From positions 1 to 64,000 of IMG/VR virus record IMGVR_UViG_3300043427_001988: a stretch of 64,000 nucleotides of DNA; one strand, given 5' to 3'. Positions 1 through 64,000 of this stretch are shown here, piece after piece (position 1 is the first letter of the stretch; each line of letters starts with the position of its first letter). The position numbers were made by a program, and so were the translations under genes. The stretch is from a virus. The notes under the pieces were generated by a model. It did no database searches. It was not told the origin of the DNA and saw only the letters and a program-made list of their open reading frames with translations.

Positions 1-2
1 TC

Positions 3-152
3 GATGCAGCGGGGCGTGTGGTCTGTCTAGAGTGCTGTACTTCACAGTGTGACCAATGCGGTGATACTCATTATACCATTGATTTGTATGACCTACACCT
101 GCGAAGCCTCTGCGAAGATTGCTACACGGAACTCGCAAAGTACGAAGAGTAA
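3..152 (+). CDS. C-terminal part of a Cys-rich, probably zinc-binding small protein (5' truncated)
   Basis: The frame is open from the window edge to TAA at 150-152, so only the last 49 residues are seen. They contain CLECC, CDQC and CEDC pairs, a spacing typical of a small zinc-ribbon or RING-like fold. I do not recognise a family. It is one of very few rightward genes in this array and is followed by a hairpin and the same G-rich element that follows the leftward genes. The C-terminus of the protein at 11962-12513 is similarly Cys-rich, but I cannot show homology. Confidence 0.6.
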   Translation, partial: DAAGRVVCLECCTSQCDQCGDTHYTIDLYDLHLRSLCEDCYTELAKYEE

Positions 153-170
153 AAAGTTAAACCCTCGAAA

Positions 171-207
171 GCCCCTTGACAAAAGGGGTGAGTAGGGGGT
201 AGGGGGT
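171..207 (+). terminator. Hairpin plus G-rich 3' element after the truncated rightward gene
   Basis: CCCCTT (172-177) pairs with AAGGGG (183-188) around GACAA. TAGGGGGTAGGGGGT follows at 193-207. There is no U-run, so intrinsic termination is uncertain. The G-rich part is the plus-strand copy of the dispersed 3' element described separately. Confidence 0.4.
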
Positions 208-221
208 CGCCCACGCCCCCA

Positions 222-260
222 CGAAAGAACCCCCCGACGATTACTCGCCGAGGGGCTTTC
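222..260 (-). terminator. Terminator of the 86-aa gene (leftward)
   Basis: Read leftward, AAGCCCC and GGGGGTT form a hairpin whose loop contains GAGTAATC, followed by CTTTC. The same GAGTAATC-loop architecture recurs at 2753-2785 and 7297-7330, so this is a conserved terminator type in this phage. Confidence 0.55.
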
Positions 261-266
261 TATTAC

Positions 267-527
267 CTACTCTCCAAATACAGCACGGGCGTTTGTTGGG
301 GTCAAGTCGCTGAACAAGCCTACCTTGTTTGCCCACGTACCAAATGAGCCTTCAGTTTGGCGGAAGTATTCCAACGCCAATGCAACAAAACCACGGTCGA
401 ATTGCTTGCCCTTGTACCAGACCGCCTGACGCTTGAAGCGAACATACACAGTACCCTCATTGTCAAAGCCGACACGGTCAACAGCGGTTGAGCGAACATC
501 CGAAACATTCATCACTACAGTCTTCAA
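267..527 (-). CDS. Small accessory protein, 86 aa, weakly KTSC-like
   Basis: The start is TTG at 527, chosen because AAGGAG lies 7 nt upstream. The internal ATG at 512 has no comparable ribosome site. The sequence VGFDNEGTVYVRFKR, then VWYKGKQFDRGFVAL and a final SFGTWANKVGLF resembles the small KTSC fold found in many phages, but the match is weak and by eye only. It is monocistronic, with its own promoter at 559-587 whose -35 box sits in the end of the upstream gene. Function unknown. Confidence 0.7.
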   Translation of the reverse strand: MKTVVMNVSDVRSTAVDRVGFDNEGTVYVRFKRQAVWYKGKQFDRGFVALALEYFRQTEGSFGTWANKVGLFSDLTPTNARAVFGE

Positions 528-558
528 TGTATTACTCCTTAATTAAGATTACCTAGTA

Positions 559-587
559 ATTATACTACGAAAATCAGTTCTTGTCAA
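559..587 (-). promoter_or_regulatory. Sigma-70 promoter of the 86-aa gene
   Basis: Leftward TTGACA (587-582), a 17-bp spacer, TATAAT (564-559). The -35 box lies within the last codons (Leu-Asp-Lys) of the upstream gene. Confidence 0.85.
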
Positions 588-903
588 GAGATGCTACAAC
601 ACATTCTTGCCAATCGTACCCGTCAGTTGAAAGTACATCTTCGATATACTTGAAATCTTCATGATGCTCAAAAGGTATGTAGGCAACTGACTCGTCAAGT
701 GCATCTTCGTAAAATACGCAATTCTTCGCCAATGGCTCACCGTTTACGTAGAGCGTGAAAACGTCACAGTCTTTGTCAAACTCACGCCCCCATCCAACTA
801 GTTCAATCTTACCTGCTTTGATAATGGTCGCTGTTACATGCTTACCTAGCAACGTATCCACCATCTCAACACGCTCTTGCCGGCTCAACTGTGTAATGTC
901 CAT
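574..903 (-). CDS. Accessory protein, paralogue family A (109 aa)
   Basis: ATG at 903 is preceded by GAGGAG 4 nt away. A longer frame from TTG 918 would put the ribosome site inside the gene, so the shorter start is chosen. The pattern QLSRQERVEMVDTLLG then GKIELVGWGREFDKDCDVFTL recurs in the genes at 3014-3319 and 6784-7140 (Q-[LM]-S-x-x-ER, then G-[YR]-E, then a D-x-[YF]-x-L strand), defining a paralogous family with no function known to me. The protein is acidic, likely cytoplasmic and monocistronic. Its last codons contain the -35 box of the next gene. Confidence 0.75.
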   Translation of the reverse strand: MDITQLSRQERVEMVDTLLGKHVTATIIKAGKIELVGWGREFDKDCDVFTLYVNGEPLAKNCVFYEDALDESVAYIPFEHHEDFKYIEDVLSTDGYDWQECVVASLDKN

Positions 904-931
904 AATACTCCTCATCAATGCTTACCTAGTA

Positions 932-960
932 ATTATACCGCACAATTTACTGATTGTCAA
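932..960 (-). promoter_or_regulatory. Sigma-70 promoter of the 109-aa gene
   Basis: TTGACA (960-955), 17 bp, TATAAT (937-932), leftward. The -35 encodes Leu-Asp-Asn near the C-terminus of the upstream gene. Confidence 0.85.
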
Positions 961-1201
961 GTACCAATTTGTCGTATTCCTCATCAGTCAAGTCGTCAAC
1001 GTGTTTGATACCTTTTCGCTTCATTGATGCATACATACCGACAACATCCTCGCACAATGATACCATCTGCTTGAGCATACGCTCTTCATCTTCAGACCAA
1101 TCACGAAAGCCGTTATTAAGTGCTTCGTGCATACGTGCCTTAACATCGGTCAAGTGGTCAACGGACAATTCTACTGCCATGTATGAATCGTAAACACCCA
1201 T
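947..1201 (-). CDS. Hypothetical acidic helical protein (84 aa)
   Basis: ATG at 1201 follows the stop of the 1203-1469 gene by one base, with GGGAGG 8 nt upstream, so the two genes are translationally coupled. A start further upstream at 1240 would overlap the neighbour and lacks a ribosome site. The sequence is highly charged and mostly helical (DWSEDEERMLKQMVSLCEDV; HVDDLTDEEYDKL). No family recognised. Confidence 0.7.
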   Translation of the reverse strand: MGVYDSYMAVELSVDHLTDVKARMHEALNNGFRDWSEDEERMLKQMVSLCEDVVGMYASMKRKGIKHVDDLTDEEYDKLVLDNQ

Positions 1202-1202
1202 C

Positions 1203-1469
1203 TTACTTACCTCCCATCGGCTTACGCAACCAATCCACAATCTCTACTGATGCGCTATCATCGGTCAACTGTTTGATGCTGTCAATCATCGCCTGCCATT
1301 CGCCCTCTTGATGAGAAACGATATTCCAATCTACGAGATGCAAGGCTGATAAAGTATACTCGGGCGGAAGTTCATTGTTCTCAAGCAAACCGGCAAAGTA
1401 CAAAGCAGTCTGCCCAAGCGTTGCGCTACCAGCACGGTACAAGCGGTCAAGTTGTTGTTTGTTGTTCAA
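1203..1469 (-). CDS. Hypothetical protein (88 aa), first gene of a two-gene unit
   Basis: Probable TTG start at 1469: AAGGAG lies 8 nt upstream, whereas the in-frame TTG at 1475 is only 2 nt from it. The protein is helical with a Trp-rich C-terminal part (EGEWQAMIDSIKQL, VEIVDWLRKPMGG). No family recognised. It is driven by a class I promoter at 1502-1530 with the palindrome at 1541-1556. Confidence 0.7.
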   Translation of the reverse strand: MNNKQQLDRLYRAGSATLGQTALYFAGLLENNELPPEYTLSALHLVDWNIVSHQEGEWQAMIDSIKQLTDDSASVEIVDWLRKPMGGK

Positions 1470-1501
1470 CGTCAATTCTCCTTAACTTCGATTACATTAG
1501 A

Positions 1502-1556
1502 AGTATATCATGCACAAGTACCTGTGTCAAGGGGATTTAGATGAGAGATTTCTCAT
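1502..1556 (-). promoter_or_regulatory. Class I promoter with upstream palindrome
   Basis: Leftward TTGACA (1530-1525), 17 bp, TATACT (1507-1502). ATGAGAAATCTCTCAT (read leftward, 1556-1541) ends exactly 10 bp upstream of -35. Confidence 0.85.
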
Positions 1557-1606
1557 AATCGGCCCTGCTGCGGGGGCCTGGGGGACCCCCTACCCCCTAC
1601 CCGCCC

Positions 1607-1891
1607 CTAAGGGCGAGTAAGGTAGAGATTTCCGCCGGTGACTACTAACTGTAATCCATACTTCTTTAATCTATCATTTACTTCCCAGAACATTTCATGT
1701 ACGACAAACGCAAGATTTTCTGTGAGGTTTTCGTTATCGTTATCCGCTAAATGACTAACCGGTTTTGCAAAGTCGCTCAAAAATGCGTACTGCTTCCATA
1801 GCCATTGTTGCCGTGGTAGGTTATCCCCTACCAAGCAAAGCGTGGGCTCTGCTCGGTAGGATGCCACAAGGTTAATCAGTGGTTTAGACAT
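1607..1891 (-). CDS. Hypothetical protein (94 aa)
   Basis: ATG at 1891 overlaps the stop of the upstream gene by 8 nt (ATGTCTAA), implying coupled translation. The longer frame from 1927 lies wholly inside the upstream gene. The sequence is MSKPLINLVASY, an Asn/Asp-rich middle, then a C-terminal VNDRLKKYGLQLVVTGG strand-helix. No family recognised. Its end is followed by the G-rich element at 1585-1600. Confidence 0.6.
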   Translation of the reverse strand: MSKPLINLVASYRAEPTLCLVGDNLPRQQWLWKQYAFLSDFAKPVSHLADNDNENLTENLAFVVHEMFWEVNDRLKKYGLQLVVTGGNLYLTRP

Positions 1892-2333
1892 GCTTGCTGT
1901 ACTCTCGTGCAAACAAGACAAGTCCACTGTTATCGAATGGGCGTTCCATCAAACAATGCGCAAGGGTCAACCAGAAACTTTCAGGATTCTTACGCAACTC
2001 TTCGGCAAGCATAGCAAAGTCGCCTTGTTTGGTGTGCAGACTGAACATACGCTTTTCCAACTCGTACCGCTCAAGAACAATCGGAGTTCGTGGCGTGCCA
2101 AGAATAAAACACTTTTCCACGTCATCCATCAACTCGTCAAGTTTGCTACGCAAGTCAAGTACATTAGCAGACCAATCGCCAATAGTGCTTTCGATACCGT
2201 CAAGCGTGTACTTCAAGCCGTCAATCTCATCACGCAACGAACCAACTTCTGAATCGTCAATACTGTCGCCCAACGCCTCAATCTCACCCGACAACTTGCG
2301 AAACTTTTCCATCATCTGCTCTTGTGTAAACAA
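1884..2333 (-). CDS. Coiled-coil accessory protein (149 aa)
   Basis: TTG start at 2333 with AAGGAG 7 nt upstream. Residues about 1-80 form a predicted long acidic coiled coil with regular hydrophobic positions (IEALGDSIDDSEVGSLRDEI, LDLRSKLDELMDDVEK). The C-terminal half is a mixed helical domain (FAMLAEELRKNPESFWLTLA). It probably oligomerises, function unknown. It has its own promoter at 2365-2393. Confidence 0.75.
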   Translation of the reverse strand: MFTQEQMMEKFRKLSGEIEALGDSIDDSEVGSLRDEIDGLKYTLDGIESTIGDWSANVLDLRSKLDELMDDVEKCFILGTPRTPIVLERYELEKRMFSLHTKQGDFAMLAEELRKNPESFWLTLAHCLMERPFDNSGLVLFAREYSKHV

Positions 2334-2364
2334 TGTCGTTCTCCTTAACTACGATTACTCTGTA

Positions 2365-2393
2365 AGTATACCACAACTACTCGGACTTGTCAA
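2365..2393 (-). promoter_or_regulatory. Sigma-70 promoter of the coiled-coil gene
   Basis: TTGACA (2393-2388), 17 bp, TATACT (2370-2365), leftward. The -35 box is within the final Val-Asp-Lys codons of the upstream gene. Confidence 0.85.
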
Positions 2394-2634
2394 CCTTAAG
2401 CGGTGCTTTCCATCCCTTGACTTTTTCCTTGTGTGCCTCTTCCAACTCAATCTGCACACGTACCGGAATCTTCAGCAGGTAATCAGAGTAGACACTACCA
2501 GCCTCTTGCTCCCAACCAAGCACGAACGCAATAGGCGTATACGTGTGCAAGTTACCTACCAACTTTGCGTACCAACCGGTATCAGCCATCATTACCCACT
2601 CGCCTTTTACGAAACCTTGTCGCTTTGCAGTCAC
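2377..2634 (-). CDS. Hypothetical protein (85 aa)
   Basis: GTG start at 2634 with AAGGAA about 9 nt upstream. A basic N-terminus precedes a beta-rich middle (EWVMMADTGWYAKLVGN) and a charged C-terminus (ELEEAHKEKVKGWKAPLK). No family recognised. It is expressed from a class I promoter (2665-2719). Its last codons contain the -35 of the next promoter. Confidence 0.7.
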   Translation of the reverse strand: MTAKRQGFVKGEWVMMADTGWYAKLVGNLHTYTPIAFVLGWEQEAGSVYSDYLLKIPVRVQIELEEAHKEKVKGWKAPLKVDKSE

Positions 2635-2664
2635 TTGGTCACTTCCTTTCTTGATTACATAGTA

Positions 2665-2719
2665 AGTATATCATGGGGCGATTCTTTCGTCAAGGGGAAT
2701 TAGATGAGAGATTTCTCAT
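2665..2719 (-). promoter_or_regulatory. Class I promoter with upstream palindrome
   Basis: Leftward TTGACG (2693-2688), 17 bp, TATACT (2670-2665). Palindrome 2704-2719 lies 10 bp upstream of -35. Confidence 0.8.
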
Positions 2720-2752
2720 AATCGGGGGCGTGGGGGACCCCCTACCCCCTAC

Positions 2753-2785
2753 GAAAAAGCCCCCGCCGATTACTCGACGAGGGCT
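2753..2785 (-). terminator. Intrinsic terminator with GAGTAATC loop
   Basis: Leftward AGCCCTCG pairs with CGGGGGCT around GAGTAATC and is followed by TTTTTC. It sits 5 bp after the end of the 2791-3009 gene. Confidence 0.75.
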
Positions 2786-2790
2786 ACTGA

Positions 2791-3009
2791 CTACGGTATG
2801 ATATTTGTTAAGGTGATATTGATTTCAATACAAGGCTTACCAGTAGGGATAACTAAACCAACCTCACGCTCAAATTGAGCAACAGCCGCATTGATGACTG
2901 CGTCCTCGTCTTTTGCCATCGCATACGCATCGGCAGGTACATCAGTTAACACCACTACCCCAAGCATCGCATTGTCAAACACAAACTCTACAGTGTACTC
3001 AAATTTCAT
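2791..3009 (-). CDS. Hypothetical protein (72 aa), last gene of a three-gene unit
   Basis: ATG at 3009 has GGAG 7 nt upstream, located in the last codons of the preceding gene; the gap between stop and start is 4 nt. A longer frame to 3075 has no ribosome site. The protein alternates beta strands and a helix (MKFEYTVEFVFDNAMLGVVV; DAVINAAVAQFEREVG). No family recognised. Confidence 0.7.
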   Translation of the reverse strand: MKFEYTVEFVFDNAMLGVVVLTDVPADAYAMAKDEDAVINAAVAQFEREVGLVIPTGKPCIEINITLTNIIP

Positions 3010-3013
3010 CTGC

Positions 3014-3319
3014 TTACTCCTTACTCCATACACGATAAACAGACATGCGATTTTCCTTGATGTAGTCAATCTCATCTTCGTTAATAACAGCGTGGGTATA
3101 GTTATCTGAATCTAACACATCCTCAAGTCCACCAGCCGTATACACCTCAACGTTCTCAAAGTAAAGCGTGTAATGTGTTGGCTCATCATCGTACTCATAC
3201 CCTAATCCGTGTACTCGTGTATCACCGTGAACCATGAGAATCTTGTTAATCCAGCGACCACGGGCACGACGTAACAACGCTTGACGCTCACCTGTTGAAA
3301 GTTGGTCTACATTACACAT
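3014..3319 (-). CDS. Accessory protein, paralogue family A (101 aa)
   Basis: ATG at 3319 overlaps the upstream gene's stop, with GAGGAG 10 nt upstream. It carries the family A pattern: QLSTGERQALLRRARG, then HGLGYEYDDEPTHYTLYF, matching the genes at 574-903 and 6784-7140. It is the middle gene of a unit transcribed from 3716-3744. Function unknown. Confidence 0.7.
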   Translation of the reverse strand: MCNVDQLSTGERQALLRRARGRWINKILMVHGDTRVHGLGYEYDDEPTHYTLYFENVEVYTAGGLEDVLDSDNYTHAVINEDEIDYIKENRMSVYRVWSKE

Positions 3320-3680
3320 TGTCGGTACTCTCCTCTTTTGTCTTGTCTACAAGAATAATATTACCATTAAACGTTTCGATTGTCAAGTACTTTGTGGGGG
3401 CAATTTTCTTGAGGTATTCCTCTGCCTCTGCCACCACGGTATAGTACTTCACATGCCCGGCCTGTGACGGAAAGATAGGCTCCGCAATAACCCGCACAAC
3501 GTACTCATCAGGTAAACACTGCAATAAAGAAACCCACGCAATATTATACCAATCAGGCTCAATAATCCCATCATCTTGGTCTTCCGCTGAATACCCAATG
3601 TACCGTAATGTGTAATACGGATACTCTAACCACCATCCATCATGTACATCACCAATGTCATTTGCAATTTTCTCTAGCAT
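3312..3680 (-). CDS. Hypothetical protein (122 aa), first gene of a three-gene unit
   Basis: ATG at 3680 follows TTGGAGGG by 9 nt. The frame could extend to 3725, but that would run into the promoter. The protein is rich in aromatic residues (DGWWLEYPYYTLRYIGY; PDWYNIAWVSLLQC) with a strand-forming C-terminus. No family recognised. Confidence 0.7.
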   Translation of the reverse strand: MLEKIANDIGDVHDGWWLEYPYYTLRYIGYSAEDQDDGIIEPDWYNIAWVSLLQCLPDEYVVRVIAEPIFPSQAGHVKYYTVVAEAEEYLKKIAPTKYLTIETFNGNIILVDKTKEESTDNV

Positions 3681-3715
3681 GGCTTTCGCCCTCCAATAAC
3701 TGACTCCCTGTAGGT

Positions 3716-3744
3716 AGTATAGCACGACTGAACGGAAATGTCAA
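3716..3744 (-). promoter_or_regulatory. Sigma-70 promoter of the 3680-2791 unit
   Basis: TTGACA (3744-3739), 17 bp, TATACT (3721-3716), leftward. It is backed by an AT-rich tract of repeated TTTTGAA units (3745-3785) that separates it from the rightward gene at 3881. Confidence 0.85.
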
Positions 3745-3835
3745 ATTTGAATTTTTGATTTTGAATTTTGAATTTTGAATTTTGGAAAACTTTTTTAATT
3801 CTAATGTTTTTCTAATATTTCTTTCGTATTTTCTA

Positions 3836-3844
3836 TGCTATACT
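3836..3844 (+). promoter_or_regulatory. Extended -10 promoter for the rightward pair
   Basis: TGCTATACT (extended -10) lies about 36 nt before GTG 3881. No -35 match is visible. Upstream is the AT-rich TTTTGAATTTT tract. Confidence 0.5.
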
Positions 3845-3880
3845 TATGTTGTAGTTAAGAATTGAAAGGAACGTTAACCA

Positions 3881-4333
3881 GTGAGTAACACACACATTAC
3901 TACCCCAGACAGTGTCCGTGAGTTTGTGAAGTGGATTTACGGTGAGAAAGAGCAGACAGTTATCGGCGTACTTACCCTTGTCCGTAACAATCAGGTAATC
4001 AATTCGGATATACTCGCCGTGGATTACAACGCACTAGCCTATGGTGCGTATCTCCAACCGACTGATTTCATCAAGACGCTATGTCGATTAGATGGTGAAT
4101 CAATTATTGTATTTAAGCGTGGAATGCAGGCAGACTTTTCAGACGTTGACCGTGCCTTTGTTGCGATGATGCGTCCTGCTTTGGAATTACTTAAAGTTAG
4201 TTTTTTGGATTTTGTCCTTATCTCATCAGACTGCAAGACTTGTCGCTCATTCCGTGTAGAAACACTTGCTCGTAAGGATTTGGATAAATGTTGGGATGTT
4301 AATTTTCTTTATAAAAAGGGGTTGCTCAAATGA
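3881..4333 (+). CDS. RadC/JAB-like protein lacking the metal-binding histidines (150 aa)
   Basis: GTG start at 3881 with AAGGA 10-11 nt upstream. Residues about 25-130 follow the RadC/MPN core: VIGVLTLVRNNQVINSDILA as the first strand pair, then ADFSDVDRAFVAMMRPALEL and FLDFVLIS, comparable to the PSxAD helix and the lDHiIvs strand of RadC. The HxHP motif expected before it is replaced by VFKRGMQ, so a metalloprotease-type site is absent. The fold assignment is by eye and tentative. The Cys pair CKTC near 130 is not typical of RadC. Confidence 0.5.
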   Translation: MSNTHITTPDSVREFVKWIYGEKEQTVIGVLTLVRNNQVINSDILAVDYNALAYGAYLQPTDFIKTLCRLDGESIIVFKRGMQADFSDVDRAFVAMMRPALELLKVSFLDFVLISSDCKTCRSFRVETLARKDLDKCWDVNFLYKKGLLK

Positions 4334-4629
4334 ATTACTTTGTGTATAACTTGTGGATTATTGACCCATACGGTAAGTTGTTCTTCTACACACAGTCAGA
4401 TAGTATTGAGGCAATTGAGAAAAGACGCGCGGATTTTATTGCAGTCTACCCAAAGCAACAATACCACGCTACACTCGTTACCATCATGCCACGGGTAAAC
4501 CGCCTGCTCGTATGGGAAGTCCGACAATGGGAAGATTACCACGAAAAGTATGTTGTGCTGCACACAGAGAAGCCGGTGAAAAAGCGCAAGAGCAAAAAGT
4601 CCCCCCAGCCTGAAACTCCCCAAGAATAA
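4330..4629 (+). CDS. Hypothetical basic-tailed protein (99 aa)
   Basis: ATG at 4330 overlaps the TGA of the RadC-like gene (ATGA), so the pair is coupled. An aromatic N-terminal beta-rich part (MNYFVYNLWIIDPYGKLFFY) is followed by a Lys/Pro tail (KPVKKRKSKKSPQPET) that may bind nucleic acid. No family recognised. Confidence 0.65.
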   Translation: MNYFVYNLWIIDPYGKLFFYTQSDSIEAIEKRRADFIAVYPKQQYHATLVTIMPRVNRLLVWEVRQWEDYHEKYVVLHTEKPVKKRKSKKSPQPETPQE

Positions 4630-4638
4630 AAAAAAGTC

Positions 4639-4671
4639 CAAGAAAAAACTCCCCCGAAATAACTTCGGGGG
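4639..4671 (-). terminator. Intrinsic terminator (leftward), between convergent genes
   Basis: CCCCCGAA (4651-4658) pairs with TTCGGGGG (4664-4671). Read leftward, the hairpin is followed by AGTTTTTTCTTG, a good U-run. The downstream stretch 4672-4806 holds no gene: it contains a GGCCT/AGGCC hairpin (about 4687-4710), the CTRGACCG-GTAGT motif, and the inverted G-rich element at 4761-4783. Confidence 0.7.
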
Positions 4672-4806
4672 AAATTTACGTCCAGGGCCTAGACCGTAGT
4701 AGTTTCAGGCCAACGAGCAAGGCTTCTAGCGTTAAAAAAAAAGAAGGTACTTGGGAAAGTAGGGGGGCTGGGGGGTGCGCCCCGAAGGGCTGATTTGTCA
4801 AGATGA

Positions 4807-5088
4807 CTAATCAAGCAATTCCAGCGTATTTTCACGTTTCCAAACGCCCGTTTGTGGGTAGCGTTGCGATGTTTTCCAGTGGTGCTCTGCTATCTTAAGC
4901 CCGAGCGTTTGCACTGTTTCCAGTGTAAATTCCTGCTGTGAGTAGTGATTTGAATATTGATTATCCGCCGCAAGGTCACGCATATCTTCAACGCACAGCC
5001 AAAACGCGTCTGTGTCGTTTTGTGGTAACTCAATAAGGATTTTGTACGTTGCCCAAAACATCACGGTATAGTTAGTCCACTTGTTCAT
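4807..5088 (-). CDS. Hypothetical protein (93 aa)
   Basis: ATG at 5088 with AAGGAG 8 nt upstream. The protein is helical and Trp/Tyr-rich (MNKWTNYTVMFWATYKILIE; DAFWLCVEDMRDLAADN). No family recognised. It is monocistronic, from a class I promoter at 5120-5148. Confidence 0.7.
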   Translation of the reverse strand: MNKWTNYTVMFWATYKILIELPQNDTDAFWLCVEDMRDLAADNQYSNHYSQQEFTLETVQTLGLKIAEHHWKTSQRYPQTGVWKRENTLELLD

Positions 5089-5119
5089 ACGTCGCTCTCC
5101 TTAACTTGCTTACATAGTA

Positions 5120-5174
5120 AGTATACACGATAAACAAACCGGTGTCAATAGCAGTTTTATGAGAAATCTCTCAT
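5120..5174 (-). promoter_or_regulatory. Class I promoter with upstream palindrome
   Basis: Leftward TTGACA (5148-5143), 17 bp, TATACT (5125-5120). Palindrome 5159-5174 is 10 bp upstream of -35. Confidence 0.85.
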
Positions 5175-5204
5175 AATCGGGGCTTGGGGCACCCCCTACC
5201 CCCT

Positions 5205-5234
5205 AAAACCCCTTACACTTTCGTGCAAGGGGCT
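5205..5234 (-). terminator. Terminator of the GP88-like gene
   Basis: Leftward CCCCTTGCAC and GTGTAAGGGG pair (10 bp with one G-U) around GAAA and are followed by TTTT. Confidence 0.7.
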
Positions 5235-5248
5235 AGAGGTGTAAGTGA

Positions 5249-5971
5249 TTAGTGATACTTGAAACCGATTACACGGGGCGTTGTAAGGCTTGGTAATGCG
5301 CTAGGAGCGCACAAGCGACACGCTACACATTTTACAGTACCCTGTGTAATCTGATTTGGGCAAATAACTAACTTTGCCCCGCCTAACATATCCGGTGTAG
5401 GAATATTTTTTACATTTACCGCCAACGTCGTAAGCCATCCTAATGCACGGGCAAGCCGTACTTCGTCTGCTGTATCACATGAAGCCATAAACCATTTTTT
5501 GAGCGGTTGCAATTCATCTAACATCCAGCCGTGAGTGTATCCGATACTTTTTACACCGATTGCATCTAATTGTTCACACGCCCACACTTGTGCATCAATA
5601 TACTCTTTACTTGGCTTATCGTTCTCAAACACATCACCGCTAACATGCCAGCGTACCATTTGTACACGTTTAGCCGCAGTTACGCCCTTGCCTTTATCAG
5701 CGTTGCGTAGCGTCATAAACTTTGACACTTCTACCCGTAACTTAAGAGCATCTACCATACCCGATTTTGCCTGCTGTAAATTAGTGCGCCCTTTTTTGGT
5801 GTAACAGATAGTCATACGCCCGAATGCTTGACGTTTTGCCTCACCGTACTCGTTAGGCTCGGGGTGATACATACACGACGACGGGCAAGAATCACCGGTA
5901 CGGTTGTATGTTACTGCTACTGATTTGTCGGTTGACAGTTTCGCATCGCCACTATTTACTACAAACTTCAT
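5249..5971 (-). CDS. GP88-like phage protein of unknown function (240 aa)
   Basis: ATG at 5971, GAGGAG 8 nt upstream. Features seen: CPSSC near residue 29, the motif VRWHVSGDVF near 106, and a C-terminal pair CVACRLC near 220 followed by RVIGFKYH. The combination of an early Cys pair, an R-x-H-x-SGD segment, a CPNQ segment and late Cys pairs is typical of a widespread phage family (GP88-like), whose function I do not know; metal binding by the Cys residues is an inference. It is the largest gene in this accessory array and is driven by a class II promoter. Confidence 0.65.
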   Translation of the reverse strand: MKFVVNSGDAKLSTDKSVAVTYNRTGDSCPSSCMYHPEPNEYGEAKRQAFGRMTICYTKKGRTNLQQAKSGMVDALKLRVEVSKFMTLRNADKGKGVTAAKRVQMVRWHVSGDVFENDKPSKEYIDAQVWACEQLDAIGVKSIGYTHGWMLDELQPLKKWFMASCDTADEVRLARALGWLTTLAVNVKNIPTPDMLGGAKLVICPNQITQGTVKCVACRLCAPSALPSLTTPRVIGFKYH

Positions 5972-6001
5972 AATCGTTACTCCTCAATCACTTACATATA
6001 T

Positions 6002-6046
6002 AGTATAACATACAAATACCCAAAGTAAAATGAGAGAATGATGAGA
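6002..6046 (-). promoter_or_regulatory. Class II promoter with TCTCAT direct repeats
   Basis: Leftward -10 TATACT (6007-6002). TCTCAT ends 22 bp upstream (6035-6030), and a second TCTCAT lies 5 bp further (6046-6041). There is no consensus -35. Confidence 0.65.
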
Positions 6047-6135
6047 AGCAACACTTTACACCCTTACACCGGCCAGGGCTTTGTGATGCGGTGTTGGCCC
6101 TGGGTGGTGTAAGGGGGCCTGTGGGCGACCCCCTA

Positions 6136-6163
6136 CCCCCTAATTCAAAGTGAATTGGGGGCT
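6136..6163 (-). terminator. Hairpin after the 84-aa gene
   Basis: Leftward CCCCCAATTC and GAATTAGGGGG form a long stem. There is no clear U-run. It is immediately followed by the G-rich element (6128-6143), which overlaps the 3' arm. Confidence 0.45.
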
Positions 6164-6170
6164 GTGGTGA

Positions 6171-6425
6171 CTAGTCGTCGTATGCAGGGTCTGTACCGTC
6201 TTGATGAAAAGTCATTCCTACTCGATTGTAGTTACCGTTAACAAACTCAATGTGTTGAGTAATACGAAAATCAGCGGTTTGTAGCCACTTATCTGAAAAT
6301 GGTATCAGCAGAAACTCGTAACCATCCTCATCCAAAAATCGAATACCATCCTCAACGACAACCAAGCGGTAATCGTGGGTATGTTCCTGCCGACTTACTA
6401 AGTCACCTCGGTTAAAGAATGTCAT
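6171..6425 (-). CDS. Hypothetical beta-rich protein (84 aa)
   Basis: ATG at 6425 with GCGAGG 5 nt upstream. The sequence is a run of predicted strands (YRLVVVEDGIRFLDEDGYEF; FRITQHIEFVNGNYNRVGM), suggesting a small beta barrel. No family recognised. Class I promoter at 6455-6483. Confidence 0.7.
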   Translation of the reverse strand: MTFFNRGDLVSRQEHTHDYRLVVVEDGIRFLDEDGYEFLLIPFSDKWLQTADFRITQHIEFVNGNYNRVGMTFHQDGTDPAYDD

Positions 6426-6454
6426 AACAACCTCGCTTACTAACTTATGTATTA

Positions 6455-6509
6455 AGTATACCGCAAACTAGTGTATCTGTCAACAACAAGTTTATGAGAG
6501 TTTTCTCAT
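6455..6509 (-). promoter_or_regulatory. Class I promoter with upstream palindrome
   Basis: Leftward TTGACA (6483-6478), 17 bp, TATACT (6460-6455). Palindrome 6494-6509, 10 bp upstream of -35. Confidence 0.85.
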
Positions 6510-6548
6510 TTGACGTGCTGCACGGCCTGGGGCACCCCCTACCCCCTA

Positions 6549-6770
6549 CTACGCTGGATTACCCAGGTAGTAGTGGACTTCATATACATCTATCAATTCC
6601 CCGTTTTCGTCGAGTGCCTCAAAGTGACCGTCTACACGCTCTAGTTCATTTTCATAACAATAATCCGCACAATACATATCCGAACGCAATATAAAATCAT
6701 CCATATCATTAATAGTAAAATCATCCACCAACATCAAATCTTCACCCATATACGCACGTACTGTAATCAT
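6549..6770 (-). CDS. Hypothetical acidic protein (73 aa)
   Basis: ATG at 6770 with AAAGGA about 8 nt upstream, after the TAG of the preceding gene. The frame upstream to 6797 overlaps that gene and lacks a ribosome site. It is Asp/Glu-rich (DDFTINDMDDFILRSDMYC; EALDENGELIDVYEVHYYLG). No family recognised. Second gene of a pair. Confidence 0.65.
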   Translation of the reverse strand: MITVRAYMGEDLMLVDDFTINDMDDFILRSDMYCADYCYENELERVDGHFEALDENGELIDVYEVHYYLGNPA

Positions 6771-6783
6771 CTGCTTATCCTTT

Positions 6784-7140
6784 CTACCATACCTCATTAT
6801 TCCAGCGTGGATAGGTTAACCATCGACGAGGCTCAAAACGCTCATCCAGTAATTCCTTCCCAAATACTGCTATTGAATCAATAACATCTTCATCTTCTTC
6901 CCCAAAGTATGCACAAGCGACTACCTTATTCCACTCTTCGGCGTAATAGTGATTCTTCCCTACAATCAGTTCGTATACATCGGGAAATTGTGCATACTCA
7001 TAACCATGCACGAAAAACTTAATATTACCTACATGACGCACAAGATGACGAACACGCCCACCGAGTACCATACGTGCGGCTTCAATTCGCTCTTCCACGC
7101 TCATCTGCTGTACCAAACGCATCACATTCTCTAGGCTCAT
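6784..7140 (-). CDS. Accessory protein, paralogue family A (118 aa)
   Basis: ATG at 7140 has GGAG 6 nt upstream; the extension to 7152 would include that site. The family A pattern is clear: QMSVEERIEAARMVLGGRV, then NIKFFVHGYEYAQFPDVYEL, matching the genes at 574 and 3014. The C-terminus is extended and Arg/Trp-rich (ERFEPRRWLTYPRW). Class II promoter at 7170-7214. Confidence 0.7.
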   Translation of the reverse strand: MSLENVMRLVQQMSVEERIEAARMVLGGRVRHLVRHVGNIKFFVHGYEYAQFPDVYELIVGKNHYYAEEWNKVVACAYFGEEDEDVIDSIAVFGKELLDERFEPRRWLTYPRWNNEVW

Positions 7141-7169
7141 TGTGTACTCCATTTCTTGATTACATAGGT

Positions 7170-7214
7170 ATTATAACACACTTTTGATAACTGAATTATG
7201 AGAACAAGATTAGA
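7170..7214 (-). promoter_or_regulatory. Class II promoter with direct repeats
   Basis: Leftward -10 TATAAT (7175-7170). TCTCAT (7203-7198) ends 22 bp upstream, and TCTAAT (7214-7209) lies 5 bp beyond. There is no consensus -35. The flanking 7215-7260 is a run of TTTTCAGTTTTCA-type repeats. Confidence 0.65.
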
Positions 7215-7296
7215 AAAACGGATTTTCAGTTTTCAGTTTTCAATTTTCAATTTTACTTGACTTTTTTCGATTTTCGGGTTACCCCCTACCCCCTAC

Positions 7297-7330
7297 GCAA
7301 AAAGCCCCCGCTGATTACTCAACGAGGGCT
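7297..7330 (-). terminator. Intrinsic terminator with GAGTAATC loop
   Basis: Leftward AGCCCTCG pairs with CGGGGGCT around a GAGTAATC-containing loop and is followed by TTTTTG. It is nearly identical to 2753-2785. Confidence 0.75.
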
Positions 7331-7346
7331 ATATACATTGTACACA

Positions 7347-7763
7347 CTAGGGAATAGCAAACCGAGAGCGATACCCTTCAATACCTAACTGCTCCGGCAC
7401 ACCTTTACTAATCAGTTCCTCAAACGAAACCGAGTGAGAGTATTGTACCTTCTCTGCTTCCGCATGGTAATGGTATATCTCTACCGTCTGCGTTGACCAT
7501 GTGATTACAGGCAATTCACGGTACTCTGATTCGGGTAGAAACCGACCATACAACGACACACCACCGCCGAGCGTTGATTCATAACTGTTGATGATAGCAT
7601 TCAACGCAATACGATTTGCATATGAATAATCACTCCATCGCCCACTAGCCTGCACAACGGCGTTTTGTGCATCTACCATAGGATGCTTGCCCCAATGTGC
7701 ATACACAAACATGATAGGCGACATCTGCGTATCACGAATACCCACTACTACACGATTACCCAC
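7347..7763 (-). CDS. Conserved phage protein of unknown function (138 aa)
   Basis: GTG start at 7763 with GAGGTG 6-7 nt upstream. MFVYAHWGKHPMVDAQNAV followed by GRWSDYSYANRIALNAIIN resembles a protein widespread in actinobacterial and related phages (pattern vYxHWxGyP, then a W-x-D-xx-Y-x-xR segment). Its function is unknown to me. The rest is beta-rich. It has its own promoter at 7795-7823 and terminator at 7297-7330. Confidence 0.65.
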   Translation of the reverse strand: MGNRVVVGIRDTQMSPIMFVYAHWGKHPMVDAQNAVVQASGRWSDYSYANRIALNAIINSYESTLGGGVSLYGRFLPESEYRELPVITWSTQTVEIYHYHAEAEKVQYSHSVSFEELISKGVPEQLGIEGYRSRFAIP

Positions 7764-7794
7764 TAGCGCACCTCTTTCTATCTCTTACACAAGT

Positions 7795-7823
7795 ATTATA
7801 CCACAATTAAAAATAGCGGTCAA
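7795..7823 (-). promoter_or_regulatory. Sigma-70 promoter
   Basis: Leftward TTGACC (7823-7818), 17 bp, TATAAT (7800-7795). The -35 lies inside the 3' end of the 7807-8073 gene. Confidence 0.8.
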
Positions 7824-8073
7824 TCATATCTTCGTAATCTTCCCCACGCTCATACTCCGAGATACGGTACTTAATACCCTCTGATTCAGCACGGTTAAGA
7901 AACTCCGGCGCATCACAATCCTCTTCGAGATACCACGTACTACCGACACAAACACTAAAACGAGTAGGCTTGAAACTGACACGCTCAACGAGAAACGTGG
8001 GCACTTCCAAATACCCGTGACGTGGCGTGCTTGAGAATACTAGACCGTAGATTACTTGTTGTGTGTTGCTCAT
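7807..8073 (-). CDS. Hypothetical protein (88 aa)
   Basis: ATG at 8073 with AAGGAG 10 nt upstream. A beta-rich N-terminal two-thirds is followed by an acidic helical tail (YERGEDYEDMIDRYF). No family recognised. Class II promoter at 8107-8139. Confidence 0.7.
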   Translation of the reverse strand: MSNTQQVIYGLVFSSTPRHGYLEVPTFLVERVSFKPTRFSVCVGSTWYLEEDCDAPEFLNRAESEGIKYRISEYERGEDYEDMIDRYF

Positions 8074-8106
8074 TTGGCAATTACTCCTTAACTTGACTAC
8101 ATAATT

Positions 8107-8139
8107 ATTATACCAGACTTTTATGAGAATGGGGTGAGA
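8107..8139 (-). promoter_or_regulatory. Class II promoter with direct repeats, close spacing
   Basis: Leftward -10 TATAAT (8112-8107). TCTCAT (8128-8123) ends 10 bp upstream, and TCTCAC (8139-8134) lies 5 bp beyond. The stretch 8140-8279 holds no gene: it has a TCCTGG/CCAGGA palindrome (8151-8163), an AGGACCAAGGTAGTG motif and the inverted G-rich element from 8225. Confidence 0.6.
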
Positions 8140-8279
8140 GAATTTTGGGTTCCTGGACCAGGACCAAGGTAGTGCAGCGACGGCCTCACAAATGCCCCTA
8201 GAAATTTATTAGAGCGACGATAGCCCCAAAGTAGGGGGGCTGGGGGGTACGCCCCGAAGGGCTTGTTGTCAAGTGGTTT

Positions 8280-8513
8280 TTAGAGCAAATCTACCTCATT
8301 TGAACTAATCCAGTGCCCAACGTTATTACGGTAATCCACCACGGCTATAAGCATTTCTTGAAGGTCGTTTAATGTGTATGTAAACTTTTCTACTGTTTTA
8401 TACCATTCCAGCACATCGTTTGATGTAATTTCCAAAAAACAATGATTTTGAGTAATTTCGATGGTCAATGTGTATGCTTTGTACTCGGTAGTGACTTTAT
8501 TAGTCCACATCAT
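8280..8513 (-). CDS. Accessory protein, paralogue family B (77 aa)
   Basis: ATG at 8513 with GAGG 6 nt upstream. It is paralogous to the adjacent gene at 8643-8891: both begin MWT, continue with Y-x-L-x-IxITQ (AYTLTIEITQNHCFLEI here), a helix (LNDLQEMLIAVVD) and end WISSNEVDLL or WIHSNDVDTL. It arose by tandem duplication. Function unknown. Confidence 0.7.
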   Translation of the reverse strand: MMWTNKVTTEYKAYTLTIEITQNHCFLEITSNDVLEWYKTVEKFTYTLNDLQEMLIAVVDYRNNVGHWISSNEVDLL

Positions 8514-8544
8514 AACGCACCTCACTTAACTTGATTACATTAGT

Positions 8545-8599
8545 ATTATAGCGCAGGTAATAACCCGTGTCAAGAGGAAGTAGATGAGAGTTTTCTCAT
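8545..8599 (-). promoter_or_regulatory. Class I promoter with upstream palindrome
   Basis: Leftward TTGACA (8573-8568), 17 bp, TATAAT (8550-8545): full consensus. Palindrome 8584-8599, 10 bp upstream of -35. Confidence 0.9.
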
Positions 8600-8642
8600 T
8601 TGACAAACGCCCCGGTCTGGGGCACCCCCTACCCCCTATCGC

Positions 8643-8891
8643 TTACAACGTGTCTACATCATTTGAATGAATCCATACCTTGAAGTTGAGGTAGTTATCA
8701 ACTACCTTCATTAATAGTGCTTGTGCATCTTCTAAGGATGCATCGCCACGGTTAATTATATGTGAAAATACCGGCGGGCTATCATATTGATTTGGTGCAT
8801 CAATGAATAGGATATAATCCCGCTGAGTAATCACAATTTCCAAATTATACAACTCATAATCCCGCGATGCTCTCACTGTCCACATGTCCAT
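8643..8891 (-). CDS. Accessory protein, paralogue family B (82 aa)
   Basis: ATG at 8891 with GAGG 6 nt upstream. It is the second member of family B (LYNLEIVITQRDYILFI; LEDAQALLMKVVDNYLNF; WIHSNDVDTL), with a short insertion relative to the 8280 gene. It has its own promoter at 8923-8951. Function unknown. Confidence 0.7.
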   Translation of the reverse strand: MDMWTVRASRDYELYNLEIVITQRDYILFIDAPNQYDSPPVFSHIINRGDASLEDAQALLMKVVDNYLNFKVWIHSNDVDTL

Positions 8892-8922
8892 GATGTACCT
8901 CACTTAATTTGATTACACTAGT

Positions 8923-8951
8923 AGTATACCATGAACCTAAACCAATGTCAA
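8923..8951 (-). promoter_or_regulatory. Sigma-70 promoter
   Basis: Leftward TTGACA (8951-8946), 17 bp, TATACT (8928-8923). The -35 overlaps the stop region of the 8948-9160 gene. Confidence 0.85.
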
Positions 8952-9160
8952 TAAGTTTGTGAAATCCGCTGTAATTGACCGTCTGCATCAACGGTAAAAT
9001 CAAAAGCGTGGGAATCTAAATCAATAAAATCATCACCAAAATCTGTGGGCGTGTAGGTTATTGAACTTAACACTGCACCATCTTGAGCATAGGCAGTTAC
9101 GTCAAAGGTATCAAATCCACGAATATGAACTTGGATGCGAACTTGTTGAATCTGGCTCAT
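8948..9160 (-). CDS. Hypothetical beta-rich protein (70 aa)
   Basis: ATG at 9160 with GGAG 8 nt upstream. The open frame up to 9214 only translates the promoter and leader. The sequence is alternating strands (VRIQVHIRGFDTFDVTAYAQ) with a D-rich segment (DFGDDFIDLDSHAFDF). No family recognised. Class I promoter within the duplicated 115-bp block. Confidence 0.65.
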   Translation of the reverse strand: MSQIQQVRIQVHIRGFDTFDVTAYAQDGAVLSSITYTPTDFGDDFIDLDSHAFDFTVDADGQLQRISQTY

Positions 9161-9176
9161 GTCATTAACTCCGTTA

Positions 9177-9291
9177 CTTAACTTGATTACATTAGTAGTA
9201 TAAACGATATTCATACTGTTGTCAAGAGCAGTTTTATGAGAGTTTTCTCATTTGACAAACGCCCCGGCCTGGGGCACCCCCTACCCCCTAC
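9177..9291 (-). repeat. 115-bp regulatory block, duplicated at 9795-9909
   Basis: 9177-9291 and 9795-9909 align over 115 bp with a single visible difference (gagCagt versus gagTagt). Each copy holds leader, -10, -35, palindrome, GCCCC/GGGGC hairpin and G-rich element. This looks like recent duplication or conversion of a whole intergenic control unit. Confidence 0.9.
9197..9251 (-). promoter_or_regulatory. Class I promoter with upstream palindrome
   Basis: Leftward TTGACA (9225-9220), 17 bp, TATACT (9202-9197). Palindrome 9236-9251, 10 bp upstream of -35. Confidence 0.85.
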
Positions 9292-9296
9292 GCAAC

Positions 9297-9331
9297 GAAA
9301 AAAGACCCGCCCTGATTACCAGGGCAGGTCT
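9297..9331 (-). terminator. Intrinsic terminator overlapping the end of the 55-aa gene
   Basis: Leftward AGACCTGCCCTG and CAGGGCGGGTCT pair and are followed by TTTTTTCG. The stem includes the last codons and stop of the 9316 gene. Confidence 0.8.
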
Positions 9332-9483
9332 GACAAGTCAACAATCGGACTAGTATCAGCAGGGATAATTACATCTTGCTCATCAATCCACTGCTCCCAC
9401 ACTTGCTCAAAGTCGGGGGCGATTTCGTCAACTTGCTCATCCATCATGAAGTCGGTGAGGAAGATAAGTGGTAAGTTTGGCAT
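9316..9483 (-). CDS. Small acidic protein (55 aa)
   Basis: ATG at 9483 with AAGGAG 7 nt upstream; the frame extending to 9558 is leader translation. A hydrophobic start (MPNLPLIFLTDFMMDEQ) is followed by very acidic Asp/Glu/Trp-rich sequence (EQVWEQWIDEQDV). Such acidity is typical of small phage host-interaction proteins, but no function can be assigned. Confidence 0.6.
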   Translation of the reverse strand: MPNLPLIFLTDFMMDEQVDEIAPDFEQVWEQWIDEQDVIIPADTSPIVDLSDLPW

Positions 9484-9513
9484 TTCGCATCTCCTTAACT
9501 TGATTACATACGT

Positions 9514-9542
9514 AGTATAGCACACATTGAAACCGGTGTCAA
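9514..9542 (-). promoter_or_regulatory. Sigma-70 promoter
   Basis: Leftward TTGACA (9542-9537), 17 bp, TATACT (9519-9514). The -35 overlaps the stop of the 9539 gene. Confidence 0.85.
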
Positions 9543-9784
9543 GTGAGTATTTTTTCAATTACCACATACGGGGCAATAAACATACATACATCACTTGGTA
9601 ACATAAGATGTAATGAAACAGTATCTTTATTTTGCACATATGCAACCATCTCGGCAATCTCACGGGCACGCTCTTCTGTAATCGTAGCCGCAATACGCTC
9701 ATCTTCGGTTAATTCAATACGCCCGACAATCTCGCCGTTGTGAGTGATTTTGATGTGTGTCCACGGTGCAAGTGTGTTGCTCAT
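9539..9784 (-). CDS. Hypothetical protein (81 aa)
   Basis: ATG at 9784 with AAGGAG 7 nt upstream, the same leader (AAGGAGATGCGAAATG) as the 9316 gene. It has beta strands, then a helix (ERAREIAEMVAYV), then a hydrophobic C-terminus. No family recognised. Driven by the second copy of the 115-bp block. Confidence 0.65.
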   Translation of the reverse strand: MSNTLAPWTHIKITHNGEIVGRIELTEDERIAATITEERAREIAEMVAYVQNKDTVSLHLMLPSDVCMFIAPYVVIEKILT

Positions 9785-9814
9785 TTCGCATCTCCTTAAC
9801 TTGATTACATTAGT

Positions 9815-9869
9815 AGTATAAACGATATTCATACTGTTGTCAAGAGTAGTTTTATGAGAGTTTTCTCAT
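9815..9869 (-). promoter_or_regulatory. Class I promoter with upstream palindrome
   Basis: Leftward TTGACA (9843-9838), 17 bp, TATACT (9820-9815). Palindrome 9854-9869, 10 bp upstream of -35. Confidence 0.85.
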
Positions 9870-9905
9870 TTGACAAACGCCCCGGCCTGGGGCACCCCCT
9901 ACCCC

Positions 9906-10007
9906 CTAGTCCTCGTCGAAAAGTTCTGATTTAATCCGCCCGCTAATTACTAAAACAAAACCCACAATACTTACATAACCCATATAAACCAAAATCATCT
10001 CTAACAT
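9906..10007 (-). CDS. Single-span membrane peptide (33 aa) downstream of the tmRNA-like gene
   Basis: ATG at 10007 preceded by AAAGGG about 8 nt upstream, and stop TAG at 9908-9906. MLEMILVYMGYVSIVGFVLV is one hydrophobic segment, followed by a charged tail (RIKSELFDED). It begins about 20 nt after the CCA end of the RNA at 10028-10160 and is probably on the same transcript. Function unknown; small phage membrane peptides often act on host membranes, but that is only analogy. Confidence 0.6.
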   Translation of the reverse strand: MLEMILVYMGYVSIVGFVLVISGRIKSELFDED

Positions 10008-10027
10008 AGTACACACCCTTTCTATAA

Positions 10028-10160
10028 TGGTGGAGATGTCGGGAATCGAACCCGAGTCCAAAATGCTTTACACCATTGAAGGTAGGCGGTTTTCGCGTCT
10101 TACCGTGGGCAGTTATCACTACTCACCGCCAAAACACCCTGTCAATACCGTGTCATCCCC
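10028..10160 (-). ncRNA. ssrA-like: tmRNA-like RNA, very short (133 nt)
   Basis: Read leftward from 10160, the 5' end GGGGATGACACGGTATTGAC and the 3' end GGGTTCGATTCCCGACATC plus TCCACCA match tmRNA termini. GGGGATG pairs with CATCTCC over 7 bp including a third-position G-U, the alanine identity pair of tmRNA. The T arm is TCGGG-TTCGATT-CCCGA with an encoded CCA. GTGTTTT and AAAGCAT can form helix 2. GGCGGT/ACCGCC plus GGTA/TACC suggest one H-type pseudoknot. Bacterial tmRNA is about 350 nt with four pseudoknots and a tag frame. Here only one pseudoknot fits, and one frame reads TAG TGA TAA after it. The 5' end directly follows the stop codon of the upstream gene, so maturation would need RNase P. 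Confidence 0.75.
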
Positions 10161-10397
10161 TTATTGCAAATCCAGCGTATTCGTCACAGGATTAAAGTAG
10201 CGCACCGTTTTTGAGCCTTTAGCAAACAACGGGTTACGAATTGGGGCACTAATTAACCACCGCCCATCATCCTGTGCAATAATCGAAAAATCCTCTAATC
10301 GTTGACCGCACATCTTCATCTCACGGTGTGAGAAAAACAGAGGATGATTCTCTTTGGTCAATCGCTTAATCTCGTGAATCGTTGGTCGCTTGTTCAT
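10161..10397 (-). CDS. Hypothetical protein (78 aa) co-transcribed with the tmRNA-like RNA
   Basis: ATG at 10397 with AGAGG 7 nt upstream; the TAA (10163-10161) is immediately followed by the first G of the tmRNA-like RNA. Basic N-terminal helix (MNKRPTIHEIKRLTKENH), then beta-rich sequence (DGRWLISAPIRNPLF; KTVRYFNPVTNTL). No family recognised. Position suggests, but does not prove, a shared role with the RNA. Confidence 0.65.
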   Translation of the reverse strand: MNKRPTIHEIKRLTKENHPLFFSHREMKMCGQRLEDFSIIAQDDGRWLISAPIRNPLFAKGSKTVRYFNPVTNTLDLQ

Positions 10398-10428
10398 CGT
10401 GTCACCTCTTATCTAACCTTATGTATTA

Positions 10429-10483
10429 AGTATACAGCACAAATACCAGCGTGTCAAGAGCAATTTTATGAGAGTTTTCTCAT
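10429..10483 (-). promoter_or_regulatory. Class I promoter of the 78-aa gene, tmRNA-like RNA and 33-aa peptide
   Basis: Leftward TTGACA (10457-10452), 17 bp, TATACT (10434-10429). Palindrome 10468-10483, 10 bp upstream of -35. Confidence 0.85.
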
Positions 10484-10519
10484 TTGACAAACCCCGCGGC
10501 CTGGGGCACCCCCTACCCC

Positions 10520-10735
10520 CTATCGCTGAATATGCTCATATTTTGCTTCACATTGTTTACAAATATGTTTCACCCCGACGTTACCATCATAGAAACAATA
10601 TTCATAAAAGGTATAAAAGCCTGCTGGGAAAGTAAACACCCGCAAATTATACTCTTCTTTACCACACGCCTGACAATGCGTATCAAAATATCGCTCAAGC
10701 CGACCATCATCACCGATACGTAGTTTAGCCTCCAT
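10520..10735 (-). CDS. Small zinc-ribbon-like protein (71 aa)
   Basis: ATG at 10735 with AAGGAG 6 nt upstream. CQAC near residue 21 and CKQC near residue 59 give a four-Cys arrangement typical of a zinc ribbon, with an aromatic beta core between (RVFTFPAGFYTFYEYCFYDG). Metal and nucleic-acid binding are inferences. Class II promoter at 10765-10809. Confidence 0.65.
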   Translation of the reverse strand: MEAKLRIGDDGRLERYFDTHCQACGKEEYNLRVFTFPAGFYTFYEYCFYDGNVGVKHICKQCEAKYEHIQR

Positions 10736-10764
10736 AGCACACTCCTTAACTAACTTACAAGTAC

Positions 10765-10809
10765 ATTATAACACACATTCATACTGAGTTTTATGAGCGC
10801 AAGATTAGA
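10765..10809 (-). promoter_or_regulatory. Class II promoter with direct repeats
   Basis: Leftward -10 TATAAT (10770-10765). GCTCAT (10798-10793) ends 22 bp upstream, and TCTAAT (10809-10804) lies 5 bp beyond. An AT-rich TTTTGAATTTT-type tract follows at 10812-10865. Confidence 0.6.
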
Positions 10810-10917
10810 AAATCAAATTTTGAATTTTAGATTTTGAATTTTCAATTTTAAATTTTAATTTTTCTTTTAATTTGACATTTTTTGAAATTCGGGCTACCCC
10901 CTACCCCCTGAACGCCA

Positions 10918-11094
10918 CTACGAGTAGTAGCGTTCGACCAACTCTTCACCATTTGCCCCGATGAAGTAGAGCAGGAACATAGTTTTCGGCATCATGACTT
11001 TGAGCAGTTGAATAGTCAACAGTGCCTTATCCAAGCCCTCTACATCCATTGAGCCGTTCCCGTGAGCGTATTCCATCTTGATGCGGTATGTCAT
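10918..11094 (-). CDS. Small hypothetical protein (58 aa)
   Basis: ATG at 11094 with AAGGAG 6 nt upstream, stop TAG at 10920-10918. The protein reads MTYRIKMEYAHGNGSMDVEG, a Leu-rich helix (LDKALLTIQLLKVMM), then a hydrophobic strand (MFLLYFIGANGEELVERYY). No family recognised. The strong ribosome site, its own promoter and the trailing G-rich element (10896-10911) support it as a gene. Confidence 0.65.
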   Translation of the reverse strand: MTYRIKMEYAHGNGSMDVEGLDKALLTIQLLKVMMPKTMFLLYFIGANGEELVERYYS

Positions 11095-11123
11095 ATCAGA
11101 CTCCTTACTTAACTTATGTATCT

Positions 11124-11177
11124 ATTATACACCAAAAAAGTACGCTGTGCGCGACTTTTCATGAGAATTAGATGAGA
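11124..11177 (-). promoter_or_regulatory. Class II promoter with direct repeats, distant
   Basis: Leftward -10 TATAAT (11129-11124). TCTCAT (11166-11161) ends 31 bp upstream, and a second TCTCAT (11177-11172) lies 5 bp beyond. There is no consensus -35. Confidence 0.6.
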
Positions 11178-11226
11178 AAACAGGGGGGCTGGGGGGTGCG
11201 CCCCGAGGGGCTTTTTGTCAAGCGGG

Positions 11227-11640
11227 CTACTCTTTTGGTATTGGATACCAGCCAAGTAGTTTACCTGATTCATCACAAGTAAACATGTAACCATCAGCGG
11301 ATAGTCTATCCAAATCACTTGCGATTTCTTTCCAAAGTGATACCCAATCTTCTTGAGAGATTTGCTCTACATCGGTTACATCATTCTCAAGATACGTAAA
11401 AACCCGCCCCAACATATTATCTGACAAATACCTACATGAAATATCCACCAAATCAGGAATAGGCAAGTCAATAGGCGCAAACATACGATTAGCAAACATA
11501 GCACTCTGCTCCTTTTTTACTGAATCTGTAGCCTTTGATGATACTGAACATTTCACAAGTACCGGTTGCTTTGGTACAAAAGAATCCCGCACATCGTTAT
11601 TCAACCACTCTTGCAATTCACTAATCGTCATATCACTCAT
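11227..11640 (-). CDS. Hypothetical protein (137 aa)
   Basis: ATG at 11640 with AAGGAG 6 nt upstream. The frame extending to 11700 crosses the promoter. Helical N-terminus (MTISELQEWLNNDVRDSF), a Pro-rich middle (IDLPIPDLVDI), and a C-terminal helical segment (QEDWVSLWKEIASDLDRLSA) ending in a beta hairpin. No family recognised. The inverted G-rich element follows at 11183-11210. Confidence 0.7.
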   Translation of the reverse strand: MSDMTISELQEWLNNDVRDSFVPKQPVLVKCSVSSKATDSVKKEQSAMFANRMFAPIDLPIPDLVDISCRYLSDNMLGRVFTYLENDVTDVEQISQEDWVSLWKEIASDLDRLSADGYMFTCDESGKLLGWYPIPKE

Positions 11641-11665
11641 AACATACTCCTTACTTACATACATA

Positions 11666-11694
11666 AGTATACACGAAATGCAGAAAAAAGTCAA
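11666..11694 (-). promoter_or_regulatory. Sigma-70 promoter
   Basis: Leftward TTGACT (11694-11689), 17 bp, TATACT (11671-11666). No palindrome upstream; a terminator abuts it instead. Confidence 0.8.
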
Positions 11695-11740
11695 ACGCAA
11701 AAAAAAAAACTCCCCGACGCTGGGCCGGTGTAGTGGGGAA
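11695..11740 (-). terminator. Terminator closing the leftward parS-region operon
   Basis: Read leftward, TCCCC and GGGGA bracket about 20 nt and are followed by GTTTTTTTTTTT. It lies just upstream of the 11666 promoter and would stop transcription arriving from the 12-15 kb cassette region. The segment 11741-11830 holds a second copy of the CTGGACCGGAGTAGTGG motif and no gene. Confidence 0.65.
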
Positions 11741-11869
11741 ATGGCCTATACAGGAAATCTCTCGGAGCTGGACCGGAGTAGTGGCCCCTGCGGTTATCTA
11801 TACGACCTTCAAAAAAAAAAGGGCGTTTTTCGGGGGCGGGGGCGCGCGCGTTATGTCAAGTTGTCGGGG

Positions 11870-11940
11870 CGTGTAGCGGGGCGGGGCGTGTAGCGGGGCG
11901 GGGCGTGTAGGGGCGTTTGGGGGCGTGTAGCGGGGCGGGG
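11870..11940 (+). repeat. 17-bp G-rich tandem repeat (CGTGTAGCGGGGCGGGG)
   Basis: Full units at 11870-11886, 11887-11903 and 11924-11940 with a degenerate unit between, then TAGGGGTAGGGGCGGG. The plus strand is a string of G4 runs spaced by 1-7 nt, able in principle to form quadruplexes. It marks the left edge of the compositionally distinct parS region. Confidence 0.85.
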
Positions 11941-11961
11941 TAGGGGTAGGGGCGGGCGGGT

Positions 11962-12513
11962 TTACCATGATGTGACGTAGTGATACCCTACACAACAATC
12001 AATACACGAACCACAATATGCACATGTTTCACCCGTCAAACAATCGAAACAATCAGTACATGTACAATGATAGCGGGTATCGTTGCATCGTTTGCATTGT
12101 AATTCACTACGGTATACATCTGTTATGTATTGCGGGGTTTGACGGTATGCAATTACATCGTCTACTACGTAGTGAACCAATTCATTTACGATAAACGCTA
12201 TAGACGGTTTACGGTGTGTACGAACGGGGGCGTAATTCATATGTAAACCCGTTTGGTAGTATTTGGTATTTAACGCCCGTACATATCCAAACGTATCATA
12301 GTGAACCGTTGCATAAATATGCGTTCGTTCAATTATGCCAGGTATCGTATACAGCGTATGTAACGCCCCGTTATGGTACGTATGTGCGGGTAAATCAATA
12401 TTGATAGATAACGCCCCGTTCGTATCACGGTGAACCCCTACGCTATACCCCGCAACAATCGTATTAATATAATCACCCCAAACCGTTCGTTTGATAGAAT
12501 AATTCCTATTCAT
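11962..12513 (-). CDS. Protein with C-terminal Cys-cluster (183 aa)
   Basis: ATG at 12513 overlaps the stop of the upstream HNH gene by 8 nt. Residues 1-135 are mixed alpha/beta with no recognised family (RTHIYATVHYDTFGYVRAL). The last 45 residues hold CKRC, HCTC, CFDC, CAYC, CIDCC: enough cysteines for two or more zinc sites, compatible with a RING or zinc-ribbon-like nucleic-acid or protein binding module. Third gene of an overlapping operon. Its codons share the CGCCCC/CpG-rich character of the region. Confidence 0.65.
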   Translation of the reverse strand: MNRNYSIKRTVWGDYINTIVAGYSVGVHRDTNGALSINIDLPAHTYHNGALHTLYTIPGIIERTHIYATVHYDTFGYVRALNTKYYQTGLHMNYAPVRTHRKPSIAFIVNELVHYVVDDVIAYRQTPQYITDVYRSELQCKRCNDTRYHCTCTDCFDCLTGETCAYCGSCIDCCVGYHYVTSW

Positions 12514-12991
12514 GATTAACCCCCGATACAGTATTAATAAACTTACGAATTGAATTGATAGATAAATCCACGTTCACAGAGTAGGGTAGTAACAGTAGTA
12601 TTTGCTGCGGGGTTAATACATCACGTTGCAACGAATTACATTTACTACAATCTACATACAAATTGAACGGGGTTAAATTACCCCCGAATATTCGGGGTAT
12701 CTTATGACATATTGCAAGTTTATCACCCCCGCAATTTATGCATTTGGGGCGTTCGGGTAAATCCAAACCGAACCGTTTGCAATTATCGTACACGCCCCTA
12801 TGTGGTAAATGTTTAAATGATGTATCACCCCCGATACTACCCGCTATCAAACCGTTATGCTCTAATAGGATTACATCATGATAGCGTTTATTAAAATCGG
12901 TAATTATTGCATCTGTAAGATACATAGATAATGCATCAAACGCCCCGCCCCCGTTTAATAAACGGTTCACTAGAATTAGTGGTATTTTCAT
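12506..12991 (-). CDS. HNH-type endonuclease domain protein (161 aa)
   Basis: ATG at 12991 shares one base with the upstream TGA (TGATG). After about 85 residues of unknown sequence comes CINCGGDKLAICHKIPRIFG and a short distance later CSKCNSLQRD. The CxxC, H-K-I-P, GG, N and CxxCN order fits an HNH nuclease with structural zinc. Catalytic His would be in CHKIP; the last motif residue is Asn (CNSL), as in many HNHN variants. In phages such proteins are homing nucleases or packaging partners; here it is a free gene in the parS region. Confidence 0.65.
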   Translation of the reverse strand: MKIPLILVNRLLNGGGAFDALSMYLTDAIITDFNKRYHDVILLEHNGLIAGSIGGDTSFKHLPHRGVYDNCKRFGLDLPERPKCINCGGDKLAICHKIPRIFGGNLTPFNLYVDCSKCNSLQRDVLTPQQILLLLPYSVNVDLSINSIRKFINTVSGVNHE

Positions 12992-13584
12992 CACTCACCC
13001 CGCAAATTATCTGTATGAACGCCCCGTTTGATATATTCATAACGCCCCGAACCAAACGCCCCCGCTACATATTCGGTATGTTTGAATAATCGTAAATCGG
13101 GTATACGTAAACGAACCGCTACGCTATCACTATTCACAAACGCATTATCAATATAGATGTAATCAATAACGGTATTTGTATCGTCTACCATATCCAAACG
13201 TAAACGATTTAACGCCCCGCTATTCAATTCAATATTAATAATGCATTCATTCGGTAATAGATGATTTACGGGGTTATATTCATACCCGTAAAATATCACC
13301 CGATTATGATTATTAAATCGAACCCGTTCGTTAAATTGTTCTATTGCATCGTGTAGCGTGTAGTGGTTCGTTGTATCGTATAAATACCCCCCGTCGTTTA
13401 CTACGCTAGTATGAAACAAATCACTATAAGAGTAGCAGATGATTTGTAGTGTAGCGGTTTGGGTTTGTGCTACTGCAATAGCATTAACGTCAATACCCCC
13501 GTATGTTGTAACAATACGATATGTAATACTTGAATAATCTACCCGTTCACCATTTGCATAAATATGCGTTCGTTTGTTAATCAC
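12991..13584 (-). CDS. Hypothetical beta-rich protein (197 aa)
   Basis: Probable GTG start at 13584, because AGGGG lies 7 nt upstream at the same position as in the other cassette genes; the frame further up to 13647 crosses the hairpin module. A long run of strands rich in Tyr, Asn and Val (ITYRIVTTYGG; YDTTNHYTLHDAI; INIELNSGALNRLRLDM). No family recognised. First gene of the 13584-11962 overlapping operon. Confidence 0.65.
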   Translation of the reverse strand: MINKRTHIYANGERVDYSSITYRIVTTYGGIDVNAIAVAQTQTATLQIICYSYSDLFHTSVVNDGGYLYDTTNHYTLHDAIEQFNERVRFNNHNRVIFYGYEYNPVNHLLPNECIINIELNSGALNRLRLDMVDDTNTVIDYIYIDNAFVNSDSVAVRLRIPDLRLFKHTEYVAGAFGSGRYEYIKRGVHTDNLRGE

Positions 13585-13653
13585 TACGATACCCCTATCA
13601 ATATAATAGCGGGGGCGTATATCACCCCCGCAACGAACCCGCTGCAAACCGAT

Positions 13654-13669
13654 TGTTTCACGTGAAACA
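13654..13669. other. parS: parS site 1 (TGTTTCACGTGAAACA)
   Basis: Perfect 16-bp palindrome identical to the canonical bacterial chromosomal parS bound by ParB (Spo0J). It directly abuts the TAA of the 13670-14050 gene. Confidence 0.9.
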
Positions 13670-14050
13670 TTAACCCCGTTTGATTGTTGTAATCAATACG
13701 TCTAATGCATCACGGGTATTTTTTGCATCATTCGAATATGTTTGTAGACGTGCTACTAATGCATTATTACGTTGAATTAACCCCCGCAACGTTTGTTTGT
13801 ATGAACGTCGTAATTCTATATCGTACCATTTGGTATCAATAAGTAGACCGCTGATAATAGTAATTTGTTTCGTTACATCGTTCAATTCTACGGTGTCAAC
13901 ATGGGTAAACCGTTCGATAGTTTGTAGCACGTCTAGTGTAGTACCAAATGTTGCAATTTGTAGCGGGTTCATATTCTTAACCCGTTCGTTCAATACCCGC
14001 TTATATTCGCTAGAATTAACCGGTTTACGTTGCGTTTGTTTGTTATCCAT
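13670..14050 (-). CDS. Helical coiled-coil-like protein (126 aa)
   Basis: ATG at 14050 with AGGGG 6 nt upstream. Basic N-terminus (MDNKQTQRKPVNSSEYKRVL) followed by predicted long helices (VDTVELNDVTKQITIISGLL; RRSYKQTLRGLIQRNNALVA). Looks like an oligomeric adaptor or DNA-binding protein; no ParB, ParA or CTPase motif is present. Its stop codon touches parS 1. Confidence 0.65.
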   Translation of the reverse strand: MDNKQTQRKPVNSSEYKRVLNERVKNMNPLQIATFGTTLDVLQTIERFTHVDTVELNDVTKQITIISGLLIDTKWYDIELRRSYKQTLRGLIQRNNALVARLQTYSNDAKNTRDALDVLITTIKRG

Positions 14051-14064
14051 TGTGAACCCCTATT

Positions 14065-14151
14065 CTATACTAATGCTAAAAATACAAATACTGCTATCAC
14101 CCAAACATACACCCATACACAAACCCAAAAAATAAACGTCAAATTATCCAT
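14065..14151 (-). CDS. Single-span membrane peptide (28 aa)
   Basis: ATG at 14151 preceded by the cassette leader (AGGGG, 6 nt), stop TAG at 14067-14065. Sequence MDNLTFIFWVCVWVYVWV then IAVFVFLALV is one strongly hydrophobic helix. The stop is followed at once by AATAGGGGTTCACAATG for the next gene. The conserved leader is the main support. Confidence 0.6.
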   Translation of the reverse strand: MDNLTFIFWVCVWVYVWVIAVFVFLALV

Positions 14152-14156
14152 TGTGA

Positions 14157-14235
14157 ACCCCTATCAATATAATAGCGGGGGCGTTTATCACCCCCGCAAC
14201 GAACCCGCTGCAAACCGATTGTTTCACGTGAAACA
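14157..14235 (-). repeat. parS cassette module (five near-identical copies)
   Basis: Read leftward, each copy runs parS, about 20 bp of GGTTCG-type sequence, GCGGGGG-N9-CCCCCGC hairpin, TATTATATTGATAGGGG and a start codon. Copies: 13591-13669, 14157-14235, 14527-14605, 14791-14870 and 15152-15228. Hairpin arms: 13609/13631, 14175/14197, 14545/14567, 14810/14832, 15167/15189. The hairpin would act as terminator or as 5' mRNA stem, the AGGGG as ribosome site of the next gene. Confidence 0.85.
14220..14235. other. parS: parS site 2
   Basis: Perfect TGTTTCACGTGAAACA, one base from the TGA of the 14237-14521 gene. Confidence 0.9.
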
Positions 14236-14236
14236 A

Positions 14237-14521
14237 TCACCCACGGTGTCCAAATGTGAACCGGTGTATGTACACCCCGTCGTATTTACCATGTTTGATT
14301 AACTTGCGTACACGGTGTATTAACTTACGTGCTACCAAATCATCACCCCGTAACAATGCGTTATATGCATCATCTAACAATCTACGTAATCTACCATAAT
14401 AATCGTATACGTACACCTCATTTACCCCCAAATTGTAATCATCACATGCACGTTGTAGCATGATACCCGTTGTAACATGTAAGAGAAACAAACGTTTACC
14501 TAATTCACTAATGCTATTCAT
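14237..14521 (-). CDS. Helical basic protein (94 aa)
   Basis: ATG at 14521 with AGGGG 6-7 nt upstream (GATAGGGGTATCGA). Helix-rich with an Arg/Lys-rich C-terminus (YYGRLRRLLDDAYNALLRG; ARKLIHRVRKLIKHGKYDG). Could bind nucleic acid; no family recognised. Confidence 0.65.
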   Translation of the reverse strand: MNSISELGKRLFLLHVTTGIMLQRACDDYNLGVNEVYVYDYYGRLRRLLDDAYNALLRGDDLVARKLIHRVRKLIKHGKYDGVYIHRFTFGHRG

Positions 14522-14589
14522 TCGATACCCCTATCAATATAATAGCGGGGGCGTTTATCACCCCCGCAACGAACCCGAACCGAACCCAT

Positions 14590-14605
14590 TGTTTCACGTG
14601 AAACA
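14590..14605. other. parS: parS site 3
   Basis: Perfect TGTTTCACGTGAAACA, one base from the TAA of the 59-aa gene. Confidence 0.9.
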
Positions 14606-14606
14606 T

Positions 14607-14786
14607 TTACACCATTGACCATTGCATAAACGCAACATAGCGGGGCGTATCGTATACACCCGCCCGTACATACCGAACGTATGGAACGCTATCACCCATG
14701 TACCATGTAGCAGTACCGACAATCACCCCGCCCCGTACCAATTGAATGATGTATGCATCGCTATACATCGTATGTTTGTAATCCAT
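14607..14786 (-). CDS. Hypothetical small protein (59 aa)
   Basis: ATG at 14786 with the cassette leader (AGGGG, 6 nt) and stop TAA at 14609-14607. Sequence begins MDYKHTMYSDAYIIQLVRGG and continues with strands (VIVGTATWYMGDSVPYVRYV). No family recognised. Framed by parS modules on both sides, which supports it as a real cassette gene. Confidence 0.65.
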   Translation of the reverse strand: MDYKHTMYSDAYIIQLVRGGVIVGTATWYMGDSVPYVRYVRAGVYDTPRYVAFMQWSMV

Positions 14787-14854
14787 TGTGAACCCCTATC
14801 AATATAATAGCGGGGGCGTATATCACCCCCGCAACGAACCCGAACCGAACCCAT

Positions 14855-14870
14855 TGTTTCACGTGAAACA
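14855..14870. other. parS: parS site 4
   Basis: Perfect TGTTTCACGTGAAACA, two bases from the TAG of the 14873-15145 gene. Confidence 0.9.
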
Positions 14871-14872
14871 AT

Positions 14873-15145
14873 CTATAACCCGTTGCGTTTGTCGGTATGG
14901 TATATCATTGTTTGAATGTATACCAAATCTAGAATTGACGGTTTACGCTTGTTTTCAATAATGCGTTCACCGTAGCACGTCGTAATAGCGTATGGGTTAT
15001 GTACCGTTTTGTATACCGTGATGTAATAATCACGAACGTACACGAATGTGTAGATTGTTTCATTGCCGTTCACGTCGTTAACCGTTAACGTCGTTGCGGG
15101 TGAACCGTCAAACGTCGTATTACCCCAAATCAAACCATGCTCCAT
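14873..15145 (-). CDS. Hypothetical beta-rich protein (90 aa)
   Basis: ATG at 15145 with AGGGG 7 nt upstream. N-terminal strands (TLTVNDVNGNETIYTFVYVR; YYITVYKTVHNPYAITTC) and a short helical C-terminus (PSILDLVYIQTMIYHTD). No family recognised. First clear gene of the cassette row. Confidence 0.65.
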   Translation of the reverse strand: MEHGLIWGNTTFDGSPATTLTVNDVNGNETIYTFVYVRDYYITVYKTVHNPYAITTCYGERIIENKRKPSILDLVYIQTMIYHTDKRNGL

Positions 15146-15212
15146 TGTAAACCCCTATTCATAATAGCGGGGGCGTTTATCACCCCCGCAACGAACCCAA
15201 ACCCGAACCGAT

Positions 15213-15228
15213 TGTTTCACGTGAAACA
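15213..15228. other. parS: parS site 5
   Basis: Perfect TGTTTCACGTGAAACA; only 21 bp separate it from site 6. Confidence 0.9.
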
Positions 15229-15249
15229 TTTACCCGAACCCGAACCCAT

Positions 15250-15265
15250 TGTTTCACGTGAAACA
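15250..15265. other. parS: parS site 6
   Basis: Perfect TGTTTCACGTGAAACA, the rightmost copy. Confidence 0.9.
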
Positions 15266-15540
15266 TTTTCACGTATTGACGGGCGGCATTTACCGATACA
15301 ATCGGGTATTACGCCCCCCCCGTCTATTGAATTGTCAATGTACCGTGATAGCGGGGGTTCGTTTACGCTACGTTTACCGTATGGGGGCGTTCGCAGTAGC
15401 CAAACCGTGAACCCCCCCGAACCCATATCACCCGCCCGTATCGGCGTGGACACCCGCCCGTATGGGGGCGGGGCGTAATTTAACGCTACGGGTATTGTAA
15501 CAAATCCAATACCCCCGTGCCAAAAAATAGATTAACGTTT
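15266..15540. other. GC-tract region without a convincing gene
   Basis: No confident gene. It has repeated CCCGCCCGTAT and TATGGGGGCG words and a degenerate cassette-leader-like GGGGTTCACGG at about 15397-15407. A leftward frame 15217-15453 is open but reads straight through both parS sites, so it is not called. It may be a decayed cassette. Confidence 0.5.
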
Positions 15541-15558
15541 GATGAGAGAATTATGAGA
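15494..15558 (-). promoter_or_regulatory. Possible leftward promoter of the parS cassette row
   Basis: TTGGCA (15523-15518), 18 bp, TACAAT (15499-15494), with TCTCAT-N5-TCTCAT direct repeats at 15558-15542, 42 bp upstream of the -10. The repeats match class II promoters of the first 11 kb. Confidence 0.45.
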
Positions 15559-15693
15559 AAAAACACTTAAAACCGTTTTTATTCATATTTTCTTAACAAT
15601 CCAGGGGTAGAACAAATGTGCTACTTTTTGGGGTACGGACTATACACAGACCCTCAAAAATTTTTAAAAGCCTCCCCTTCCTTTTTACCCCCA

Positions 15694-15766
15694 GGAACCC
15701 CACATAAACCCCACATAAACCACCAAGAACCACCAGAGAACCACCAGAGAACCACACATAAACCAC
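15694..15766 (+). repeat. Short direct repeats (CCACATAAACC, GAACCACCAGA)
   Basis: Three CACATAAACC units (about 15700, 15711, 15746) surround repeats of AGAACCACCAG. No gene lies in 15541-15790 apart from these repeats, the direct-repeat operator and the terminator at its right edge. Confidence 0.6.
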
Positions 15767-15767
15767 A

Positions 15768-15802
15768 CAATAAAAAAGAAGAGGAGCATGTTACTGCTCC
15801 TC
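15768..15802 (-). terminator. Terminator of the long leftward operon
   Basis: Leftward GAGGAGCA pairs with TGCTCCTC around GTAACA and is followed by TTCTTTTTTATT. The 5' arm includes the last codons and stop of the 15791 gene. Confidence 0.85.
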
Positions 15803-16144
15803 CTCCGTGCTATTATTCGTATGTCTGCTCATGCGCAACCGCCGCTCTTCTACCGGCCTGGATAAATATTCTTCTCGCACATATTCATAGGGAACGTAAT
15901 CAAGTAATCCCTTCGGGTCATCAAACGACGTAGGGCTATTCAGGTGTTTGCGTACATACCATTTCAAATCGCGAGATGGTTTGAGATTAAGCACGGTCAT
16001 CGTAGGGCCGTAGTGTACGCGTACTTCTTTATCATCCCAGGCCATGAAATACCCTGCACCCCATCCTTCTTTTGGTTTATAGAATTCTATCCAGCGTTCT
16101 TCAATACTCCCGCCGATAACAACGACTTTACGAAATAAACTCAT
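15791..16144 (-). CDS. Hypothetical protein (117 aa)
   Basis: ATG at 16144 overlaps the upstream stop by 17 nt, with GAGGAG about 11 nt upstream; the open frame beyond is only a shadow of upstream genes. Beta-rich N-terminus (MSLFRKVVVIGGSIEERWIE), a Trp-containing middle and a charged Arg/Glu-rich tail. No family recognised. Last gene of the operon that starts at the lipoprotein. Confidence 0.65.
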   Translation of the reverse strand: MSLFRKVVVIGGSIEERWIEFYKPKEGWGAGYFMAWDDKEVRVHYGPTMTVLNLKPSRDLKWYVRKHLNSPTSFDDPKGLLDYVPYEYVREEYLSRPVEERRLRMSRHTNNSTEEEQ

Positions 16145-16394
16145 CGCGCGGTGCTCCTCGGTAATTGACGACGATAGTGTCGATAAAGAGATACCAGAAG
16201 TATATGGCAGTAACCTCGGCGGGAAGGAAGCCGGTGGTATCAAAAAAGGCCAGGACGATACTCGCCGACCAGGTGTACCGCCAGAGCAAAAAGGGGATTT
16301 GTAAGAGAAAGATAGGGCTCGCCAAATCGGGCAACCAGTCATAGGCTACGGCAAGGGCACTAGACCCGAGCGCAAGAAGTAGGGTTGCCACCAT
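16128..16394 (-). CDS. Small membrane protein with three hydrophobic segments (88 aa)
   Basis: ATG at 16394 chosen; an earlier ATG at 16511 would overlap the VanW-like gene by 166 nt. Hydrophobic stretches MVATLLLALGSSALAVAYDW, PIFLLQIPFLLWRYTW and IYFWYLFIDTIVVNY predict two to three membrane spans. Holin-like size, but a better holin candidate lies beside the endolysin at 20926, so its role is open. Overlaps its neighbours at both ends. Confidence 0.55.
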   Translation of the reverse strand: MVATLLLALGSSALAVAYDWLPDLASPIFLLQIPFLLWRYTWSASIVLAFFDTTGFLPAEVTAIYFWYLFIDTIVVNYRGAPRDEFIS

Positions 16395-16903
16395 GAAGCC
16401 TGTACGATAAACGAGTCTGGTTTCATCTCCAGCTGCATCGTAATAAAAAACGAACTTGTATTGGTAATCCGCAAGTCTTGCTCTTGCGTTGCTGAGCCAT
16501 CCATGTTCCATATTGATACGTTGTCCTGTCGTTCTACCTCTAAGAGAGGAGTGGAATGAAGGGGAAACTCACGTTCCAGGCCAAATACCCGCGCGAGTTC
16601 TGCGTAGCGTGATGCTAAATCACACCACCCACCGCCATAGACTCCCCCAGCGGTGATGAGTGGGTACATATCGGGATGACCGACCGTACCGTTAAAAGAC
16701 CAGGTTTCTCCTGGCGCAATCGTGACTGTTTCCAAGGGAGGAACAATCAGCGCAATATTGGTATCTCGCTCATGTCCACGCAGGATTGGCGTGGCCGTAT
16801 AGACCACCTGGCGCGGAATGAGGGAGAGGATAAAAATAAGAAAAAATGTAATAAAGCTAGAGACGGCGTGCGTCGGTGACATAGACTTCCACGTCATTTT
16901 CAT
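16346..16903 (-). CDS. VanW-like exported protein (185 aa)
   Basis: N-terminal hydrophobic stretch (FITFFLIFILSLI) after a short basic start fits a signal peptide or anchor. The remainder shows the VanW/YoaR core: IAPGETWSFNGTVG (PGe-x-FSFN-xx-vG), then GGVYGGGWCDLASRYAELAR (GGGxCQxSS in typical members) and a DLRITNTSSFFI segment. VanW-like domains occur in exported cell-envelope proteins of unknown biochemistry; they are rare in phages. The change of CQ-x-SS to CDLAS is notable. Start uncertain; ATG 16882 is an alternative. Overlaps the preceding gene by 47 nt. Confidence 0.65.
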   Translation of the reverse strand: MKMTWKSMSPTHAVSSFITFFLIFILSLIPRQVVYTATPILRGHERDTNIALIVPPLETVTIAPGETWSFNGTVGHPDMYPLITAGGVYGGGWCDLASRYAELARVFGLEREFPLHSTPLLEVERQDNVSIWNMDGSATQEQDLRITNTSSFFITMQLEMKPDSFIVQASWWQPYFLRSGLVPLP

Positions 16904-17132
16904 CTTCGATACGTTTCCACAGGTCCACGTCGAGGTGTTTCACAAAGAGCTGCAGTACATATGCCTTATCGGTGCGATTCGTAAACACCGGTACTTTTGC
17001 TTCTTTTTCAATGTGTTGGGTAAAGGCGCGAATTGCGGCGGGGTTTACCCAGTCTTGTAATTTAAGGGTAATCGTAATTACGTGATATGGTTTAATTTCC
17101 TTTCCTCGTTCATCTAGGAGCCGTGGTTTCAT
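16857..17132 (-). CDS. Hypothetical protein (91 aa)
   Basis: ATG at 17132 with AAGGAGG 4 nt upstream; the frame to 17189 is leader sequence. Alternating strands and helices (YHVITITLKLQDWVNPAAI; AYVLQLFVKHLDVDLWKRI; VEVYVTDARRL), like a small ferredoxin-type fold. No family recognised. Confidence 0.65.
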   Translation of the reverse strand: MKPRLLDERGKEIKPYHVITITLKLQDWVNPAAIRAFTQHIEKEAKVPVFTNRTDKAYVLQLFVKHLDVDLWKRIEDENDVEVYVTDARRL

Positions 17133-17374
17133 AAAGCCTCCTTTGTATATTTTGGGTGTACCTGGTCTAATGCAACAACTTCCAGGCATGTTTCATTTTC
17201 ATAAAATTCAATTAAATAGATAAATGGGTTTTCGGGTTTGCCCATGAGATAAAATCCGCCGTATCGTACTCCTACGCGTCCTTCCTGGGCGGGTAACTCT
17301 ACAATACCGCGGAGTGCCCCATGGGCTTCCAGTTCATAGCGGTCGGTACATTGAAAGATATGGTTGGTGTTCAT
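17129..17374 (-). CDS. Tandem paralogue, family C member 3 (81 aa)
   Basis: ATG at 17374 overlaps the upstream TGA (ATGA). It shares with the two preceding genes an N-terminal C-x-[DS]-xxEL-xx-[HY]G motif (FQCTDRYELEAHGALRGIVE) and a beta-rich C-terminus. Most divergent of the three, with a longer end (HPKYTKEAL). Function unknown. Confidence 0.65.
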   Translation of the reverse strand: MNTNHIFQCTDRYELEAHGALRGIVELPAQEGRVGVRYGGFYLMGKPENPFIYLIEFYENETCLEVVALDQVHPKYTKEAL

Positions 17375-17628
17375 AACTCCTCTACCTGTGTAATAATAAT
17401 CCCTCGCCCGGGAAATGTCCGGTAGGTAATTAAGAACTTCCCGTCGCTATCTTCAAAAACGGTAGTATACTCATCTGGATACTTCGTGGAGATTTCGTAT
17501 TGTATCCACATGCCGTCTGCTACAGGCTTAAAATCCCGATGCCAACCGGTTTCCTTAATATCGGATACGGTTCCGTATTCACGCAGTTCATCAAGGCTAT
17601 TCACATGCATAATGATTCCTAGGTTCAT
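17371..17628 (-). CDS. Tandem paralogue, family C member 2 (85 aa)
   Basis: ATG at 17628, GGAG 5 nt upstream, ATGA overlap with the gene before. Motif MHVNSLDELREYGTVSDIKE and C-terminus ITYRTFPGRGIIITQVEEL align with members 1 and 3. Function unknown. Confidence 0.65.
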   Translation of the reverse strand: MNLGIIMHVNSLDELREYGTVSDIKETGWHRDFKPVADGMWIQYEISTKYPDEYTTVFEDSDGKFLITYRTFPGRGIIITQVEEL

Positions 17629-17903
17629 GCTTTCTCCACATGTTCAACAATAATTCGATTTCCGGCGAATTCTTTATAGTAGATAAGAAGCTCCACGTCC
17701 CCTTGTAGTAAGTTCACAGTACCTTCGCCCATGAATCTATACAAGAACCCAAAGATACTATCGCTTAAGCCCATTCCATTAGGTTCAACGGGTCTTGAGT
17801 AAAGTCCTTCGTTAAAGAGATGGCCGTACCGTGCGAGTTCTTCCATACTCCTACATTTGCGAATAGCCGTTAGGTCTAAGTCATAAAATTGATTAGTGTC
17901 CAA
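17625..17903 (-). CDS. Tandem paralogue, family C member 1 (92 aa)
   Basis: Start uncertain: TTG 17903 has AAGGAG 13 nt upstream, TTG 17915 only 1 nt. Motif RKCRSMEELARYGHLFNEG and C-terminus IYYKEFAGNRIIVEHVEKA match the next two genes, so this is a tandem triplication. Overlaps the RNase H-like gene's stop. Function unknown. Confidence 0.6.
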   Translation of the reverse strand: MDTNQFYDLDLTAIRKCRSMEELARYGHLFNEGLYSRPVEPNGMGLSDSIFGFLYRFMGEGTVNLLQGDVELLIYYKEFAGNRIIVEHVEKA

Positions 17904-18297
17904 GTTTTGCGACAATCTCCTTTCGTTTCACAGTGTAATAGTGAAACCCCTTAAAGCGTTCAAGACGCTCTCTAATTCTGCCGGTCAGGTAGGTAAACAC
18001 CTCATTCGTGTGTAGTTCTCCCTTCCAGTTTCCCTCAACGCGTTTTCCTATCATCTTTGGTACGAGGGTATTATCCCCGTAGATTTCGATAAAGAAATCG
18101 CTTGTATCCTCGTAGTGAATATGCAACCGGCGGAGCATTCTCAGGAGCATTGTAAACTCGCCCTGGTTACTGTCGCCAATTCCGTCCATATCAAACTTGT
18201 GGTGGTATAAAATAGTTTTTGGGGATACGTTATCAACATAGATAACATAGCTACCATGTTGCGTACCCCCATCAAAATAACAGATTAACTTCGTCAC
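17893..18297 (-). CDS. RNase H-fold protein, probable ribonuclease H (134 aa)
   Basis: GTG start at 18297 overlapping the lipoprotein's TGA (GTGA). Motifs in RNase H1 order: CYFDGG (first Asp,  near residue 9), NQGEFTMLLRMLRRL (Glu, near 46) and IEIYGDNTLVPKMIGK (third Asp, near 74). RNase H hydrolyses RNA in RNA-DNA hybrids, for example replication primers. The fourth acidic residue is not certain by eye. Being in an operon with an exported lipoprotein rather than the replication module is unusual. Confidence 0.7.
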   Translation of the reverse strand: MTKLICYFDGGTQHGSYVIYVDNVSPKTILYHHKFDMDGIGDSNQGEFTMLLRMLRRLHIHYEDTSDFFIEIYGDNTLVPKMIGKRVEGNWKGELHTNEVFTYLTGRIRERLERFKGFHYYTVKRKEIVAKLGH

Positions 18298-19451
18298 TCA
18301 GACTTGCCGGTAATACCGGAGAGCAATTTCTTTTGATACCAGATTTGCTGTGTTGATGCAACCACCCCTGCATCAAGGAACGGCGTGCCATCCTGGTATA
18401 CAAGTGGTCCCTTCCAAAGGGTTTTACCACTAGCCAGCATCGCAATAAACTGGTCTAATGCAGCGTTTTCCGTAAAGGCCTCTCCGCGAGTAAAGCCGAT
18501 ACCATTTGTGTCCATACTGTCAAAGTCGTCCCAGTTTGGTGCAAACCATACAAAGTCTGGTTGGTATGCGCGGTTCTTTTGTGCGTCGGCAAGGCGCATG
18601 TACTCTGGGTACCAGTTAAAGTACGGAACACCAAGACATGCTTCAGGACCTTTCTCACAGGCTTCTGGGTGGTCATAGGGCAGTGAGTACACGTCCTTTC
18701 CATCAGCACGGTGCTTTGCGACTTGTACCGCAACGTCTGGGGTGTCAATACCGCCCATGATAACATCGTGACCGGTAGATACAAAGTCCCCCACAATCGT
18801 TACGGGGTCAAGCGTAACACCTGGGATATTAAACCAGAATCCTACCCATACGACATTAAACGAAAGTGGTTCGGTTTGCCCGCGGAGTGCAGTCCAGCAG
18901 TAGTTCGCGCCCAGGTAGGCCGAGTTGACAAGACGGCGGGTTTCGTCGTTAATGAGTGGCCCGACGTAGCCAATCTTACCGGTCTTCGTGGAAAGGGCTG
19001 CTGCACAACCGGCAATCATCTTGCCGTATTCCATCTGACCCATCACGTTCCCGAGGTTATCTGGAGCCTTTCCTGTGATACGGTCATCGCCTGATGCGTG
19101 AACAAACTTGATTTGGGGATGGGCAAGAGCCGCGTTGCGGGTGCCGTCCTTAAAGTCATCCGAGTTGGTGATAATCATGGTAGCACCCTGACCAATCAAC
19201 TCCTCAATTACTTGCTCTACCTTAACATTGGGTCGGTCAGCTGGGTTAACCTTGTCTACATAGACGTACTTAATTCCCGCATCTTTCTCCACACGAAGCA
19301 TGGCATCGTGGTGTGCTTGGCTCCACCCGCCGTCGTTAATTGGCCCGACCAACACCATACCAATCGTGGTGGTCTGGGTTTCTGCGGGACTTGCCCCACA
19401 GGCCATGAGCATTACGGCGATAATCGCCATCAGTACTGTTCGCAAAATCAT
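18294..19451 (-). CDS. BMP-family (PnrA-like) substrate-binding lipoprotein (385 aa)
   Basis: ATG at 19451 with GAGGAG 3-4 nt upstream. Signal peptide with lipobox (LMAC at about 15-18) indicates lipidation and surface display. Core motifs of BMP/Med/PnrA proteins: IGMVLVGPINDGGWSQAHH, a GATMIITNSDDF segment and KTGKIGYVGPL. Cellular homologues bind nucleosides or similar for ABC import. No permease or ATPase is encoded nearby, so it could scavenge for a host transporter or alter the cell surface. Length agrees with bacterial homologues; an extra WYPEYMRLADAQK insertion near residue 270 is present. Probably acquired from a host. Confidence 0.8.
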   Translation of the reverse strand: MILRTVLMAIIAVMLMACGASPAETQTTTIGMVLVGPINDGGWSQAHHDAMLRVEKDAGIKYVYVDKVNPADRPNVKVEQVIEELIGQGATMIITNSDDFKDGTRNAALAHPQIKFVHASGDDRITGKAPDNLGNVMGQMEYGKMIAGCAAALSTKTGKIGYVGPLINDETRRLVNSAYLGANYCWTALRGQTEPLSFNVVWVGFWFNIPGVTLDPVTIVGDFVSTGHDVIMGGIDTPDVAVQVAKHRADGKDVYSLPYDHPEACEKGPEACLGVPYFNWYPEYMRLADAQKNRAYQPDFVWFAPNWDDFDSMDTNGIGFTRGEAFTENAALDQFIAMLASGKTLWKGPLVYQDGTPFLDAGVVASTQQIWYQKKLLSGITGKSE

Positions 19452-19641
19452 TTCTCCTCAAAAATATGGTACGGCAAAGTGCGTAGTAGCCCGCCGTGGG
19501 CCGTTCACAGGTGCCACCTGTAGGTTCTTCTAGCTACGTTTTCATAAAGTCATGATAGTACTCGTATGGCTAGTACTTCGCTATCATGTGCACTTCGGCC
19601 GTGCCAAAGCTACCAAGAATAGTAGAAACTACGCTTAACCT
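19452..19641 (-). ncRNA. Structured ~190-nt 5' leader of the lipoprotein operon
   Basis: Between the promoter and the ATG lie several complementary segments (leftward): GCGTAG near the 5' end with CTACGC near the 3' end, closing the whole; CATGAT/ATCATG with AGTACT/AGTACT; ACAGGT-GGC-ACCTGT; GCCC-ACGGC-GGGC; and an alternative ACGGC/GCCGT pair that would compete with the closing helix. This layout resembles a riboswitch or leader attenuator. I recognise no known class. Confidence 0.45.
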
Positions 19642-19647
19642 ATAGAT

Positions 19648-19676
19648 AGTATAGCAGGTTTTGTTTCCCTTGTCAA
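19648..19676 (-). promoter_or_regulatory. Sigma-70 promoter of the lipoprotein operon
   Basis: Leftward TTGACA (19676-19671), 17 bp, TATACT (19653-19648). Confidence 0.85.
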
Positions 19677-19680
19677 GAGA

Positions 19681-20880
19681 TTAAAGGTTCATTGGGTTCT
19701 GTGCTTGCCAATGTGCAATACGTTTCTCGGCGATTTCTTTATATTCCTCGCTAAGTTCAATTCCAATAAACTGCATCCCCTCTAATACAGCCGCACATCC
19801 CGTACTTCCACTCCCCATAAACGGGTCTAATACAACTCCATTTGGTGGCGTGACGAGGCGCACGAGGTAGCGCATGAGGGCAATAGGTTTGACGGTGGGG
19901 TGGTGGTTGGCTCGTGCATCGCTCGCATCCAGCCCAGCCTCCCGCTCAGCCTTCGACGCTTTGGCGGTGTAGAAAAAGCGTGACGGCGTTGCATCACTCT
20001 GCTCGTCCAATGCCTCGCCTGCGCTCTCGTCGAGGATGACGTTGGCAGGCCAGCGGCCGGAGGGTTGCACGAATTGGCCCGCTCCACCTGGCTTTTTACC
20101 ATTGAAGTACTGGTCTACTTCTCGTGTGGTATTTCCATATGAACCACCATTCAAATCATCATCCGTCGCCACCCTGCACCCATCAATGTTGAGCGCACCG
20201 GTGCCCCACGTCAAAACATTGTCGGCAACGGTGCCGGTCAGTGGTTTGCGGGCAAGCACGGCAGGCTCATGAGCTGGCTTGATGGCAGTGCCCCAACCGT
20301 GCCACTGCTTTGCGAGGTCGGTGGCGGGAGTGTTTCCAGCGTGTTCGTGATAGCCAACTTCTCTTGCTTTAGTTAGCCGGGGTCTTTCGTCAAGTTCATT
20401 TGATAAACCTTTTCCGGCTGTACTTTTTGGAGTAATTGGAGTTCTTATTAACTCCCTCTCCGCACCTGCCTGCTTATCCAACGCCTTGCTGACATCGTGC
20501 GACTTCGGAAACCCCGAGCCATACAGCCACATAATTGTATCTCTAATTTCAAAGCCTGCTAAACGAAGTGATATAGTCATCAAATCAACAGTACGTGTCC
20601 CTGCGAAACAAATAAGATGTCCGCCGGGTTTTAATACACGAAATACTTCAGACCAAATAGCAGGTGGGGGTACAAAGCCATCCCAGTCTTTCCCCATAAA
20701 CCCTTTTCCTTCAGGAATGTAGGCTGGGTCATTTGTTAGCCATGTAGTAAGCGTTGTGCGGATTTTCTTTTCATCAAAAGAACTTAACCCGTAGGGTGGG
20801 TCAGTTACTATTGAATCAACACTGTTATCCGGAAACTCTTTTAGCACTTCTAGGCTATTTCCTACTCGTAAATCAATCAT
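19681..20880 (-). CDS. Site-specific DNA methyltransferase, beta-class (399 aa)
   Basis: ATG at 20880 with AAGGAG 4 nt upstream. Motif IV DPPY at about residue 27 precedes motif I DPFMGSGSTG near 355, the order of beta-class amino-methyltransferases (N6-adenine or N4-cytosine). Segment FRVLKPGGHLICFAGTRT and the C-terminal IGIELSEEY fit the SAM-binding fold. A variable insert (about 130-300) would hold target recognition. No restriction enzyme is adjacent, so it likely protects or marks phage DNA. Confidence 0.85.
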   Translation of the reverse strand: MIDLRVGNSLEVLKEFPDNSVDSIVTDPPYGLSSFDEKKIRTTLTTWLTNDPAYIPEGKGFMGKDWDGFVPPPAIWSEVFRVLKPGGHLICFAGTRTVDLMTISLRLAGFEIRDTIMWLYGSGFPKSHDVSKALDKQAGAERELIRTPITPKSTAGKGLSNELDERPRLTKAREVGYHEHAGNTPATDLAKQWHGWGTAIKPAHEPAVLARKPLTGTVADNVLTWGTGALNIDGCRVATDDDLNGGSYGNTTREVDQYFNGKKPGGAGQFVQPSGRWPANVILDESAGEALDEQSDATPSRFFYTAKASKAEREAGLDASDARANHHPTVKPIALMRYLVRLVTPPNGVVLDPFMGSGSTGCAAVLEGMQFIGIELSEEYKEIAEKRIAHWQAQNPMNL

Positions 20881-20888
20881 ATAACTCC

Positions 20889-20923
20889 TTAAAATAAAAA
20901 GAGAACGCCCCCGAAGGGGCGTT
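20889..20923 (-). terminator. Strong intrinsic terminator before the methyltransferase
   Basis: Leftward AACGCCCC-TTCG-GGGGCGTT (20923-20904), a UUCG tetraloop stem, followed by CTCTTTTTATTTT. It separates holin and methyltransferase genes; no promoter fits between it and the methyltransferase start, so the latter depends on readthrough. Confidence 0.9.
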
Positions 20924-20925
20924 TC

Positions 20926-21354
20926 TTAACCCTCCGCTTTCTGAATGCCAATCTCGACAACGAGTTGTTCAGGCTTGTCTTGCCGAAGAATATTCTCGGC
21001 AATTTCCTTTGTTAACACGGGTTCCATGTTCTCTACAGCGAGTTGTTTTGCGTGGCTCGCTACCACGTCCTGGGGATAGATAAACCAATGCAGGTTTAGT
21101 GCCTTAAAGAACGTTTGATATACACCCTGACTAATCGTAAAGATAGTCAGGAAGTTTGCGGTAAGCGATGTGGGGGTTAATTGCCCTTCAATATACGCGG
21201 TAAGTGTCGCGAGTACAACCGAAAGAGCCACCGCTAAACCGAACTTATAGTGACTCGGCCAGCTCAAACGCTTTAGCCACAGGATAACAATAGGGATAAC
21301 GGTACCACTCAACACCATACTAATCGTTTGGGCGAGTTGCATTTCTGGGTTCAT
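20926..21354 (-). CDS. Probable holin (142 aa)
   Basis: ATG at 21354, ATGA overlap with the preceding gene, GGAG 5 nt upstream. Three hydrophobic segments in the first 90 residues (VLSGTVIPIVILWL; FGLAVALSVVLATLTAYI; ANFLTIFTISQGVYQTFF), then a charged cytoplasmic-type tail. Size, topology and position next to the endolysin fit a holin, which opens the membrane at lysis. The long C-terminal tail is unusual. Confidence 0.65.
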   Translation of the reverse strand: MNPEMQLAQTISMVLSGTVIPIVILWLKRLSWPSHYKFGLAVALSVVLATLTAYIEGQLTPTSLTANFLTIFTISQGVYQTFFKALNLHWFIYPQDVVASHAKQLAVENMEPVLTKEIAENILRQDKPEQLVVEIGIQKAEG

Positions 21355-21671
21355 AGATGCTCCATTTTCTCGCTCATTTCGGCGAGTTTCTTTTCTAAAT
21401 GTTCTACTCGTGCAATCAAGGCCTGCCGCTCAGCGGTAAGTTGGGCGTTTAATTGCACAAGCTCTTGATTACGCTCAGAGAGTCTGCGATTATCTTCTTC
21501 TAGAGCACTGATGCGTTCGCTGTGTTGTTTAATAAGTTGGAGAAGGTCATCTCGAAAGTTTGTTTCGGCGGAATTTTTATTCCCTTTAAAGGCAACAAGA
21601 GAACCGACTGCTCCAACAATAAGACTGACAAGGGCGGTGAGCGCATCGCTTAAATTAAAGTTTTCTGACAC
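21351..21671 (-). CDS. Membrane-anchored coiled-coil protein (106 aa)
   Basis: GTG start at 21671, GGAG 6 nt upstream, 3 nt after the endolysin stop. One membrane span (ALTALVSLIVGAVGSLVAF) followed by about 70 residues of coiled coil (ISALEEDNRRLSERNQELVQ). In a lysis cassette this could be a holin partner, antiholin or spanin-like protein; no lipobox is seen. Confidence 0.65.
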   Translation of the reverse strand: MSENFNLSDALTALVSLIVGAVGSLVAFKGNKNSAETNFRDDLLQLIKQHSERISALEEDNRRLSERNQELVQLNAQLTAERQALIARVEHLEKKLAEMSEKMEHL

Positions 21672-21674
21672 AAG

Positions 21675-22391
21675 TTACTCCACAGTGTGATGATGAGATA
21701 AAAGTGGCTCAAAGATATAGCCGAGGCCAAGTGCGTATCGCCACCGGTTATTTCCGGTAATCTCCTCACCAAAAACTACATCACCACCAAAAGAAAACAC
21801 TGAGGAATTCTCTGGGAGTGTTGTAATTACTTGGGAATTTCGTGTAGGACTTTTTCGTACATTCGTGCGTGTGTTAGTTTTATAGATAGTATATGGGCGT
21901 AAAAAGTGCTTCGACCAGTATGTAAAAAATTCGTCAGTAACCCCAGATGGGTCAATCTTTCTCCCTGGTGGAGTAGCGATGTAGCGGTGGGTAACTCTTT
22001 CTAAAAGAGGGAACTTACGCGCTAGCGTGGTGATACCCATCCACATCTCTCCAGTCCAAAACCCCTCGCCTGGCGTAAAGTGAACCTCTACACCAACTGC
22101 ATGAGGATTTCCATATTTATTTAAGTCTCTGGTGCGTCCTGTATGCCACGCCATGTAGTTTGCAGGGTCAAGCATCTGTACTACCTCACCTTGTTTTGAA
22201 ACAAGATAGTGTGCAGATACATCGGGGGAGTTTAAAAGAAAATTAAGCTCATTCTCAAACTTCGTTCCTACTCGTCCGTTCGTAGTATGGATAACAAGGC
22301 TTCGATATGGAATTGCGTTACTCCTCTGGCTGTACCCCGTCCCTGGCGGGAGGCGATTGTTCTTCTGGAACTCGGGGCGAACTATTATCAT
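21675..22391 (-). CDS. Endolysin: N-acetylmuramoyl-L-alanine amidase (Amidase_2) with SH3b (238 aa)
   Basis: Amidase_2 core: SLVIHTTNG (zinc His near 35), DVSAHYLVSKQGEVVQML, AVGVEVHF, VTHRYIA (His near 142) and GRKIDPSG (Asp near 153). A C-terminal SH3b-like domain (RTNVRKSPTRNSQVITTLPE) probably binds the cell wall. It cleaves the amide bond between MurNAc and L-Ala. Start uncertain: ATG 22391 overlaps the portal gene by 74 nt and has AGGAGG 12 nt upstream; an ATT at 22311 has GAGGAG 7 nt upstream but would leave only a few residues before the domain. Confidence 0.8.
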   Translation of the reverse strand: MIIVRPEFQKNNRLPPGTGYSQRSNAIPYRSLVIHTTNGRVGTKFENELNFLLNSPDVSAHYLVSKQGEVVQMLDPANYMAWHTGRTRDLNKYGNPHAVGVEVHFTPGEGFWTGEMWMGITTLARKFPLLERVTHRYIATPPGRKIDPSGVTDEFFTYWSKHFLRPYTIYKTNTRTNVRKSPTRNSQVITTLPENSSVFSFGGDVVFGEEITGNNRWRYALGLGYIFEPLLSHHHTVE

Positions 22392-23757
22392 TTTCGGTTG
22401 GCACCTCCTGTACGACTTCGGTATCAATTTTCTCCTGCTCATCCTCATAGGTAGTACCGTAAAGTTGAGCAATTGTGTCTTTACTGATAGCCCCAATCTG
22501 CTGTGCTTGTATCGCCAGCTGAGTGAGCGCAGTAATATCTTGAATGGGTATTGGACTAAAGAATGGCTTTGGGTACCAAGAAAAGTTATTGGCTTCTGCA
22601 AGCTCTTTGTATGCGTGTTCAACCCATAGAAGAATCGCTTCGCGTAGGTCATTGAGTGTGGAAATTGGTCCAAGACTTGCGGTCTTATTATCAGTTGAAT
22701 TACTGCGTAACGTTTCCCCCACGGCTAGGATTCGCGGGAACCCGAGGGCGAGGAAGATGTCCGCATTTGGTTCTACGTACTTAGCCTCATTTAACAGGGC
22801 TTCCATTGGCGGAAATACCCAGCTGATTTCTACCGTATGATTCGTGAAGAGGTTAAACACCCTATCACCAGTCACTGCGGCGTTTGCTAGGACCGTCTCG
22901 GTTGCATTGATGTCATCATCCGTTGCGGGGAATGTGTCGCTACCAATCTTTACATGGCGCAAAAGCTCACTCGCTCTTGCAGCAATACTGCGGTCCATTT
23001 GTTTCAAATAGTACTTATGCTGGAGTGCGTAGAGTGCATTTTGAAGAAATGGCTTTGGATAATCGTCGTAAGAACGGAGCTTTCGGTAAATTGGGCGCAC
23101 ATTTTCCAGCGGGAAAAGGCGTTGCCCTTTTTCTACTGCACGGACAAATGCAGGGAATTCGCGCACGAGTTCTTGATACCCTTGCTTATCGCTGGTACCG
23201 TCTCTGCGCTTTCCCTTGGTCAGAATAAAGTCTACCTCAGCGTCTGGTACTTTGAAGAATACCAGGCGAGACGTACCGATAGGGCGACGCTTCAGCTCAA
23301 TAAACTCAGGATTACGCACCCAGAACTCATTCGGGAACTGTACACGCTTTCGCCCCAGCGTAGAATCAACTTTATTTCCCATGATAGACTGCGTGGTCAT
23401 TTCAGGAACACTCATTCCATGAATGAAGTAATCCAACGCAACAATCTTGAGATACGGCTGAAGAAACTCTGCGACCGCATCGAAGTACTTTACACCCTCT
23501 TGAGGATTATCTTTATCACGGCGATTGCGAAGTTGCGTCATCGACATATCTACCATGCGGTCAATCACGGTACCGACAATGGTATCGTTATCGTAGTAAA
23601 ACCGGCAGAACTTAATTAACTCGTGGTAGGTGTACTTTTTAGAATTATCAAAAGGCAACGTTGTGGGGTCATAATACCCAGCAACGAATTGGTTATTTAC
23701 GAAGAATGGAGACGGCATATATGCCGCTACACTTCGTTTAGGTTGCGCTAAAGTCAT
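22318..23757 (-). CDS. Portal protein (479 aa)
   Basis: ATG at 23757, AGAGG 4-5 nt upstream, one base after the terminase stop. Directly downstream of the large terminase, it is mostly alpha/beta with segments such as KFCRFYYDNDTIVGTVIDRM and a Gln/Pro/Glu-rich flexible tail, as in dodecameric portals that form the packaging vertex. The LGFPRILAVGETLRSNS segment resembles the portal region before the C-terminal helix. Assignment is by position, length and composition. Confidence 0.75.
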   Translation of the reverse strand: MTLAQPKRSVAAYMPSPFFVNNQFVAGYYDPTTLPFDNSKKYTYHELIKFCRFYYDNDTIVGTVIDRMVDMSMTQLRNRRDKDNPQEGVKYFDAVAEFLQPYLKIVALDYFIHGMSVPEMTTQSIMGNKVDSTLGRKRVQFPNEFWVRNPEFIELKRRPIGTSRLVFFKVPDAEVDFILTKGKRRDGTSDKQGYQELVREFPAFVRAVEKGQRLFPLENVRPIYRKLRSYDDYPKPFLQNALYALQHKYYLKQMDRSIAARASELLRHVKIGSDTFPATDDDINATETVLANAAVTGDRVFNLFTNHTVEISWVFPPMEALLNEAKYVEPNADIFLALGFPRILAVGETLRSNSTDNKTASLGPISTLNDLREAILLWVEHAYKELAEANNFSWYPKPFFSPIPIQDITALTQLAIQAQQIGAISKDTIAQLYGTTYEDEQEKIDTEVVQEVPTENDNSSPRVPEEQSPPARDGVQPEE

Positions 23758-23758
23758 G

Positions 23759-26362
23759 TTACCTCTCTGTAGTCTTTGCGGATGGTCTGCCTAGGGCGAC
23801 CGATTGTGCGATGTTATCAATTTTTCCACGAAGTGCGTAAATAAAACACAAGTAACTTGCAAAGATGTGGTCATCATCAGCAGCCCCGCTTCCACGGTCG
23901 CTCATAATGAAGTAGTGGTCGTTTCCAGTAATTCTACGCTGTCGGGTTAATCGCTCGAGTTGCGAAATACCCTCCACATCAATTTCCGAAAATACCACGC
24001 GCCCTTCTGTAACCATTCTGGCAAGCTCCTTACCACCCCATGAACGGAAAACTTCAGTGAGTTCAGTATCGTCCTCGGTTCGCCCAACTGGCACACGCTC
24101 GTTAAATAGTACGCTAACCACTCGTTCAGAATATTTATTATTTGCATATTCAGGCCTTGTTGTTAAAGATTGGATAATGCCAGGACCTCCACCACCAGCA
24201 CCTACGTCAATAGCGATGCGACTGGGGTTATAGTGTTTTGTAAGATAGTGAATAATACGTTCTTGCTCTGGATAGTCAATCTTGGTAAGTCGGTATCGCA
24301 CAAATGTTCTATACGTATTTTCGTACAATCCAATAACTTGAATAATCGTCGGGTCGGTAAACCCTGTGTCAATAGACAGAATGATTGTTTCTTGGTTCTT
24401 GACGTTGTGTAGTTTTAGCACTTCTTCGTAGCTTTTTCCCTTCATCTTATCGTTGTTACTAAAGCGATAACTGTAAAAGTCAAACGCTTCGGTTACAAAC
24501 GCATCGCGAGGGATTACCTGGAAGCTTGCACTACCGTGTTTACCAAGTACGAGTTGTTGGAAAATGTCTTCCTCAATACCACCGTATTTCCGTAAAGAAT
24601 CGTTCCAGTCATCTAGCGTGAAGTACGGATTGTTCGGAGAAGGGATGCGGTACTTCTTGTACTTCGCTCTTCGCATATCTAAGTCGTATAGTGCTGAATT
24701 TCTGAGGCCGTTTGGCACGCCGCAGTACACTTCCTGTACCTTTGGTTCCCAGGTATTCAACGTGGGTTGAAGCTGATTAAACGCGGTCATTGGGAATAAC
24801 TGCATCTCATCACCAGCAATCTTAGGGATATGCAGACCGACCAAGTTGTTCGATTCCTTTGTACCCGCAATACGCGCGTAGAAGCGATGATTCCGCCCAC
24901 CAAACTTAAAGTCAAGCGTACCTTTTGACCTATTCACATTATTCCCTAAGAACTCACGTAATAGCGGTGACGTAGTGAATTTGAGAATTACGCGGTCGAG
25001 AAGCGGTGTTAACTGGTTTGTGTTTGGCGTGACTAGTAATTGTTCTGCTGTTTTTGGAAACTCGATGTCATTGTTTACAATCTGGTACGTGAGTAAATCT
25101 TCAATAATTACCGAGTTATGCACAATGACGTACTCAGAAATATAGGTTTCATCAGTATAGACAGACACTGCATACGTAGCGACTTTGTACGGACGCTGTG
25201 TGCGTTTTTGAAGCGGTTCCCAGCGCACTAATGGCGGTGGGTCAATGTCGTCATAGTTGGCTTCAACTCTAACCCCAGGGATTTTAAACGTCTGCCAGAA
25301 CCGTGTTGCAAACTCTTTGCTGATTGTTTCTACGCGCCACATATCGCGATTGTACCGTAAGTTTCGCGCGCTATACTCATCATGCATTCCGATGTGTACC
25401 AGCTTAGTCGCTACGCCAAAGTAGGACAGTACTTCTTGGAAGTCTTTTGCGTATCGTGTGTTAAACACAGGGATGCTGACTTTTTCAAGACTAAGTGTTC
25501 CATACTGGGCGAATACCGCCTCAAGAAAGATTTTAATATTATCAAGTTTTTCTTTCTTTAACCAGTCCAAAGTAGCCGACCGGCGGTATCTTCTCTTTAA
25601 TGTACCAATCTCTTGCTGAATTTGAAAAAGGTAGTGCCTCGATTGCCCCGTGTTATAACGGTCGAAGTAATAATACCCATCCTCAATACGCAGTTTTGTA
25701 AAGATGTTATCGTTAATAAACTTTAACTCTTCTGCAATCTGCTTGTACTTCGGCTTGATTTTTAAATGACTCTTTAGCCGCATACGAGAGAGGGCATCAT
25801 ACCCCAAAAGGCGTAACTCAAACCAGCTGTACGAATCGTTTACGCAGTGGTCAGTAGGGAGGTAATTTGCAATACCGACTAAGTCGCCGAGTTTTAAGTC
25901 ACCAGCCAGTACAAATCCATGCGGAGTGAGTACGGGGTGATTTTCAGTACATTCTAGCTCGTGTCCAGTAGGAAACTCATATGTGTACGTGTATGTCCAT
26001 TTGTCAGGAGTTACTACCCCTCGACGCTGACGAAACTTCCCGTCAGTTGTGTACGCGTAGGTAATAAAGGAGCCTTTCTGCTCAAGTTGTCGGATAGACT
26101 TAAATCCATCAATCGTGTAGATTTTCGCGTTGAGTGGTTGGCACTTACCGATGGAACGCCCGCCAGTAATAATAATGTGCTTGTTTTGGTCGGTGAGGAT
26201 TTCTTTTTGATATGGTCGGTGTTTGAATTCTTCCGCAGGCCAGTTATTCTTGTTCATGTCCCCGTTATTTGTAGAACGGAGAAACTCATTAAGCCAGATA
26301 GGGTCTTCCATAATCTCAAGGAGAGCTAACTCTGGCTCTTCAATCTTTTTCTGGAGTGGCAT
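23759..26362 (-). CDS. terL: Terminase large subunit interrupted by an intein (867 aa precursor)
   Basis: The extein ATPase has Walker A GGRSIGK-S (split by the intein after Lys73), Walker B-like IAGDEMQ, and a C-terminal RNase H-fold nuclease with LSIDTGFTD, IAIDVGAGGGG and DDDHIFASY. It pumps DNA into the prohead and cuts concatemers. The mature spliced product would be 524 residues. ATG at 26362 overlaps the preceding gene by 23 nt. Without splicing the P-loop is broken, so packaging depends on intein excision. Confidence 0.9.
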   Translation of the reverse strand: MPLQKKIEEPELALLEIMEDPIWLNEFLRSTNNGDMNKNNWPAEEFKHRPYQKEILTDQNKHIIITGGRSIGKCQPLNAKIYTIDGFKSIRQLEQKGSFITYAYTTDGKFRQRRGVVTPDKWTYTYTYEFPTGHELECTENHPVLTPHGFVLAGDLKLGDLVGIANYLPTDHCVNDSYSWFELRLLGYDALSRMRLKSHLKIKPKYKQIAEELKFINDNIFTKLRIEDGYYYFDRYNTGQSRHYLFQIQQEIGTLKRRYRRSATLDWLKKEKLDNIKIFLEAVFAQYGTLSLEKVSIPVFNTRYAKDFQEVLSYFGVATKLVHIGMHDEYSARNLRYNRDMWRVETISKEFATRFWQTFKIPGVRVEANYDDIDPPPLVRWEPLQKRTQRPYKVATYAVSVYTDETYISEYVIVHNSVIIEDLLTYQIVNNDIEFPKTAEQLLVTPNTNQLTPLLDRVILKFTTSPLLREFLGNNVNRSKGTLDFKFGGRNHRFYARIAGTKESNNLVGLHIPKIAGDEMQLFPMTAFNQLQPTLNTWEPKVQEVYCGVPNGLRNSALYDLDMRRAKYKKYRIPSPNNPYFTLDDWNDSLRKYGGIEEDIFQQLVLGKHGSASFQVIPRDAFVTEAFDFYSYRFSNNDKMKGKSYEEVLKLHNVKNQETIILSIDTGFTDPTIIQVIGLYENTYRTFVRYRLTKIDYPEQERIIHYLTKHYNPSRIAIDVGAGGGGPGIIQSLTTRPEYANNKYSERVVSVLFNERVPVGRTEDDTELTEVFRSWGGKELARMVTEGRVVFSEIDVEGISQLERLTRQRRITGNDHYFIMSDRGSGAADDDHIFASYLCFIYALRGKIDNIAQSVALGRPSAKTTER
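25115..26143 (-). other. Intein in the terminase P-loop (343 aa)
   Basis: Residues 74-416 of the precursor. N-terminal block A CQPLNAKIYTIDG, block B TENHPVLTPHG, block F/G YISEYVIVHN followed by Ser as the +1 residue. The central region has vestiges of a LAGLIDADG nuclease (RLLGYDALS; FLEAVFAQYGTLS) in which the acidic catalytic positions look lost. Splicing restores GGRSIGKS. Confidence 0.9.
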
Positions 26363-26978
26363 CGCTCAGAATTACCTCCTCATCAGTTTCTGGAATTAGC
26401 TTATCTTCGCTAGTTTCGGGCTGAATTACCTCGTACAAATACTGCTTGCGCCATTTGTAGTCCTTAATATCAAAAAGCACCCCTTCCGAAGCCGCTTTCC
26501 GCGAGGCCGTAACGCGCTTGCTGCACTGACTGCATTGACACTCGAAGTGAAACGCTGTGTGGTCCATTACTGGAGAAAACCGCGCCAACAGTATTTTACA
26601 ATCTGGGCAGTACACTTTAATCAACCGTTTCTCAAGAAAGTTCTGCGCGTTTACTTTTAAGTCAGTAATGTACGTAGCAAGGCTATCTGTGTTTTCCGAC
26701 TTGCGTGTCTTACGGTCAAGCGCAAGTGCACGTTCAATTTGCAGGTTTCTTTCAATCAAATCGCGCATCGCATTACCGATTTGCTTTACTTCCTCAATGT
26801 TATCAACGGCGGATACCTCTGTGACCGCAAGCATCTCTGCTTGAAGTCGTTCAATAATTACTTGATTATTGATAAGCATGGTGAGATTTGCCTTGTCGTT
26901 GGGTGAATCTAACGTTTCAATATCGTATTTCTGCCCATACTCCTGCAAAATCTCATCAAATCTCTTCTTTTTCGCCAT
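26340..26978 (-). CDS. Zinc-ribbon protein upstream of terminase, candidate small terminase (212 aa)
   Basis: ATG at 26978 with AAGGGG 5 nt upstream. Helical residues 1-110 (coil-like, LIERNLQIERALALDRK) are followed by CPDCKILL and a FECQCSQCSKRV segment, a probable zinc ribbon near residue 125-155, and an acidic tail. Position just before TerL suggests a small terminase or terminase co-factor; no HTH is evident, so this is tentative. Confidence 0.55.
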   Translation of the reverse strand: MAKKKRFDEILQEYGQKYDIETLDSPNDKANLTMLINNQVIIERLQAEMLAVTEVSAVDNIEEVKQIGNAMRDLIERNLQIERALALDRKTRKSENTDSLATYITDLKVNAQNFLEKRLIKVYCPDCKILLARFSPVMDHTAFHFECQCSQCSKRVTASRKAASEGVLFDIKDYKWRKQYLYEVIQPETSEDKLIPETDEEVILSDATPEKD

Positions 26979-26991
26979 AAAAACCCCTTTT

Positions 26992-27031
26992 AGGGAGGGT
27001 AAGTCTCCAAAACTAGAGAAAAACCCTCCCT
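26992..27031 (-). terminator. Long-arm hairpin between ribonucleotide reductase and terminase genes
   Basis: AGGGAGGGT (26992-27000) pairs with ACCCTCCCT (27023-27031), 9 bp with a 22-nt loop. Leftward it is followed by AAAAGGGGTTTTT, which also holds the ribosome site of the next gene. It may attenuate rather than fully stop transcription. Confidence 0.5.
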
Positions 27032-27055
27032 AACCTTATAACAAGTTTTTATACA

Positions 27056-29200
27056 CTACCGTACTGGACAGGCACCGCCAACACAGTCAGCATCCAACTC
27101 ATCCTCATCAAACATAATAAACTCGCGCTGTGACAATTCCTGCACAATACGCTCCCAGGTTACATGCTCAACTTCATTCTTACGCTTCGTATATTCCTTC
27201 TCGGTAATCTCCTCATAGGGCATGAGAGGATATGCGCCGGTGTTCTTTGGAAGGAACGATACGCCAATGTAACTATCCCACCGCTCAAGAATCAAGTCGA
27301 TAATCGCATCAACTTCCTCAGGAGCAAACGTCACTGTAATTGACGTGTTGTGGTCGGTATAGTTGTTCTGCAAAATGAAATAGCGATTGAGCTGGTCAAT
27401 TGCTGACTCCGTGTTTGCTGAACGTGGTGCTGAGGTCTTAATTGGGAACTCAATTACCCACGTCTGCGCACTATCGAGTACCTTCATGCGCTCGAAGTTT
27501 GAGAGCTTAATAAACTCTTCAGGGCGCATGGTCGTGGCCTCTGGATAGACTGGATAGCCAACGGCCAACATCGTCTTAGCCAATGGGTCAAACGACGAAA
27601 TACGAACACGGCGGATGTAGTATGGCGCGTATGAGCTATGTGCCCCTGACGACACAGTTGGGAGTTGGCTAATCGTACCCGATGGCTTCACAGCGGTAAC
27701 GAGCAAAGGCGTTTGGATACGCATTTCTGATGCGTACACCTGTGCAGTTGTATTTGCGCCACTACTCAACTCAGCCAAGAACTCATAAAGCGTAATGTCT
27801 GAATCGTAACCGCCCCAAAGTACTGGTACTCGTGAAAGTTCTTCAGTACTATCCACACCAACCGCATCCATAGCCTCCACATACCCAGTAAGAGAAACGC
27901 CCGTCAGACGGTCACGCTTCTGAACCTTATCCCAGTGAGGAAGTTCAAGAGTTACATTAGTCATGCGCAACCCAATACGGGTTGCAGTCTCCACAGCCCA
28001 GCCAAGTGCATCGAGGTCAATGACCTTCTTACCGTTATGCATCTTCACAAATGCCGCAACATTGACTTCGGACAAGTTACAGACCCCGTTGTCAGCGAGC
28101 AAAATCTCGGCACAGGGGTTCGTACCAGCATACCACGGGCGACGACGGCTTGCGGCTTCGGCATTAATAAAACCTGGCTCACCATTGTTCAGCACGCGGT
28201 TAAAGATGTCTACCAACTGCTCTCGCGTAGGCTTTTCAGTGAAGTACACCGAATTGTTACTCATACCACGATAGAAATACTTTTCCTTCGCACGGTCAAT
28301 CCACAGGTCAACCTTCGCGTCCATAACCTCTGTGTCGTTAATATCAAAAAGGGTAATCTCTGATGAACGACGCACACCACCAACAACAACGCATGAGCCA
28401 ATAATGTTCATGATGTCCATGGCTTGGACTGTTGAAAGTTTTGTACCACCACGGCAGACTACTTCGTGAATTTGCTTGAACATAGTACGAAGTGCGGTAT
28501 GCCCTGAGGCACGCCCACCGAAAGTCTTCAAGATTTCGCCTTGAGGACGGACGTTGTCGTAGCTAATGATAATTGATTCAACATGTGCATCACCAGTCAA
28601 CAGCTCGAAATAGATTTCAAGGGCACGAACCCAGCCTTCTTTTGAGTCCCCAACTACGATGTACTTGTCTCCTGCGTCCTCAAACAACTGAGTGTCCTCG
28701 TAACGCTCGCTCTTGGCTTTTTGGTGGTAAGGCTTATGCGCAACCACAACGTTATTTTTAATTTCCGGAAGCTCCGCAACATCGCTTGGAAGCACACGGA
28801 ATCCTACACCAGTACCGAGCATCATCAAGTAGAACGCATCCACAAACGATTGAAATGAATCTACAACTGTGAATGAACAGTTGAAGTTAGCTAGCGGGAA
28901 TTTCTTTGCGGCTTCAGTACCGCCAATCCACATGGTACGCCCCGCGGGGAAAATACGCAAGTGGAACATATTATCGAAAAAGGACTCAGCGTCAACGCGC
29001 AGTGTTGTAATATCCGCCGGACCGTTATACAATGACATGCTATATTCTACAACACGCTGGCAGGTCTCTTTCCAGTGCTCACGACGCTTTGCCTCGTTGT
29101 TCCAGCGTGAATAGGTGCGCAAGTAGACAAATTGCCCCAGTAGAGAATTCCACTGGGGATTGTCAGGATACTTCGCAAGAAACGATTCGCTCAAATACAT
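27056..29200 (-). CDS. nrdJ-like: Adenosylcobalamin-dependent (class II) ribonucleotide reductase, monomeric type (714 aa)
   Basis: Reduces ribonucleotides to deoxyribonucleotides for phage DNA synthesis. FPAGRTMWIGG (84-94) and GTGVGF (129-134) are typical of the monomeric, triphosphate-type enzyme; the active site NPCAEI (361-366) carries the thiyl-radical Cys363; Cys108 (NCSF) and Cys374 (GVCNLSEVN) form the redox pair; C-terminal Cys706/Cys711 (CVGGAC) shuttle electrons. Length matches Lactobacillus-type enzymes. It would need host B12. First-line partner genes (MazG-like, DUF1599-like) lie directly upstream. Confidence 0.9.
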   Translation of the reverse strand: MYLSESFLAKYPDNPQWNSLLGQFVYLRTYSRWNNEAKRREHWKETCQRVVEYSMSLYNGPADITTLRVDAESFFDNMFHLRIFPAGRTMWIGGTEAAKKFPLANFNCSFTVVDSFQSFVDAFYLMMLGTGVGFRVLPSDVAELPEIKNNVVVAHKPYHQKAKSERYEDTQLFEDAGDKYIVVGDSKEGWVRALEIYFELLTGDAHVESIIISYDNVRPQGEILKTFGGRASGHTALRTMFKQIHEVVCRGGTKLSTVQAMDIMNIIGSCVVVGGVRRSSEITLFDINDTEVMDAKVDLWIDRAKEKYFYRGMSNNSVYFTEKPTREQLVDIFNRVLNNGEPGFINAEAASRRRPWYAGTNPCAEILLADNGVCNLSEVNVAAFVKMHNGKKVIDLDALGWAVETATRIGLRMTNVTLELPHWDKVQKRDRLTGVSLTGYVEAMDAVGVDSTEELSRVPVLWGGYDSDITLYEFLAELSSGANTTAQVYASEMRIQTPLLVTAVKPSGTISQLPTVSSGAHSSYAPYYIRRVRISSFDPLAKTMLAVGYPVYPEATTMRPEEFIKLSNFERMKVLDSAQTWVIEFPIKTSAPRSANTESAIDQLNRYFILQNNYTDHNTSITVTFAPEEVDAIIDLILERWDSYIGVSFLPKNTGAYPLMPYEEITEKEYTKRKNEVEHVTWERIVQELSQREFIMFDEDELDADCVGGACPVR

Positions 29201-29209
29201 AACTCTTAT

Positions 29210-29503
29210 TTACTCCTGTGTGTTATTTATATCAATGAAACTCGCTTGAACGTCGGTTGTCCACGTTAAGTCCATGAGTTTCATTTTCGTTACTTGTAGT
29301 CGCCGTAGGTTCATAATGTACATCGTAATAACCGACTGTACTTTTTGTGCGAATTCATACGGGTCTTCAAACGTATACTGAATAGGAACTTTATGAAATT
29401 CGACATGCTCAGTCTCCTGGTTCGCAACGCAAAAGGCCACGGTGAACGTACTTGTCGTGCTATCGTAGGTCCAGTGAGTAACTGAAAACTTATGTCGGCT
29501 CAT
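29210..29503 (-). CDS. Hypothetical beta-rich protein (97 aa)
   Basis: ATG at 29503 overlaps the MazG-like stop (TAATG). Predicted strands (FSVTHWTYDSTTSTFTVAF; VEFHKVPIQYTF) then a helix (EFAQKVQSVITMYIMNL). No family recognised. In a nucleotide-metabolism operon. Confidence 0.65.
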   Translation of the reverse strand: MSRHKFSVTHWTYDSTTSTFTVAFCVANQETEHVEFHKVPIQYTFEDPYEFAQKVQSVITMYIMNLRRLQVTKMKLMDLTWTTDVQASFIDINNTQE

Positions 29504-29853
29504 TAGCGATTATCCCCGCTTCCCTTGAGCACACCGCGTGCTTGTCGGCTTTGTAACTTCATGTAGTTATCATAGAAAATATCGCTAATCTGTACACCAA
29601 GGTCGTCTGCGGTTGCAGTAACGTACCAGAGAACATCCCCAAGCTCAGCAATCAACGATTCAAAGCTTTCCTGACTCAACTGACCATCCTCGTCGCGCAT
29701 AATCTTCTTGAGCTTACCAGCGACTTCTCCTGCCTCGTTTGCAAGACCGAGAATAGGATAAACCAGCTCGTACTCCTTGTCGTATACTTTGGTTGACTTC
29801 ACAAACCGCTGGTAATCTTCCAGACTCTTAAACTCATTTGGTAACTCTTCCAT
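29503..29853 (-). CDS. MazG-like nucleotide pyrophosphohydrolase (116 aa)
   Basis: ATG at 29853 in TAATG overlap with the gene before. YPILGLANEAGEVAGKLKK gives the first metal motif (ExxE-like) and LIAELGDVLWYVTATADDLG the second (ExxD), as in all-alpha NTP pyrophosphohydrolases. Such enzymes hydrolyse (d)NTPs and, in phages, may lower ppGpp or clean nucleotide pools. Confidence 0.8.
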   Translation of the reverse strand: MEELPNEFKSLEDYQRFVKSTKVYDKEYELVYPILGLANEAGEVAGKLKKIMRDEDGQLSQESFESLIAELGDVLWYVTATADDLGVQISDIFYDNYMKLQSRQARGVLKGSGDNR

Positions 29854-30179
29854 TACTTCCCCCACTTTCCTCGTTGTAATACTAATGCAATTATAGCATA
29901 ATTCGCCAGGTCAAGCAAGTTATCCTCAATACTTTCATTCTTTGGCGAACGTTTACCCTTGAATTCCCCCGTCGTAATATCGAATCCATAAAGATTCATT
30001 AGGCGGGCTGTTTTATCCCAGATGCGAACGACCGCACCAACTTCTCCAGTGCCCAGCATATTGTAGGGCGAGTAGTCAATGTTTTTGACGGTGAGAATAT
30101 GACGAAGTGTTTCAATAATCTCGTCAATCTCAGCCTCTTGTTCTGGGAACGGTGCATACGCAGTCTTCTTCTCGCTCAT
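29853..30179 (-). CDS. DUF1599-like protein (108 aa)
   Basis: ATG at 30179 with GGAGG 4 nt upstream. Pattern KNIDYSPYNMLGTGEVG, then RIWDKTARLMNLYG and ESIEDNLLDLANYAIIALVL matches the DUF1599 family of small all-helical proteins found near phage nucleotide genes (function unsettled). First gene of the leftward nucleotide operon. Confidence 0.75.
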   Translation of the reverse strand: MSEKKTAYAPFPEQEAEIDEIIETLRHILTVKNIDYSPYNMLGTGEVGAVVRIWDKTARLMNLYGFDITTGEFKGKRSPKNESIEDNLLDLANYAIIALVLQRGKWGK

Positions 30180-30237
30180 AATACCTCCATAAAGTTTGTG
30201 AAGTTATGCCCCTCAACACAACTTAACAACATGACTA

Positions 30238-30266
30238 AGTATACCACAGATACTTTTGCGTGTCAA
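30238..30266 (-). promoter_or_regulatory. Sigma-70 promoter, proximal, of the nucleotide operon
   Basis: Leftward TTGACA (30266-30261), 17 bp, TATACT (30243-30238). Confidence 0.85.
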
Positions 30267-30279
30267 GTACTTTCAAAAA

Positions 30280-30400
30280 AAAAATCCCCCTATATACCCC
30301 CTAGTAATATAACTAGAATAATAATTATAATAATATAAATAAAACAATAGTAATATAACTATATTAATAACTAGGGTTAATAGCCCCGGGGGCTTATCCA
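30280..30400. other. AT-rich intergenic region with direct and inverted repeats
   Basis: No gene between 30180 and 30517. TAGTAATATAACTA occurs at 30302-30315 and 30348-30361; CCCTAGT (left) and ACTAGGG (30370-30376) bracket it; AGCCCC-G-GGGGCT lies at 30382-30394. The tract is almost pure A/T between these. It could be an unwinding element or a transcription leader. Confidence 0.6.
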
Positions 30401-30401
30401 G

Positions 30402-30430
30402 ATTATATCACATCTTGAAAGTTTTGTCAA
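30402..30430 (-). promoter_or_regulatory. Sigma-70 promoter, distal, leftward
   Basis: TTGACA (30430-30425), 17 bp, TATAAT (30407-30402): full consensus. Its -35 is 14 bp from the -35 of the rightward promoter, with GTAC-TTTT-GTAC between them. Confidence 0.85.
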
Positions 30431-30444
30431 GTACTTTTGTACAC

Positions 30445-30496
30445 TTGACTTTTTTTCAATTGCGTAGTATAATTTTAGTGGGGTAATATTATACCC
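30445..30496 (+). promoter_or_regulatory. Rightward promoter with downstream inverted repeat
   Basis: TTGACT (30445-30450), 17 bp, TATAAT (30468-30473). GGGTA/TACCC inverted repeat at 30481-30496 sits over the start of transcription, a likely operator. Drives the zinc-ribbon/HTH and GIY-YIG genes. Confidence 0.8.
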
Positions 30497-30517
30497 TCTA
30501 TTTATACAGGAGTTATT

Positions 30518-30892
30518 ATGAAAAAATGTATTATTTGCGATAATTTTGTAGTACGGAATACGCAATTCTGTAGCGAGTGTAGTATATTATATCAGGGGAT
30601 GGAACAAGAACAATGGTTTAAAGACCTCGCAACAATGATGAAAAAGCAGCGTTATATTGATGATATGGAACGATTTAGTCTACACAATGTAGAAAATGGT
30701 CGTAGGGTTAAAGCACGGAGAGCGAAGATAGGAAGACCCCCAGTTCCTTTGATTGTAAAAGAATTAATTTTATCTATTTACAGAGGAGACCATGTATTAT
30801 CCTTACGCGAAATTGAAAAGATTTGTAAGAACAGCGGTGTGTCGGTTTCTATAGGAACTATCCGCAAAATACTTCTTGAGTATAAAGAATAA
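30518..30892 (+). CDS. Zinc-ribbon plus HTH DNA-binding protein (124 aa)
   Basis: ATG at 30518, AGGAG 7 nt upstream. N-terminal CIIC and CSEC pairs (residues 4-22) form a zinc ribbon. The C-terminus GRPPVPLIVKELILSIYRG, LREIEKICKNSGVSVS, IGTIRKIL aligns with the C-terminal domain of the next gene's GIY-YIG nuclease (GRPSMPDIVRNSIQDLYRE; VSRETVRSL). It lacks a nuclease domain, so it may regulate the nuclease or be a remnant of another. Confidence 0.7.
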   Translation: MKKCIICDNFVVRNTQFCSECSILYQGMEQEQWFKDLATMMKKQRYIDDMERFSLHNVENGRRVKARRAKIGRPPVPLIVKELILSIYRGDHVLSLREIEKICKNSGVSVSIGTIRKILLEYKE

Positions 30893-31584
30893 TGTTCCGC
30901 AAATATTACTATTACTATCTCAGAGACCCAGGTACAGAAGAAATTCGGTACATAGGAATTACACTACGTCCTAAAGATAGGTATTACGACCACATACATG
31001 ATGCAAAAACAGGTAAAGAGAAAAATACATGGAAAGCAAACTGGATAAAAAGTTTACTTGCGCAGAATAAAAAACCGCGCATGGATATTTTTCGCGTATT
31101 TATAACGAATACTGCTGATGAGGCATATAACCTAGAGCAGGATTTACTTGAAGAGCATTTTAAAAACGGACACAATCTTGTAAATGTTTTAAAAGTCCCC
31201 TATTCAGGCAGTAATCCAGGCAGTGTACGCAAGAAAGTTTATCAGTACGATGGGGTTACTGGTGAATTTATACAAGAGTTTCCTAGTGTAAGTGACGCAT
31301 CAAGAGCAGTTAATGCAAAGATTGACGGTAGCGTTCGTCGTCCTGGTAAAAGTATAGCAGGCGGTTACTGCTGGTCTTTTGATAAAAAGGAGCGTATCGT
31401 TATTTCCATTATACCACGCGGGAGACCCTCAATGCCGGATATTGTAAGAAATTCAATCCAAGATTTATACAGAGAAAATCCTTCGCTATCCGTTAGACAG
31501 TTATGGAGGCTTTGTAAATCGAAGGGGTTTAATGTATCTCGAGAAACTGTAAGAAGTTTAATGAATGCTGTAAAATTAACATAA
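30892..31584 (+). CDS. GIY-YIG homing endonuclease (230 aa)
   Basis: ATG at 30892 overlaps the preceding stop (TAATG). GIY-YIG module: YYYYLRDPG (5-13), RYIGIT (19-24), an Arg-containing helix and a later Glu (NLEQDLLEEH). Then a NUMOD1-type segment (KKVYQYDGVTGEFIQEFPSV, A-x-R-A, GGYCWSF) and an HTH at about 170-225. Free-standing homing endonuclease inserted between the nucleotide operon and the head genes. Confidence 0.85.
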   Translation: MFRKYYYYYLRDPGTEEIRYIGITLRPKDRYYDHIHDAKTGKEKNTWKANWIKSLLAQNKKPRMDIFRVFITNTADEAYNLEQDLLEEHFKNGHNLVNVLKVPYSGSNPGSVRKKVYQYDGVTGEFIQEFPSVSDASRAVNAKIDGSVRRPGKSIAGGYCWSFDKKERIVISIIPRGRPSMPDIVRNSIQDLYRENPSLSVRQLWRLCKSKGFNVSRETVRSLMNAVKLT

Positions 31585-31646
31585 ACTTAACCTGCTGTAT
31601 AAAAACAGAGTAGAAGAGTGTAGAGATATTTTTTTTAGGAGGTTCC

Positions 31647-32432
31647 ATGGGAATTAATGTTCCGAGTTCAACGCCCATTACTATTTCTGCTGTACAGGCG
31701 AATGATGAGTATTATCAAACGTTTACAATTGCAAATAGTGTCGGCGAGTTAATTACCGAAGCAACGCCACTTCCTGTGGCCGTATCCGTTTCAGGATACT
31801 CAGGAACAGCTTCAACGTATCAGGGAACGGTTGTTCCTATTGGCGGTGTCTACATCAACGATATGGCTGGTGGCGATTTTGTGGAAATGCTTGACGGTGA
31901 GGTAGGCACTGTGCGTGTAAATTCACGCAGAGCTATGCTTACTGCCTCAGATGGGCAAGTAACAATTTTAAATAATTCCGCCATCACTAACTTTCACGAC
32001 ACAGTAGTAGCTTCTGGTACATTTGATGGTAATGTAGTTCCTGCATACGCAGGTTTCTTTACGTACACAAATAGTAATTCAGAGCGGCATGTCTACATCC
32101 CAATTTCCCGCGCTGGATTTCGGCGATTAAACTTGTTTTTCCGACACACGCTACTTAATGACTCAACGAGTACTGGGGCAGTTGTTCCAATTAGTGTGTA
32201 TTTAGACTTTGGGCAATTTGATACTGACTTCCCTGTGTATTACGGCACTGTTAGTGGTGTTGCTGGTGATTCAGTAAGTCGTGCGTTTCTCAGCTATCAG
32301 CCAACAACTTCTGGTGTAAACTACCAGTACATGCCTGAGTTTGATAGCCCAGTAGCAGGGATTATTTTTACACTTGCACCAAGTGAGTCAGTTACTGGAG
32401 CCTTTGAATTATACGCGAGTAAGTCAGCATAG
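31647..32432 (+). CDS. Probable virion protein (261 aa)
   Basis: ATG at 31647 with AGGAGG 4 nt upstream. Composition is Ser/Thr/Val/Gly-rich beta sequence with no charged helices (LPVAVSVSGYSGTASTYQGT; GVNYQYMPEFDSPVAGIIF), typical of capsid fibre or decoration proteins. First gene of the rightward structural operon. No family recognised. The 62 bp before it show no clear promoter. Confidence 0.6.
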   Translation: MGINVPSSTPITISAVQANDEYYQTFTIANSVGELITEATPLPVAVSVSGYSGTASTYQGTVVPIGGVYINDMAGGDFVEMLDGEVGTVRVNSRRAMLTASDGQVTILNNSAITNFHDTVVASGTFDGNVVPAYAGFFTYTNSNSERHVYIPISRAGFRRLNLFFRHTLLNDSTSTGAVVPISVYLDFGQFDTDFPVYYGTVSGVAGDSVSRAFLSYQPTTSGVNYQYMPEFDSPVAGIIFTLAPSESVTGAFELYASKSA

Positions 32433-32440
32433 GAGTTTCA

Positions 32441-33001
32441 ATGAGAGTTGGACAGTTTGTAGAATGGGATTCCTCGGGAGGTACAGCCCGCGGGAAAATT
32501 ACCCAAATTATCCGTAATGGAACTGTACCAAACATTGACGCTAAGATTACAGGCACGAAAGAAGCCCCCGCTGCGCGTATTCAAGTATACCGAGAAGATT
32601 CAGATGGTAACTATGAAGCAACAGATACATTTGTAGGGCATAAGCTCACAGAACTTCGAGGCATTAAATCACTCGCTGAGGATGAGATGCTTAATAACAG
32701 ACAGCGCATGTTAATCGAATCGTATATTACTACAGTAGAATATATGGGTATGTTTAACAAGGGCGTTGGTGCTGATGGAGCGCATTACATCCCAGCAGAA
32801 AAGAATGTGTTTGCATCTGAAGGTATTGCCTGTAAGAACTGTGTATTCTACGCAGAGGACTCTGGTTCATGTTCCATCGTTAGTGGCGAGATTGAAGAAA
32901 ACGCCGCATGTAAACTTTGGGTTATTGAAGAGGAATACTTAGGCACAGGTATGCCTGAGGAAGAAGACAATGAGGAGGACGACGATGAGCAAGTACTCTA
33001 A
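32441..33001 (+). CDS. HVA1/DUF2945-like plus Cys-cluster protein (186 aa)
   Basis: ATG at 32441, AGGAG 5 nt upstream. N-terminus VGQFVEWDSSGGTARGKITQ resembles the small SH3-like hypervirulence-associated (DUF2945) fold. Near residue 130, CKNCVFY, CSIV and CKLW give four cysteines in a HiPIP-like spacing. Acidic tail (EEEDNEEDDDEQ). Similar domain pairs precede the prohead protease in other phages, suggesting a role in head maturation. Confidence 0.6.
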   Translation: MRVGQFVEWDSSGGTARGKITQIIRNGTVPNIDAKITGTKEAPAARIQVYREDSDGNYEATDTFVGHKLTELRGIKSLAEDEMLNNRQRMLIESYITTVEYMGMFNKGVGADGAHYIPAEKNVFASEGIACKNCVFYAEDSGSCSIVSGEIEENAACKLWVIEEEYLGTGMPEEEDNEEDDDEQVL

Positions 33002-34202
33002 CATTAACTTTAATCCTCCAGAGGGTGTTCGCAGTGCCGCAAAACGCGGATTAGAGTTGCACGAGAAAGGCCTAAGTGGTGGTGGGTTAGAAGCCGCAAC
33101 CGTTGCTTGGGCGAGAAAATACGTTAGTGGTGACAATGTCAGCCCAGAACGCGCTCGTATGGGTAACCGATTCTTTGGGAGAAATGCACGGTTTGCGAAA
33201 GCACCGAAAGATTCTCCGGCATGGGTCAGTTGGCTTTTATGGGGTGGCGGTGCTGGTAGAGCATGGTTCGCCAGTTTAGTGAGGCAAATGGATAACGCAG
33301 ACAAAGCAAAATCAAGTGCGTCAACGACAGTCAACGGATACCTTCGCTTGGCTGAGGATTATACGCACCCACTTCATAAAGTTGTAGAGATGATTCTGAC
33401 CGACTTTGAGGTAAACGCAAACAACGAGGCAATTCCTCAATCCGAGACGGTCAACATTATTCGCACCGCGAAGTACTCACCAATTAAGATTGCAGCTTCA
33501 AAGGCTTCTTATGGTGGACACGACGGTGCAATTCCTATCGGGCCTATTATTGATGTGTACGAAGGTACATATAAAGACAAGCTCGTAATTATGGCGAAAG
33601 CCCTTATCTGGAGTGATGAATTCTCAGATATATATTCGCTCCTCAAATCAGAAGCAGGGGAGCGTGAATATATAGGTACTTCTTGGGAGTTATACCATCA
33701 AGGTTCGGAAGAGATTGACGGCGTAACGTGGCTCAAGAATGTAACCTTTGCGGGAACGTGTATTGTAAACAGCCCTGCATATGGTGAACGTACTAAATTA
33801 TTAAAGGTTGCAGAAAACAAGAAAATGGAAGAATTACAAAAAGAACTGGAGCTTATTAAAGCTTCACTTGCCGAGAAGGAGGCAGAATTAGATGGCTTAC
33901 GGAAAGAAAACGAAACCTTCAAAGAAGCCGATGAGCGGCGGAAGCAAGCCGAAAAGAAGCAGAGCGTAGTCACGCGTCTGGCTCAAGCAGGTTTTAGTGA
34001 GGCTGAGATTCAAGAAAAACTTGATTTTTACCTTACACTCAACGATGAAACCCTTGACGTTATTGTAAAGGATTTCTCGAAAATCAAACGCAGTGAATCA
34101 AGTCAAAAACCTGATGTAGCAATTCCGGAGCCTCGTGAGCCCGATGCCGTGTTGGACCCTGCTACAATCGCTCGAGAACTTAAGAAGATTATTCGTAAGT
34201 AA
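32985..34202 (+). CDS. Prohead protease with N-terminal extension and C-terminal scaffold (405 aa)
   Basis: ATG at 32985, GAGGAGG 6 nt upstream; overlaps the gene before by 17 nt. Residues 1-100 match a common phage module (INFNPPEGVRSAAKRGLEL; VSWLLWGGGAGRAW). Then an XkdF-like protease region about 130-270 (KYSPIKIAASKASYGGHDG; EREYIGTSWELY; AGTCIVNSPAYG) and a coiled-coil, Lys/Glu-rich region about 285-345 that resembles a scaffold. It probably scaffolds then cleaves the head precursor. Catalytic residues not certain by eye. Confidence 0.7.
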   Translation: MSKYSNINFNPPEGVRSAAKRGLELHEKGLSGGGLEAATVAWARKYVSGDNVSPERARMGNRFFGRNARFAKAPKDSPAWVSWLLWGGGAGRAWFASLVRQMDNADKAKSSASTTVNGYLRLAEDYTHPLHKVVEMILTDFEVNANNEAIPQSETVNIIRTAKYSPIKIAASKASYGGHDGAIPIGPIIDVYEGTYKDKLVIMAKALIWSDEFSDIYSLLKSEAGEREYIGTSWELYHQGSEEIDGVTWLKNVTFAGTCIVNSPAYGERTKLLKVAENKKMEELQKELELIKASLAEKEAELDGLRKENETFKEADERRKQAEKKQSVVTRLAQAGFSEAEIQEKLDFYLTLNDETLDVIVKDFSKIKRSESSQKPDVAIPEPREPDAVLDPATIARELKKIIRK

Positions 34203-34429
34203 TGCCTTACGATTACCGAGAGAACGAGGGAAGGATTTTTGATTACTGCGTGTACCGCCAGGGAGATGAGAAACCGATGCAGTGTTTTGAAACTGCGGAG
34301 GAAGCCCAGGCGTACTGGATGGCTCTGACAATTGCAGATGCTACGTCTTCTGAAGCTGGTACAAAAGAGTACTCTCCAAAAGAACTCGCCGCATTTATTA
34401 AGGAATCGCTAAAAAATAAATGGCGGTAA
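34202..34429 (+). CDS. Hypothetical head-region protein (75 aa)
   Basis: ATG at 34202 shares a base with the protease TAA. Mixed sequence with an acidic helix (FETAEEAQAYWMALTIADAT) and a basic end (KESLKNKWR). No family recognised. Overlaps the next gene by 10 nt. Confidence 0.6.
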   Translation: MPYDYRENEGRIFDYCVYRQGDEKPMQCFETAEEAQAYWMALTIADATSSEAGTKEYSPKELAAFIKESLKNKWR

Positions 34430-34956
34430 TTGTATCCGCACGGTATACAACGCAAGCGGTTGCAGGTAAGCATTCTGTAATTGAGGGACGAGCAGTGGTA
34501 CTCACGAACGCCTATGCTGTAGGTGACTTACCTGGTGTGGAATATCCAGACCACGTAAACCCAACGCGCGTATGGGTTGCGATGATGCCATCAGACAACT
34601 TCCCGCTACCAACTCCGCACGATTTATTCACTGCACCATCCACGCGAAGTTACCGAGTTACTGACCCTGCGATTTACACAAACCCAATACTAACGGGAGA
34701 GGATTGGTTAATCCCTCATTCAGCAATAGCTGTTCCTGTTATTCACCATTATGAGAAAGTTGCGCTAGTACGAGGAGTTGTTGGTATTACTATTGAATGT
34801 TACCAAGAAAGCGTAGAAGTAGAAACTCCGGGAGCTTTACTCGCAATCAATCCAAATGGGTTGTTTAGAAAATCAGATAAAAATCATCCCATTGTTGTAG
34901 CGCAGACCGTGTATTATTCACACAGTACTGGAATGCTTTACATCAACGTATTTTAA
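34420..34956 (+). CDS. Capsid decoration-like protein, paralogue 1 (178 aa)
   Basis: ATG at 34420 inside the previous gene's end. Paralogous to the next gene: MAVIVSARYTTQ and VIEGRAVVLTNA versus MAVLVTSLRSRQ and IVEGRAVVVGAS; shared MPSDNFPLPT / FPPDNFPRPT, IYTNPILTGEDWLIP / LYGDPTLTQTQYLVP and GITIECYQ / GITSGCFI. Beta-rich, just upstream of the major capsid gene: likely head decoration or cement proteins. Confidence 0.6.
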   Translation: MAVIVSARYTTQAVAGKHSVIEGRAVVLTNAYAVGDLPGVEYPDHVNPTRVWVAMMPSDNFPLPTPHDLFTAPSTRSYRVTDPAIYTNPILTGEDWLIPHSAIAVPVIHHYEKVALVRGVVGITIECYQESVEVETPGALLAINPNGLFRKSDKNHPIVVAQTVYYSHSTGMLYINVF

Positions 34957-35003
34957 CCCGTAGGCTACGGTTTAGCCAAACTTTAAAAGAGGTATTAATA
35001 AAA

Positions 35004-35531
35004 ATGGCTGTACTTGTTACAAGTCTCCGCTCACGTCAAGGCGTGGCTGCCGCTACGATTGTAGAAGGCCGTGCTGTAGTGGTAGGTGCTTCGGGTGTCC
35101 GAAACGACCTGCCAAATGTGACGTATGCGACGGCAAACACTGAGAAGGGCGTTTACGTGGCCTTCTTTCCCCCAGACAATTTCCCGCGCCCAACTATTGC
35201 GGATTACTACACCGCTCCGTTTATTCAAAGCTACAATTTGAATAACGCTGCATTGTACGGCGACCCAACTTTGACCCAGACGCAGTACCTTGTCCCACGT
35301 TCACAGTGGCGCGAGCCGATGGTTTACAGCGGTGAGTTGGTTGGCTTGCATCATGGCAAGATTGGTATTACCAGCGGTTGTTTCATCGCCTCTGCCGATA
35401 TTCGCGTACCTGGAAACAAGATTAAGGTTGCCGCCAGCGGTCTTTTTGAGTACACCTCAGGCACCTACGCCGTTGGTGAAATTGACCGTTACGATGCCCA
35501 GACCGACACGTTGTACATTATCCTTTACTAA
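35004..35531 (+). CDS. Capsid decoration-like protein, paralogue 2 (175 aa)
   Basis: ATG at 35004, AGAGG 10-11 nt upstream. Second copy of the pair described for 34420. Its codons are noticeably richer in CGT/GGC/CTT choices than paralogue 1, like the neighbouring capsid gene, which suggests high expression. A small CCGTA/TACGG hairpin sits in the 47-bp gap before it. Confidence 0.6.
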   Translation: MAVLVTSLRSRQGVAAATIVEGRAVVVGASGVRNDLPNVTYATANTEKGVYVAFFPPDNFPRPTIADYYTAPFIQSYNLNNAALYGDPTLTQTQYLVPRSQWREPMVYSGELVGLHHGKIGITSGCFIASADIRVPGNKIKVAASGLFEYTSGTYAVGEIDRYDAQTDTLYIILY

Positions 35532-35554
35532 CTTTGGAGAATATAAAAGAAAAA

Positions 35555-36505
35555 ATGGAAAAGAACGATACTTTGAAGGCATTGGCAGAGATGGCTAAGA
35601 CTGCGGGTCAAAGTCCCTTTGGTAAGTCAGCCTTCGCAGAAACAATTATTCAGTTGGTAGAGCCGAACCACTTGTCACTTGACTTGTTCAGCACCTTCAT
35701 GCCAACTCGACAGGCCGCTCTTGGCGATACGATTATTAAGCGTGTTCGTCGCGGTCGTTATGGTGTGCAGACGATGGTTCCTGGCACCAATCACTTGGTG
35801 TCGCAACCAACCGATGTACAAGATTACCACACTTACGTATTTGACCGCCTTATTGGTGGTGTACGTGAGTCAACGTGGAATCTTCGTAATGGCGACTTGA
35901 CCACGATTGATGGTATGCGTCAGCAGTTGCAGTTTGACCTTACGGACAACTTGATTGCAAAGGTGTTCAATCTCTTGACCTCGGTCTGGAACACAACTGA
36001 CACCCCATCAAACTACGTTGAGACCGCTTCACTTACGTACCCAACTTTGGATACGATGATTGAGAACATTCTTGACTTCTCGGGCGATGTACGGGCCATT
36101 ATCGGTACTCGTAGAGCTTTGCTCCCAATCTATCAGTTCGCTGGCTGGCGTGAGTATCAGTACATGGATAACACCATCAGTGATATTGCCTATCCAGTAA
36201 CTCCTAAGTTGCTCGAGTACCTCAACACCAACCGCGTTTCAACCTACAAGGGTATTACGCTTGTTGAGCTGCCACAGGTGTTCAAGAACCAGCTTCCAAA
36301 CATGCGCGAGCGTTTGATTCCTGACGACAAGATTCTTGTTGTTGGTGGAAACGCTGGTGAGATTCTCATGTACGGTGGCGTGGAGTTCCAGGATTACACC
36401 GACATGACCATTCAACCCGCCGACTATATCCTCAACGCGTGGATGTCATACGGTATGATTGTTGATATGCCAGAGAATTTGGGTGTCATTAAGTTGACTG
36501 CTTAG
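35555..36505 (+). CDS. Major capsid protein, HK97-fold type (316 aa)
   Basis: ATG at 35555 chosen; GGAG lies 15 nt upstream, and a TTG at 35534 is possible. N-terminal acidic arm, then PFGKSAFAETIIQLVEPNHL, a Gly/Arg-rich strand (VRRGRYGVQTMVPGTNHLV), P-domain helix and an A-domain end (TDMTIQPADYILNAWMSYGM). Length, location after protease and decoration genes and high-expression codons fit the capsid subunit. Followed by a terminator. Confidence 0.8.
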   Translation: MEKNDTLKALAEMAKTAGQSPFGKSAFAETIIQLVEPNHLSLDLFSTFMPTRQAALGDTIIKRVRRGRYGVQTMVPGTNHLVSQPTDVQDYHTYVFDRLIGGVRESTWNLRNGDLTTIDGMRQQLQFDLTDNLIAKVFNLLTSVWNTTDTPSNYVETASLTYPTLDTMIENILDFSGDVRAIIGTRRALLPIYQFAGWREYQYMDNTISDIAYPVTPKLLEYLNTNRVSTYKGITLVELPQVFKNQLPNMRERLIPDDKILVVGGNAGEILMYGGVEFQDYTDMTIQPADYILNAWMSYGMIVDMPENLGVIKLTA

Positions 36506-36522
36506 TATAAAGAAAAGGAGTG

Positions 36523-36543
36523 GGGGAGCTTTGCTCCCCTTTA
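36523..36543 (+). terminator. Terminator after the major capsid gene
   Basis: GGGGAGC (36523-36529), TTT, GCTCCCC (36533-36539), then TTTA. Short U-run; probably partial, giving more capsid than downstream transcript. Confidence 0.65.
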
Positions 36544-36549
36544 AAGGAT

Positions 36550-37059
36550 ATGTCTAAAGAAAATATTTATCCAGAACTTGCTGATAAAGTGGTAAAACGG
36601 TACGCAAAGGTACCAGTGCATATGGTCTCAGGCTTCCGCATTGACCCGTATGATACCCGTAAACAAGTCGCGTGGTTGCTCGCAACACGACCTGAGAACT
36701 ACGATGTGAAGACAAAAGCCCGCACGTTTGAATACGAGGACGAGGTTATTGAACTCTATAGTGAGTTTGAGGCTGAGGCGTTTATCCGTCTTAATCGAAA
36801 ATTGATTGCGCAAGGACTTCTCAAAGTTTATGAAGGTGTGAATAATCAAGTGAATGAAGTAAATACCATGAGTGATACACAGGTACTTGAGATTATTAAT
36901 ATCCGCGCAAATACTGATTTTCAGAACGAGCTTGAAAAGATTACAAGCCCACTCACTCTTATTCGCATGAAACATATGGCAACCGATGCGGGAAAGTCAA
37001 TCAAGCGTATTCAAATGATTGATTCTCGTATTGAGGTGCTTGACAATGGCAATAATTAA
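36550..37059 (+). CDS. Head-tail connector region protein (169 aa)
   Basis: ATG at 36550, AAAGG 3 nt upstream; frame upstream to 36520 is the terminator. Helical with a WLLATRPENYDVKTKART segment and a C-terminal coiled part (LTLIRMKHMATDAGKSIKR). Position between capsid and stopper genes suggests an adaptor or neck protein. No family recognised. Confidence 0.55.
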   Translation: MSKENIYPELADKVVKRYAKVPVHMVSGFRIDPYDTRKQVAWLLATRPENYDVKTKARTFEYEDEVIELYSEFEAEAFIRLNRKLIAQGLLKVYEGVNNQVNEVNTMSDTQVLEIINIRANTDFQNELEKITSPLTLIRMKHMATDAGKSIKRIQMIDSRIEVLDNGNN

Positions 37060-37426
37060 CCCAAACGATATTTTACTTATTCGGCAGAAAGCAGAGGAGT
37101 TTCTTTTAAGCACTGCTGAACTTTACCGCTATCAAGGTACCACCGCCGTAGATGGTGAAATTACCGTAGCATATAGCGAGCCTGAAGCTATTCAATGTAG
37201 AATTATTAATCGCTCAGGTGACGTGACCAGTTCCGTGGCTGCTCAGTTTAGAGCACTTCAACAATCAACCGCCCGCCAACTATACCGATTACAGATTCCA
37301 TATTCATTAACGGTAAATATTAAAGATAGAATTAAATACAATGGGCGGTTTTACGATATTAAATATGTTCCCATCAAACATGAAATGATGGGCGCACAAA
37401 TACTCTTCATTGAGGAGCTTGACTAA
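37046..37426 (+). CDS. Head-tail joining (stopper) protein (126 aa)
   Basis: ATG at 37046, GAGGTG 7 nt upstream, overlapping the previous stop. Pattern of stopper proteins: an EFLLSTAELYRYQGT start, IQCRIINRSGDV, then YRLQIPYSLTVNIKDRIKYN and GRFYDIKYV (the D-x-I-x-YNG-x-x-Y-x-I signature). Closes the portal channel after packaging. Confidence 0.7.
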   Translation: MAIINPNDILLIRQKAEEFLLSTAELYRYQGTTAVDGEITVAYSEPEAIQCRIINRSGDVTSSVAAQFRALQQSTARQLYRLQIPYSLTVNIKDRIKYNGRFYDIKYVPIKHEMMGAQILFIEELD

Positions 37427-38493
37427 TGGCACAGGCGTTTAATCTCCAGATTCAACCAACGCTGAAAACAAAAAATATGGGAATTATCAACGGTATTGCC
37501 CAGTTTGTAGAAAATAGTGAAATTATGCGGTATGAGTTGGAGAAACGTTCTTTGCGAGCTGCAAAAGAGGTTGCTCCTGAACGGGCTGGCGGTCTTAAGA
37601 AAGCAATTGAAATTTCTAAGTCCACTCCAAATGGGTTTACTTTAGGTGTTAGCAATAGCATTAGTTCAGGTAAAGCCGCGGTACGCACCACAAAAACTTA
37701 TACAGGAGTACTTAACTACAGCTCAACTCCTGAAAAATATCGCCCGAAGTTTTTAAAAAGACGTAAAATAGAAAAGCCTAGTAGGTATAAAGATGACCCG
37801 GATGACTTTTTTAATGTCCTTGAAAAATCATCTGAAGAGTACGCAAAAGACATGGACTCGTATAATCAGGCGGTGAAGGAAGAGGATGACCGCGTAAACG
37901 CACTTTTGAGCAAAGGATACTTAAAAAAGTATAAAGTTACTAAATCGTTTCAACGCGGTAAAAACTATAACCCATATAGAGACGGCGGTGGTAAAATTCG
38001 TGCGAATATGCAAGAGTTTGGGTATCCATATAAAACAACGTACTGGGGTCCGTATAAACCAAACCCAAATGCTAAAAAGGGTCCTGAAGGTAAAGGTTAT
38101 CTACGCTTAGGACAAGTACTTGCAGCGAAATCCCTAACGAAGGACTCGGTAAACTACAATGTTAATGTTACAGACGCGGAAGTAGTCCGTTACGAGAAAA
38201 CAATTGAAGCCGAGATGGTAAAAGCCTACACTAAGCTTCTTGCAAAATATTTACGCGGGCAAAAACTCCCCGCGTACTACAAAGGAATTGATAAATTAAA
38301 GCAGAAAGCACCAATTCCAGACAGAGCTTTGGCTTATGGTAATGTTACAAACATTAACATTGACTTACCATTACAATTCCCTGAAAACCCCTACTCGTGG
38401 ATGAATCTCGGAAATAAACTTAAAGGCGTGACTACGTCGCTCAATCAAAATCGTCCATTTGAGCCTGGCTTTAGTTTTTTAATTGATGAGTAA
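37426..38493 (+). CDS. HK97-gp10-like tail component with a large insertion (355 aa)
   Basis: ATG at 37426 overlaps TAATG. Early segment AAKEVAPERAGGLKKAIEI fits the AP-x-xxG-x-Lxx-I motif of gp10-like tail completion proteins, which are about 130-150 residues; here residues about 95-240 form a Lys/Tyr-rich insertion (KYRPKFLKRRKIEKPSRYKD). Function inferred from position. Confidence 0.55.
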   Translation: MAQAFNLQIQPTLKTKNMGIINGIAQFVENSEIMRYELEKRSLRAAKEVAPERAGGLKKAIEISKSTPNGFTLGVSNSISSGKAAVRTTKTYTGVLNYSSTPEKYRPKFLKRRKIEKPSRYKDDPDDFFNVLEKSSEEYAKDMDSYNQAVKEEDDRVNALLSKGYLKKYKVTKSFQRGKNYNPYRDGGGKIRANMQEFGYPYKTTYWGPYKPNPNAKKGPEGKGYLRLGQVLAAKSLTKDSVNYNVNVTDAEVVRYEKTIEAEMVKAYTKLLAKYLRGQKLPAYYKGIDKLKQKAPIPDRALAYGNVTNINIDLPLQFPENPYSWMNLGNKLKGVTTSLNQNRPFEPGFSFLIDE

Positions 38494-38501
38494 GGAGATT
38501 T

Positions 38502-38933
38502 ATGCACGACCCCGTTCTTTACGCGAATGTCTGGAGAATAATTGGCCGCAGTTTATCAGGCATTTTACCTACGTATAGTGGGCGTGTATATTATCAAGCG
38601 GCCCCATTAAATACAACATTTCCCATTCTAGTCTATCAGCCGGTAGTTAATCAAGCCTACGCAAACTTAATGCTAAATGATAGTTACTGGGAAGGTGCTG
38701 TTATTTTTCGCAGTATTGCGCCGAGCTTTGTTGAAGCGCAAGAACTTTTAGGTACGGTAGCTGTGTATCTCGACGGAGTAGTAAAACCCGTTACAATTAG
38801 CGGATTAAATCCTTACACAGTGCAGTATACGATACGCGAAACCCCGAGTTTCCCTGTAGAGCGATTGACCGACGGGTATATATACACCGCCGCAATTACT
38901 ACGGAAACAGTTATATTTCCAACCGATTATTAG
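38502..38933 (+). CDS. Tail terminator/completion protein (143 aa)
   Basis: ATG at 38502, AAGGAG 5 nt upstream. Pattern resembles DUF3168-like tail completion proteins: an N-terminal helix, AAPLNTTFPILVYQPV, a strand then SFVEAQELLGTVAVYLDG helix. Caps the tail tube at the head-proximal end. By position and pattern. Confidence 0.6.
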   Translation: MHDPVLYANVWRIIGRSLSGILPTYSGRVYYQAAPLNTTFPILVYQPVVNQAYANLMLNDSYWEGAVIFRSIAPSFVEAQELLGTVAVYLDGVVKPVTISGLNPYTVQYTIRETPSFPVERLTDGYIYTAAITTETVIFPTDY

Positions 38934-38942
38934 GAGAAAAGA

Positions 38943-39389
38943 ATGACCATTATTAGAGGTCTTGACGGCTGGTTGAAGGTACGCACCAGCGCAAGCGGTT
39001 ATGAGAACGTTCGCTTTGTGAGTTCATGGAACGCCTCGTTGCAGACCGCACAGGTGGACCAAGGTCCTTTCTTGAACGATGAGGGTAAAATCTACACGTT
39101 CACGACTTCAAAGCGAATCACTGGCTCGTTTGATGTGACCTTGCCGATTAACCGTACTGATGTACACACGGCCTTGATTAATGCCGCGAACAGCGGTATT
39201 GAAGTAGGCCTTCGCCTGATTTCAAAGGGTGGGTACACTTGGACTGTTCCAAGCGGTATCCTTACAAACTATAACGTCACGAATAGTGCGGGGGACGCTG
39301 TTACCATGAGCTTTGACTTTACGGATAACGGCGGATTTGTGGTGGAGAACTCAACGACTACCAACAGTAATACTGAGTACCCATCGTAG
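38943..39389 (+). CDS. Major tail (tube) protein (148 aa)
   Basis: ATG at 38943, AGGAG 5-6 nt upstream. Beta-rich (TSKRITGSFDVTLPINRTDV; VTMSFDFTDNGGFVVEN), high-expression codons as in the capsid gene, and its own strong terminator just after. Located before the chaperone pair and tape measure as expected for the tube subunit. Confidence 0.75.
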   Translation: MTIIRGLDGWLKVRTSASGYENVRFVSSWNASLQTAQVDQGPFLNDEGKIYTFTTSKRITGSFDVTLPINRTDVHTALINAANSGIEVGLRLISKGGYTWTVPSGILTNYNVTNSAGDAVTMSFDFTDNGGFVVENSTTTNSNTEYPS

Positions 39390-39402
39390 GTAAAACAAAA
39401 AT

Positions 39403-39432
39403 CCCCCCAGAGTATTCTGGGGGGTTAATTTA
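39403..39432 (+). terminator. Terminator after the tail tube gene
   Basis: CCCCCCAGA (39403-39411), GTAT, TCTGGGGGG (39416-39424), followed by TTAATTT. Confidence 0.85.
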
Positions 39433-39456
39433 CATAGATAAAAAAGGAGTGTACAA

Positions 39457-39855
39457 ATGGTATTAGATTACGTAGTAGGGCAAGGTGAATATTACGAGGA
39501 TATTGATGATTTTTTGAAGGACGACCCTACACTTGAAGTAGACGTAAAGGCGACCGGGATGCGAAAGCGACTACGTATTCGAGCATTGACGTTTGCACAG
39601 ATGGAGCGAATTAACAAGGCATCCATTGTAGACAACAAGGTAGATAACACTGAGTTTGTTCTTAACACGCTCGTTGAAGGTATTGTTCGCCCGAAGTTAA
39701 ATACAGCACAAGCACGAAGGCTCCTGGATGCCCACGGAGAAACGGTGAAGGAAATTGCAGACTCAATCTGGCAACTTGGAAGAGTATCACGCGGTGCTTT
39801 TGAGCAGTACATCAAAGCACTACAAGAGTCCAGCGACCTACCTACCGACGAGTAG
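39457..39855 (+). CDS. Tail assembly chaperone, upstream frame (132 aa)
   Basis: ATG at 39457, AAGGAG about 9 nt upstream. Helical protein (LRIRALTFAQMERINKASIV; FVLNTLVEGIVRPKLNTAQ) directly before the tape measure, the position of lambda gpG-like chaperones. A second open frame overlaps its end and continues past its stop, as in gpG/gpGT pairs. Confidence 0.75.
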   Translation: MVLDYVVGQGEYYEDIDDFLKDDPTLEVDVKATGMRKRLRIRALTFAQMERINKASIVDNKVDNTEFVLNTLVEGIVRPKLNTAQARRLLDAHGETVKEIADSIWQLGRVSRGAFEQYIKALQESSDLPTDE

Positions 39856-40129
39856 TTATAATGGGCTACATCATACAATTACAAAAGCGTTACTTATTTA
39901 CGAAGAAACCGCCCAATGGGTATATTCGTTTATACCATCAGATAAAATAAACATTCTCCATATTAAAAGGATAAGAGACATATCAGTCGTTGACATCGGT
40001 ATTTTGCTAAAACTACGCACTATCGACAAAGAGGCTGAGATTGCACGAAAGCGCAAAAAACTTGCGGAGAAGGAGAAACAAGAAATACTTGAAGAGGAGG
40101 CAGTCGTCCGTATGATTAACGGAGGCTAA
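39755..40129 (+). CDS. Tail assembly chaperone, downstream frame, probably expressed by frameshift
   Basis: Open in the +1 frame relative to the upstream gene from about 39755 and ending at 40127-40129. After the upstream stop (39853-39855) it reads SYNGLHHTITKALLIYEETA, a mostly helical, Lys/Glu-rich extension (EIARKRKKLAEKEKQEILEE). No ATG/GTG with a ribosome site starts it. Expression thus needs a +1 (or -2) shift rather than the -1 of lambda. The slip site is not certain. Start coordinate marks the open frame only. Confidence 0.6.
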   Translation: MQTQSGNLEEYHAVLLSSTSKHYKSPATYLPTSSYNGLHHTITKALLIYEETAQWVYSFIPSDKINILHIKRIRDISVVDIGILLKLRTIDKEAEIARKRKKLAEKEKQEILEEEAVVRMINGG

Positions 40130-40134
40130 GAAAG

Positions 40135-43100
40135 ATGACTACACCATCACCCAGAATTAGTATTCTGTTTGACTCAAACGCAAAGTCAGTTGCGAAGCAA
40201 GTTAAGGATTTGGAGAATGTCCTTAGCGATATTAATAGAAAAGGCTCCGGAAGAAGAAGAGCTGTGTCAGGTCAATCGCGCACGGCTATTGGGGCTGTAG
40301 CTGAGCAGATTAACCGTGCGGATATGACACGACCTGGCTCACAGAACGTCATTAGAGCTGCAAGTCAGGCTGGCTTAGGAACACAACTGGAAGCCACAGC
40401 CACGATGGCCGGGACTATGATTGGCGGTGTACTTGGAAAAGAACTCCAACAAGGTATTGGGTATCTCGTCAATGAAAACATGCGCCCCATTAAACAGGCT
40501 ATCGCTCGTTTACGAGAGCAAGCCGCATCATCAACAAGCCCTGCAATAGCTGCGAACATAACACAGACTGCCGACGATTTACAGGCGCAATTATCTGCGT
40601 ATCAAGAACTAGCAGTCTCAAGAAAATCCGCACTTCAATCCTTACAAGAACCAAAAGTTCTTGAAAATCTAGAGAGAGTCCGTTCCCAATACAACCGATT
40701 AGGTTTAGACGTTGGTTCAATAGGTGACTTAGGGAAGTTTGCTTCTCAGTTATCAACGATTAGTCCTGGAGTTGCTGGGTCTATTTCAATGCTTACAGCT
40801 AATGTAGAGAACTTAGACCCGCAGGAGTATACAAAACAATTTCAAAGAATCGCAAGTGAAGGTTTAAAACAAGTTGATTCTCAGAAAAGAGAATTAGAAG
40901 CGGCTATCCAACGGCAAACCAGCAGGTCTGACCGCAGAATGGGGACTTCATTTACAAGAGTTTTTGAAGACCGCTTCGGTAAAATTGCGGACTTTTTAAG
41001 TGGCGCGGCTACTTTTGATAAAAGCTCCTTACCCAATCAAATGGCGATGTCTGTGTTTAGAGACCAGATTAAGGCAACCGCACCAAGCTCTATCCGAAGT
41101 CAATTAGACGCGCGGAATATTTCGCAGTTACAAGCCTTAGCCAGTGCTCGTGCTGGAGGAGACCCTGCACAAGTAGCGACCGCATTAGTAGCCGCAGAAA
41201 AGGCAATCCAACGCAGAATAAGGGCTGTACAGGAAGACTTAACAAAGCTTACAAAAATAGCTGAGGCTAGTGGAGACAACGACTTAAAAGCGGCGATTAA
41301 TCAGTTGCGTGTAACTGCTAACGAGGCGCAACAAAAGCTTCTAAATCAGGTAACTGGCGCACAGCGTTCTATTCAAACCGGCATGATGCGTCAGCTGGAC
41401 GCATCTCTTAAAACCTTCACCGACTCTGTATCAGGGGCTGGTGGAGATAGGGCCGGAATAACAACCCGCCAAGGATTACTTGAATACAACAATCGCCTTA
41501 CTGGGTATATTGGAGACTTATTTCAAGCTACTAATAAATCGTTTGCAAATGTGCAATTTCAGTCCTTAGGTGGGCAGAGCCTTGCACAACTGTTTCCCGG
41601 TAAGGGCGGTGGTCTTGGTGCAAAAGCGAACTTCCTAACCAATCAGGTTCTTGCTCCAACAGGATTTTTTAAAGAAGCTACTGCGGAGGGTAGAATATCC
41701 GCATTAGGCCAGGCAGTAGACCAGGTAGAGCCGAAGTTAAAAGCACTCGGTCTAAGTGGGCAGGAGCTTGCTGATGCGTCAGAGCAGTTACGTGCTGTTC
41801 TTTTGCGGGTAATGAAGTCGTATGAGCCAGTCATCTCTACAGCAAACCGTCTTAACGCGGTGCAGTTTGAAGCTGCAAGAGCTAGAGCAGAGAGAGCTAT
41901 TGCAACAGGTGACTACGCAGGTGCTCGCGCAGCAATTACTGATTTACAGAACTATACTACAACAACAGTACCTACAAGTAGAAAAGCCCCGCTTACTACT
42001 GAAGCACAAATGACTGCTCAGGTAGCGGGTGATTTATCTCCTAAAGGCTTAATTAACTACGAAGAAAACATTGATAGAATTGAGCGTGATATTGAACGTG
42101 CTCAAAATCGTGCAAATCGAGATGGATTATTTACTCGACTCGGCCGTTTTGCGGGCCGTGCGCTGTCTATCTTCGGTGGTTTGCAGTTTGCTATTGGCGG
42201 TACGGCTCAAGCTATCGGAACTTTAGTTGAACAAGCTAACGCGCTAGATAGAGCAGCAGCTACGGTTAATGCATTGTCAGGTTCTTTTAAAGGATTTAAT
42301 CAGGTTCTGACGCTTGCGGCTACTCAACAAGCAAAGTTTGGTGGTACGCTAGAGCAGAACTTGCAGGGTTTTAACAGTCTTATTCCTATCTCAAAAAGAT
42401 ACGGCGCAGACTTACTGCAATTAGATAATATCGCTCGGCGTTTAGCTGTGATTGACCCTTTGCAAGGGTTTGCAGGTGCTTCTATTGCGCTTAAAGAATT
42501 CTTTTCTGGCGACATCACTTCACTTTCACGGCGTTTTGAAATTGACCGTAAGACTCTTAACAGCATTAAAGACGCGGGTGGTCAGTTAGAACAGCTCCAG
42601 AAGCTTGACGAAGTACTTGCTGATTTGGGTATTTCCAATGCGGTGCTTGAGGCGAGAACCCAAACAACAGCGGCAACCTATGACCAATTCGGCGCGACAC
42701 TTAGCAATTTTACGACACTGGTTGGTAAACGATTACAAGGTGGTTTTGAGGGGCTAGTTCTTGCGATGACTAACAGTTTAGATGTGACCAATACACTAAA
42801 TGAAGCACTTGCAAACGAGCAAGCCTATATTAACTTATCTACAAATATTGAACGAGTCTCTCGTAAAATTAACATGCTGCAAACAGAAACAGAAAAAATT
42901 GAAAACCCATTAACTAAGTACACAGGCGACTTTGTAAACTTAGATGCACTAGTAGATAAAAATGCGAAGTCAGTTTCTGAGTTAGTAGATGAGTGGAACA
43001 GCTTAATTATAGAATTAAATAGACTACGCGCTTTAGAGGGTAAGCCACTGCTCGCCTTGTTTAGTCAGCAAGATACACAACTCATCCAAGACTTAGTTGC

Positions 43101-45708
43101 ATTAAGCAATCGTACTGGAATATCTGTAATGAGTTTGCTTGAGGGTCGTGACCCTATTACAGGTCAGATGCTCTCTACAGAGCAGACCTTTCAACAAGCT
43201 TCTGGGCAAGTCGCGTGGTGGGAAGAGGCTCTTGCAAACTTGTTTGCGTATGAAACGGAGAATGTACGGCGCAGAAATGATATTGCAGCTCTCGCTGGTA
43301 GACCTGGAGGTCAAGGTGGTCTTGCAGGTATTCGTCAGTTTACAGACCCATTATTTTTAGCGGAAAAGTATTTTTCAGAACAGTCCATGAATCGTGTACA
43401 AGAAGACTACGGTATCTTTGGCGGACTAATTCCTATGGTTGGATTTGATTTACAAAAGAACTTGGATAAGGTCGCCCCTGCATACTTAGAGCAACTACAA
43501 GCACAAACAAAGGCACTAGATACTAATACAGGATTTTATGAAGCACAAGCAAGAGTTCTGGAAGAGCAAACAGGGATTAATTATGCAGAAACCGCAGCTG
43601 AGTACCAACGACAACTTCAATCCGGTGAGTTGTCACAAGAAGAAGCGAATGCAATTGTCCTTAAACTTATTGAGTTAAACAAAAAACTTCTAGAAGTAAC
43701 AGAGGAGCGAGTTCGCTACGAGTCGGACTACATTACACAGAATCTAGCTACAGCGTCTTCTTTCGGCGGTCAAGCTCTTAATGAAAGTTTGGTTGGAAGA
43801 ATCAACCAGATTACTCAAGACAATGCATCAGTCGCTCAGCAGATTATATCACAAATGTACTTAGGCCTTGGTGGTGGTGCGTCCGCGGCAGGTATGTCCC
43901 CTCAACTACGCGCACTAGTCAAATCTGCGGAGGAAATGTATGGATTAACGCGCGAGCAGTTATACTATATGTCTCAATTAGAACGTAGACAAGCTAAGCT
44001 TACGTTAGAGGCGAACAAAAGCGTTTCTGCATACGGTGCCTTGAATGCCCAGATGTCTGGAATGCAGATTACCCTTCAGGACGCGGTTAGGCTTGCCATG
44101 GAATTTAACGAGGGTGTTCAAGGGATTGTATCAGGTACAATGCTTGGGCAACTTTCTTTAGATGACCGATTGCGATTCTTCCAAGGTGAGTATTCTAATC
44201 CGATGTCAATGCAGAATCAAAGTGACGTACTTGGTAATTTAGATTCTATTCTAGGATTAATACTCGAAAAAGAGCAGGAACGTTTAGACCTTGCGGCTGA
44301 AGAAAAAAATCTCGCGCAAGAAAGAGCCGAGGAGGCACGCAAGGCAGACGAAGACCGCGTTGAATACGAGAAAGACCGTAATGACTTAATTAAAGACGCT
44401 GAAAAAGACCGTGTAGATTTACAAAAAGATTATGAGGATAAGAAGTTAAAACTTCTTGAGGACTACGAGGAAAAGAAAACTGACCTTGTAGAAGATTTTG
44501 AAAAGAAGAAACTCCAAGCAATTCTTGATGCACAACTGTCGGTAAAAGAAAACCGCACAGACTTTTTTAGTGCATTAATAGGTGCTGAAACTTTAACCGA
44601 GGCTGATAGAAATAGGTTTACTGGTGAATATGATAAACTAGTAGAAGAGGCTGCAAGATTGCGTGAGGGTGGTAGCTTTGAAGCTGCTGAACAAGTGTTA
44701 CGGTCAGGCCTTGAATTACTAACAAATCAAATTAATCTTTTGGACCAGCTTAATCAAAGTCAAGAAGAGTTAGCGGAAACCAGCAAGCAACTTACCGAGA
44801 TTACAAAAACCTCGCAGTCAGGTATTTTTGGTACTGGTTTATCAAAAGAAAAAGACAAACTGGAAGAAGATTCTAAAAATCTTCAAGAAGAAATTGCACG
44901 TCTTGAACAGCGTATTAAAGACTTGAAAGTACTTCAACAACTGCAATATGACGAGGACCTTACTCGTTTAGAGCAGGCTCGTAAACTACGGGATAAAGAA
45001 AAGACTGAGTTCAAAGACATGCTTGACGAAATGAATGACGACTATAAGAAAAGTCTTGGAGAGATGGATGAGGATTATAAAAAATCGTTAACTGAGCGTG
45101 AGGCAGACTTCAAGGAGTCGTTAACTACTCTGGATGATGAGTTTCAAAAGAATCTTAATAAACAAAAAGACGCAACTATAGAGGCTGAAAAAGCGCAGAT
45201 TATATCCTTTGACGATATGATGAAGTTTAGACAAGCTGGTTATATTGCGATGGAGGCTGCTAGACTTGCAGCCGAGGGTGGTAATCGAGAGGATATTCAA
45301 AAACAATTGAGCGGGCAGTTATCATCAGTTAAAGATTATTTTTCACAGAGAAACACACCTGCGGCCAGAGCTATTCTTGAAGCCTTAACAAAGCTTGAAA
45401 CATTACCTCCAGGAATACAACAAGGCTTTAATCCAGCGATAGCGAGTGCAATCGGGACTAGTACTCAAAATAACCCATATCTAGAGGAGATGCTCCGTGC
45501 TGGAGTTTCTAAAGAAGATATGATGGCTGCACCAGCAATTGCACCGTTCCAAGCAGCTCTTATTTCTAATACGGGCGAGTTGGAGACTAACACGAGTGCT
45601 ATCAAAAAGTCTACAGAGGCTATAAAACGTTTAGGAGATATTCTAGAAAAGCGTCCTGCGCCACCATTAAATCGTCCTATACAACCAGGAAGTTCAGCAG
45701 TTGGTTAA
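40135..45708 (+). CDS. Tape measure protein (1857 aa)
   Basis: ATG at 40135, GGAGG 10 nt upstream. Sets tail length. Helix-rich throughout; a hydrophobic/Gly segment (FGRFAGRALSIFGGLQFAIG, near residue 680) may insert in the host membrane. Charged coiled coils near 1380-1475 (DRVEYEKDRNDLIKDAEKDR) and 1570-1680 (KKSLGEMDEDYKKSLTERE) show an internal heptad-like repeat. By the usual ~1.5 angstrom per residue rule the tail would be long (inference). Confidence 0.9.
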   Translation: MTTPSPRISILFDSNAKSVAKQVKDLENVLSDINRKGSGRRRAVSGQSRTAIGAVAEQINRADMTRPGSQNVIRAASQAGLGTQLEATATMAGTMIGGVLGKELQQGIGYLVNENMRPIKQAIARLREQAASSTSPAIAANITQTADDLQAQLSAYQELAVSRKSALQSLQEPKVLENLERVRSQYNRLGLDVGSIGDLGKFASQLSTISPGVAGSISMLTANVENLDPQEYTKQFQRIASEGLKQVDSQKRELEAAIQRQTSRSDRRMGTSFTRVFEDRFGKIADFLSGAATFDKSSLPNQMAMSVFRDQIKATAPSSIRSQLDARNISQLQALASARAGGDPAQVATALVAAEKAIQRRIRAVQEDLTKLTKIAEASGDNDLKAAINQLRVTANEAQQKLLNQVTGAQRSIQTGMMRQLDASLKTFTDSVSGAGGDRAGITTRQGLLEYNNRLTGYIGDLFQATNKSFANVQFQSLGGQSLAQLFPGKGGGLGAKANFLTNQVLAPTGFFKEATAEGRISALGQAVDQVEPKLKALGLSGQELADASEQLRAVLLRVMKSYEPVISTANRLNAVQFEAARARAERAIATGDYAGARAAITDLQNYTTTTVPTSRKAPLTTEAQMTAQVAGDLSPKGLINYEENIDRIERDIERAQNRANRDGLFTRLGRFAGRALSIFGGLQFAIGGTAQAIGTLVEQANALDRAAATVNALSGSFKGFNQVLTLAATQQAKFGGTLEQNLQGFNSLIPISKRYGADLLQLDNIARRLAVIDPLQGFAGASIALKEFFSGDITSLSRRFEIDRKTLNSIKDAGGQLEQLQKLDEVLADLGISNAVLEARTQTTAATYDQFGATLSNFTTLVGKRLQGGFEGLVLAMTNSLDVTNTLNEALANEQAYINLSTNIERVSRKINMLQTETEKIENPLTKYTGDFVNLDALVDKNAKSVSELVDEWNSLIIELNRLRALEGKPLLALFSQQDTQLIQDLVALSNRTGISVMSLLEGRDPITGQMLSTEQTFQQASGQVAWWEEALANLFAYETENVRRRNDIAALAGRPGGQGGLAGIRQFTDPLFLAEKYFSEQSMNRVQEDYGIFGGLIPMVGFDLQKNLDKVAPAYLEQLQAQTKALDTNTGFYEAQARVLEEQTGINYAETAAEYQRQLQSGELSQEEANAIVLKLIELNKKLLEVTEERVRYESDYITQNLATASSFGGQALNESLVGRINQITQDNASVAQQIISQMYLGLGGGASAAGMSPQLRALVKSAEEMYGLTREQLYYMSQLERRQAKLTLEANKSVSAYGALNAQMSGMQITLQDAVRLAMEFNEGVQGIVSGTMLGQLSLDDRLRFFQGEYSNPMSMQNQSDVLGNLDSILGLILEKEQERLDLAAEEKNLAQERAEEARKADEDRVEYEKDRNDLIKDAEKDRVDLQKDYEDKKLKLLEDYEEKKTDLVEDFEKKKLQAILDAQLSVKENRTDFFSALIGAETLTEADRNRFTGEYDKLVEEAARLREGGSFEAAEQVLRSGLELLTNQINLLDQLNQSQEELAETSKQLTEITKTSQSGIFGTGLSKEKDKLEEDSKNLQEEIARLEQRIKDLKVLQQLQYDEDLTRLEQARKLRDKEKTEFKDMLDEMNDDYKKSLGEMDEDYKKSLTEREADFKESLTTLDDEFQKNLNKQKDATIEAEKAQIISFDDMMKFRQAGYIAMEAARLAAEGGNREDIQKQLSGQLSSVKDYFSQRNTPAARAILEALTKLETLPPGIQQGFNPAIASAIGTSTQNNPYLEEMLRAGVSKEDMMAAPAIAPFQAALISNTGELETNTSAIKKSTEAIKRLGDILEKRPAPPLNRPIQPGSSAVG

Positions 45709-45717
45709 GGAGAACTT

Positions 45718-46092
45718 ATGCCACAAATATTTATTAGCGGGTACTACTCCGGTAGTACCCCTTTTCACTACGAAATTAAACCCAACAGTATAAACATGTC
45801 CATAGAAAACTTTGGGGATGATGTACGCGCTTTAGACGGTACTAATCATCGCTATCACCGCGCCTATAAGCGTAAGTGGAGTTTGTCTTTTCAAAATGTT
45901 TCTTCAGGAATTGCGAATACATTAGACCGAATCTTCACCACGCCTGACGAGTTTGTGTTTCAGGACATAGAAGGTAATACATATAGTGTATTTACCGACG
46001 CAAATACATTCCGCCGGACTATTTCGGCAACGACCGTGTCTCTACAAGGGGTAAGATTGTACACCGTTACATTCGACTTATGTGAAGTATGA
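45718..46092 (+). CDS. Distal tail-like protein (124 aa)
   Basis: ATG at 45718, AAGGAG about 6 nt upstream. Beta-rich (KRKWSLSFQNVSSGIANTL; TPDEFVFQDIEGNTYSVFT), directly after the tape measure where distal tail proteins lie, but shorter than typical. An intrinsic-terminator-like hairpin lies within codons 8-16. Confidence 0.55.
   Translation: MPQIFISGYYSGSTPFHYEIKPNSINMSIENFGDDVRALDGTNHRYHRAYKRKWSLSFQNVSSGIANTLDRIFTTPDEFVFQDIEGNTYSVFTDANTFRRTISATTVSLQGVRLYTVTFDLCEV
45739..45765 (+). terminator. Terminator-like hairpin inside the start of the 124-aa gene
   Basis: GGGTACTAC (45739-45747), TCCG, GTAGTACCC (45752-45760), then CTTTT. Nine perfect base pairs encoded within the sequence for GYYSGSTP. 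Could attenuate transcription into the tail-tip genes. Confidence 0.5.
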
Positions 46093-47786
46093 TTAAAAAT
46101 TCGCGACAGTACTTAAAGATTACATACAACGACGGAGTAACATCACTCGTTATTCCACCCAGGTACATCGCAGATGTGCAAGGAAGTTTTTCAGCTGAGT
46201 TTAATCCAAACACGGAGTTAATGACGGGGATTGCTCCTCCAAGCACCGCACAGGTACGTATCTTGCGTCCAAGTGATTTTCCTCAACTAACTGCATTTCT
46301 TTCACGCTCGTTTGACTGGCGTATGACCAAGGTTGAAATGTTTTACAGTGATAATAGTGGTCAAAACTTTTTTAAAGTAAACGAGGGTTTAATATTTGTT
46401 CGACAAGAGACTAACGTTGATGTAACTTTTACTATCCGTGGTTATCTTGATTTATTCAATATTACATTAGTAGAAAGTCCACTATTCCGCAATCGTCAAG
46501 TTGCCACAACAATCCCCACCGGCTCTACTGACGCGGAAAAAGCAGGTTTACTACAAACACAAAATCCGTACATTTTAGCAGGCGCAGGAGTTGGGGTATT
46601 AAATGCACTTCTCTGGGCAATTGGCGGCCGTCCTTATAACTACAAGTCACTGTATGATAATCAGTACACAACTGTTTCAGGTGAGTACCCTAAGTTTTAC
46701 TTTGACATGGATGCATCAGTACTAAACCCTGAATGGGTTTGGTTTAATTATGAAAATTTACTTGAGGATATTAATTCACTCTGTAAAGCTTCAGGGGGTA
46801 TTTTACGCCAAGACGGGAACGGAGTTATTCGTTTTGAAAACATACTTAACTTTAGAAAACAATTTAGTGGAATAACGTTAACGGATGCTCATTACTCTAC
46901 GCTGGCTATTGAAGAACTTGGTACAGAACCATATAATCGAATTGTAGGAACGTATACACCAAGGTATCTTAGTGGTTCTCAAATAGTATACTCAGAAGCC
47001 TTACGCGATAATTTATCGTACAACTCAAGCCTTACTAGACAGATTAGTTTTGAAAAACCCGTCTGGAAAATTTTAAACACTACGGTTTCTGGACAACTTA
47101 GTGATACCGTAGTAAGTAGTTCTTACCGAGTAGTTAATGACTCTGAGCAAATTGAGTCATTAGATTACGTCGGAACAACTCGTCCAATTTCCTTTAGAAT
47201 ACTTCCCCATACTACTTTTTGTGTTACTAAGTACGTAGCTTCTGGAACTGCTGGTAATTTTGCGTTAGTTCAGGATTTAAATGTAGTGTCCAGTCAAGCA
47301 ACGACCCTAGATATACTAAACAATCAAGTAAGTGATTTTTCAAGTTTATACATAGGTGAAGTTAAGCTATATGGCCGTTCGCTAGAGTCTGCTACACAAC
47401 AGCGGTATATCCTTCCAATAAGACAGTATGCAACAATCAGTGGATTTAAAGAACTAACTCTCCCTGATAACCCATACGTTCAATCATCGAACCACATACA
47501 AAGACTTGCGGTTGTTTCAAAGTACCTTATGGAAAATAATCGTATGCGCGTCGGTCTTGGGGATGTTCCGTTTATAAGCGGTCTTGTTCTTGGGAGTGTG
47601 GTACGTATCAATAGTGCGCTAAATGAGTTAGATGATTATTTTAAAGTAACGCAGATAACACACACAGATGCATTTAGTCGTATGGACCTAGAGGTAATTT
47701 CTGTTTCAGGCTTATACATGCAGGATGATTTGTTCATTGTAGGTAATTCTTATACAAACACCGATGTAAAGGTACTTTCTTTTTAG
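46089..47786 (+). CDS. Tail hub/baseplate-type protein (565 aa)
   Basis: ATG at 46089 overlaps TGA (ATGA). Beta-rich, with a fold order suggestive of tail-associated hub proteins: an N-terminal domain with VTFTIRGYLDLFNITLVES, a long middle (NYENLLEDINSLCKASGGIL RQDGNG) and a C-terminal domain with LGDVPFISGLVLGSVVRINS. Second gene after the tape measure. Position-based assignment. Confidence 0.6.
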   Translation: MIKNSRQYLKITYNDGVTSLVIPPRYIADVQGSFSAEFNPNTELMTGIAPPSTAQVRILRPSDFPQLTAFLSRSFDWRMTKVEMFYSDNSGQNFFKVNEGLIFVRQETNVDVTFTIRGYLDLFNITLVESPLFRNRQVATTIPTGSTDAEKAGLLQTQNPYILAGAGVGVLNALLWAIGGRPYNYKSLYDNQYTTVSGEYPKFYFDMDASVLNPEWVWFNYENLLEDINSLCKASGGILRQDGNGVIRFENILNFRKQFSGITLTDAHYSTLAIEELGTEPYNRIVGTYTPRYLSGSQIVYSEALRDNLSYNSSLTRQISFEKPVWKILNTTVSGQLSDTVVSSSYRVVNDSEQIESLDYVGTTRPISFRILPHTTFCVTKYVASGTAGNFALVQDLNVVSSQATTLDILNNQVSDFSSLYIGEVKLYGRSLESATQQRYILPIRQYATISGFKELTLPDNPYVQSSNHIQRLAVVSKYLMENNRMRVGLGDVPFISGLVLGSVVRINSALNELDDYFKVTQITHTDAFSRMDLEVISVSGLYMQDDLFIVGNSYTNTDVKVLSF

Positions 47787-47794
47787 GGGGTTAA

Positions 47795-50203
47795 ATGATT
47801 ACTGATTTTCAAGCAGTACCGCAGTTTAATAACGGACAGGCAATTTCAGCGTCTGATTTAAACGCCCTGCTATATAACAACTCGCTAATCGAGCGAATTG
47901 CAAACTCAAATCAACCTTTGTTTATGATGAGTCACGCATACTCGCCGACGTTTCTTCCTGCGTCTTGGCTTGATTCTGACTACAACTTCTGGGAAGGGTC
48001 GTTTTTGTACCGCGAGGGTATGCGATACGCGTACATTGGGTTTTGGTATAAATTGGAAAACGCATTAGACATTACAAATGAGTTTGCATTGGGTAACTTG
48101 CGAGGAGACCCCTCGCCAACCCAGATGGCTTTGCATATCTGTGCTTCTTTAAATTCAAAGGAGCGTCCTGTGAGCTACAGCAACACCGGCGTGCAGTACT
48201 TTGCATTTGCAGACGCTTCTCGTGCATTGACCACTAACACTACGGGAACCACTACGGAGGGGAAGGAGTTTCAACACACGATTACTATTCGTGAAGGTGC
48301 GGGTTCTGGTTCACAGAGTACGCAAGTTAATGCTGGACAAACGTACATTACACCAAATTCTCGTGTATCAACCGTGCGCATGGATATTGGTAATATGGGA
48401 TTTTCTGATGGTGAGATTGTTACTGTTCGGTTATGGATAGGCACATACTCAAGGTATGCAACATATTTCGACCAATTTGCGTCTATACGAGACGTTTTAA
48501 GAAGTAACACAACTAATCCTGGGTCGATTCCTGGTTTTTTCGATACATACTTTATCAACTACGGGGTTTTGTACGCACAAACCGACGGTGACTTATCATA
48601 TACAGCTAACTGGCCTAGTACTAATTATTCAGGAACATTATCCCAGAATGATTTAGGTATAATTACAAAAAAACAATCTTATATCAAGGAACGCATACAG
48701 CAAAGACCTAGACCGCTTACAGGTTCCATTGTGTACATAGGTACTAGAGGTGGAACTGCTTCTTTATTTTACCCAAAGGGAGACCATAACCTTGGAGACC
48801 CTGACTACACTAAAGAAAATTACTGGATGCCAAGAAGTTCTACAACGTTTGAACCGATGTACGCAGATTCTGTAAACATGGTAACCGGCTATAATATTAA
48901 CTCTTGTTTAGCTTCTTTTTCATGGAATCCCTATTTATCTAAATACGATACTATTTATTTTGATATGCGGTTCTTTGGTAGAGGAAATACACGACAAGTA
49001 CTATTAGCAGATTTAGCAGAACAACCAACGGGGTTGTCATCGTTTAGGCGTGTCCGCAGGGCAGACGACGCTAGTAAATTGTATCCTTATATACTTGGAG
49101 ATGTTATCTCAAGTGATGCAAACAGTTCTTTTTACGGGGCTTATGGTTCAGCAAGTGCGTTATCCGCGGGTGTTGAGGAGCCTTATAATGCGGCTAGGTT
49201 TAAAACTTATTTAAATAAAGCGTTTAACGTGCGTATACCGTCGCCATACACACCGGTATATTCACCAGAGTTACAAGTTTATTCAAACCAAAATAACGCA
49301 CGCACTAATTACTATCTAGCAAGCGGATTATGGGAAGACTCTATACCTATACGCTTCACTGAAGACGTTGTTGACGGTATATACACTTCGTGGGGTTTAT
49401 TTAAATCTGATAATCAAACAGTGCAGTTTGGTTTTCGCAGTGACCTTGACCCTGCTATTATTAATAGCACGTTCCCTTTAGAAATTCCCGTACCCAATGG
49501 TGAAAGATTTTATGCTCACTCGTACCAGGCTATCTATAACGGCCCTACTTGGAAGTGGGTTACTGCAAATGGTGTTCGTGGATATGCCCCTGTATTTATT
49601 AATTTATACGACCACTCAGGTACTGATAACGTTAATAAAGAAAATTATACAAGCTTTATACATGTTTTTGGTATGAGTACTGGTTCTCCAGAGTATAGAG
49701 ATTATGCAACCCCTGTGGACTACAGTGCGGAACAACAACTAACCTATAGTGGTTTAGTTAACGAGTTAACCAGTATTCACACAGAGTTAAATACGTATTA
49801 TACAGAACTGTTTTCAGTGAATCCTTACTTTTCTCGGTACGACATGTTCTGGGGTGCTCCAAAATCACCCACTGACTACATGCCATTACTAACGGAGTAC
49901 AAAGAAAAATTTTTCTATTTTAGTGGGCAACGGCAAGGTAACTACTTGATTCTAAGAGGAAAAGATGTTACAATGTATTGGGGAGAGGTAGAAGAAGTAA
50001 ATCTTACTGACGAGATTAAAGGAAGTCTTTACCCAGCTTCATCGGTAAACCTCACGTTTAGTGATAGTACAGGACTTATTAGCGGGGACACAGAGGAAAC
50101 GGTCATTGTAAATCTAGACGCTTTAGGCATACCGCTAGGTTCACGCTATCATCTACAAGGAGAGGTAATTTATGCGGCAGAGTTTTTTGAGGAGCCACTA
50201 TGA
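47795..50203 (+). CDS. Minor tail / tail-tip protein (802 aa)
   Basis: ATG at 47795, GGGGG 6 nt upstream. Starts ITDFQAVPQFNNGQAISASD, a pattern seen at the N-terminus of virion fibre or tip proteins, then long Tyr/Asn/Ser-rich beta sequence. Codon use shifts mid-gene (5' part uses C/G-ending codons, 3' part more A/T), hinting at a mosaic origin. Likely host-contact structure. Confidence 0.6.
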   Translation: MITDFQAVPQFNNGQAISASDLNALLYNNSLIERIANSNQPLFMMSHAYSPTFLPASWLDSDYNFWEGSFLYREGMRYAYIGFWYKLENALDITNEFALGNLRGDPSPTQMALHICASLNSKERPVSYSNTGVQYFAFADASRALTTNTTGTTTEGKEFQHTITIREGAGSGSQSTQVNAGQTYITPNSRVSTVRMDIGNMGFSDGEIVTVRLWIGTYSRYATYFDQFASIRDVLRSNTTNPGSIPGFFDTYFINYGVLYAQTDGDLSYTANWPSTNYSGTLSQNDLGIITKKQSYIKERIQQRPRPLTGSIVYIGTRGGTASLFYPKGDHNLGDPDYTKENYWMPRSSTTFEPMYADSVNMVTGYNINSCLASFSWNPYLSKYDTIYFDMRFFGRGNTRQVLLADLAEQPTGLSSFRRVRRADDASKLYPYILGDVISSDANSSFYGAYGSASALSAGVEEPYNAARFKTYLNKAFNVRIPSPYTPVYSPELQVYSNQNNARTNYYLASGLWEDSIPIRFTEDVVDGIYTSWGLFKSDNQTVQFGFRSDLDPAIINSTFPLEIPVPNGERFYAHSYQAIYNGPTWKWVTANGVRGYAPVFINLYDHSGTDNVNKENYTSFIHVFGMSTGSPEYRDYATPVDYSAEQQLTYSGLVNELTSIHTELNTYYTELFSVNPYFSRYDMFWGAPKSPTDYMPLLTEYKEKFFYFSGQRQGNYLILRGKDVTMYWGEVEEVNLTDEIKGSLYPASSVNLTFSDSTGLISGDTEETVIVNLDALGIPLGSRYHLQGEVIYAAEFFEEPL

Positions 50204-52041
50204 CGAATAAGAATAGTCCAGTTCGTATTATTGACCAGAAGGGAACGCCCCTTGTAAAAAACCCCCCTGCAACTACTGCTAAATTCAATCCATACACAGG
50301 CTCACTTATTAAACAAGGTGAGGCCAAATCATATGGCGTTTGGCTACGTAGTACAGGGGGTGGATTAACCCGCACTATCCCTGTTACAATTTCAGCAACA
50401 GACACTAGACTAGTCTTTATTCGTATCGCTATCCCAAACGTCGTTGTGCGGTTAGATAACCCTAATTACACTCTAGAAAAACTAAAGTTCTTCTTTACGT
50501 TCTCGCCTGAAGTTTTTAATCAATATCTTGAATCACAGTACTTTCTTGGGAATGATGACAACCTAGATAAAATAGTTACACTTGATAGTACTTCAGTACT
50601 TTCTCTTAGAAATACAAGTGGTCAAGGTGCGTTAGAGATAAGTGCACACATCGCACGGTTATTCCGAAAATACACGCTAGCTGATTTAGTAATTTTAGTA
50701 GGAGCTGCTTCAACAACAGAGGGCTTAAGCTCAGATGACTTGTTGAGATTATTTAAAGCGAATGAATCTCGTCTTGTGCTACATTGTCAAGTAGGTTTTC
50801 AAGACCTTGTACCCCTTAAAGCCGGTAGAAAAGTACCCTATGTAAAACGAACAAATACAACAGTCCAATTTACTTTTAGTGATGAGCGTTTACAAGAGGA
50901 TAGCTTAGGTGATATAAATTTTTCTGTAGAAGGCACCGAAAAAATAATTCAGTTTACAAAAAAGAATATCTCGCGTATTGAATACAGTGTTTATTCTATA
51001 TCTTTTGGAGCGCGTGTAAAGGTACTTACAGGATTTATTGGCCCGCTACGTGCTGAACAAGACCAGTTTAAAGAAAGTATAAAGTACACACCGTCTATTA
51101 CCGACTTTAGCTGGATTAATAATCTTGCTGGAAGCGAGCAGCAACTTGTGGAGTTTTTACATAGGTATAGTAGAAATCTACAATTGTCTATTGACCGCGT
51201 AGTAACTGCAAAAAATGTATCTTATACAGGGACTACACTACGTGAGCGGTATGGCCTGGATGAATTCTACACCGCGGATACTACTCAAGAAAGTTTCGTA
51301 AAACCATCTATGCGTTATAGTATGAAATATTCTTTTACAAAAGGTACTCGTACTTTTGTTGTTGACACTGGAGGACCTACTCAGGACGTTGTAGGTTTTG
51401 CTATTATATACACAGGTGCATCTTCTGACGGTGGTATAACATACCCTTCTTTTTCAAGAGTAATTCCTAAAAAAACACAGGCTATGTCTGACGAAACGCG
51501 GTACGTTATCGTTGATGGACTAACCTCTAAATTTTACCCTATCCCACAAGCAAACTTGAGGATTACAATCTATACACTATTAAGTAACGCGCACGTTGGT
51601 AGTGTGGTTGTGCAGTTTAACTCCCCGCCACGTATTCGTTTACAAAAACTGATACCAACTCAAACACAGAATGTGGGGTATTTTAATCAAACAATTAAAT
51701 TGAGCACCGATAAAAACTCAATAGTATTCAATGAGTTCGGTAAGAGGGGTAATGCTTTAGAGGCAATTACGGATTTTAATTTAGTTGTCCAGCGACTTGT
51801 TGGTACTAGATGGGTCACATTGACAAATGGGATTATTCAATGTACAATGGAGTATAACCCTGATTATACTGGGGTACGCATTTTTAACGCACAGGGAAAT
51901 CAGATTAGTAGTATCTCTATCGCTAGATTAACTAGCGCGCGGGGAACTTATCGAGTACTTGCCGAGCCGAAAATTAATGCGGCGTATTCTCTATACTATG
52001 AATCAACCACAAGTCTTACCAGAATACAATTTACTAGATAG
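50200..52041 (+). CDS. Minor tail protein (613 aa)
   Basis: ATG at 50200 overlaps TGA. Beta-rich with repeated strands (LTRTIPVTISATDTRLVFIR; AYSLYYESTTSLTRIQFTR). No specific domain recognised. Co-transcribed with flanking tail genes. Confidence 0.6.
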   Translation: MTNKNSPVRIIDQKGTPLVKNPPATTAKFNPYTGSLIKQGEAKSYGVWLRSTGGGLTRTIPVTISATDTRLVFIRIAIPNVVVRLDNPNYTLEKLKFFFTFSPEVFNQYLESQYFLGNDDNLDKIVTLDSTSVLSLRNTSGQGALEISAHIARLFRKYTLADLVILVGAASTTEGLSSDDLLRLFKANESRLVLHCQVGFQDLVPLKAGRKVPYVKRTNTTVQFTFSDERLQEDSLGDINFSVEGTEKIIQFTKKNISRIEYSVYSISFGARVKVLTGFIGPLRAEQDQFKESIKYTPSITDFSWINNLAGSEQQLVEFLHRYSRNLQLSIDRVVTAKNVSYTGTTLRERYGLDEFYTADTTQESFVKPSMRYSMKYSFTKGTRTFVVDTGGPTQDVVGFAIIYTGASSDGGITYPSFSRVIPKKTQAMSDETRYVIVDGLTSKFYPIPQANLRITIYTLLSNAHVGSVVVQFNSPPRIRLQKLIPTQTQNVGYFNQTIKLSTDKNSIVFNEFGKRGNALEAITDFNLVVQRLVGTRWVTLTNGIIQCTMEYNPDYTGVRIFNAQGNQISSISIARLTSARGTYRVLAEPKINAAYSLYYESTTSLTRIQFTR

Positions 52042-52049
52042 GAGATTTA

Positions 52050-54110
52050 ATGGAACCTGATGCTTTAAGCCCTGGCTCTAGTCCGTATTACGACTTCGTG
52101 TATAACAACGAATCCGATGTAGAACCTACATACTGGCCGTTGATTATATCGCAAATGCAGACAAAAAGAGCCGCGAACGAATTATACACGGATGACCCCT
52201 CTCAGTATATTACATACAGTGGGTCCTGGCAATCTCTTTTAGTGGCACGAGAAAAAGAGGGGCGTTATAGAAACTTTAGTATCCGAGCGTACTCTGGGGA
52301 TTCTTTTAACTTTTATATCAGTATTCCTTCTGGCGAGCTATCTACGTATTATTCTGGTCCCGTTACCAGCTCGGGGGCATACTCGGTACTCACCGCTTAT
52401 GACCTAGAAACTGACGCGCAGCAAACTCCCGTAGTCTTTCAAGCTCCCGATGATAACATACGCGTTTATACACTACCCTCTATTCAAGCAGTTGACTGGG
52501 TACGGTTACATCATGAATCAGTAGTAAGCGGACAAGCCTATCGTATCTATCAATTTCTACCGCGCACACTTATTCAAGTAGACGACCTAGAAGCTGACGT
52601 AATCGACGCGGTGACTATTCGTGTATCGGATAGTATTGTAGTAAGTGCTGATGATTTAGCCCCCGGAAGTATTACTGGTGAAAAAATTCTTGCGGGTACT
52701 ATATCGGGAGTGTTAATAACCCCGGGCACTATTACCGCAAACGAAATTAACGTAACTCAGTTGGATGCTTTAGCGTCTAATATGGGTACTTTAACAGTCA
52801 ACAGTGGTCTTACTTTGGGTCAAGATGGATTTCTGTGGACTGGTTATAGTAAAAGCGGTGAGTATACACTCTCAAAAAAGGGAGTTAGAGTAGTAAATTC
52901 TTTTACTGTTGGTGCAGAGGCTTACTTCCCTGGTGGTGGTAGTGTTGTAAGCTTTGGTGACTTGGATGACGCTGCCAAAACAGTTGCCTATCCCCCTACT
53001 TATTTTACTACTCCTAGTGGTACACTTTCAAATCCTTTGTATACTCTTAGTCCTTATTCCGGTGAACTTAACTACTTTCAAATAGTTGCTAATCAGTTCG
53101 GTAAAATAAATCAATCACAGTCAGCGTTTAATGGATACAACGCCGATATTAGATTAGGATTCTCACCAGACATAGTTGATGACTTTAATAGTAATTATAG
53201 TTCTTTTAAAATAGGGGTGATAGCTTCTGGGTACTCTCTACTAAGCTTGTACAGTAGAGGTTACTATACAGGTTTAACCCCCGAGTCCTCTAGTATAAAC
53301 TTAGAAAACGGCGAGACTTACATAACCAGCACTCACAGAATACAATTAAACAGCCCGATAATACGCTCTGTTGATAGCTTTAAAGTCTCGAAAGATATTT
53401 CTCAGTCTTTCCCTTACATAGAAATGTACTCAGATGTGCTTTCTGTAGACAGTACAAACTTTGTCTACAGTAAACCAAGTGCCGGTTTAGGCTCGCCTGC
53501 GGTAGAGAGATTACGTATTACAGCCGAGGGTCAGGTGTCAATTAGCGGTGCTTTAACTGTTAGCGGTAACATTGTTGGTACGGGTGTACTTCAAGTATCT
53601 GATGGTTCTGTTTCAGCTCCTACACTTTCCTTTAGAAACGACACAGATACCGGATTCTACAAAGCAGAGGACAATGCTATAAGAATTGCTACAGGTGGTA
53701 ACTTCACCGGACTGTTTGCTACAAATCAAATTCAAATGGCATCAGGAACAGAAGCATTACCCTCCTATACATTTGTAAATGATAACGATACTGGTATGTT
53801 CCGGAGTGCGGCTAACGCTGTAGCTTTATCAGCAGGTGGTAATCAGATTCTCACTGCGGCCGCAGCTGGGCAAGTACTAATTTCCACAACTAACAGTAAT
53901 GGTCAGCTAACTATTGAAGTACCAAATGGAACTGCTCGAAACTTAACTACATGGAGACAGTTTAATGATGCAAGCGCGTATATTAATTTTGTCTCTAATA
54001 CCATCACAGCGACTACACCCATACAAACGTCGGCACTAGGAACTTACTACGGAAAGGCAAGAGTACAGGTAAACGGCACAGTTCGCTGGATTGCCTTGTA
54101 CAATACTTAA
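52050..54110 (+). CDS. Tail fibre / receptor-binding-type protein (686 aa)
   Basis: ATG at 52050, AGGAG 6 nt upstream. Residues about 190-260 carry a fibre-shaft motif (DDLAPGSITGEKILAGTISG; NVTQLDALASNMGTLTVNSG) seen in trimeric tail fibres. The C-terminus has two copies of a S-x-P-x-[LY]-[ST]-F-x-ND-x-DTG-[FM] repeat (APTLSFRNDTDTGFYKAEDN; PSYTFVNDNDTGMFRSAANA). Probably trimeric and involved in host recognition. Confidence 0.75.
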   Translation: MEPDALSPGSSPYYDFVYNNESDVEPTYWPLIISQMQTKRAANELYTDDPSQYITYSGSWQSLLVAREKEGRYRNFSIRAYSGDSFNFYISIPSGELSTYYSGPVTSSGAYSVLTAYDLETDAQQTPVVFQAPDDNIRVYTLPSIQAVDWVRLHHESVVSGQAYRIYQFLPRTLIQVDDLEADVIDAVTIRVSDSIVVSADDLAPGSITGEKILAGTISGVLITPGTITANEINVTQLDALASNMGTLTVNSGLTLGQDGFLWTGYSKSGEYTLSKKGVRVVNSFTVGAEAYFPGGGSVVSFGDLDDAAKTVAYPPTYFTTPSGTLSNPLYTLSPYSGELNYFQIVANQFGKINQSQSAFNGYNADIRLGFSPDIVDDFNSNYSSFKIGVIASGYSLLSLYSRGYYTGLTPESSSINLENGETYITSTHRIQLNSPIIRSVDSFKVSKDISQSFPYIEMYSDVLSVDSTNFVYSKPSAGLGSPAVERLRITAEGQVSISGALTVSGNIVGTGVLQVSDGSVSAPTLSFRNDTDTGFYKAEDNAIRIATGGNFTGLFATNQIQMASGTEALPSYTFVNDNDTGMFRSAANAVALSAGGNQILTAAAAGQVLISTTNSNGQLTIEVPNGTARNLTTWRQFNDASAYINFVSNTITATTPIQTSALGTYYGKARVQVNGTVRWIALYNT

Positions 54111-54119
54111 GGAGGACTT

Positions 54120-54398
54120 ATGGCTTTAGCTAAAACAAAATCTACTAATTTTGGTGTTGATACCACGTATCATAAGCTAGGTACAATTAATATCTCGTGG
54201 CACTTCAGGACTTGTTTTGTTGACGTTTTTAGTTACTTAAATCAAGATACGAGGGAGCAAGAAAAATCACCGCTATCTACTTCCTATCACGAGTTTACAG
54301 AAGATAACTTCACGTTTGATATTACTGGTAACATTAGCGAACAAGTTTACGAAAAATTAAAACGATTACCGGAGTGGCAAGATGCAACAGACTGCTAA
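54120..54398 (+). CDS. Hypothetical tail-region protein (92 aa)
   Basis: ATG at 54120, AAGGAGG 4-5 nt upstream. Mixed beta sequence (LGTINISWHFRTCFVDVFSY; NFTFDITGNISEQVYEKLKR). No family recognised. It overlaps the next gene by 17 nt. Confidence 0.6.
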   Translation: MALAKTKSTNFGVDTTYHKLGTINISWHFRTCFVDVFSYLNQDTREQEKSPLSTSYHEFTEDNFTFDITGNISEQVYEKLKRLPEWQDATDC

Positions 54399-54582
54399 TA
54401 ATATGACAGTAGAACAAGCTCTCACTCTCTTACAACAGGCTACGAGTCAGTTTAAAGGTACGCTACAAGACCACCAGCTTATTCTACAAGCGTATCAAGT
54501 AATTATCGCGGCAATTAACGAGCCAAAAATTAATATCCAAGCAGAAGCGGTAGAGGTGGCCCAGGACTTGACAGGGAGATAA
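54382..54582 (+). CDS. Small helical protein (66 aa)
   Basis: ATG at 54382, GGAG about 9 nt upstream in the previous gene. Gln/Leu/Ala-rich helix (MTVEQALTLLQQATSQFKG; LQAYQVIIAAINEPKIN), possibly a chaperone or coiled-coil. Its end carries the -35 of the next promoter. Confidence 0.6.
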   Translation: MQQTANNMTVEQALTLLQQATSQFKGTLQDHQLILQAYQVIIAAINEPKINIQAEAVEVAQDLTGR

Positions 54583-54596
54583 AAATCTGGTACAAT
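54568..54596 (+). promoter_or_regulatory. Sigma-70 promoter 11 bp before an ATG
   Basis: TTGACA (54568-54573), 17 bp, TACAAT (54591-54596). ATG at 54607 leaves at most a few nt of leader after the expected start near 54603, so the AGGAG at 54598 would be largely outside that transcript. Confidence 0.6.
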
Positions 54597-54606
54597 CAGG
54601 AGAAGC

Positions 54607-55185
54607 ATGATTACAACACCCACAAACATTGATTACATGATTGACCAAGTGCGCTTGCGTCTTGGTGATTTTGATGGCACGGTTTACTCAGACACGCTAG
54701 TACGCACTGCGTTAGTTTCGGCAATCAAGTACTTGCAAAAACGATGGAGAAGTAAGTACCAGGTAGTCACCTCGGGAACGTACACAGGGAACAATGAGCT
54801 AGCCCCAAGTGGATTTGCGCAAGCGAATACTATTGACGGTATGGCCTACATTCCAGACGGACTCGTAAATAACGACGTATTCCGTAATCCGTACATTACG
54901 TTTAATTCTACACAACCACCAGTTATTGAACAGAACGACGAGGACGCAATCGTACTGGCTACTGCGTACATTGTACATTTGGCTAAGCTTACAAATAGCT
55001 CAAGTACATTTGTATCCTGGTCTACTGAAGATATTCGCTACACAAACACAACCGCCGCAAATACTATGCGTGCAGTTTTAGAAACATTACAAACGGAGCT
55101 GAACACTGTATTCGCTACACGTATTGCACAACCAGTAGTGAGTCGTCAGCCTGTTAATATTATTACCGGAACGAAGGTATACTAA
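54607..55185 (+). CDS. Adaptor-like virion protein (192 aa)
   Basis: ATG at 54607, AGGAG 4-5 nt upstream. N-terminal pattern IDYMIDQVRLRLGDFDGTVY and SDTLVRTALVSAIKYLQKRW is that of head-tail adaptor proteins that bind the portal. Being encoded after the tail fibre rather than next to the capsid genes is unusual. Assignment by eye. Confidence 0.55.
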   Translation: MITTPTNIDYMIDQVRLRLGDFDGTVYSDTLVRTALVSAIKYLQKRWRSKYQVVTSGTYTGNNELAPSGFAQANTIDGMAYIPDGLVNNDVFRNPYITFNSTQPPVIEQNDEDAIVLATAYIVHLAKLTNSSSTFVSWSTEDIRYTNTTAANTMRAVLETLQTELNTVFATRIAQPVVSRQPVNIITGTKVY

Positions 55186-55195
55186 AGGAGAAAGT

Positions 55196-56392
55196 ATGGC
55201 AAGGGAATTACCAAAGATGCTGTATGTTGGAGACTTTCCAGCACCTACAGGGTTCGGCATCGTATCGCGAAATTTGATTAAAACGTTTCGTAAGCACTAC
55301 GATATGTACATCGTGGGAATTAATTACTATGGTGATTATGACCCGTTGTGTGAGGGTTTAAAGGTCTATCCGGCTTCGGCGGGTACTGGTGATGTGTATG
55401 GCGGACCGAAACTTCAAGATTTATTGTTTACAATTAAACCAGACGTTGTGTTTGTTCTTAACGACGTTTGGATTGCGATGGACTATTCACGTATTATTAC
55501 AATGTATCGAGAAAAGTTTCCAGACGCAAAAACTAAATTTATTCTTTACACTCCTATTGATGCAGAGAACATTAAGAAGATGTTTCTTGATGGAATTGTT
55601 CAATATGACCACGTAATTACGTACACTGAATTTGGGCGAGACCAGATTAAGCACGCAATCTCCGCAGAAAAACTCCACGTTATTCCACATGGAGTTGACT
55701 TGAAGAACTTCCGCAAATTGGATAAAGCTAAACTACGGAAGACCATGGGAGTTGGTGTTGATGATTTTCTTGTACTTAATGTAAGTCGTAATCAACCACG
55801 CAAACGTCTTGACCTTTACTTCTACATCTTTGCAGAATGGGTAAAACGGTACAATCTTCCGAAGACTGTTCGCGTCTATTATCACGGCGCGTTGCAGGAT
55901 GTTGGTATTGATATTATTCAATGGTGTCAGTATCTTCAGATTGAAGACCGTCTGGCAATTACGTCAACCGACCTCACGCCGGATAAAGGTATCACTGATG
56001 AACAGATGAATATGGTGTACAATGCGGCGGATGTATTTCTCACAACCGCACAAGCAGAAGGCTGGGGTCTTCCAGTTGCAGAAGCGATGGCTGTAGGACT
56101 TCCGACAATTGTACCTCGCCACTCAGCTCTTGCAGAATGGCCTGAAGGGAACGCAATTGAAGTTGATTGCGTAAAGTTCCCTATTCTTACCGACCGTGGC
56201 TTGAATACAATTCACCATTTGATTGATGTGGAGGCGGCTATCCAAGCGTTACAGTATCTCTACGAAAATGAGTCTGTGCGTAAGGTGTACAGTGAGCGTG
56301 CTGAGAAGCACATGAAAAATAAAAAGTTTGACTGGGAGCGCATTGGTTCGCAGTTCTTGGAGATTATGAAAAATGGAAAAGTCAGTGATTGA
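55196..56392 (+). CDS. Glycosyltransferase, GT-B fold, GT4-like (398 aa)
   Basis: ATG at 55196, AAGGAG 5 nt upstream. N-terminal YVGDFPAPTGFGIVSRNLIK, central VIPHGVDLKNF, donor-binding AEGWGLPVAEAMAVGLPTI containing the E-x7-E motif. Retaining glycosyltransferase using an NDP-sugar. In a phage it may glycosylate virion proteins, DNA or a host surface polymer to block superinfection; no modified-base pathway is visible to choose. Confidence 0.85.
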   Translation: MARELPKMLYVGDFPAPTGFGIVSRNLIKTFRKHYDMYIVGINYYGDYDPLCEGLKVYPASAGTGDVYGGPKLQDLLFTIKPDVVFVLNDVWIAMDYSRIITMYREKFPDAKTKFILYTPIDAENIKKMFLDGIVQYDHVITYTEFGRDQIKHAISAEKLHVIPHGVDLKNFRKLDKAKLRKTMGVGVDDFLVLNVSRNQPRKRLDLYFYIFAEWVKRYNLPKTVRVYYHGALQDVGIDIIQWCQYLQIEDRLAITSTDLTPDKGITDEQMNMVYNAADVFLTTAQAEGWGLPVAEAMAVGLPTIVPRHSALAEWPEGNAIEVDCVKFPILTDRGLNTIHHLIDVEAAIQALQYLYENESVRKVYSERAEKHMKNKKFDWERIGSQFLEIMKNGKVSD

Positions 56393-56534
56393 GGGGCTCG
56401 CGAAAAAATACGCGCGCAGACTCTTGACAAAGTTGGAAGAACTTGGTATACTTAATCCTGTCGTGAGGAAATACGTTCTAGACGAGATGAATAATCTTGC
56501 CCGAGAGTTATCCAATACCGATAAGACTAAATAA
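56373..56534 (+). CDS. Small helical protein (53 aa)
   Basis: ATG at 56373 overlapping the glycosyltransferase end, GGAG about 10 nt upstream; stop TAA 56532-56534. Basic N-terminal helix (MEKSVIEGLAKKYARRLLTK) then an acidic helix (LDEMNNLARELSNTDKTK). No family recognised. A promoter for the next gene lies inside it. Confidence 0.55.
   Translation: MEKSVIEGLAKKYARRLLTKLEELGILNPVVRKYVLDEMNNLARELSNTDKTK
56424..56452 (+). promoter_or_regulatory. Sigma-70 promoter of the replication module
   Basis: TTGACA (56424-56429), 17 bp, TATACT (56447-56452), inside the 53-aa gene. Starts transcription about 95 nt before the single-strand binding protein gene. Confidence 0.85.
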
Positions 56535-56553
56535 AATCTTTTGAAGGAGAGTT

Positions 56554-57432
56554 GTGAACCGTATGGGATTCGGAAGTATGCTTGATGTTGCGAAGAGTGC
56601 AGTGAAAGAGTCGATGGGTGATGGTGTTCGTATGCCGAATGCGTTTTTGGATGTGCGTGAGGGGAAGCGAACGTTCCGCTTTATCCCTGACCCAAAGAAT
56701 CCTGGGGAGCCATTACAGGGCGAAATCGTGTTGAGCGTGTGGATTCCTGTGATGAAGGATGGGAAACTCGTAGAGCGTCGTGTGTTTATTGATGAGCAGG
56801 GTCGTCGCTTGTTGAACGAAGCAGACAAGGCGGCTGGACGTGATGGTGATACCGCGTGGGCTAGTAAGATTAAGCGTCGCTTCTTCCTGAATGTCTACGA
56901 CCGCACTCGTGTTATCAAGTTGCCTGAGGGTACGATTGTGTACCCGAACTTGAAGAACGAGTACTGGCAGAAGAGTGCTGAAGGCAAGATGAATCAGATT
57001 GCTGGTACTCCACAACCAAACAACACGGTAATGGTTTTGGAGGGCTCTGTCTCACTCCGCGCTGACCGTCGTGGTGGCTTGCTTAATGACCTGGACGACT
57101 TGTCGAAGATGATTTACGATGAGAGTGGTACCAAGTTGGTTCCAATTACTCATGTAGACATTGAGATGGTTACGAAAGGTACTGGCCTTGCAACCAGCCG
57201 GACCGTACACCCTGGAATGAACCGTGAGGCATTCCCTGCTGACCCAGCCACGTTGCCGGTGTACGACCTTAAGGCTTTCACGAAGGCATGGCCGATTGAC
57301 GCAATTGGCTTGTTGTTGAACGGTACTGAGTACACCGAGGTTGTGAAGAACTTCGGCTTGTCAATGGTACCGCAGATGACTCAAACTGATTCTAAGACGG
57401 CTGTTGCTGACTCGGATGACCTGCCATTCTAG
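56554..57432 (+). CDS. Probable single-stranded DNA-binding protein, gp32-like (292 aa)
   Basis: GTG start at 56554, AAGGAG 4 nt upstream. Ends in DSDDLPF, the acidic protein-interaction tip typical of phage and bacterial SSBs. Core contains strands (KRTFRFIPDPKNPGEPLQGE; KIKRRFFLNVYDRTRVIKLP) and YWQKSAEGKM. Codon use indicates high expression, and a terminator follows. First replication gene. Confidence 0.75.
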   Translation: MNRMGFGSMLDVAKSAVKESMGDGVRMPNAFLDVREGKRTFRFIPDPKNPGEPLQGEIVLSVWIPVMKDGKLVERRVFIDEQGRRLLNEADKAAGRDGDTAWASKIKRRFFLNVYDRTRVIKLPEGTIVYPNLKNEYWQKSAEGKMNQIAGTPQPNNTVMVLEGSVSLRADRRGGLLNDLDDLSKMIYDESGTKLVPITHVDIEMVTKGTGLATSRTVHPGMNREAFPADPATLPVYDLKAFTKAWPIDAIGLLLNGTEYTEVVKNFGLSMVPQMTQTDSKTAVADSDDLPF

Positions 57433-57447
57433 GATACAATGGAACAA

Positions 57448-57482
57448 GGGGCGTACTAATACTACGCCCCACTTATTTTTAT
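57448..57482 (+). terminator. Terminator after the SSB-like gene
   Basis: GGGGCGTA (57448-57455), CTAATAC, TACGCCCC (57463-57470), then ACTTATTTTTATT. Confidence 0.8.
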
Positions 57483-57494
57483 TAGAGGTGTGCT

Positions 57495-58370
57495 ATGAAT
57501 TATAAAACAACCTGCCCACGCTGTGGCGGAAATGACTTCTACGTAACACCGCATAATGGGATGGGTTATTGTTTCCATTGTACGTACTTAGAGAAGAGTG
57601 GAGAATCTCGCGAGGTTACACAGTTAACGTATTCTATCGAAGCGGTTCGTGGGGCGTATAAATATCTCGCCGACTACTACCACTCATCGCTTACAGAAAC
57701 TGCACGCATTTATCTTAACAGCAGAGGATTTGATGACACAACAATCCAACGCCTTAAGTTAGGATATATTACCGAAGAGTGTCCGAAGATGTTTGATAAA
57801 GCCCTAGCGCGAGATACTGGGCTTTTTGTAGATGGTAAGTCTGTACTTGCTGGGCGTATCTCGTTTCCCTATCTGGTAAAGGACGCGGTTACGGATATTC
57901 GAGGACGGTCTCTTGATAAGACCCATCCAGTTAAGTACAAGTCACCGCTTGGTTCTTCTGAGGTACGTGGCGCGATATTCCCCTACAACTTTGATGACGC
58001 ACATACAACACACGTAGTGACTGAGGGTGAGATTAAGGCTGCAATCTCTAGCCAGGCTGGCGTTCCGGCAGTGGCACTGCCTGGAATTGTTTCATGGAGA
58101 CCCCGATTACGGTGCGGAGAAAAGCAGGTTATTGTGTTTGACTCCACCACAAACCGTAGTACGCGCGAGATTACACTCCGTGCAATCGACTCGCTTGCAA
58201 GTAAGCTCGTAAATCCATATGTAGCTATGCTTCCCCTACGCGGGAATGAGAAGATGGATATTGATACCTACATCCTAACTTACGGTGAATCTGAATACCG
58301 TTTGATTATACAAAATGCCCTACCGTACAACGAGTGGGCTACACTACAAAGGAGACCAAATGTACACTGA
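57495..58370 (+). CDS. DNA primase, zinc finger plus TOPRIM (291 aa)
   Basis: ATG at 57495, AGAGG 6 nt upstream. N-terminal CPRC (7-10) and CFHC (26-29) zinc ribbon for template recognition; TOPRIM-like VVTEGEIKAAISS (Glu177) and VIVFDSTTN (Asp216). The usual DxD has Thr as its second acidic position, so metal binding may differ. T7-like primase organisation but without the fused helicase, which is the next gene. Confidence 0.75.
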   Translation: MNYKTTCPRCGGNDFYVTPHNGMGYCFHCTYLEKSGESREVTQLTYSIEAVRGAYKYLADYYHSSLTETARIYLNSRGFDDTTIQRLKLGYITEECPKMFDKALARDTGLFVDGKSVLAGRISFPYLVKDAVTDIRGRSLDKTHPVKYKSPLGSSEVRGAIFPYNFDDAHTTHVVTEGEIKAAISSQAGVPAVALPGIVSWRPRLRCGEKQVIVFDSTTNRSTREITLRAIDSLASKLVNPYVAMLPLRGNEKMDIDTYILTYGESEYRLIIQNALPYNEWATLQRRPNVH

Positions 58371-59547
58371 CACAACAGCAGAATGGCGACTACTTTCTAC
58401 ACTGATGGACAGCCCTGCGATGCTCCATAAACTCACAAGGGAGATTTTCACGGAGGAGCGTCAGGATATTTTAGAGGCCATGCGCGGTGCCTACATTAAG
58501 TACGGCGAGCTGACATACGAAAGTGTACGCTTGGCTTTACACGGAAATATTCCGCCCCAACTTACTAGTGGAGTTGTGGCAAATCAACAAGCACTCGTAG
58601 ACGAATTAGTACTTATTGCACGCCGTCGTCAATTATACCGTGCGGCGCAAAAGCTTGAGGAGCAGAGCCGTTTGTTTGTACCCGATGAGGTAGAGATTGA
58701 ACGTAGTCTTACCTTTGAGCCACTCGCATCAACGGCTGATACAACCATTGTACCAGGTGCGCAAAAGATGCTTGGAGATTTGTTTCAAAAGACCAACGGA
58801 CAGTATCAATTCCTACGCACTGGTCTAAAGTTTCTGGATTCTATGATGGGCGGTGAGTGGATGCCAAAGACGCTTACGGTAATCATGGCAAAGCCAGGGA
58901 CTGGTAAGACTGCACTTGTGGGGCAGTCAATGATTGAGATGGCTCGTCAATACAACGTACCGTCTATGTTGATTAGTCTTGAGATGGCAAAAGAGCAGTT
59001 GGTACTTCGATGGGTATCGTATATGCTCGAGATTGATTCAAGCAACTTGCTTGTAGGGCGTATCACAAAGGACCAACGTGACCAGGTTGAAGAGGCTGTG
59101 CTTGAGTTACAGCAACTTCCCATCCATGTCATTGATACACCAACACTCCGTCTTGACCAAATCAAGAAAGAGATTAAAGAGTTCGCACAGCGTGGTGGGC
59201 GTGTGGTTTTTCTGGACTATGTGCAGATTGTGAACCACATGAACACTGGGATTAAAAACTATGACCTCGGTGAGGTTGCACAGGCATTAAAGGAAAGTGC
59301 GAAAGAAAACAACATCGCAGTTGTTGCGTTATCACAGATGAATAAAGGTGAAGGTCTTGACGCTATTCGAGACTCAGGAGAAATCGCACAAATTGCCGAC
59401 ACCGTTATTCAACTCTCGCCAATTGACGAGTTTGCTGATGACCATGGTATCCGTGGTATCAGTATTGACTTTCACAAAAATCGTAATGGGAGACTTGGAA
59501 AGAGTTCCGTTGCTTTTAATGGAGCCTTCCAAAAGTTTATTTCATGA
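58360..59547 (+). CDS. dnaB-like: Replicative DNA helicase, DnaB-like (395 aa)
   Basis: ATG at 58360, AAAGGAG 5 nt upstream, overlapping the primase by 11 nt. N-terminal helical domain (about 1-110), RecA-type core with Walker A AKPGTGKT (177-184), MLISLEMAKEQL, Walker B VVFLDYVQIV and ALSQMNKG, SIDFHKNRNGRLG (arginine-finger region). Hexameric 5'-3' unwinding of the fork. Confidence 0.9.
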   Translation: MYTDTTAEWRLLSTLMDSPAMLHKLTREIFTEERQDILEAMRGAYIKYGELTYESVRLALHGNIPPQLTSGVVANQQALVDELVLIARRRQLYRAAQKLEEQSRLFVPDEVEIERSLTFEPLASTADTTIVPGAQKMLGDLFQKTNGQYQFLRTGLKFLDSMMGGEWMPKTLTVIMAKPGTGKTALVGQSMIEMARQYNVPSMLISLEMAKEQLVLRWVSYMLEIDSSNLLVGRITKDQRDQVEEAVLELQQLPIHVIDTPTLRLDQIKKEIKEFAQRGGRVVFLDYVQIVNHMNTGIKNYDLGEVAQALKESAKENNIAVVALSQMNKGEGLDAIRDSGEIAQIADTVIQLSPIDEFADDHGIRGISIDFHKNRNGRLGKSSVAFNGAFQKFIS

Positions 59548-60146
59548 CCGTTAACCGAATCGTAAAGCCTGTGCCAATCACAAGCAAAAGGAGATTTGCA
59601 CAGTTGGAAAAGAACCGCAAAGAAATTAATCGCCTGAATCGACAGCGAGCGAAAGCTATGGAAAAGCGAGTAGCTCGCTACCTGGATGGTACGCAAACAC
59701 CACAGTCCGGGGCTGGCTCTGCAAAGGGAGATATTCTTATTGACTTTGTAAACCGCCCCGGAAAATACATGATTGAATGTAAGATGTCCTCAGAGACTAC
59801 TGATGGAGAGGCTTCAATCACTGCATATAAACTGTGGTTTGATAAGATGTATAAAGATGCAAGGGCTATGCGTGCGCTGTTTCCTATTTTGGTAATTCAC
59901 TACCACAATCGCCAAGGCGACTATGTAGTTGCGCCAAAGGAAGGGCTGCTTAAGTTAGGCATTACGTTTGATGAAGTTGGGGCATTCGTCAAAACATATA
60001 ATACAACGGCAAAGTCGTTTAAAATCCATTCACGACATGCGGATACCACAAAGAAACCGCCCTACTATATTGTAATTATCATTAATGATGTGGTATACTA
60101 TTGTATGACGTTAGAATACTTTAGGGATATAATGAAGGAGATTTAG
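59544..60146 (+). CDS. PD-(D/E)XK nuclease, Holliday-junction-resolvase-like (200 aa)
   Basis: ATG at 59544 overlaps TGA. After a basic N-terminus: AKAMEKRVARYLDGTQTPQS, GAGSAKGDILIDF (catalytic Asp), YMIECKMS (E-x-K). This is the core of archaeal-type resolvase and VRR-like nucleases, which cut branched DNA during recombination and packaging. Located between helicase and polymerase. Confidence 0.75.
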   Translation: MTVNRIVKPVPITSKRRFAQLEKNRKEINRLNRQRAKAMEKRVARYLDGTQTPQSGAGSAKGDILIDFVNRPGKYMIECKMSSETTDGEASITAYKLWFDKMYKDARAMRALFPILVIHYHNRQGDYVVAPKEGLLKLGITFDEVGAFVKTYNTTAKSFKIHSRHADTTKKPPYYIVIIINDVVYYCMTLEYFRDIMKEI

Positions 60147-60147
60147 T

Positions 60148-60495
60148 ATGGACACTATGAACGAGAAGGTATTGCTTCCTGTGTGGTCGATTATTGAGCA
60201 AGAGCCTGGAGTAATTCGAGATGACTGGCCTGGAGATATTGATGCGGATGCGGCTATTCAGTCCGTAACGTTCTTTGACCGCTGGACATTTGAGGCTTAC
60301 TATAGCAAAGACCAGACTTCTATTTACATGCTTCAGTTTGATGACCAGCTGGATATGGAAGTGGTCTGTGTTGCAGAGTTTAACGATGCACGAATTAATA
60401 ATCCAACAAATTTCAAGGCGTTTGCCATGTATTATTTCTTGGAGTTCGTGAAGTCTGAGGGTATTACTAAGATTGTAGAACCGGAGCAGGAGTAA
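60148..60495 (+). CDS. Hypothetical acidic protein (115 aa)
   Basis: ATG at 60148, AAGGAG 7 nt upstream. Acidic, aromatic-rich beta sequence (SVTFFDRWTFEAYYSKDQTS; IYMLQFDDQLDMEVVCVAEF). No family recognised. In the replication operon. Confidence 0.65.
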   Translation: MDTMNEKVLLPVWSIIEQEPGVIRDDWPGDIDADAAIQSVTFFDRWTFEAYYSKDQTSIYMLQFDDQLDMEVVCVAEFNDARINNPTNFKAFAMYYFLEFVKSEGITKIVEPEQE

Positions 60496-60498
60496 ACA

Positions 60499-60831
60499 AT
60501 GCAAAAGTTACTGATTGATAACGGATTGTTTGAATCATTACAAGGGAAGTCAGTATCTATTAGTATTAAACAGGGCGACGTTGTTTCGCATGTCCTCGGT
60601 CCGATTGTGTTTCTTGGTGTAGAAAAGCAGAAGCTTACCGGTATGAAGAATGCGCCTGAGAAGCGTACTGCAAACGACAAGTCCTATACCCCAGGTTGTT
60701 TCGCGTTGTTATTTGAAAATAACGCCCGCCTTGTATTCGTAGAAGAGGATACAAAAATCCTTGCACGGCATCAAGGTGTACGTCTAGTACTTGACAATAC
60801 TACAGTAGATGTGGTAGAATATACAGTATGA
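60499..60831 (+). CDS. Hypothetical beta-rich protein (110 aa)
   Basis: ATG at 60499, AGGAG 6 nt upstream. Strand-rich (KSVSISIKQGDVVSHVLGPI; CFALLFENNARLVFVEEDTK), resembling an SH3 or OB-like small fold. No family recognised. It ends in ATGA overlap with the polymerase and contains that gene's promoter. Confidence 0.65.
   Translation: MQKLLIDNGLFESLQGKSVSISIKQGDVVSHVLGPIVFLGVEKQKLTGMKNAPEKRTANDKSYTPGCFALLFENNARLVFVEEDTKILARHQGVRLVLDNTTVDVVEYTV
60791..60820 (+). promoter_or_regulatory. Promoter just before the DNA polymerase ATG
   Basis: TTGACA (60791-60796), 18 bp, TAGAAT (60815-60820). With ATG at 60828, transcription would begin at or next to the start codon, predicting a leaderless polymerase mRNA. 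Confidence 0.55.
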
Positions 60832-62765
60832 ACACATACACTATTTTACGAACAACTACCGAGATTTCCTCGGTAGTTCACTCCCTCCGCAATCGCCCTA
60901 TTCTGTACCTTGATACAGAGACCACTCACCTGGACCCACATCGAGCACGCTTACTTACAGTGCAGGTATACGACGGTGAGGAAGCCTATGTAATCGACTG
61001 CACGTCCTTGTCAGATATTTCGGTAATTTCTCCGCTGTTCACAGGAACTGCCCTGAAGGTATTTCACAATGCGGCGTATGACCTAAAGATTATCTACAAG
61101 AACTTTGATTATCTTATCCGTGATGTGTATGATACCATGATTACCGAGCGTATGCTTACCGCAGGATTTCCTAGCGCACTGTACTCGTCGGCCTTAGGAG
61201 CAGTCGCTGAGCGTCGTCTGCAAATCAAGCTGGATAAATCGGTACGAAGTACCTTTACAACCAGCGAGATTTCAGTCTTAAGTCAGGAGCAACTTGACTA
61301 TGCAGTCAACGACGTATTTGTGCTTAAGCCTATCCATGAACAACAGATGCGCGAGGTTCAGGAGCACAGCCTGCAGAAAGTACACGAGTTAGAAATGCGC
61401 TTGTGTCCTGTAACAGCGATGATTGAGTACACAGGTATGCCATTTGACGATGAGCATCTGAAAGAACTCGCCCCGACGTTTATTCGTCTTATTGAAGAAT
61501 CTGATAAAGTACTTCAAGACGTATTCATCAGTGCAGGGGTTTGTGACCAGATTGTATTTAGTCGAGACGGCTATCGTGCAATCAACCCTGGGTCATCCCA
61601 ACAAATGGTAGAGATATTCAATAAGGTAGGTATCAACGTAACGAGTCTTAATGCTCGTGTCGTTATGCAGTGGGATTTTAAGAACAAGAAGAAGGCAAAA
61701 GATTTCACAGTGGACTTTGCTGAGTTATCACAGGATGCTGACCTGGGTGAGGCGATGGATAGGTTCGGTAGCTTTGAGAACAAATACCTACAAGCGTATG
61801 CGTTCTACACTGCGGCTAAGAAGATTTATTCCACGTATATCAAGGCTCTTCCTGAATTGCGGAATCCTGTAACAAAACGGATTCATTGTTCGTTTAATCA
61901 GTATGGTGCGGCTACCGGTCGTTTCTCAAGCTCATCTCCAAATCTGCAAAACATTCCGTCAGACCAGAAGATGAAAAACTTGGGAATCTCATCAAGTATC
62001 CGTCATGCGTTCAAGGTGTCATCTCCAGGGCGTAAGTTAATCATCGCCGACTACTCAACTATTGAGCTGGTCATTATTGCAGATGCAAGTGGTGATGAAG
62101 GTCTGATTAAGAATCTAGATGACTTGCATACGTTTGTTGCTCGTGAAGTTCTTGGCGTTAAAGATATTAACAATAAGAATAAGAAAGAGCATCCCTATAA
62201 ACTCTGGCGCGATGTAGCCAAGATGGTGAACTACTCAATCGCCTACAACGTCGGCGGTGATAGTCTTGGTAAGCAGATGTCGATTGCCCTATCCCCTCTG
62301 GGTGAGAAGATTTCTGCGGAACGTGCTGAGAAGATTATTGAGGATTGGAAGGGACGCTTCCCCCAGGCCGCACAGTGGCTTCGTAATAGTGCACGGTCAG
62401 TGATGCTTTACGGATGGGTAGCAGATAGTTATGGGCGCAAACGCTTCTGGGACCGAAGCGAGTTTGGTAATAAGTGGCGACGACTGGCCGCGGAGCGAGA
62501 AGCGATGAACTTCCCAATCCAAGCGTTGTCAGCGTCAATGGTTAAGTTAGCATTGGTTGGTACGTTTGACCGCCTTGACCCCTCACGAGGTCGTATTGTG
62601 TCAACGGTGCATGACGAAATCATTCTCGAAACCACGAAGAGCTACGCAGAAGATGCGGCGCAAATACTCAAGGAAGAAATGGAGAAAGCGGCGCAAGCTG
62701 TACTACCGAACCTTGGTCCAACGGTAGAAGTAACGCCCGCAATATCAGACAAATATGACAAATAG
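60828..62765 (+). CDS. polA-like: DNA polymerase I, family A, with 3'-5' exonuclease (645 aa)
   Basis: ATG at 60828 in ATGA overlap. Exonuclease motifs LYLDTETTHLD (near 28), FHNAAYDLKI (near 80) and YAVNDVFVL. Polymerase motif A IIADYSTIELVIIA (near 407; the usual Arg after IEL is Val), motif B KMVNYSIAYN (near 467; Tyr in place of the common Phe, Asn in place of Gly) and motif C VHDEIILE (near 594). No 5'-3' exonuclease domain. Replicative polymerase of the phage. Confidence 0.9.
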   Translation: MNTYTILRTTTEISSVVHSLRNRPILYLDTETTHLDPHRARLLTVQVYDGEEAYVIDCTSLSDISVISPLFTGTALKVFHNAAYDLKIIYKNFDYLIRDVYDTMITERMLTAGFPSALYSSALGAVAERRLQIKLDKSVRSTFTTSEISVLSQEQLDYAVNDVFVLKPIHEQQMREVQEHSLQKVHELEMRLCPVTAMIEYTGMPFDDEHLKELAPTFIRLIEESDKVLQDVFISAGVCDQIVFSRDGYRAINPGSSQQMVEIFNKVGINVTSLNARVVMQWDFKNKKKAKDFTVDFAELSQDADLGEAMDRFGSFENKYLQAYAFYTAAKKIYSTYIKALPELRNPVTKRIHCSFNQYGAATGRFSSSSPNLQNIPSDQKMKNLGISSSIRHAFKVSSPGRKLIIADYSTIELVIIADASGDEGLIKNLDDLHTFVAREVLGVKDINNKNKKEHPYKLWRDVAKMVNYSIAYNVGGDSLGKQMSIALSPLGEKISAERAEKIIEDWKGRFPQAAQWLRNSARSVMLYGWVADSYGRKRFWDRSEFGNKWRRLAAEREAMNFPIQALSASMVKLALVGTFDRLDPSRGRIVSTVHDEIILETTKSYAEDAAQILKEEMEKAAQAVLPNLGPTVEVTPAISDKYDK

Positions 62766-62976
62766 GGAGCAGTATGAAATCTCAATACACGGATACGAAC
62801 ATGAAGGTAGTTATAATTACGATATTATTTTTTATTGTTACACCACTGATACTGTGGTTTTTCGGGAAAGACTATCTGGAAGAAATCGCGCAGAATCTGG
62901 AATAAAGCTTAGCACAGCACTACGTGCATATTTAGGAGGGGTAGAATGGCAAAAAGTGTTAGCTTCGAGGGAATGA
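62755..62976 (+). CDS. Hypothetical small protein (73 aa)
   Basis: ATG at 62755 overlaps the polymerase by 11 nt and lacks a good ribosome site; its end overlaps recA by 31 nt. Protein-like sequence (YEISIHGYEHEGSYNYDIIF; RNRAESGIKLSTALRAYLGG). A different frame at 62774-62905 has GGGAG 4 nt before its ATG and encodes a 43-aa hydrophobic peptide, so which frame is used is unsettled. Confidence 0.5.
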   Translation: MTNREQYEISIHGYEHEGSYNYDIIFYCYTTDTVVFRERLSGRNRAESGIKLSTALRAYLGGVEWQKVLASRE

Positions 62977-63911
62977 GTATGGCTGAGACAGTGCGGGAAC
63001 ACTTGTGGTTCCCCTCTAGTCTCCCAAGTGTGAATTACGCGCTGGGTGATATGCGCGGTATTCAAGGTGGTAGTATTGTGATGCTACTCGCTGAGCCTGG
63101 GCATGGCAAAACAACCATGGCCTTAGACCTTATCGCACAAGCACAGCAAAAAGGCGAGCTTAAGGAAATAGAGGTTAAAATTGATAAGGGTATGCGCATA
63201 ATTAATGCGCTGTTCGTTGATTTAGAGCGAACGTTTGATGCAGAGTACGCTAGTCGTATAGGTGTGGATGTGAACAAGCTCGCCGTGTACAAGCCGAACT
63301 ATGCAGAACAAGCCCTTCCAGTTATTGAGCACTTACTTGAGCAGGGACTTCAGCTTGTGGTATTTGATAGTGTACCTGCGATGATTACGAAGGATGAATT
63401 TGACAAAGATGTTGATGAGCCAGCTCGTATGGCTGGTTCTGCAAATCTGCTTGCGCGTTGGCTTGTTCGTCTACTGGGTTTAGTTGATAATGCAGACGCA
63501 CTGTTTGTATTCATCAATCAATACCGCGCAAATATTTCACCAATGGCCCGCTCTGAGAAAAAGCCATACGGTACACGAGCACTGCGGTACTTCTCTAAGA
63601 TTATCCTGGAGCTAGTGAAGATTAAAAATGAGGAAGACCGCTCTACTATTCAAATGACTGTGAGCAAAAACAAACAAGCTCCGGAAGGTCAGAAAGTAGA
63701 GTACCTCATGCGCAAGGGTCAGGGCATGTCTGCGGCGCACGACGTGTTTGCCTGTGCTGTAGATGCTGGGCTTATTCGTAAGAGTGGTAGTTGGTTTGAG
63801 TATGACGGGCACAAAGCCCAAGGCGCAGATTCTGCAATTGCCCAGTTCCCAATGGCTGAAATTAGAATGAAAGTGGAGGCTGAACTATCCAATGACCTCA
63901 CGCGTAAGTGA
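62946..63911 (+). CDS. recA-like: RecA-like recombinase (321 aa)
   Basis: ATG at 62946, AGGAGG about 7 nt upstream. Walker A EPGHGKTT (50-57), Walker B QLVVFDS (136-142), VFINQYRANIS and ELVKIKNEEDR as in phage RecA/UvsX-like proteins. Shorter than bacterial RecA and lacking the acidic C-terminal domain. Strand exchange in recombination-dependent replication and repair. Confidence 0.85.
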   Translation: MAKSVSFEGMSMAETVREHLWFPSSLPSVNYALGDMRGIQGGSIVMLLAEPGHGKTTMALDLIAQAQQKGELKEIEVKIDKGMRIINALFVDLERTFDAEYASRIGVDVNKLAVYKPNYAEQALPVIEHLLEQGLQLVVFDSVPAMITKDEFDKDVDEPARMAGSANLLARWLVRLLGLVDNADALFVFINQYRANISPMARSEKKPYGTRALRYFSKIILELVKIKNEEDRSTIQMTVSKNKQAPEGQKVEYLMRKGQGMSAAHDVFACAVDAGLIRKSGSWFEYDGHKAQGADSAIAQFPMAEIRMKVEAELSNDLTRK

Positions 63912-64000
63912 CTGGTTAGAAAACCCGCCGGATTATTACGACATGACCACCGCCTATCAACGCCTTGGTGAACTTCGGGCAAAAGTCATCAAATTAAAGC
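63892..64000 (+). CDS. Start of a further replication-module gene (truncated at the window edge)
   Basis: ATG at 63892, GGAGG about 12 nt upstream, overlapping recA by 20 nt. Visible sequence MTSRVSDWLENPPDYYDMTT then AYQRLGELRAKVIKLK. No family can be named from 36 residues. Confidence 0.55.
   Translation, partial: MTSRVSDWLENPPDYYDMTTAYQRLGELRAKVIKLK

Follow-up and report, generated by a model that had tools for sequence, protein, structure and literature searches.

Why would a virus carry, within a short stretch of its genome, repeated copies of the site through which bacteria segregate their own chromosomes? ParB-parS is the main bacterial centromere, and ParB is a CTP-dependent DNA clamp. 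In the viral DNA analysed here (the window, 64,000 nucleotides of a 68,926-bp record) the sequence TGTTTCACGTGAAACA occurs six times, and all six copies match the 16-bp palindrome pattern of chromosomal-type parS, TGTTNCACGTGAAACA:

13654..13669, no strand assigned: parS site 1, exact match, directly 3' of the stop of a 126-aa gene
14220..14235, no strand assigned: parS site 2, exact match, 1 nt past the stop of a 94-aa gene
14590..14605, no strand assigned: parS site 3, exact match, 1 nt past the stop of a gene of about 59 aa
14855..14870, no strand assigned: parS site 4, exact match, 2 nt past the stop of a 90-aa gene
15213..15228, no strand assigned: parS site 5, exact match, upstream of the first island gene (below), in a 37-bp tandem repeat with site 6
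15250..15265, no strand assigned: parS site 6, exact match, upstream of the first island gene, in the 37-bp tandem repeat

The preceding stop codon thus lies 0–2 nt from parS at four of the six sites, and the other two are upstream of the first gene of the island. A preliminary description of this DNA had reported six perfect sites within 1.6 kb and none elsewhere in the window; both statements hold, the second even at relaxed stringency, since no further parS-like site was found with up to 3 mismatches in the window or with up to 2 in the whole record, where no exact copy lies outside 13654–15265. When the window was shuffled, matches with up to 3 mismatches averaged 0.49 and none of 100 shuffles reached six. 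The number of exact copies expected in the record is 2–4 × 10^-5 under Markov models of order 0 to 3, and among 840 palindromes of the same composition checked in the record parS is the only one that occurs. These comparisons rule out a chance origin, and the feature is real and well beyond chance, although the island and the copy number are read from a single contig, so that the count has no second witness.

Does the phage also encode the proteins that act on such sites? The preliminary description had seen no ParA or ParB gene, and the profile search, extended to the whole record (which is possibly slightly incomplete), agrees with it: no protein matches ParB_N (PF02195), HTH_ParB (PF17762) or AAA_31/ParA (PF13614). 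The first two of these thus give no sign, at the profile level, of a phage-encoded ParB. The record gave no match to an HTH_3-type repressor, there is no integrase among the scanned proteins, and the Pfam and PHROGs scans, which covered part of the ORFs, many of them orphans, gave no repressor, RepA or ParA gene. What the record does encode is a terminase with a likely intein, a portal protein, a B12-dependent ribonucleotide reductase, a DNA methylase, polymerase I, a DnaB-like helicase, a primase-like protein, RecA, a PD-(D/E)XK nuclease, MazG, thioredoxin and glycosyltransferases, a gene content that looks lytic-type. The terminase large subunit (23759–26362) carries its apparent intein by a match to Pfam Intein_splicing, and relatives align with it over the full 867 aa.

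The sites are not scattered singly between genes; they belong to a repeated intercistronic cassette. On the minus strand, which is the gene strand, its order is parS, a G-rich spacer, the hairpin GCGGGGGTGATAWACGCCCCCGC, the ribosome-binding site TATTATATTGATAGGGG and a start codon:

13580..13672, minus strand: cassette 1 (parS, GC hairpin, ribosome-binding site), direct repeat family D1
14146..14238, minus strand: cassette 2, direct repeat family D1, with hairpin
14516..14608, minus strand: cassette 3, direct repeat family D1, with hairpin
14781..14873, minus strand: cassette 4, direct repeat family D1, with hairpin
15141..15268, minus strand: cassette 5, carrying two parS, direct repeat with hairpin and 37-bp tandem repeat

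Four of the units are 87–94% alike over 93 nt; cassette 5 is a variant form, and site 6 lies in a 37-bp tandem copy. An early gene follows every one of the five cassettes. Six independent parS origins are thereby ruled out, since the sites are copies of one cassette, and because copying of the cassette accounts for their number, the six cannot be counted as six independent events. Is parS itself under selection within the cassette? Across the aligned copies none of the 16 parS columns varies, as against 10 of 21 columns in the flanks (Fisher p = 0.0017). The hairpin and ribosome-binding region is also nearly invariant within the four full cassettes, where all 16 variable columns would miss parS by chance with a probability of 0.036, so the column test supports selection on parS and does not decide it. 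A search of IMG/VR with the cassette pattern gave no other source.

All of the sites lie in a compositionally foreign island, whose genes are as follows:

11960..15400, no strand assigned: island of about 3.4 kb holding all parS, AG/CT odds ratio about 0.35, missing in relatives
14873..15145, minus strand: 90-aa orphan ORF (PHROGs and Pfam scans)
14607..14786, minus strand: orphan ORF of about 59 aa (ORF reading)
14237..14521, minus strand: 94-aa orphan ORF (PHROGs and Pfam scans)
14065..14151, minus strand: ORF for a 28-aa hydrophobic microprotein (ORF reading)
13670..14050, minus strand: 126-aa orphan ORF (PHROGs and Pfam scans)
12991..13647, minus strand: 218-aa orphan ORF (PHROGs and Pfam scans), start more likely near 13590
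12506..12994, minus strand: HNH-endonuclease-like protein (weak PHROG and Pfam HNH matches)
11962..12513, minus strand: 183-aa Cys-rich orphan ORF (protein scans)

The AG/CT dinucleotide odds ratio is 0.35 in the island (down to about 0.2) on both strands versus 0.86–1.0 elsewhere; GAG, AAG, GGA, AGG, CAG and their complements occur at about 10–20% of expectation, and codon usage is shifted in line with this depletion. The ribosome-binding sites of the island too read AGGGG. Conceivable sources of the depletion are the signature of a donor genome, avoidance of PAM or nickase sites, or a mutational process. As a common mark of parS-bearing phages it was set aside, since in L010, L114 and L120 it is milder (0.64–0.74 over the whole contig) and concerns different rare words. 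Apart from the HNH-like protein, the six larger island proteins tested gave no PHROGs match and no credible Pfam match. The 28-codon ORF has a cassette of its own and encodes an almost purely hydrophobic peptide, MDNLTFIFWVCVWVYVWVIAVFVFLALV, possibly a membrane microprotein. Scans of IMG/VR with two island proteins and the cassette, and of plasmids with one island protein, found no source for the island. The island lies in a hypervariable early region, and on both sides its flanking genes are homologous to and syntenic with those of relatives. An assembly chimera with host DNA is unlikely, as the island sits within this syntenic phage early region and its genes are small phage-like orphans.

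How widely is this arrangement shared by related phages? The near-identical contig G001 ends at about 19 kb, short of the parS region, so the comparison rests on relatives at 73–79% portal identity, contigs of 72–78 kb among them, and these have neither the island nor an exact parS. The trait is therefore accessory. The preliminary description had named loss of the sites from close relatives, with no effect on maintenance, as an observation that would count against a ParB-linked role; the loss is indeed found at this distance, and it does not follow from it that the sites are useless where they occur. In the homologous region of G004, G009 and G014, repeated cassettes likewise separate small genes; terminator-like hairpins number up to 17–27 there, and palindromes such as TTTACACNGTGTAAA are present. 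In the early regions of relatives (L144 4500–16800, L146 1–9000 and L150 7200–16300) each small gene has its own set of terminator-like hairpin, promoter and palindrome, in 17–27 copies, and the sequence is specific to the phage and differs from one phage to the next. One repeated palindrome per early gene thus seems to be a habit of this phage group, and the peculiarity of the present phage is that its repeated palindrome is host-type parS. GATC is completely absent from the 68.9-kb record (about 219 expected) and from G001, G011, G012 and G014, and GGCC is nearly missing in G011, G012 and G014, which looks like restriction-site avoidance.

Close to the sites lies an element that several relatives share:

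15644..15774, no strand assigned: conserved AT-rich core followed by some seven 11-bp repeats; a candidate origin, alternatively a packaging site (repeat analysis and conservation)

It consists of CACAGACCCTCAAAAATTTTTAAAAG and, after it, the 11-bp repeats, about 380 bp from the last parS and 0.4–2 kb from the sites overall. Copies of the core are present in G004, G011, G012 and G014, mostly with short direct repeats of other sequence next to them again; G009 gave no copy. Such a core, shared with relatives and accompanied by tandem repeats, has the layout of an iteron-type origin at the sequence level and suggests that the element may be a replication origin, with a packaging site as the alternative reading. 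Given their distance of 0.4–2 kb from it, we infer that the parS sites mark an origin-proximal region. Since relatives keep this element without parS, parS is dispensable for the phage group. The cassette structure, the foreign island and this adjacent conserved element all go beyond what the preliminary description contained.

Which bacterium could supply the missing proteins? The clue to the host is one host-derived gene:

18294..19451, minus strand: PnrA/Bmp-family lipoprotein of Chloroflexota origin, basis of the host inference (cellular relatives, tree)

This phage-encoded substrate-binding-type lipoprotein, derived from Chloroflexota, is kept across the whole phage group, and its best cellular relatives come from Chloroflexota, Roseiflexaceae among them. 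When 36 proteins were placed in a tree, the phage lipoproteins and Roseiflexaceae-type proteins fell on one branch with support 100/96, with the reservation that one row is titled Thermoflexus and that bins can carry wrong labels; the lipoprotein DNA of phage and Roseiflexaceae is 64–70% alike. The virus therefore probably infects a Roseiflexaceae-like member of the Chloroflexota, a host assignment that rests on this one transferred gene. Other host clues contributed little: the portal protein has no relative among genome contigs, phages or the PDB, the capsid, polymerase and reductase gave only distant phage matches, and CRISPR-spacer-like matches to the phage in Roseiflexaceae were weak, short and not interpretable. 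All nine Chloroflexota genomes examined have an exact parS and a strong ParB_N match, and in eight of the nine the best parB and an exact parS are near each other on one contig, usually within 1–2 kb. Exact parS is present in 19 of 26 genomes of the Roseiflexaceae-type family (1–4 each, often 30–300 bp apart). The inferred host group, then, encodes a ParB with an identical cognate site. The genomes closest by lipoprotein have 2–4 exact sites each, a number that the phage's six exceed.

Orphan parS is not confined to this phage. The 16-mer is present in at least 120 IMG/VR contigs versus 5 for the control TTGTTCACGTGAACAA, a palindrome with the composition and core of parS, scrambled. Among the matches listed, parS lies outside ORFs in 73 of 146 cases, though about 87% of the DNA is coding, and a ParB_N match is missing in 46 of 50 parS records, many of which are fragments. 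Closely spaced pairs occur in 43 viral contigs. Two groups among the matches listed, with TerL of phrog_38, have parS upstream of terL. One has a single site (L010, L030, L045, L069, L104, L114, L122 and others); the other, L020, L047 and L056, has three to five:

L020 2657–3444, L047 10535–11462 and L056 240–961, related phage contigs: five, five and three exact parS, respectively, packed into less than 1 kb upstream of terL

In a sample chosen by TerL regardless of parS, from a phage group unrelated to the present one, an exact parS lies 50–145 bp upstream of terL in 10 of 28 close relatives and a one-mismatch copy is present in 1 more, as against 0 of 31 distant TerL relatives; the control palindrome was not found in this sample. 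Two of the 10 terL-linked parS phages add a second, symmetric variant that preserves the palindrome, TGTTCCACGTGGAACA. An exact site at this 50–145 bp distance is seen in the single-site contigs named above and in L167, and, continuing this diverse group, in L171, L172, L183, L184, L189, L192, L196 and L198. Many contigs of the TerL-based sample stop with less than 200 bp of sequence ahead of terL, and these may be physical ends of the genome. Contamination of IMG/VR with host DNA is possible for single contigs and hardly explains the terL-linked sites.

These observations bear jointly on whether host ParB acts on the phage. Because all six copies are exact at 16 of 16 positions, parS is invariant while its flanks vary, and the phage has no ParB or ParA of its own, and because the lipoprotein groups with those of Roseiflexaceae, an identical parS lies near parB there, the motif is over-represented in viral contigs and sites elsewhere are linked to terL, host ParB very probably binds these sites, and we conclude that they are, on the sequence evidence, likely to be genuine host-ParB loading sites on phage DNA. 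The suggestion in the preliminary description that host ParB is borrowed through host-type parS is in this indirect way well supported. The best explanation of the whole, to which we give nearly even chances, is that host ParB, and through it ParA or SMC, is recruited to the origin-proximal region of the phage for positioning or processing of its DNA. The sites would have arrived with a foreign early-gene island, and their number would have risen as the intercistronic cassette was copied. The six chromosomal-type sites would then load host ParB onto phage DNA, the phage supplying the centromere only and depending on host ParB and, through it, on ParA and/or SMC. In this way parS would label the origin-proximal part of the phage genome, just as it does on the host chromosome, and incoming or replicating phage DNA might thereby be positioned, kept separate or compacted.

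Other uses of the same sites have to be weighed against recruitment for positioning. The sites might be a decoy that pulls host ParB, and the SMC it loads, off the chromosome and so disturbs segregation or the cell cycle, in which case their position would be immaterial. Six sites per phage genome are more than the closest host-group genomes have, they would multiply with phage replication, and multi-site parS arrays occur in other viral contigs; but many other viral contigs have just one site, at a constant position close to terL, which fits position and not number, and we consider titration unlikely. We think it somewhat less likely still that ParB clamps at gene junctions serve as roadblocks, insulators or silencers of small early genes. 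The model for this is the stoperators of mycobacteriophage L5, asymmetric sites in short intergenic gaps that are read by the phage repressor, and ParB can reportedly repress parS-proximal genes (PMC5521831). Cassette copying or gene control accounts better than a centromere does for the placement at gene junctions, with five cassettes each ahead of an early gene and four sites 0–2 nt past a stop codon, and relatives have other repeated palindromes and hairpins at equivalent junctions. Those relatives nevertheless do without parS, the sites may simply ride in a copied cassette, and there is no parS between the last island genes. Of the features of a stoperator system, the junction placement is seen here; no HTH_3 repressor was matched, and one of the many orphan proteins might fill that role.

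Two further readings seem to us improbable. The phage could persist outside the chromosome, as a prophage or a carrier-state episome, with host ParABS partitioning it, much as the preliminary description had proposed in speaking of the segregation of a plasmid-like state. The iteron-like array beside parS does resemble a plasmid origin-centromere layout, and some mycobacteriophages replicate extrachromosomally with a parABS of their own (PMC7157519); the proposal is not supported here, since the record gave no match to ParA or to an HTH_3-type repressor, the scanned proteins include no integrase, the gene set looks lytic, and relatives carry the conserved element without parS. Slightly more improbable is that the palindrome has nothing to do with ParB and instead forms an RNA hairpin or serves as operator for some unrecognised phage protein, its identity with parS being coincidental. 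In its favour, the early gene junctions of relatives carry other repeated palindromes, this one folds as a small RNA hairpin, and the phage is rich in orphan proteins. Yet all copies are identical to the 16-bp consensus, of which even one is expected only about 4 × 10^-5 times, a hairpin would allow compensatory changes and none is seen, no protein matches HTH_3, and parS is enriched across viruses.

If recruitment of host ParB is correct, phages would be tapping directly, by means of orphan host-type parS arrays, the machinery with which the host segregates its chromosome or loads SMC, and orphan parS offers a simple sequence signature for spotting further cases. The question reaches beyond this phage and is a general one, given that parS is enriched across IMG/VR and, in another group, keeps a fixed position ahead of the terminase gene. 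We tentatively entertain, as something we would sooner doubt than assert, the broader idea that many unrelated phages have orphan host parS close to elements for replication or packaging and exploit host ParB clamps (and ParA or SMC) to position or process their DNA without a partition protein of their own, which would amount to widespread centromere hijacking. The literature searched, a non-exhaustive set without preprints and most subscription journals, yielded no account of phages with orphan chromosomal parS, and the phages with partition functions that we found described all encode Par proteins of their own. What appears to be new is that a virus lacking Par proteins carries chromosomal parS, as part of a pattern that extends to other viruses.

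Several known systems share parts of this arrangement. Like the L5 stoperators, the present sites are many identical protein-binding sites in short intergenic gaps; those of L5 have no symmetry and bind a phage repressor, whereas these are palindromic and appear to be host-type parS. The extrachromosomal mycobacterial prophages RedRock and Miko also have centromere sites on a phage genome, but they encode their own ParA and ParB with different sites, the parS loci of RedRock being repeats of an 8-bp motif (PMC7157519), whereas here host-type parS occurs without Par proteins. An incomplete partition set is found too in a staphylococcal phage genus, the Lacachita group, which encodes ParB without ParA (PMC10286716), whereas the present phage has sites without either protein; a 2025 survey of ParB-CTPase folds covers phage and orphan ParB proteins (PMC12704722). 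In sequence the likeness is to chromosomal ParABS (ParB/Spo0J), with which this locus shares the identical 16-bp parS, clustered copies and a position near a candidate origin, and whose sites lie beside parB in the likely host group; the present locus differs in that its sites are on a virus without parA or parB, inside repeated intercistronic cassettes, and specific to one lineage.
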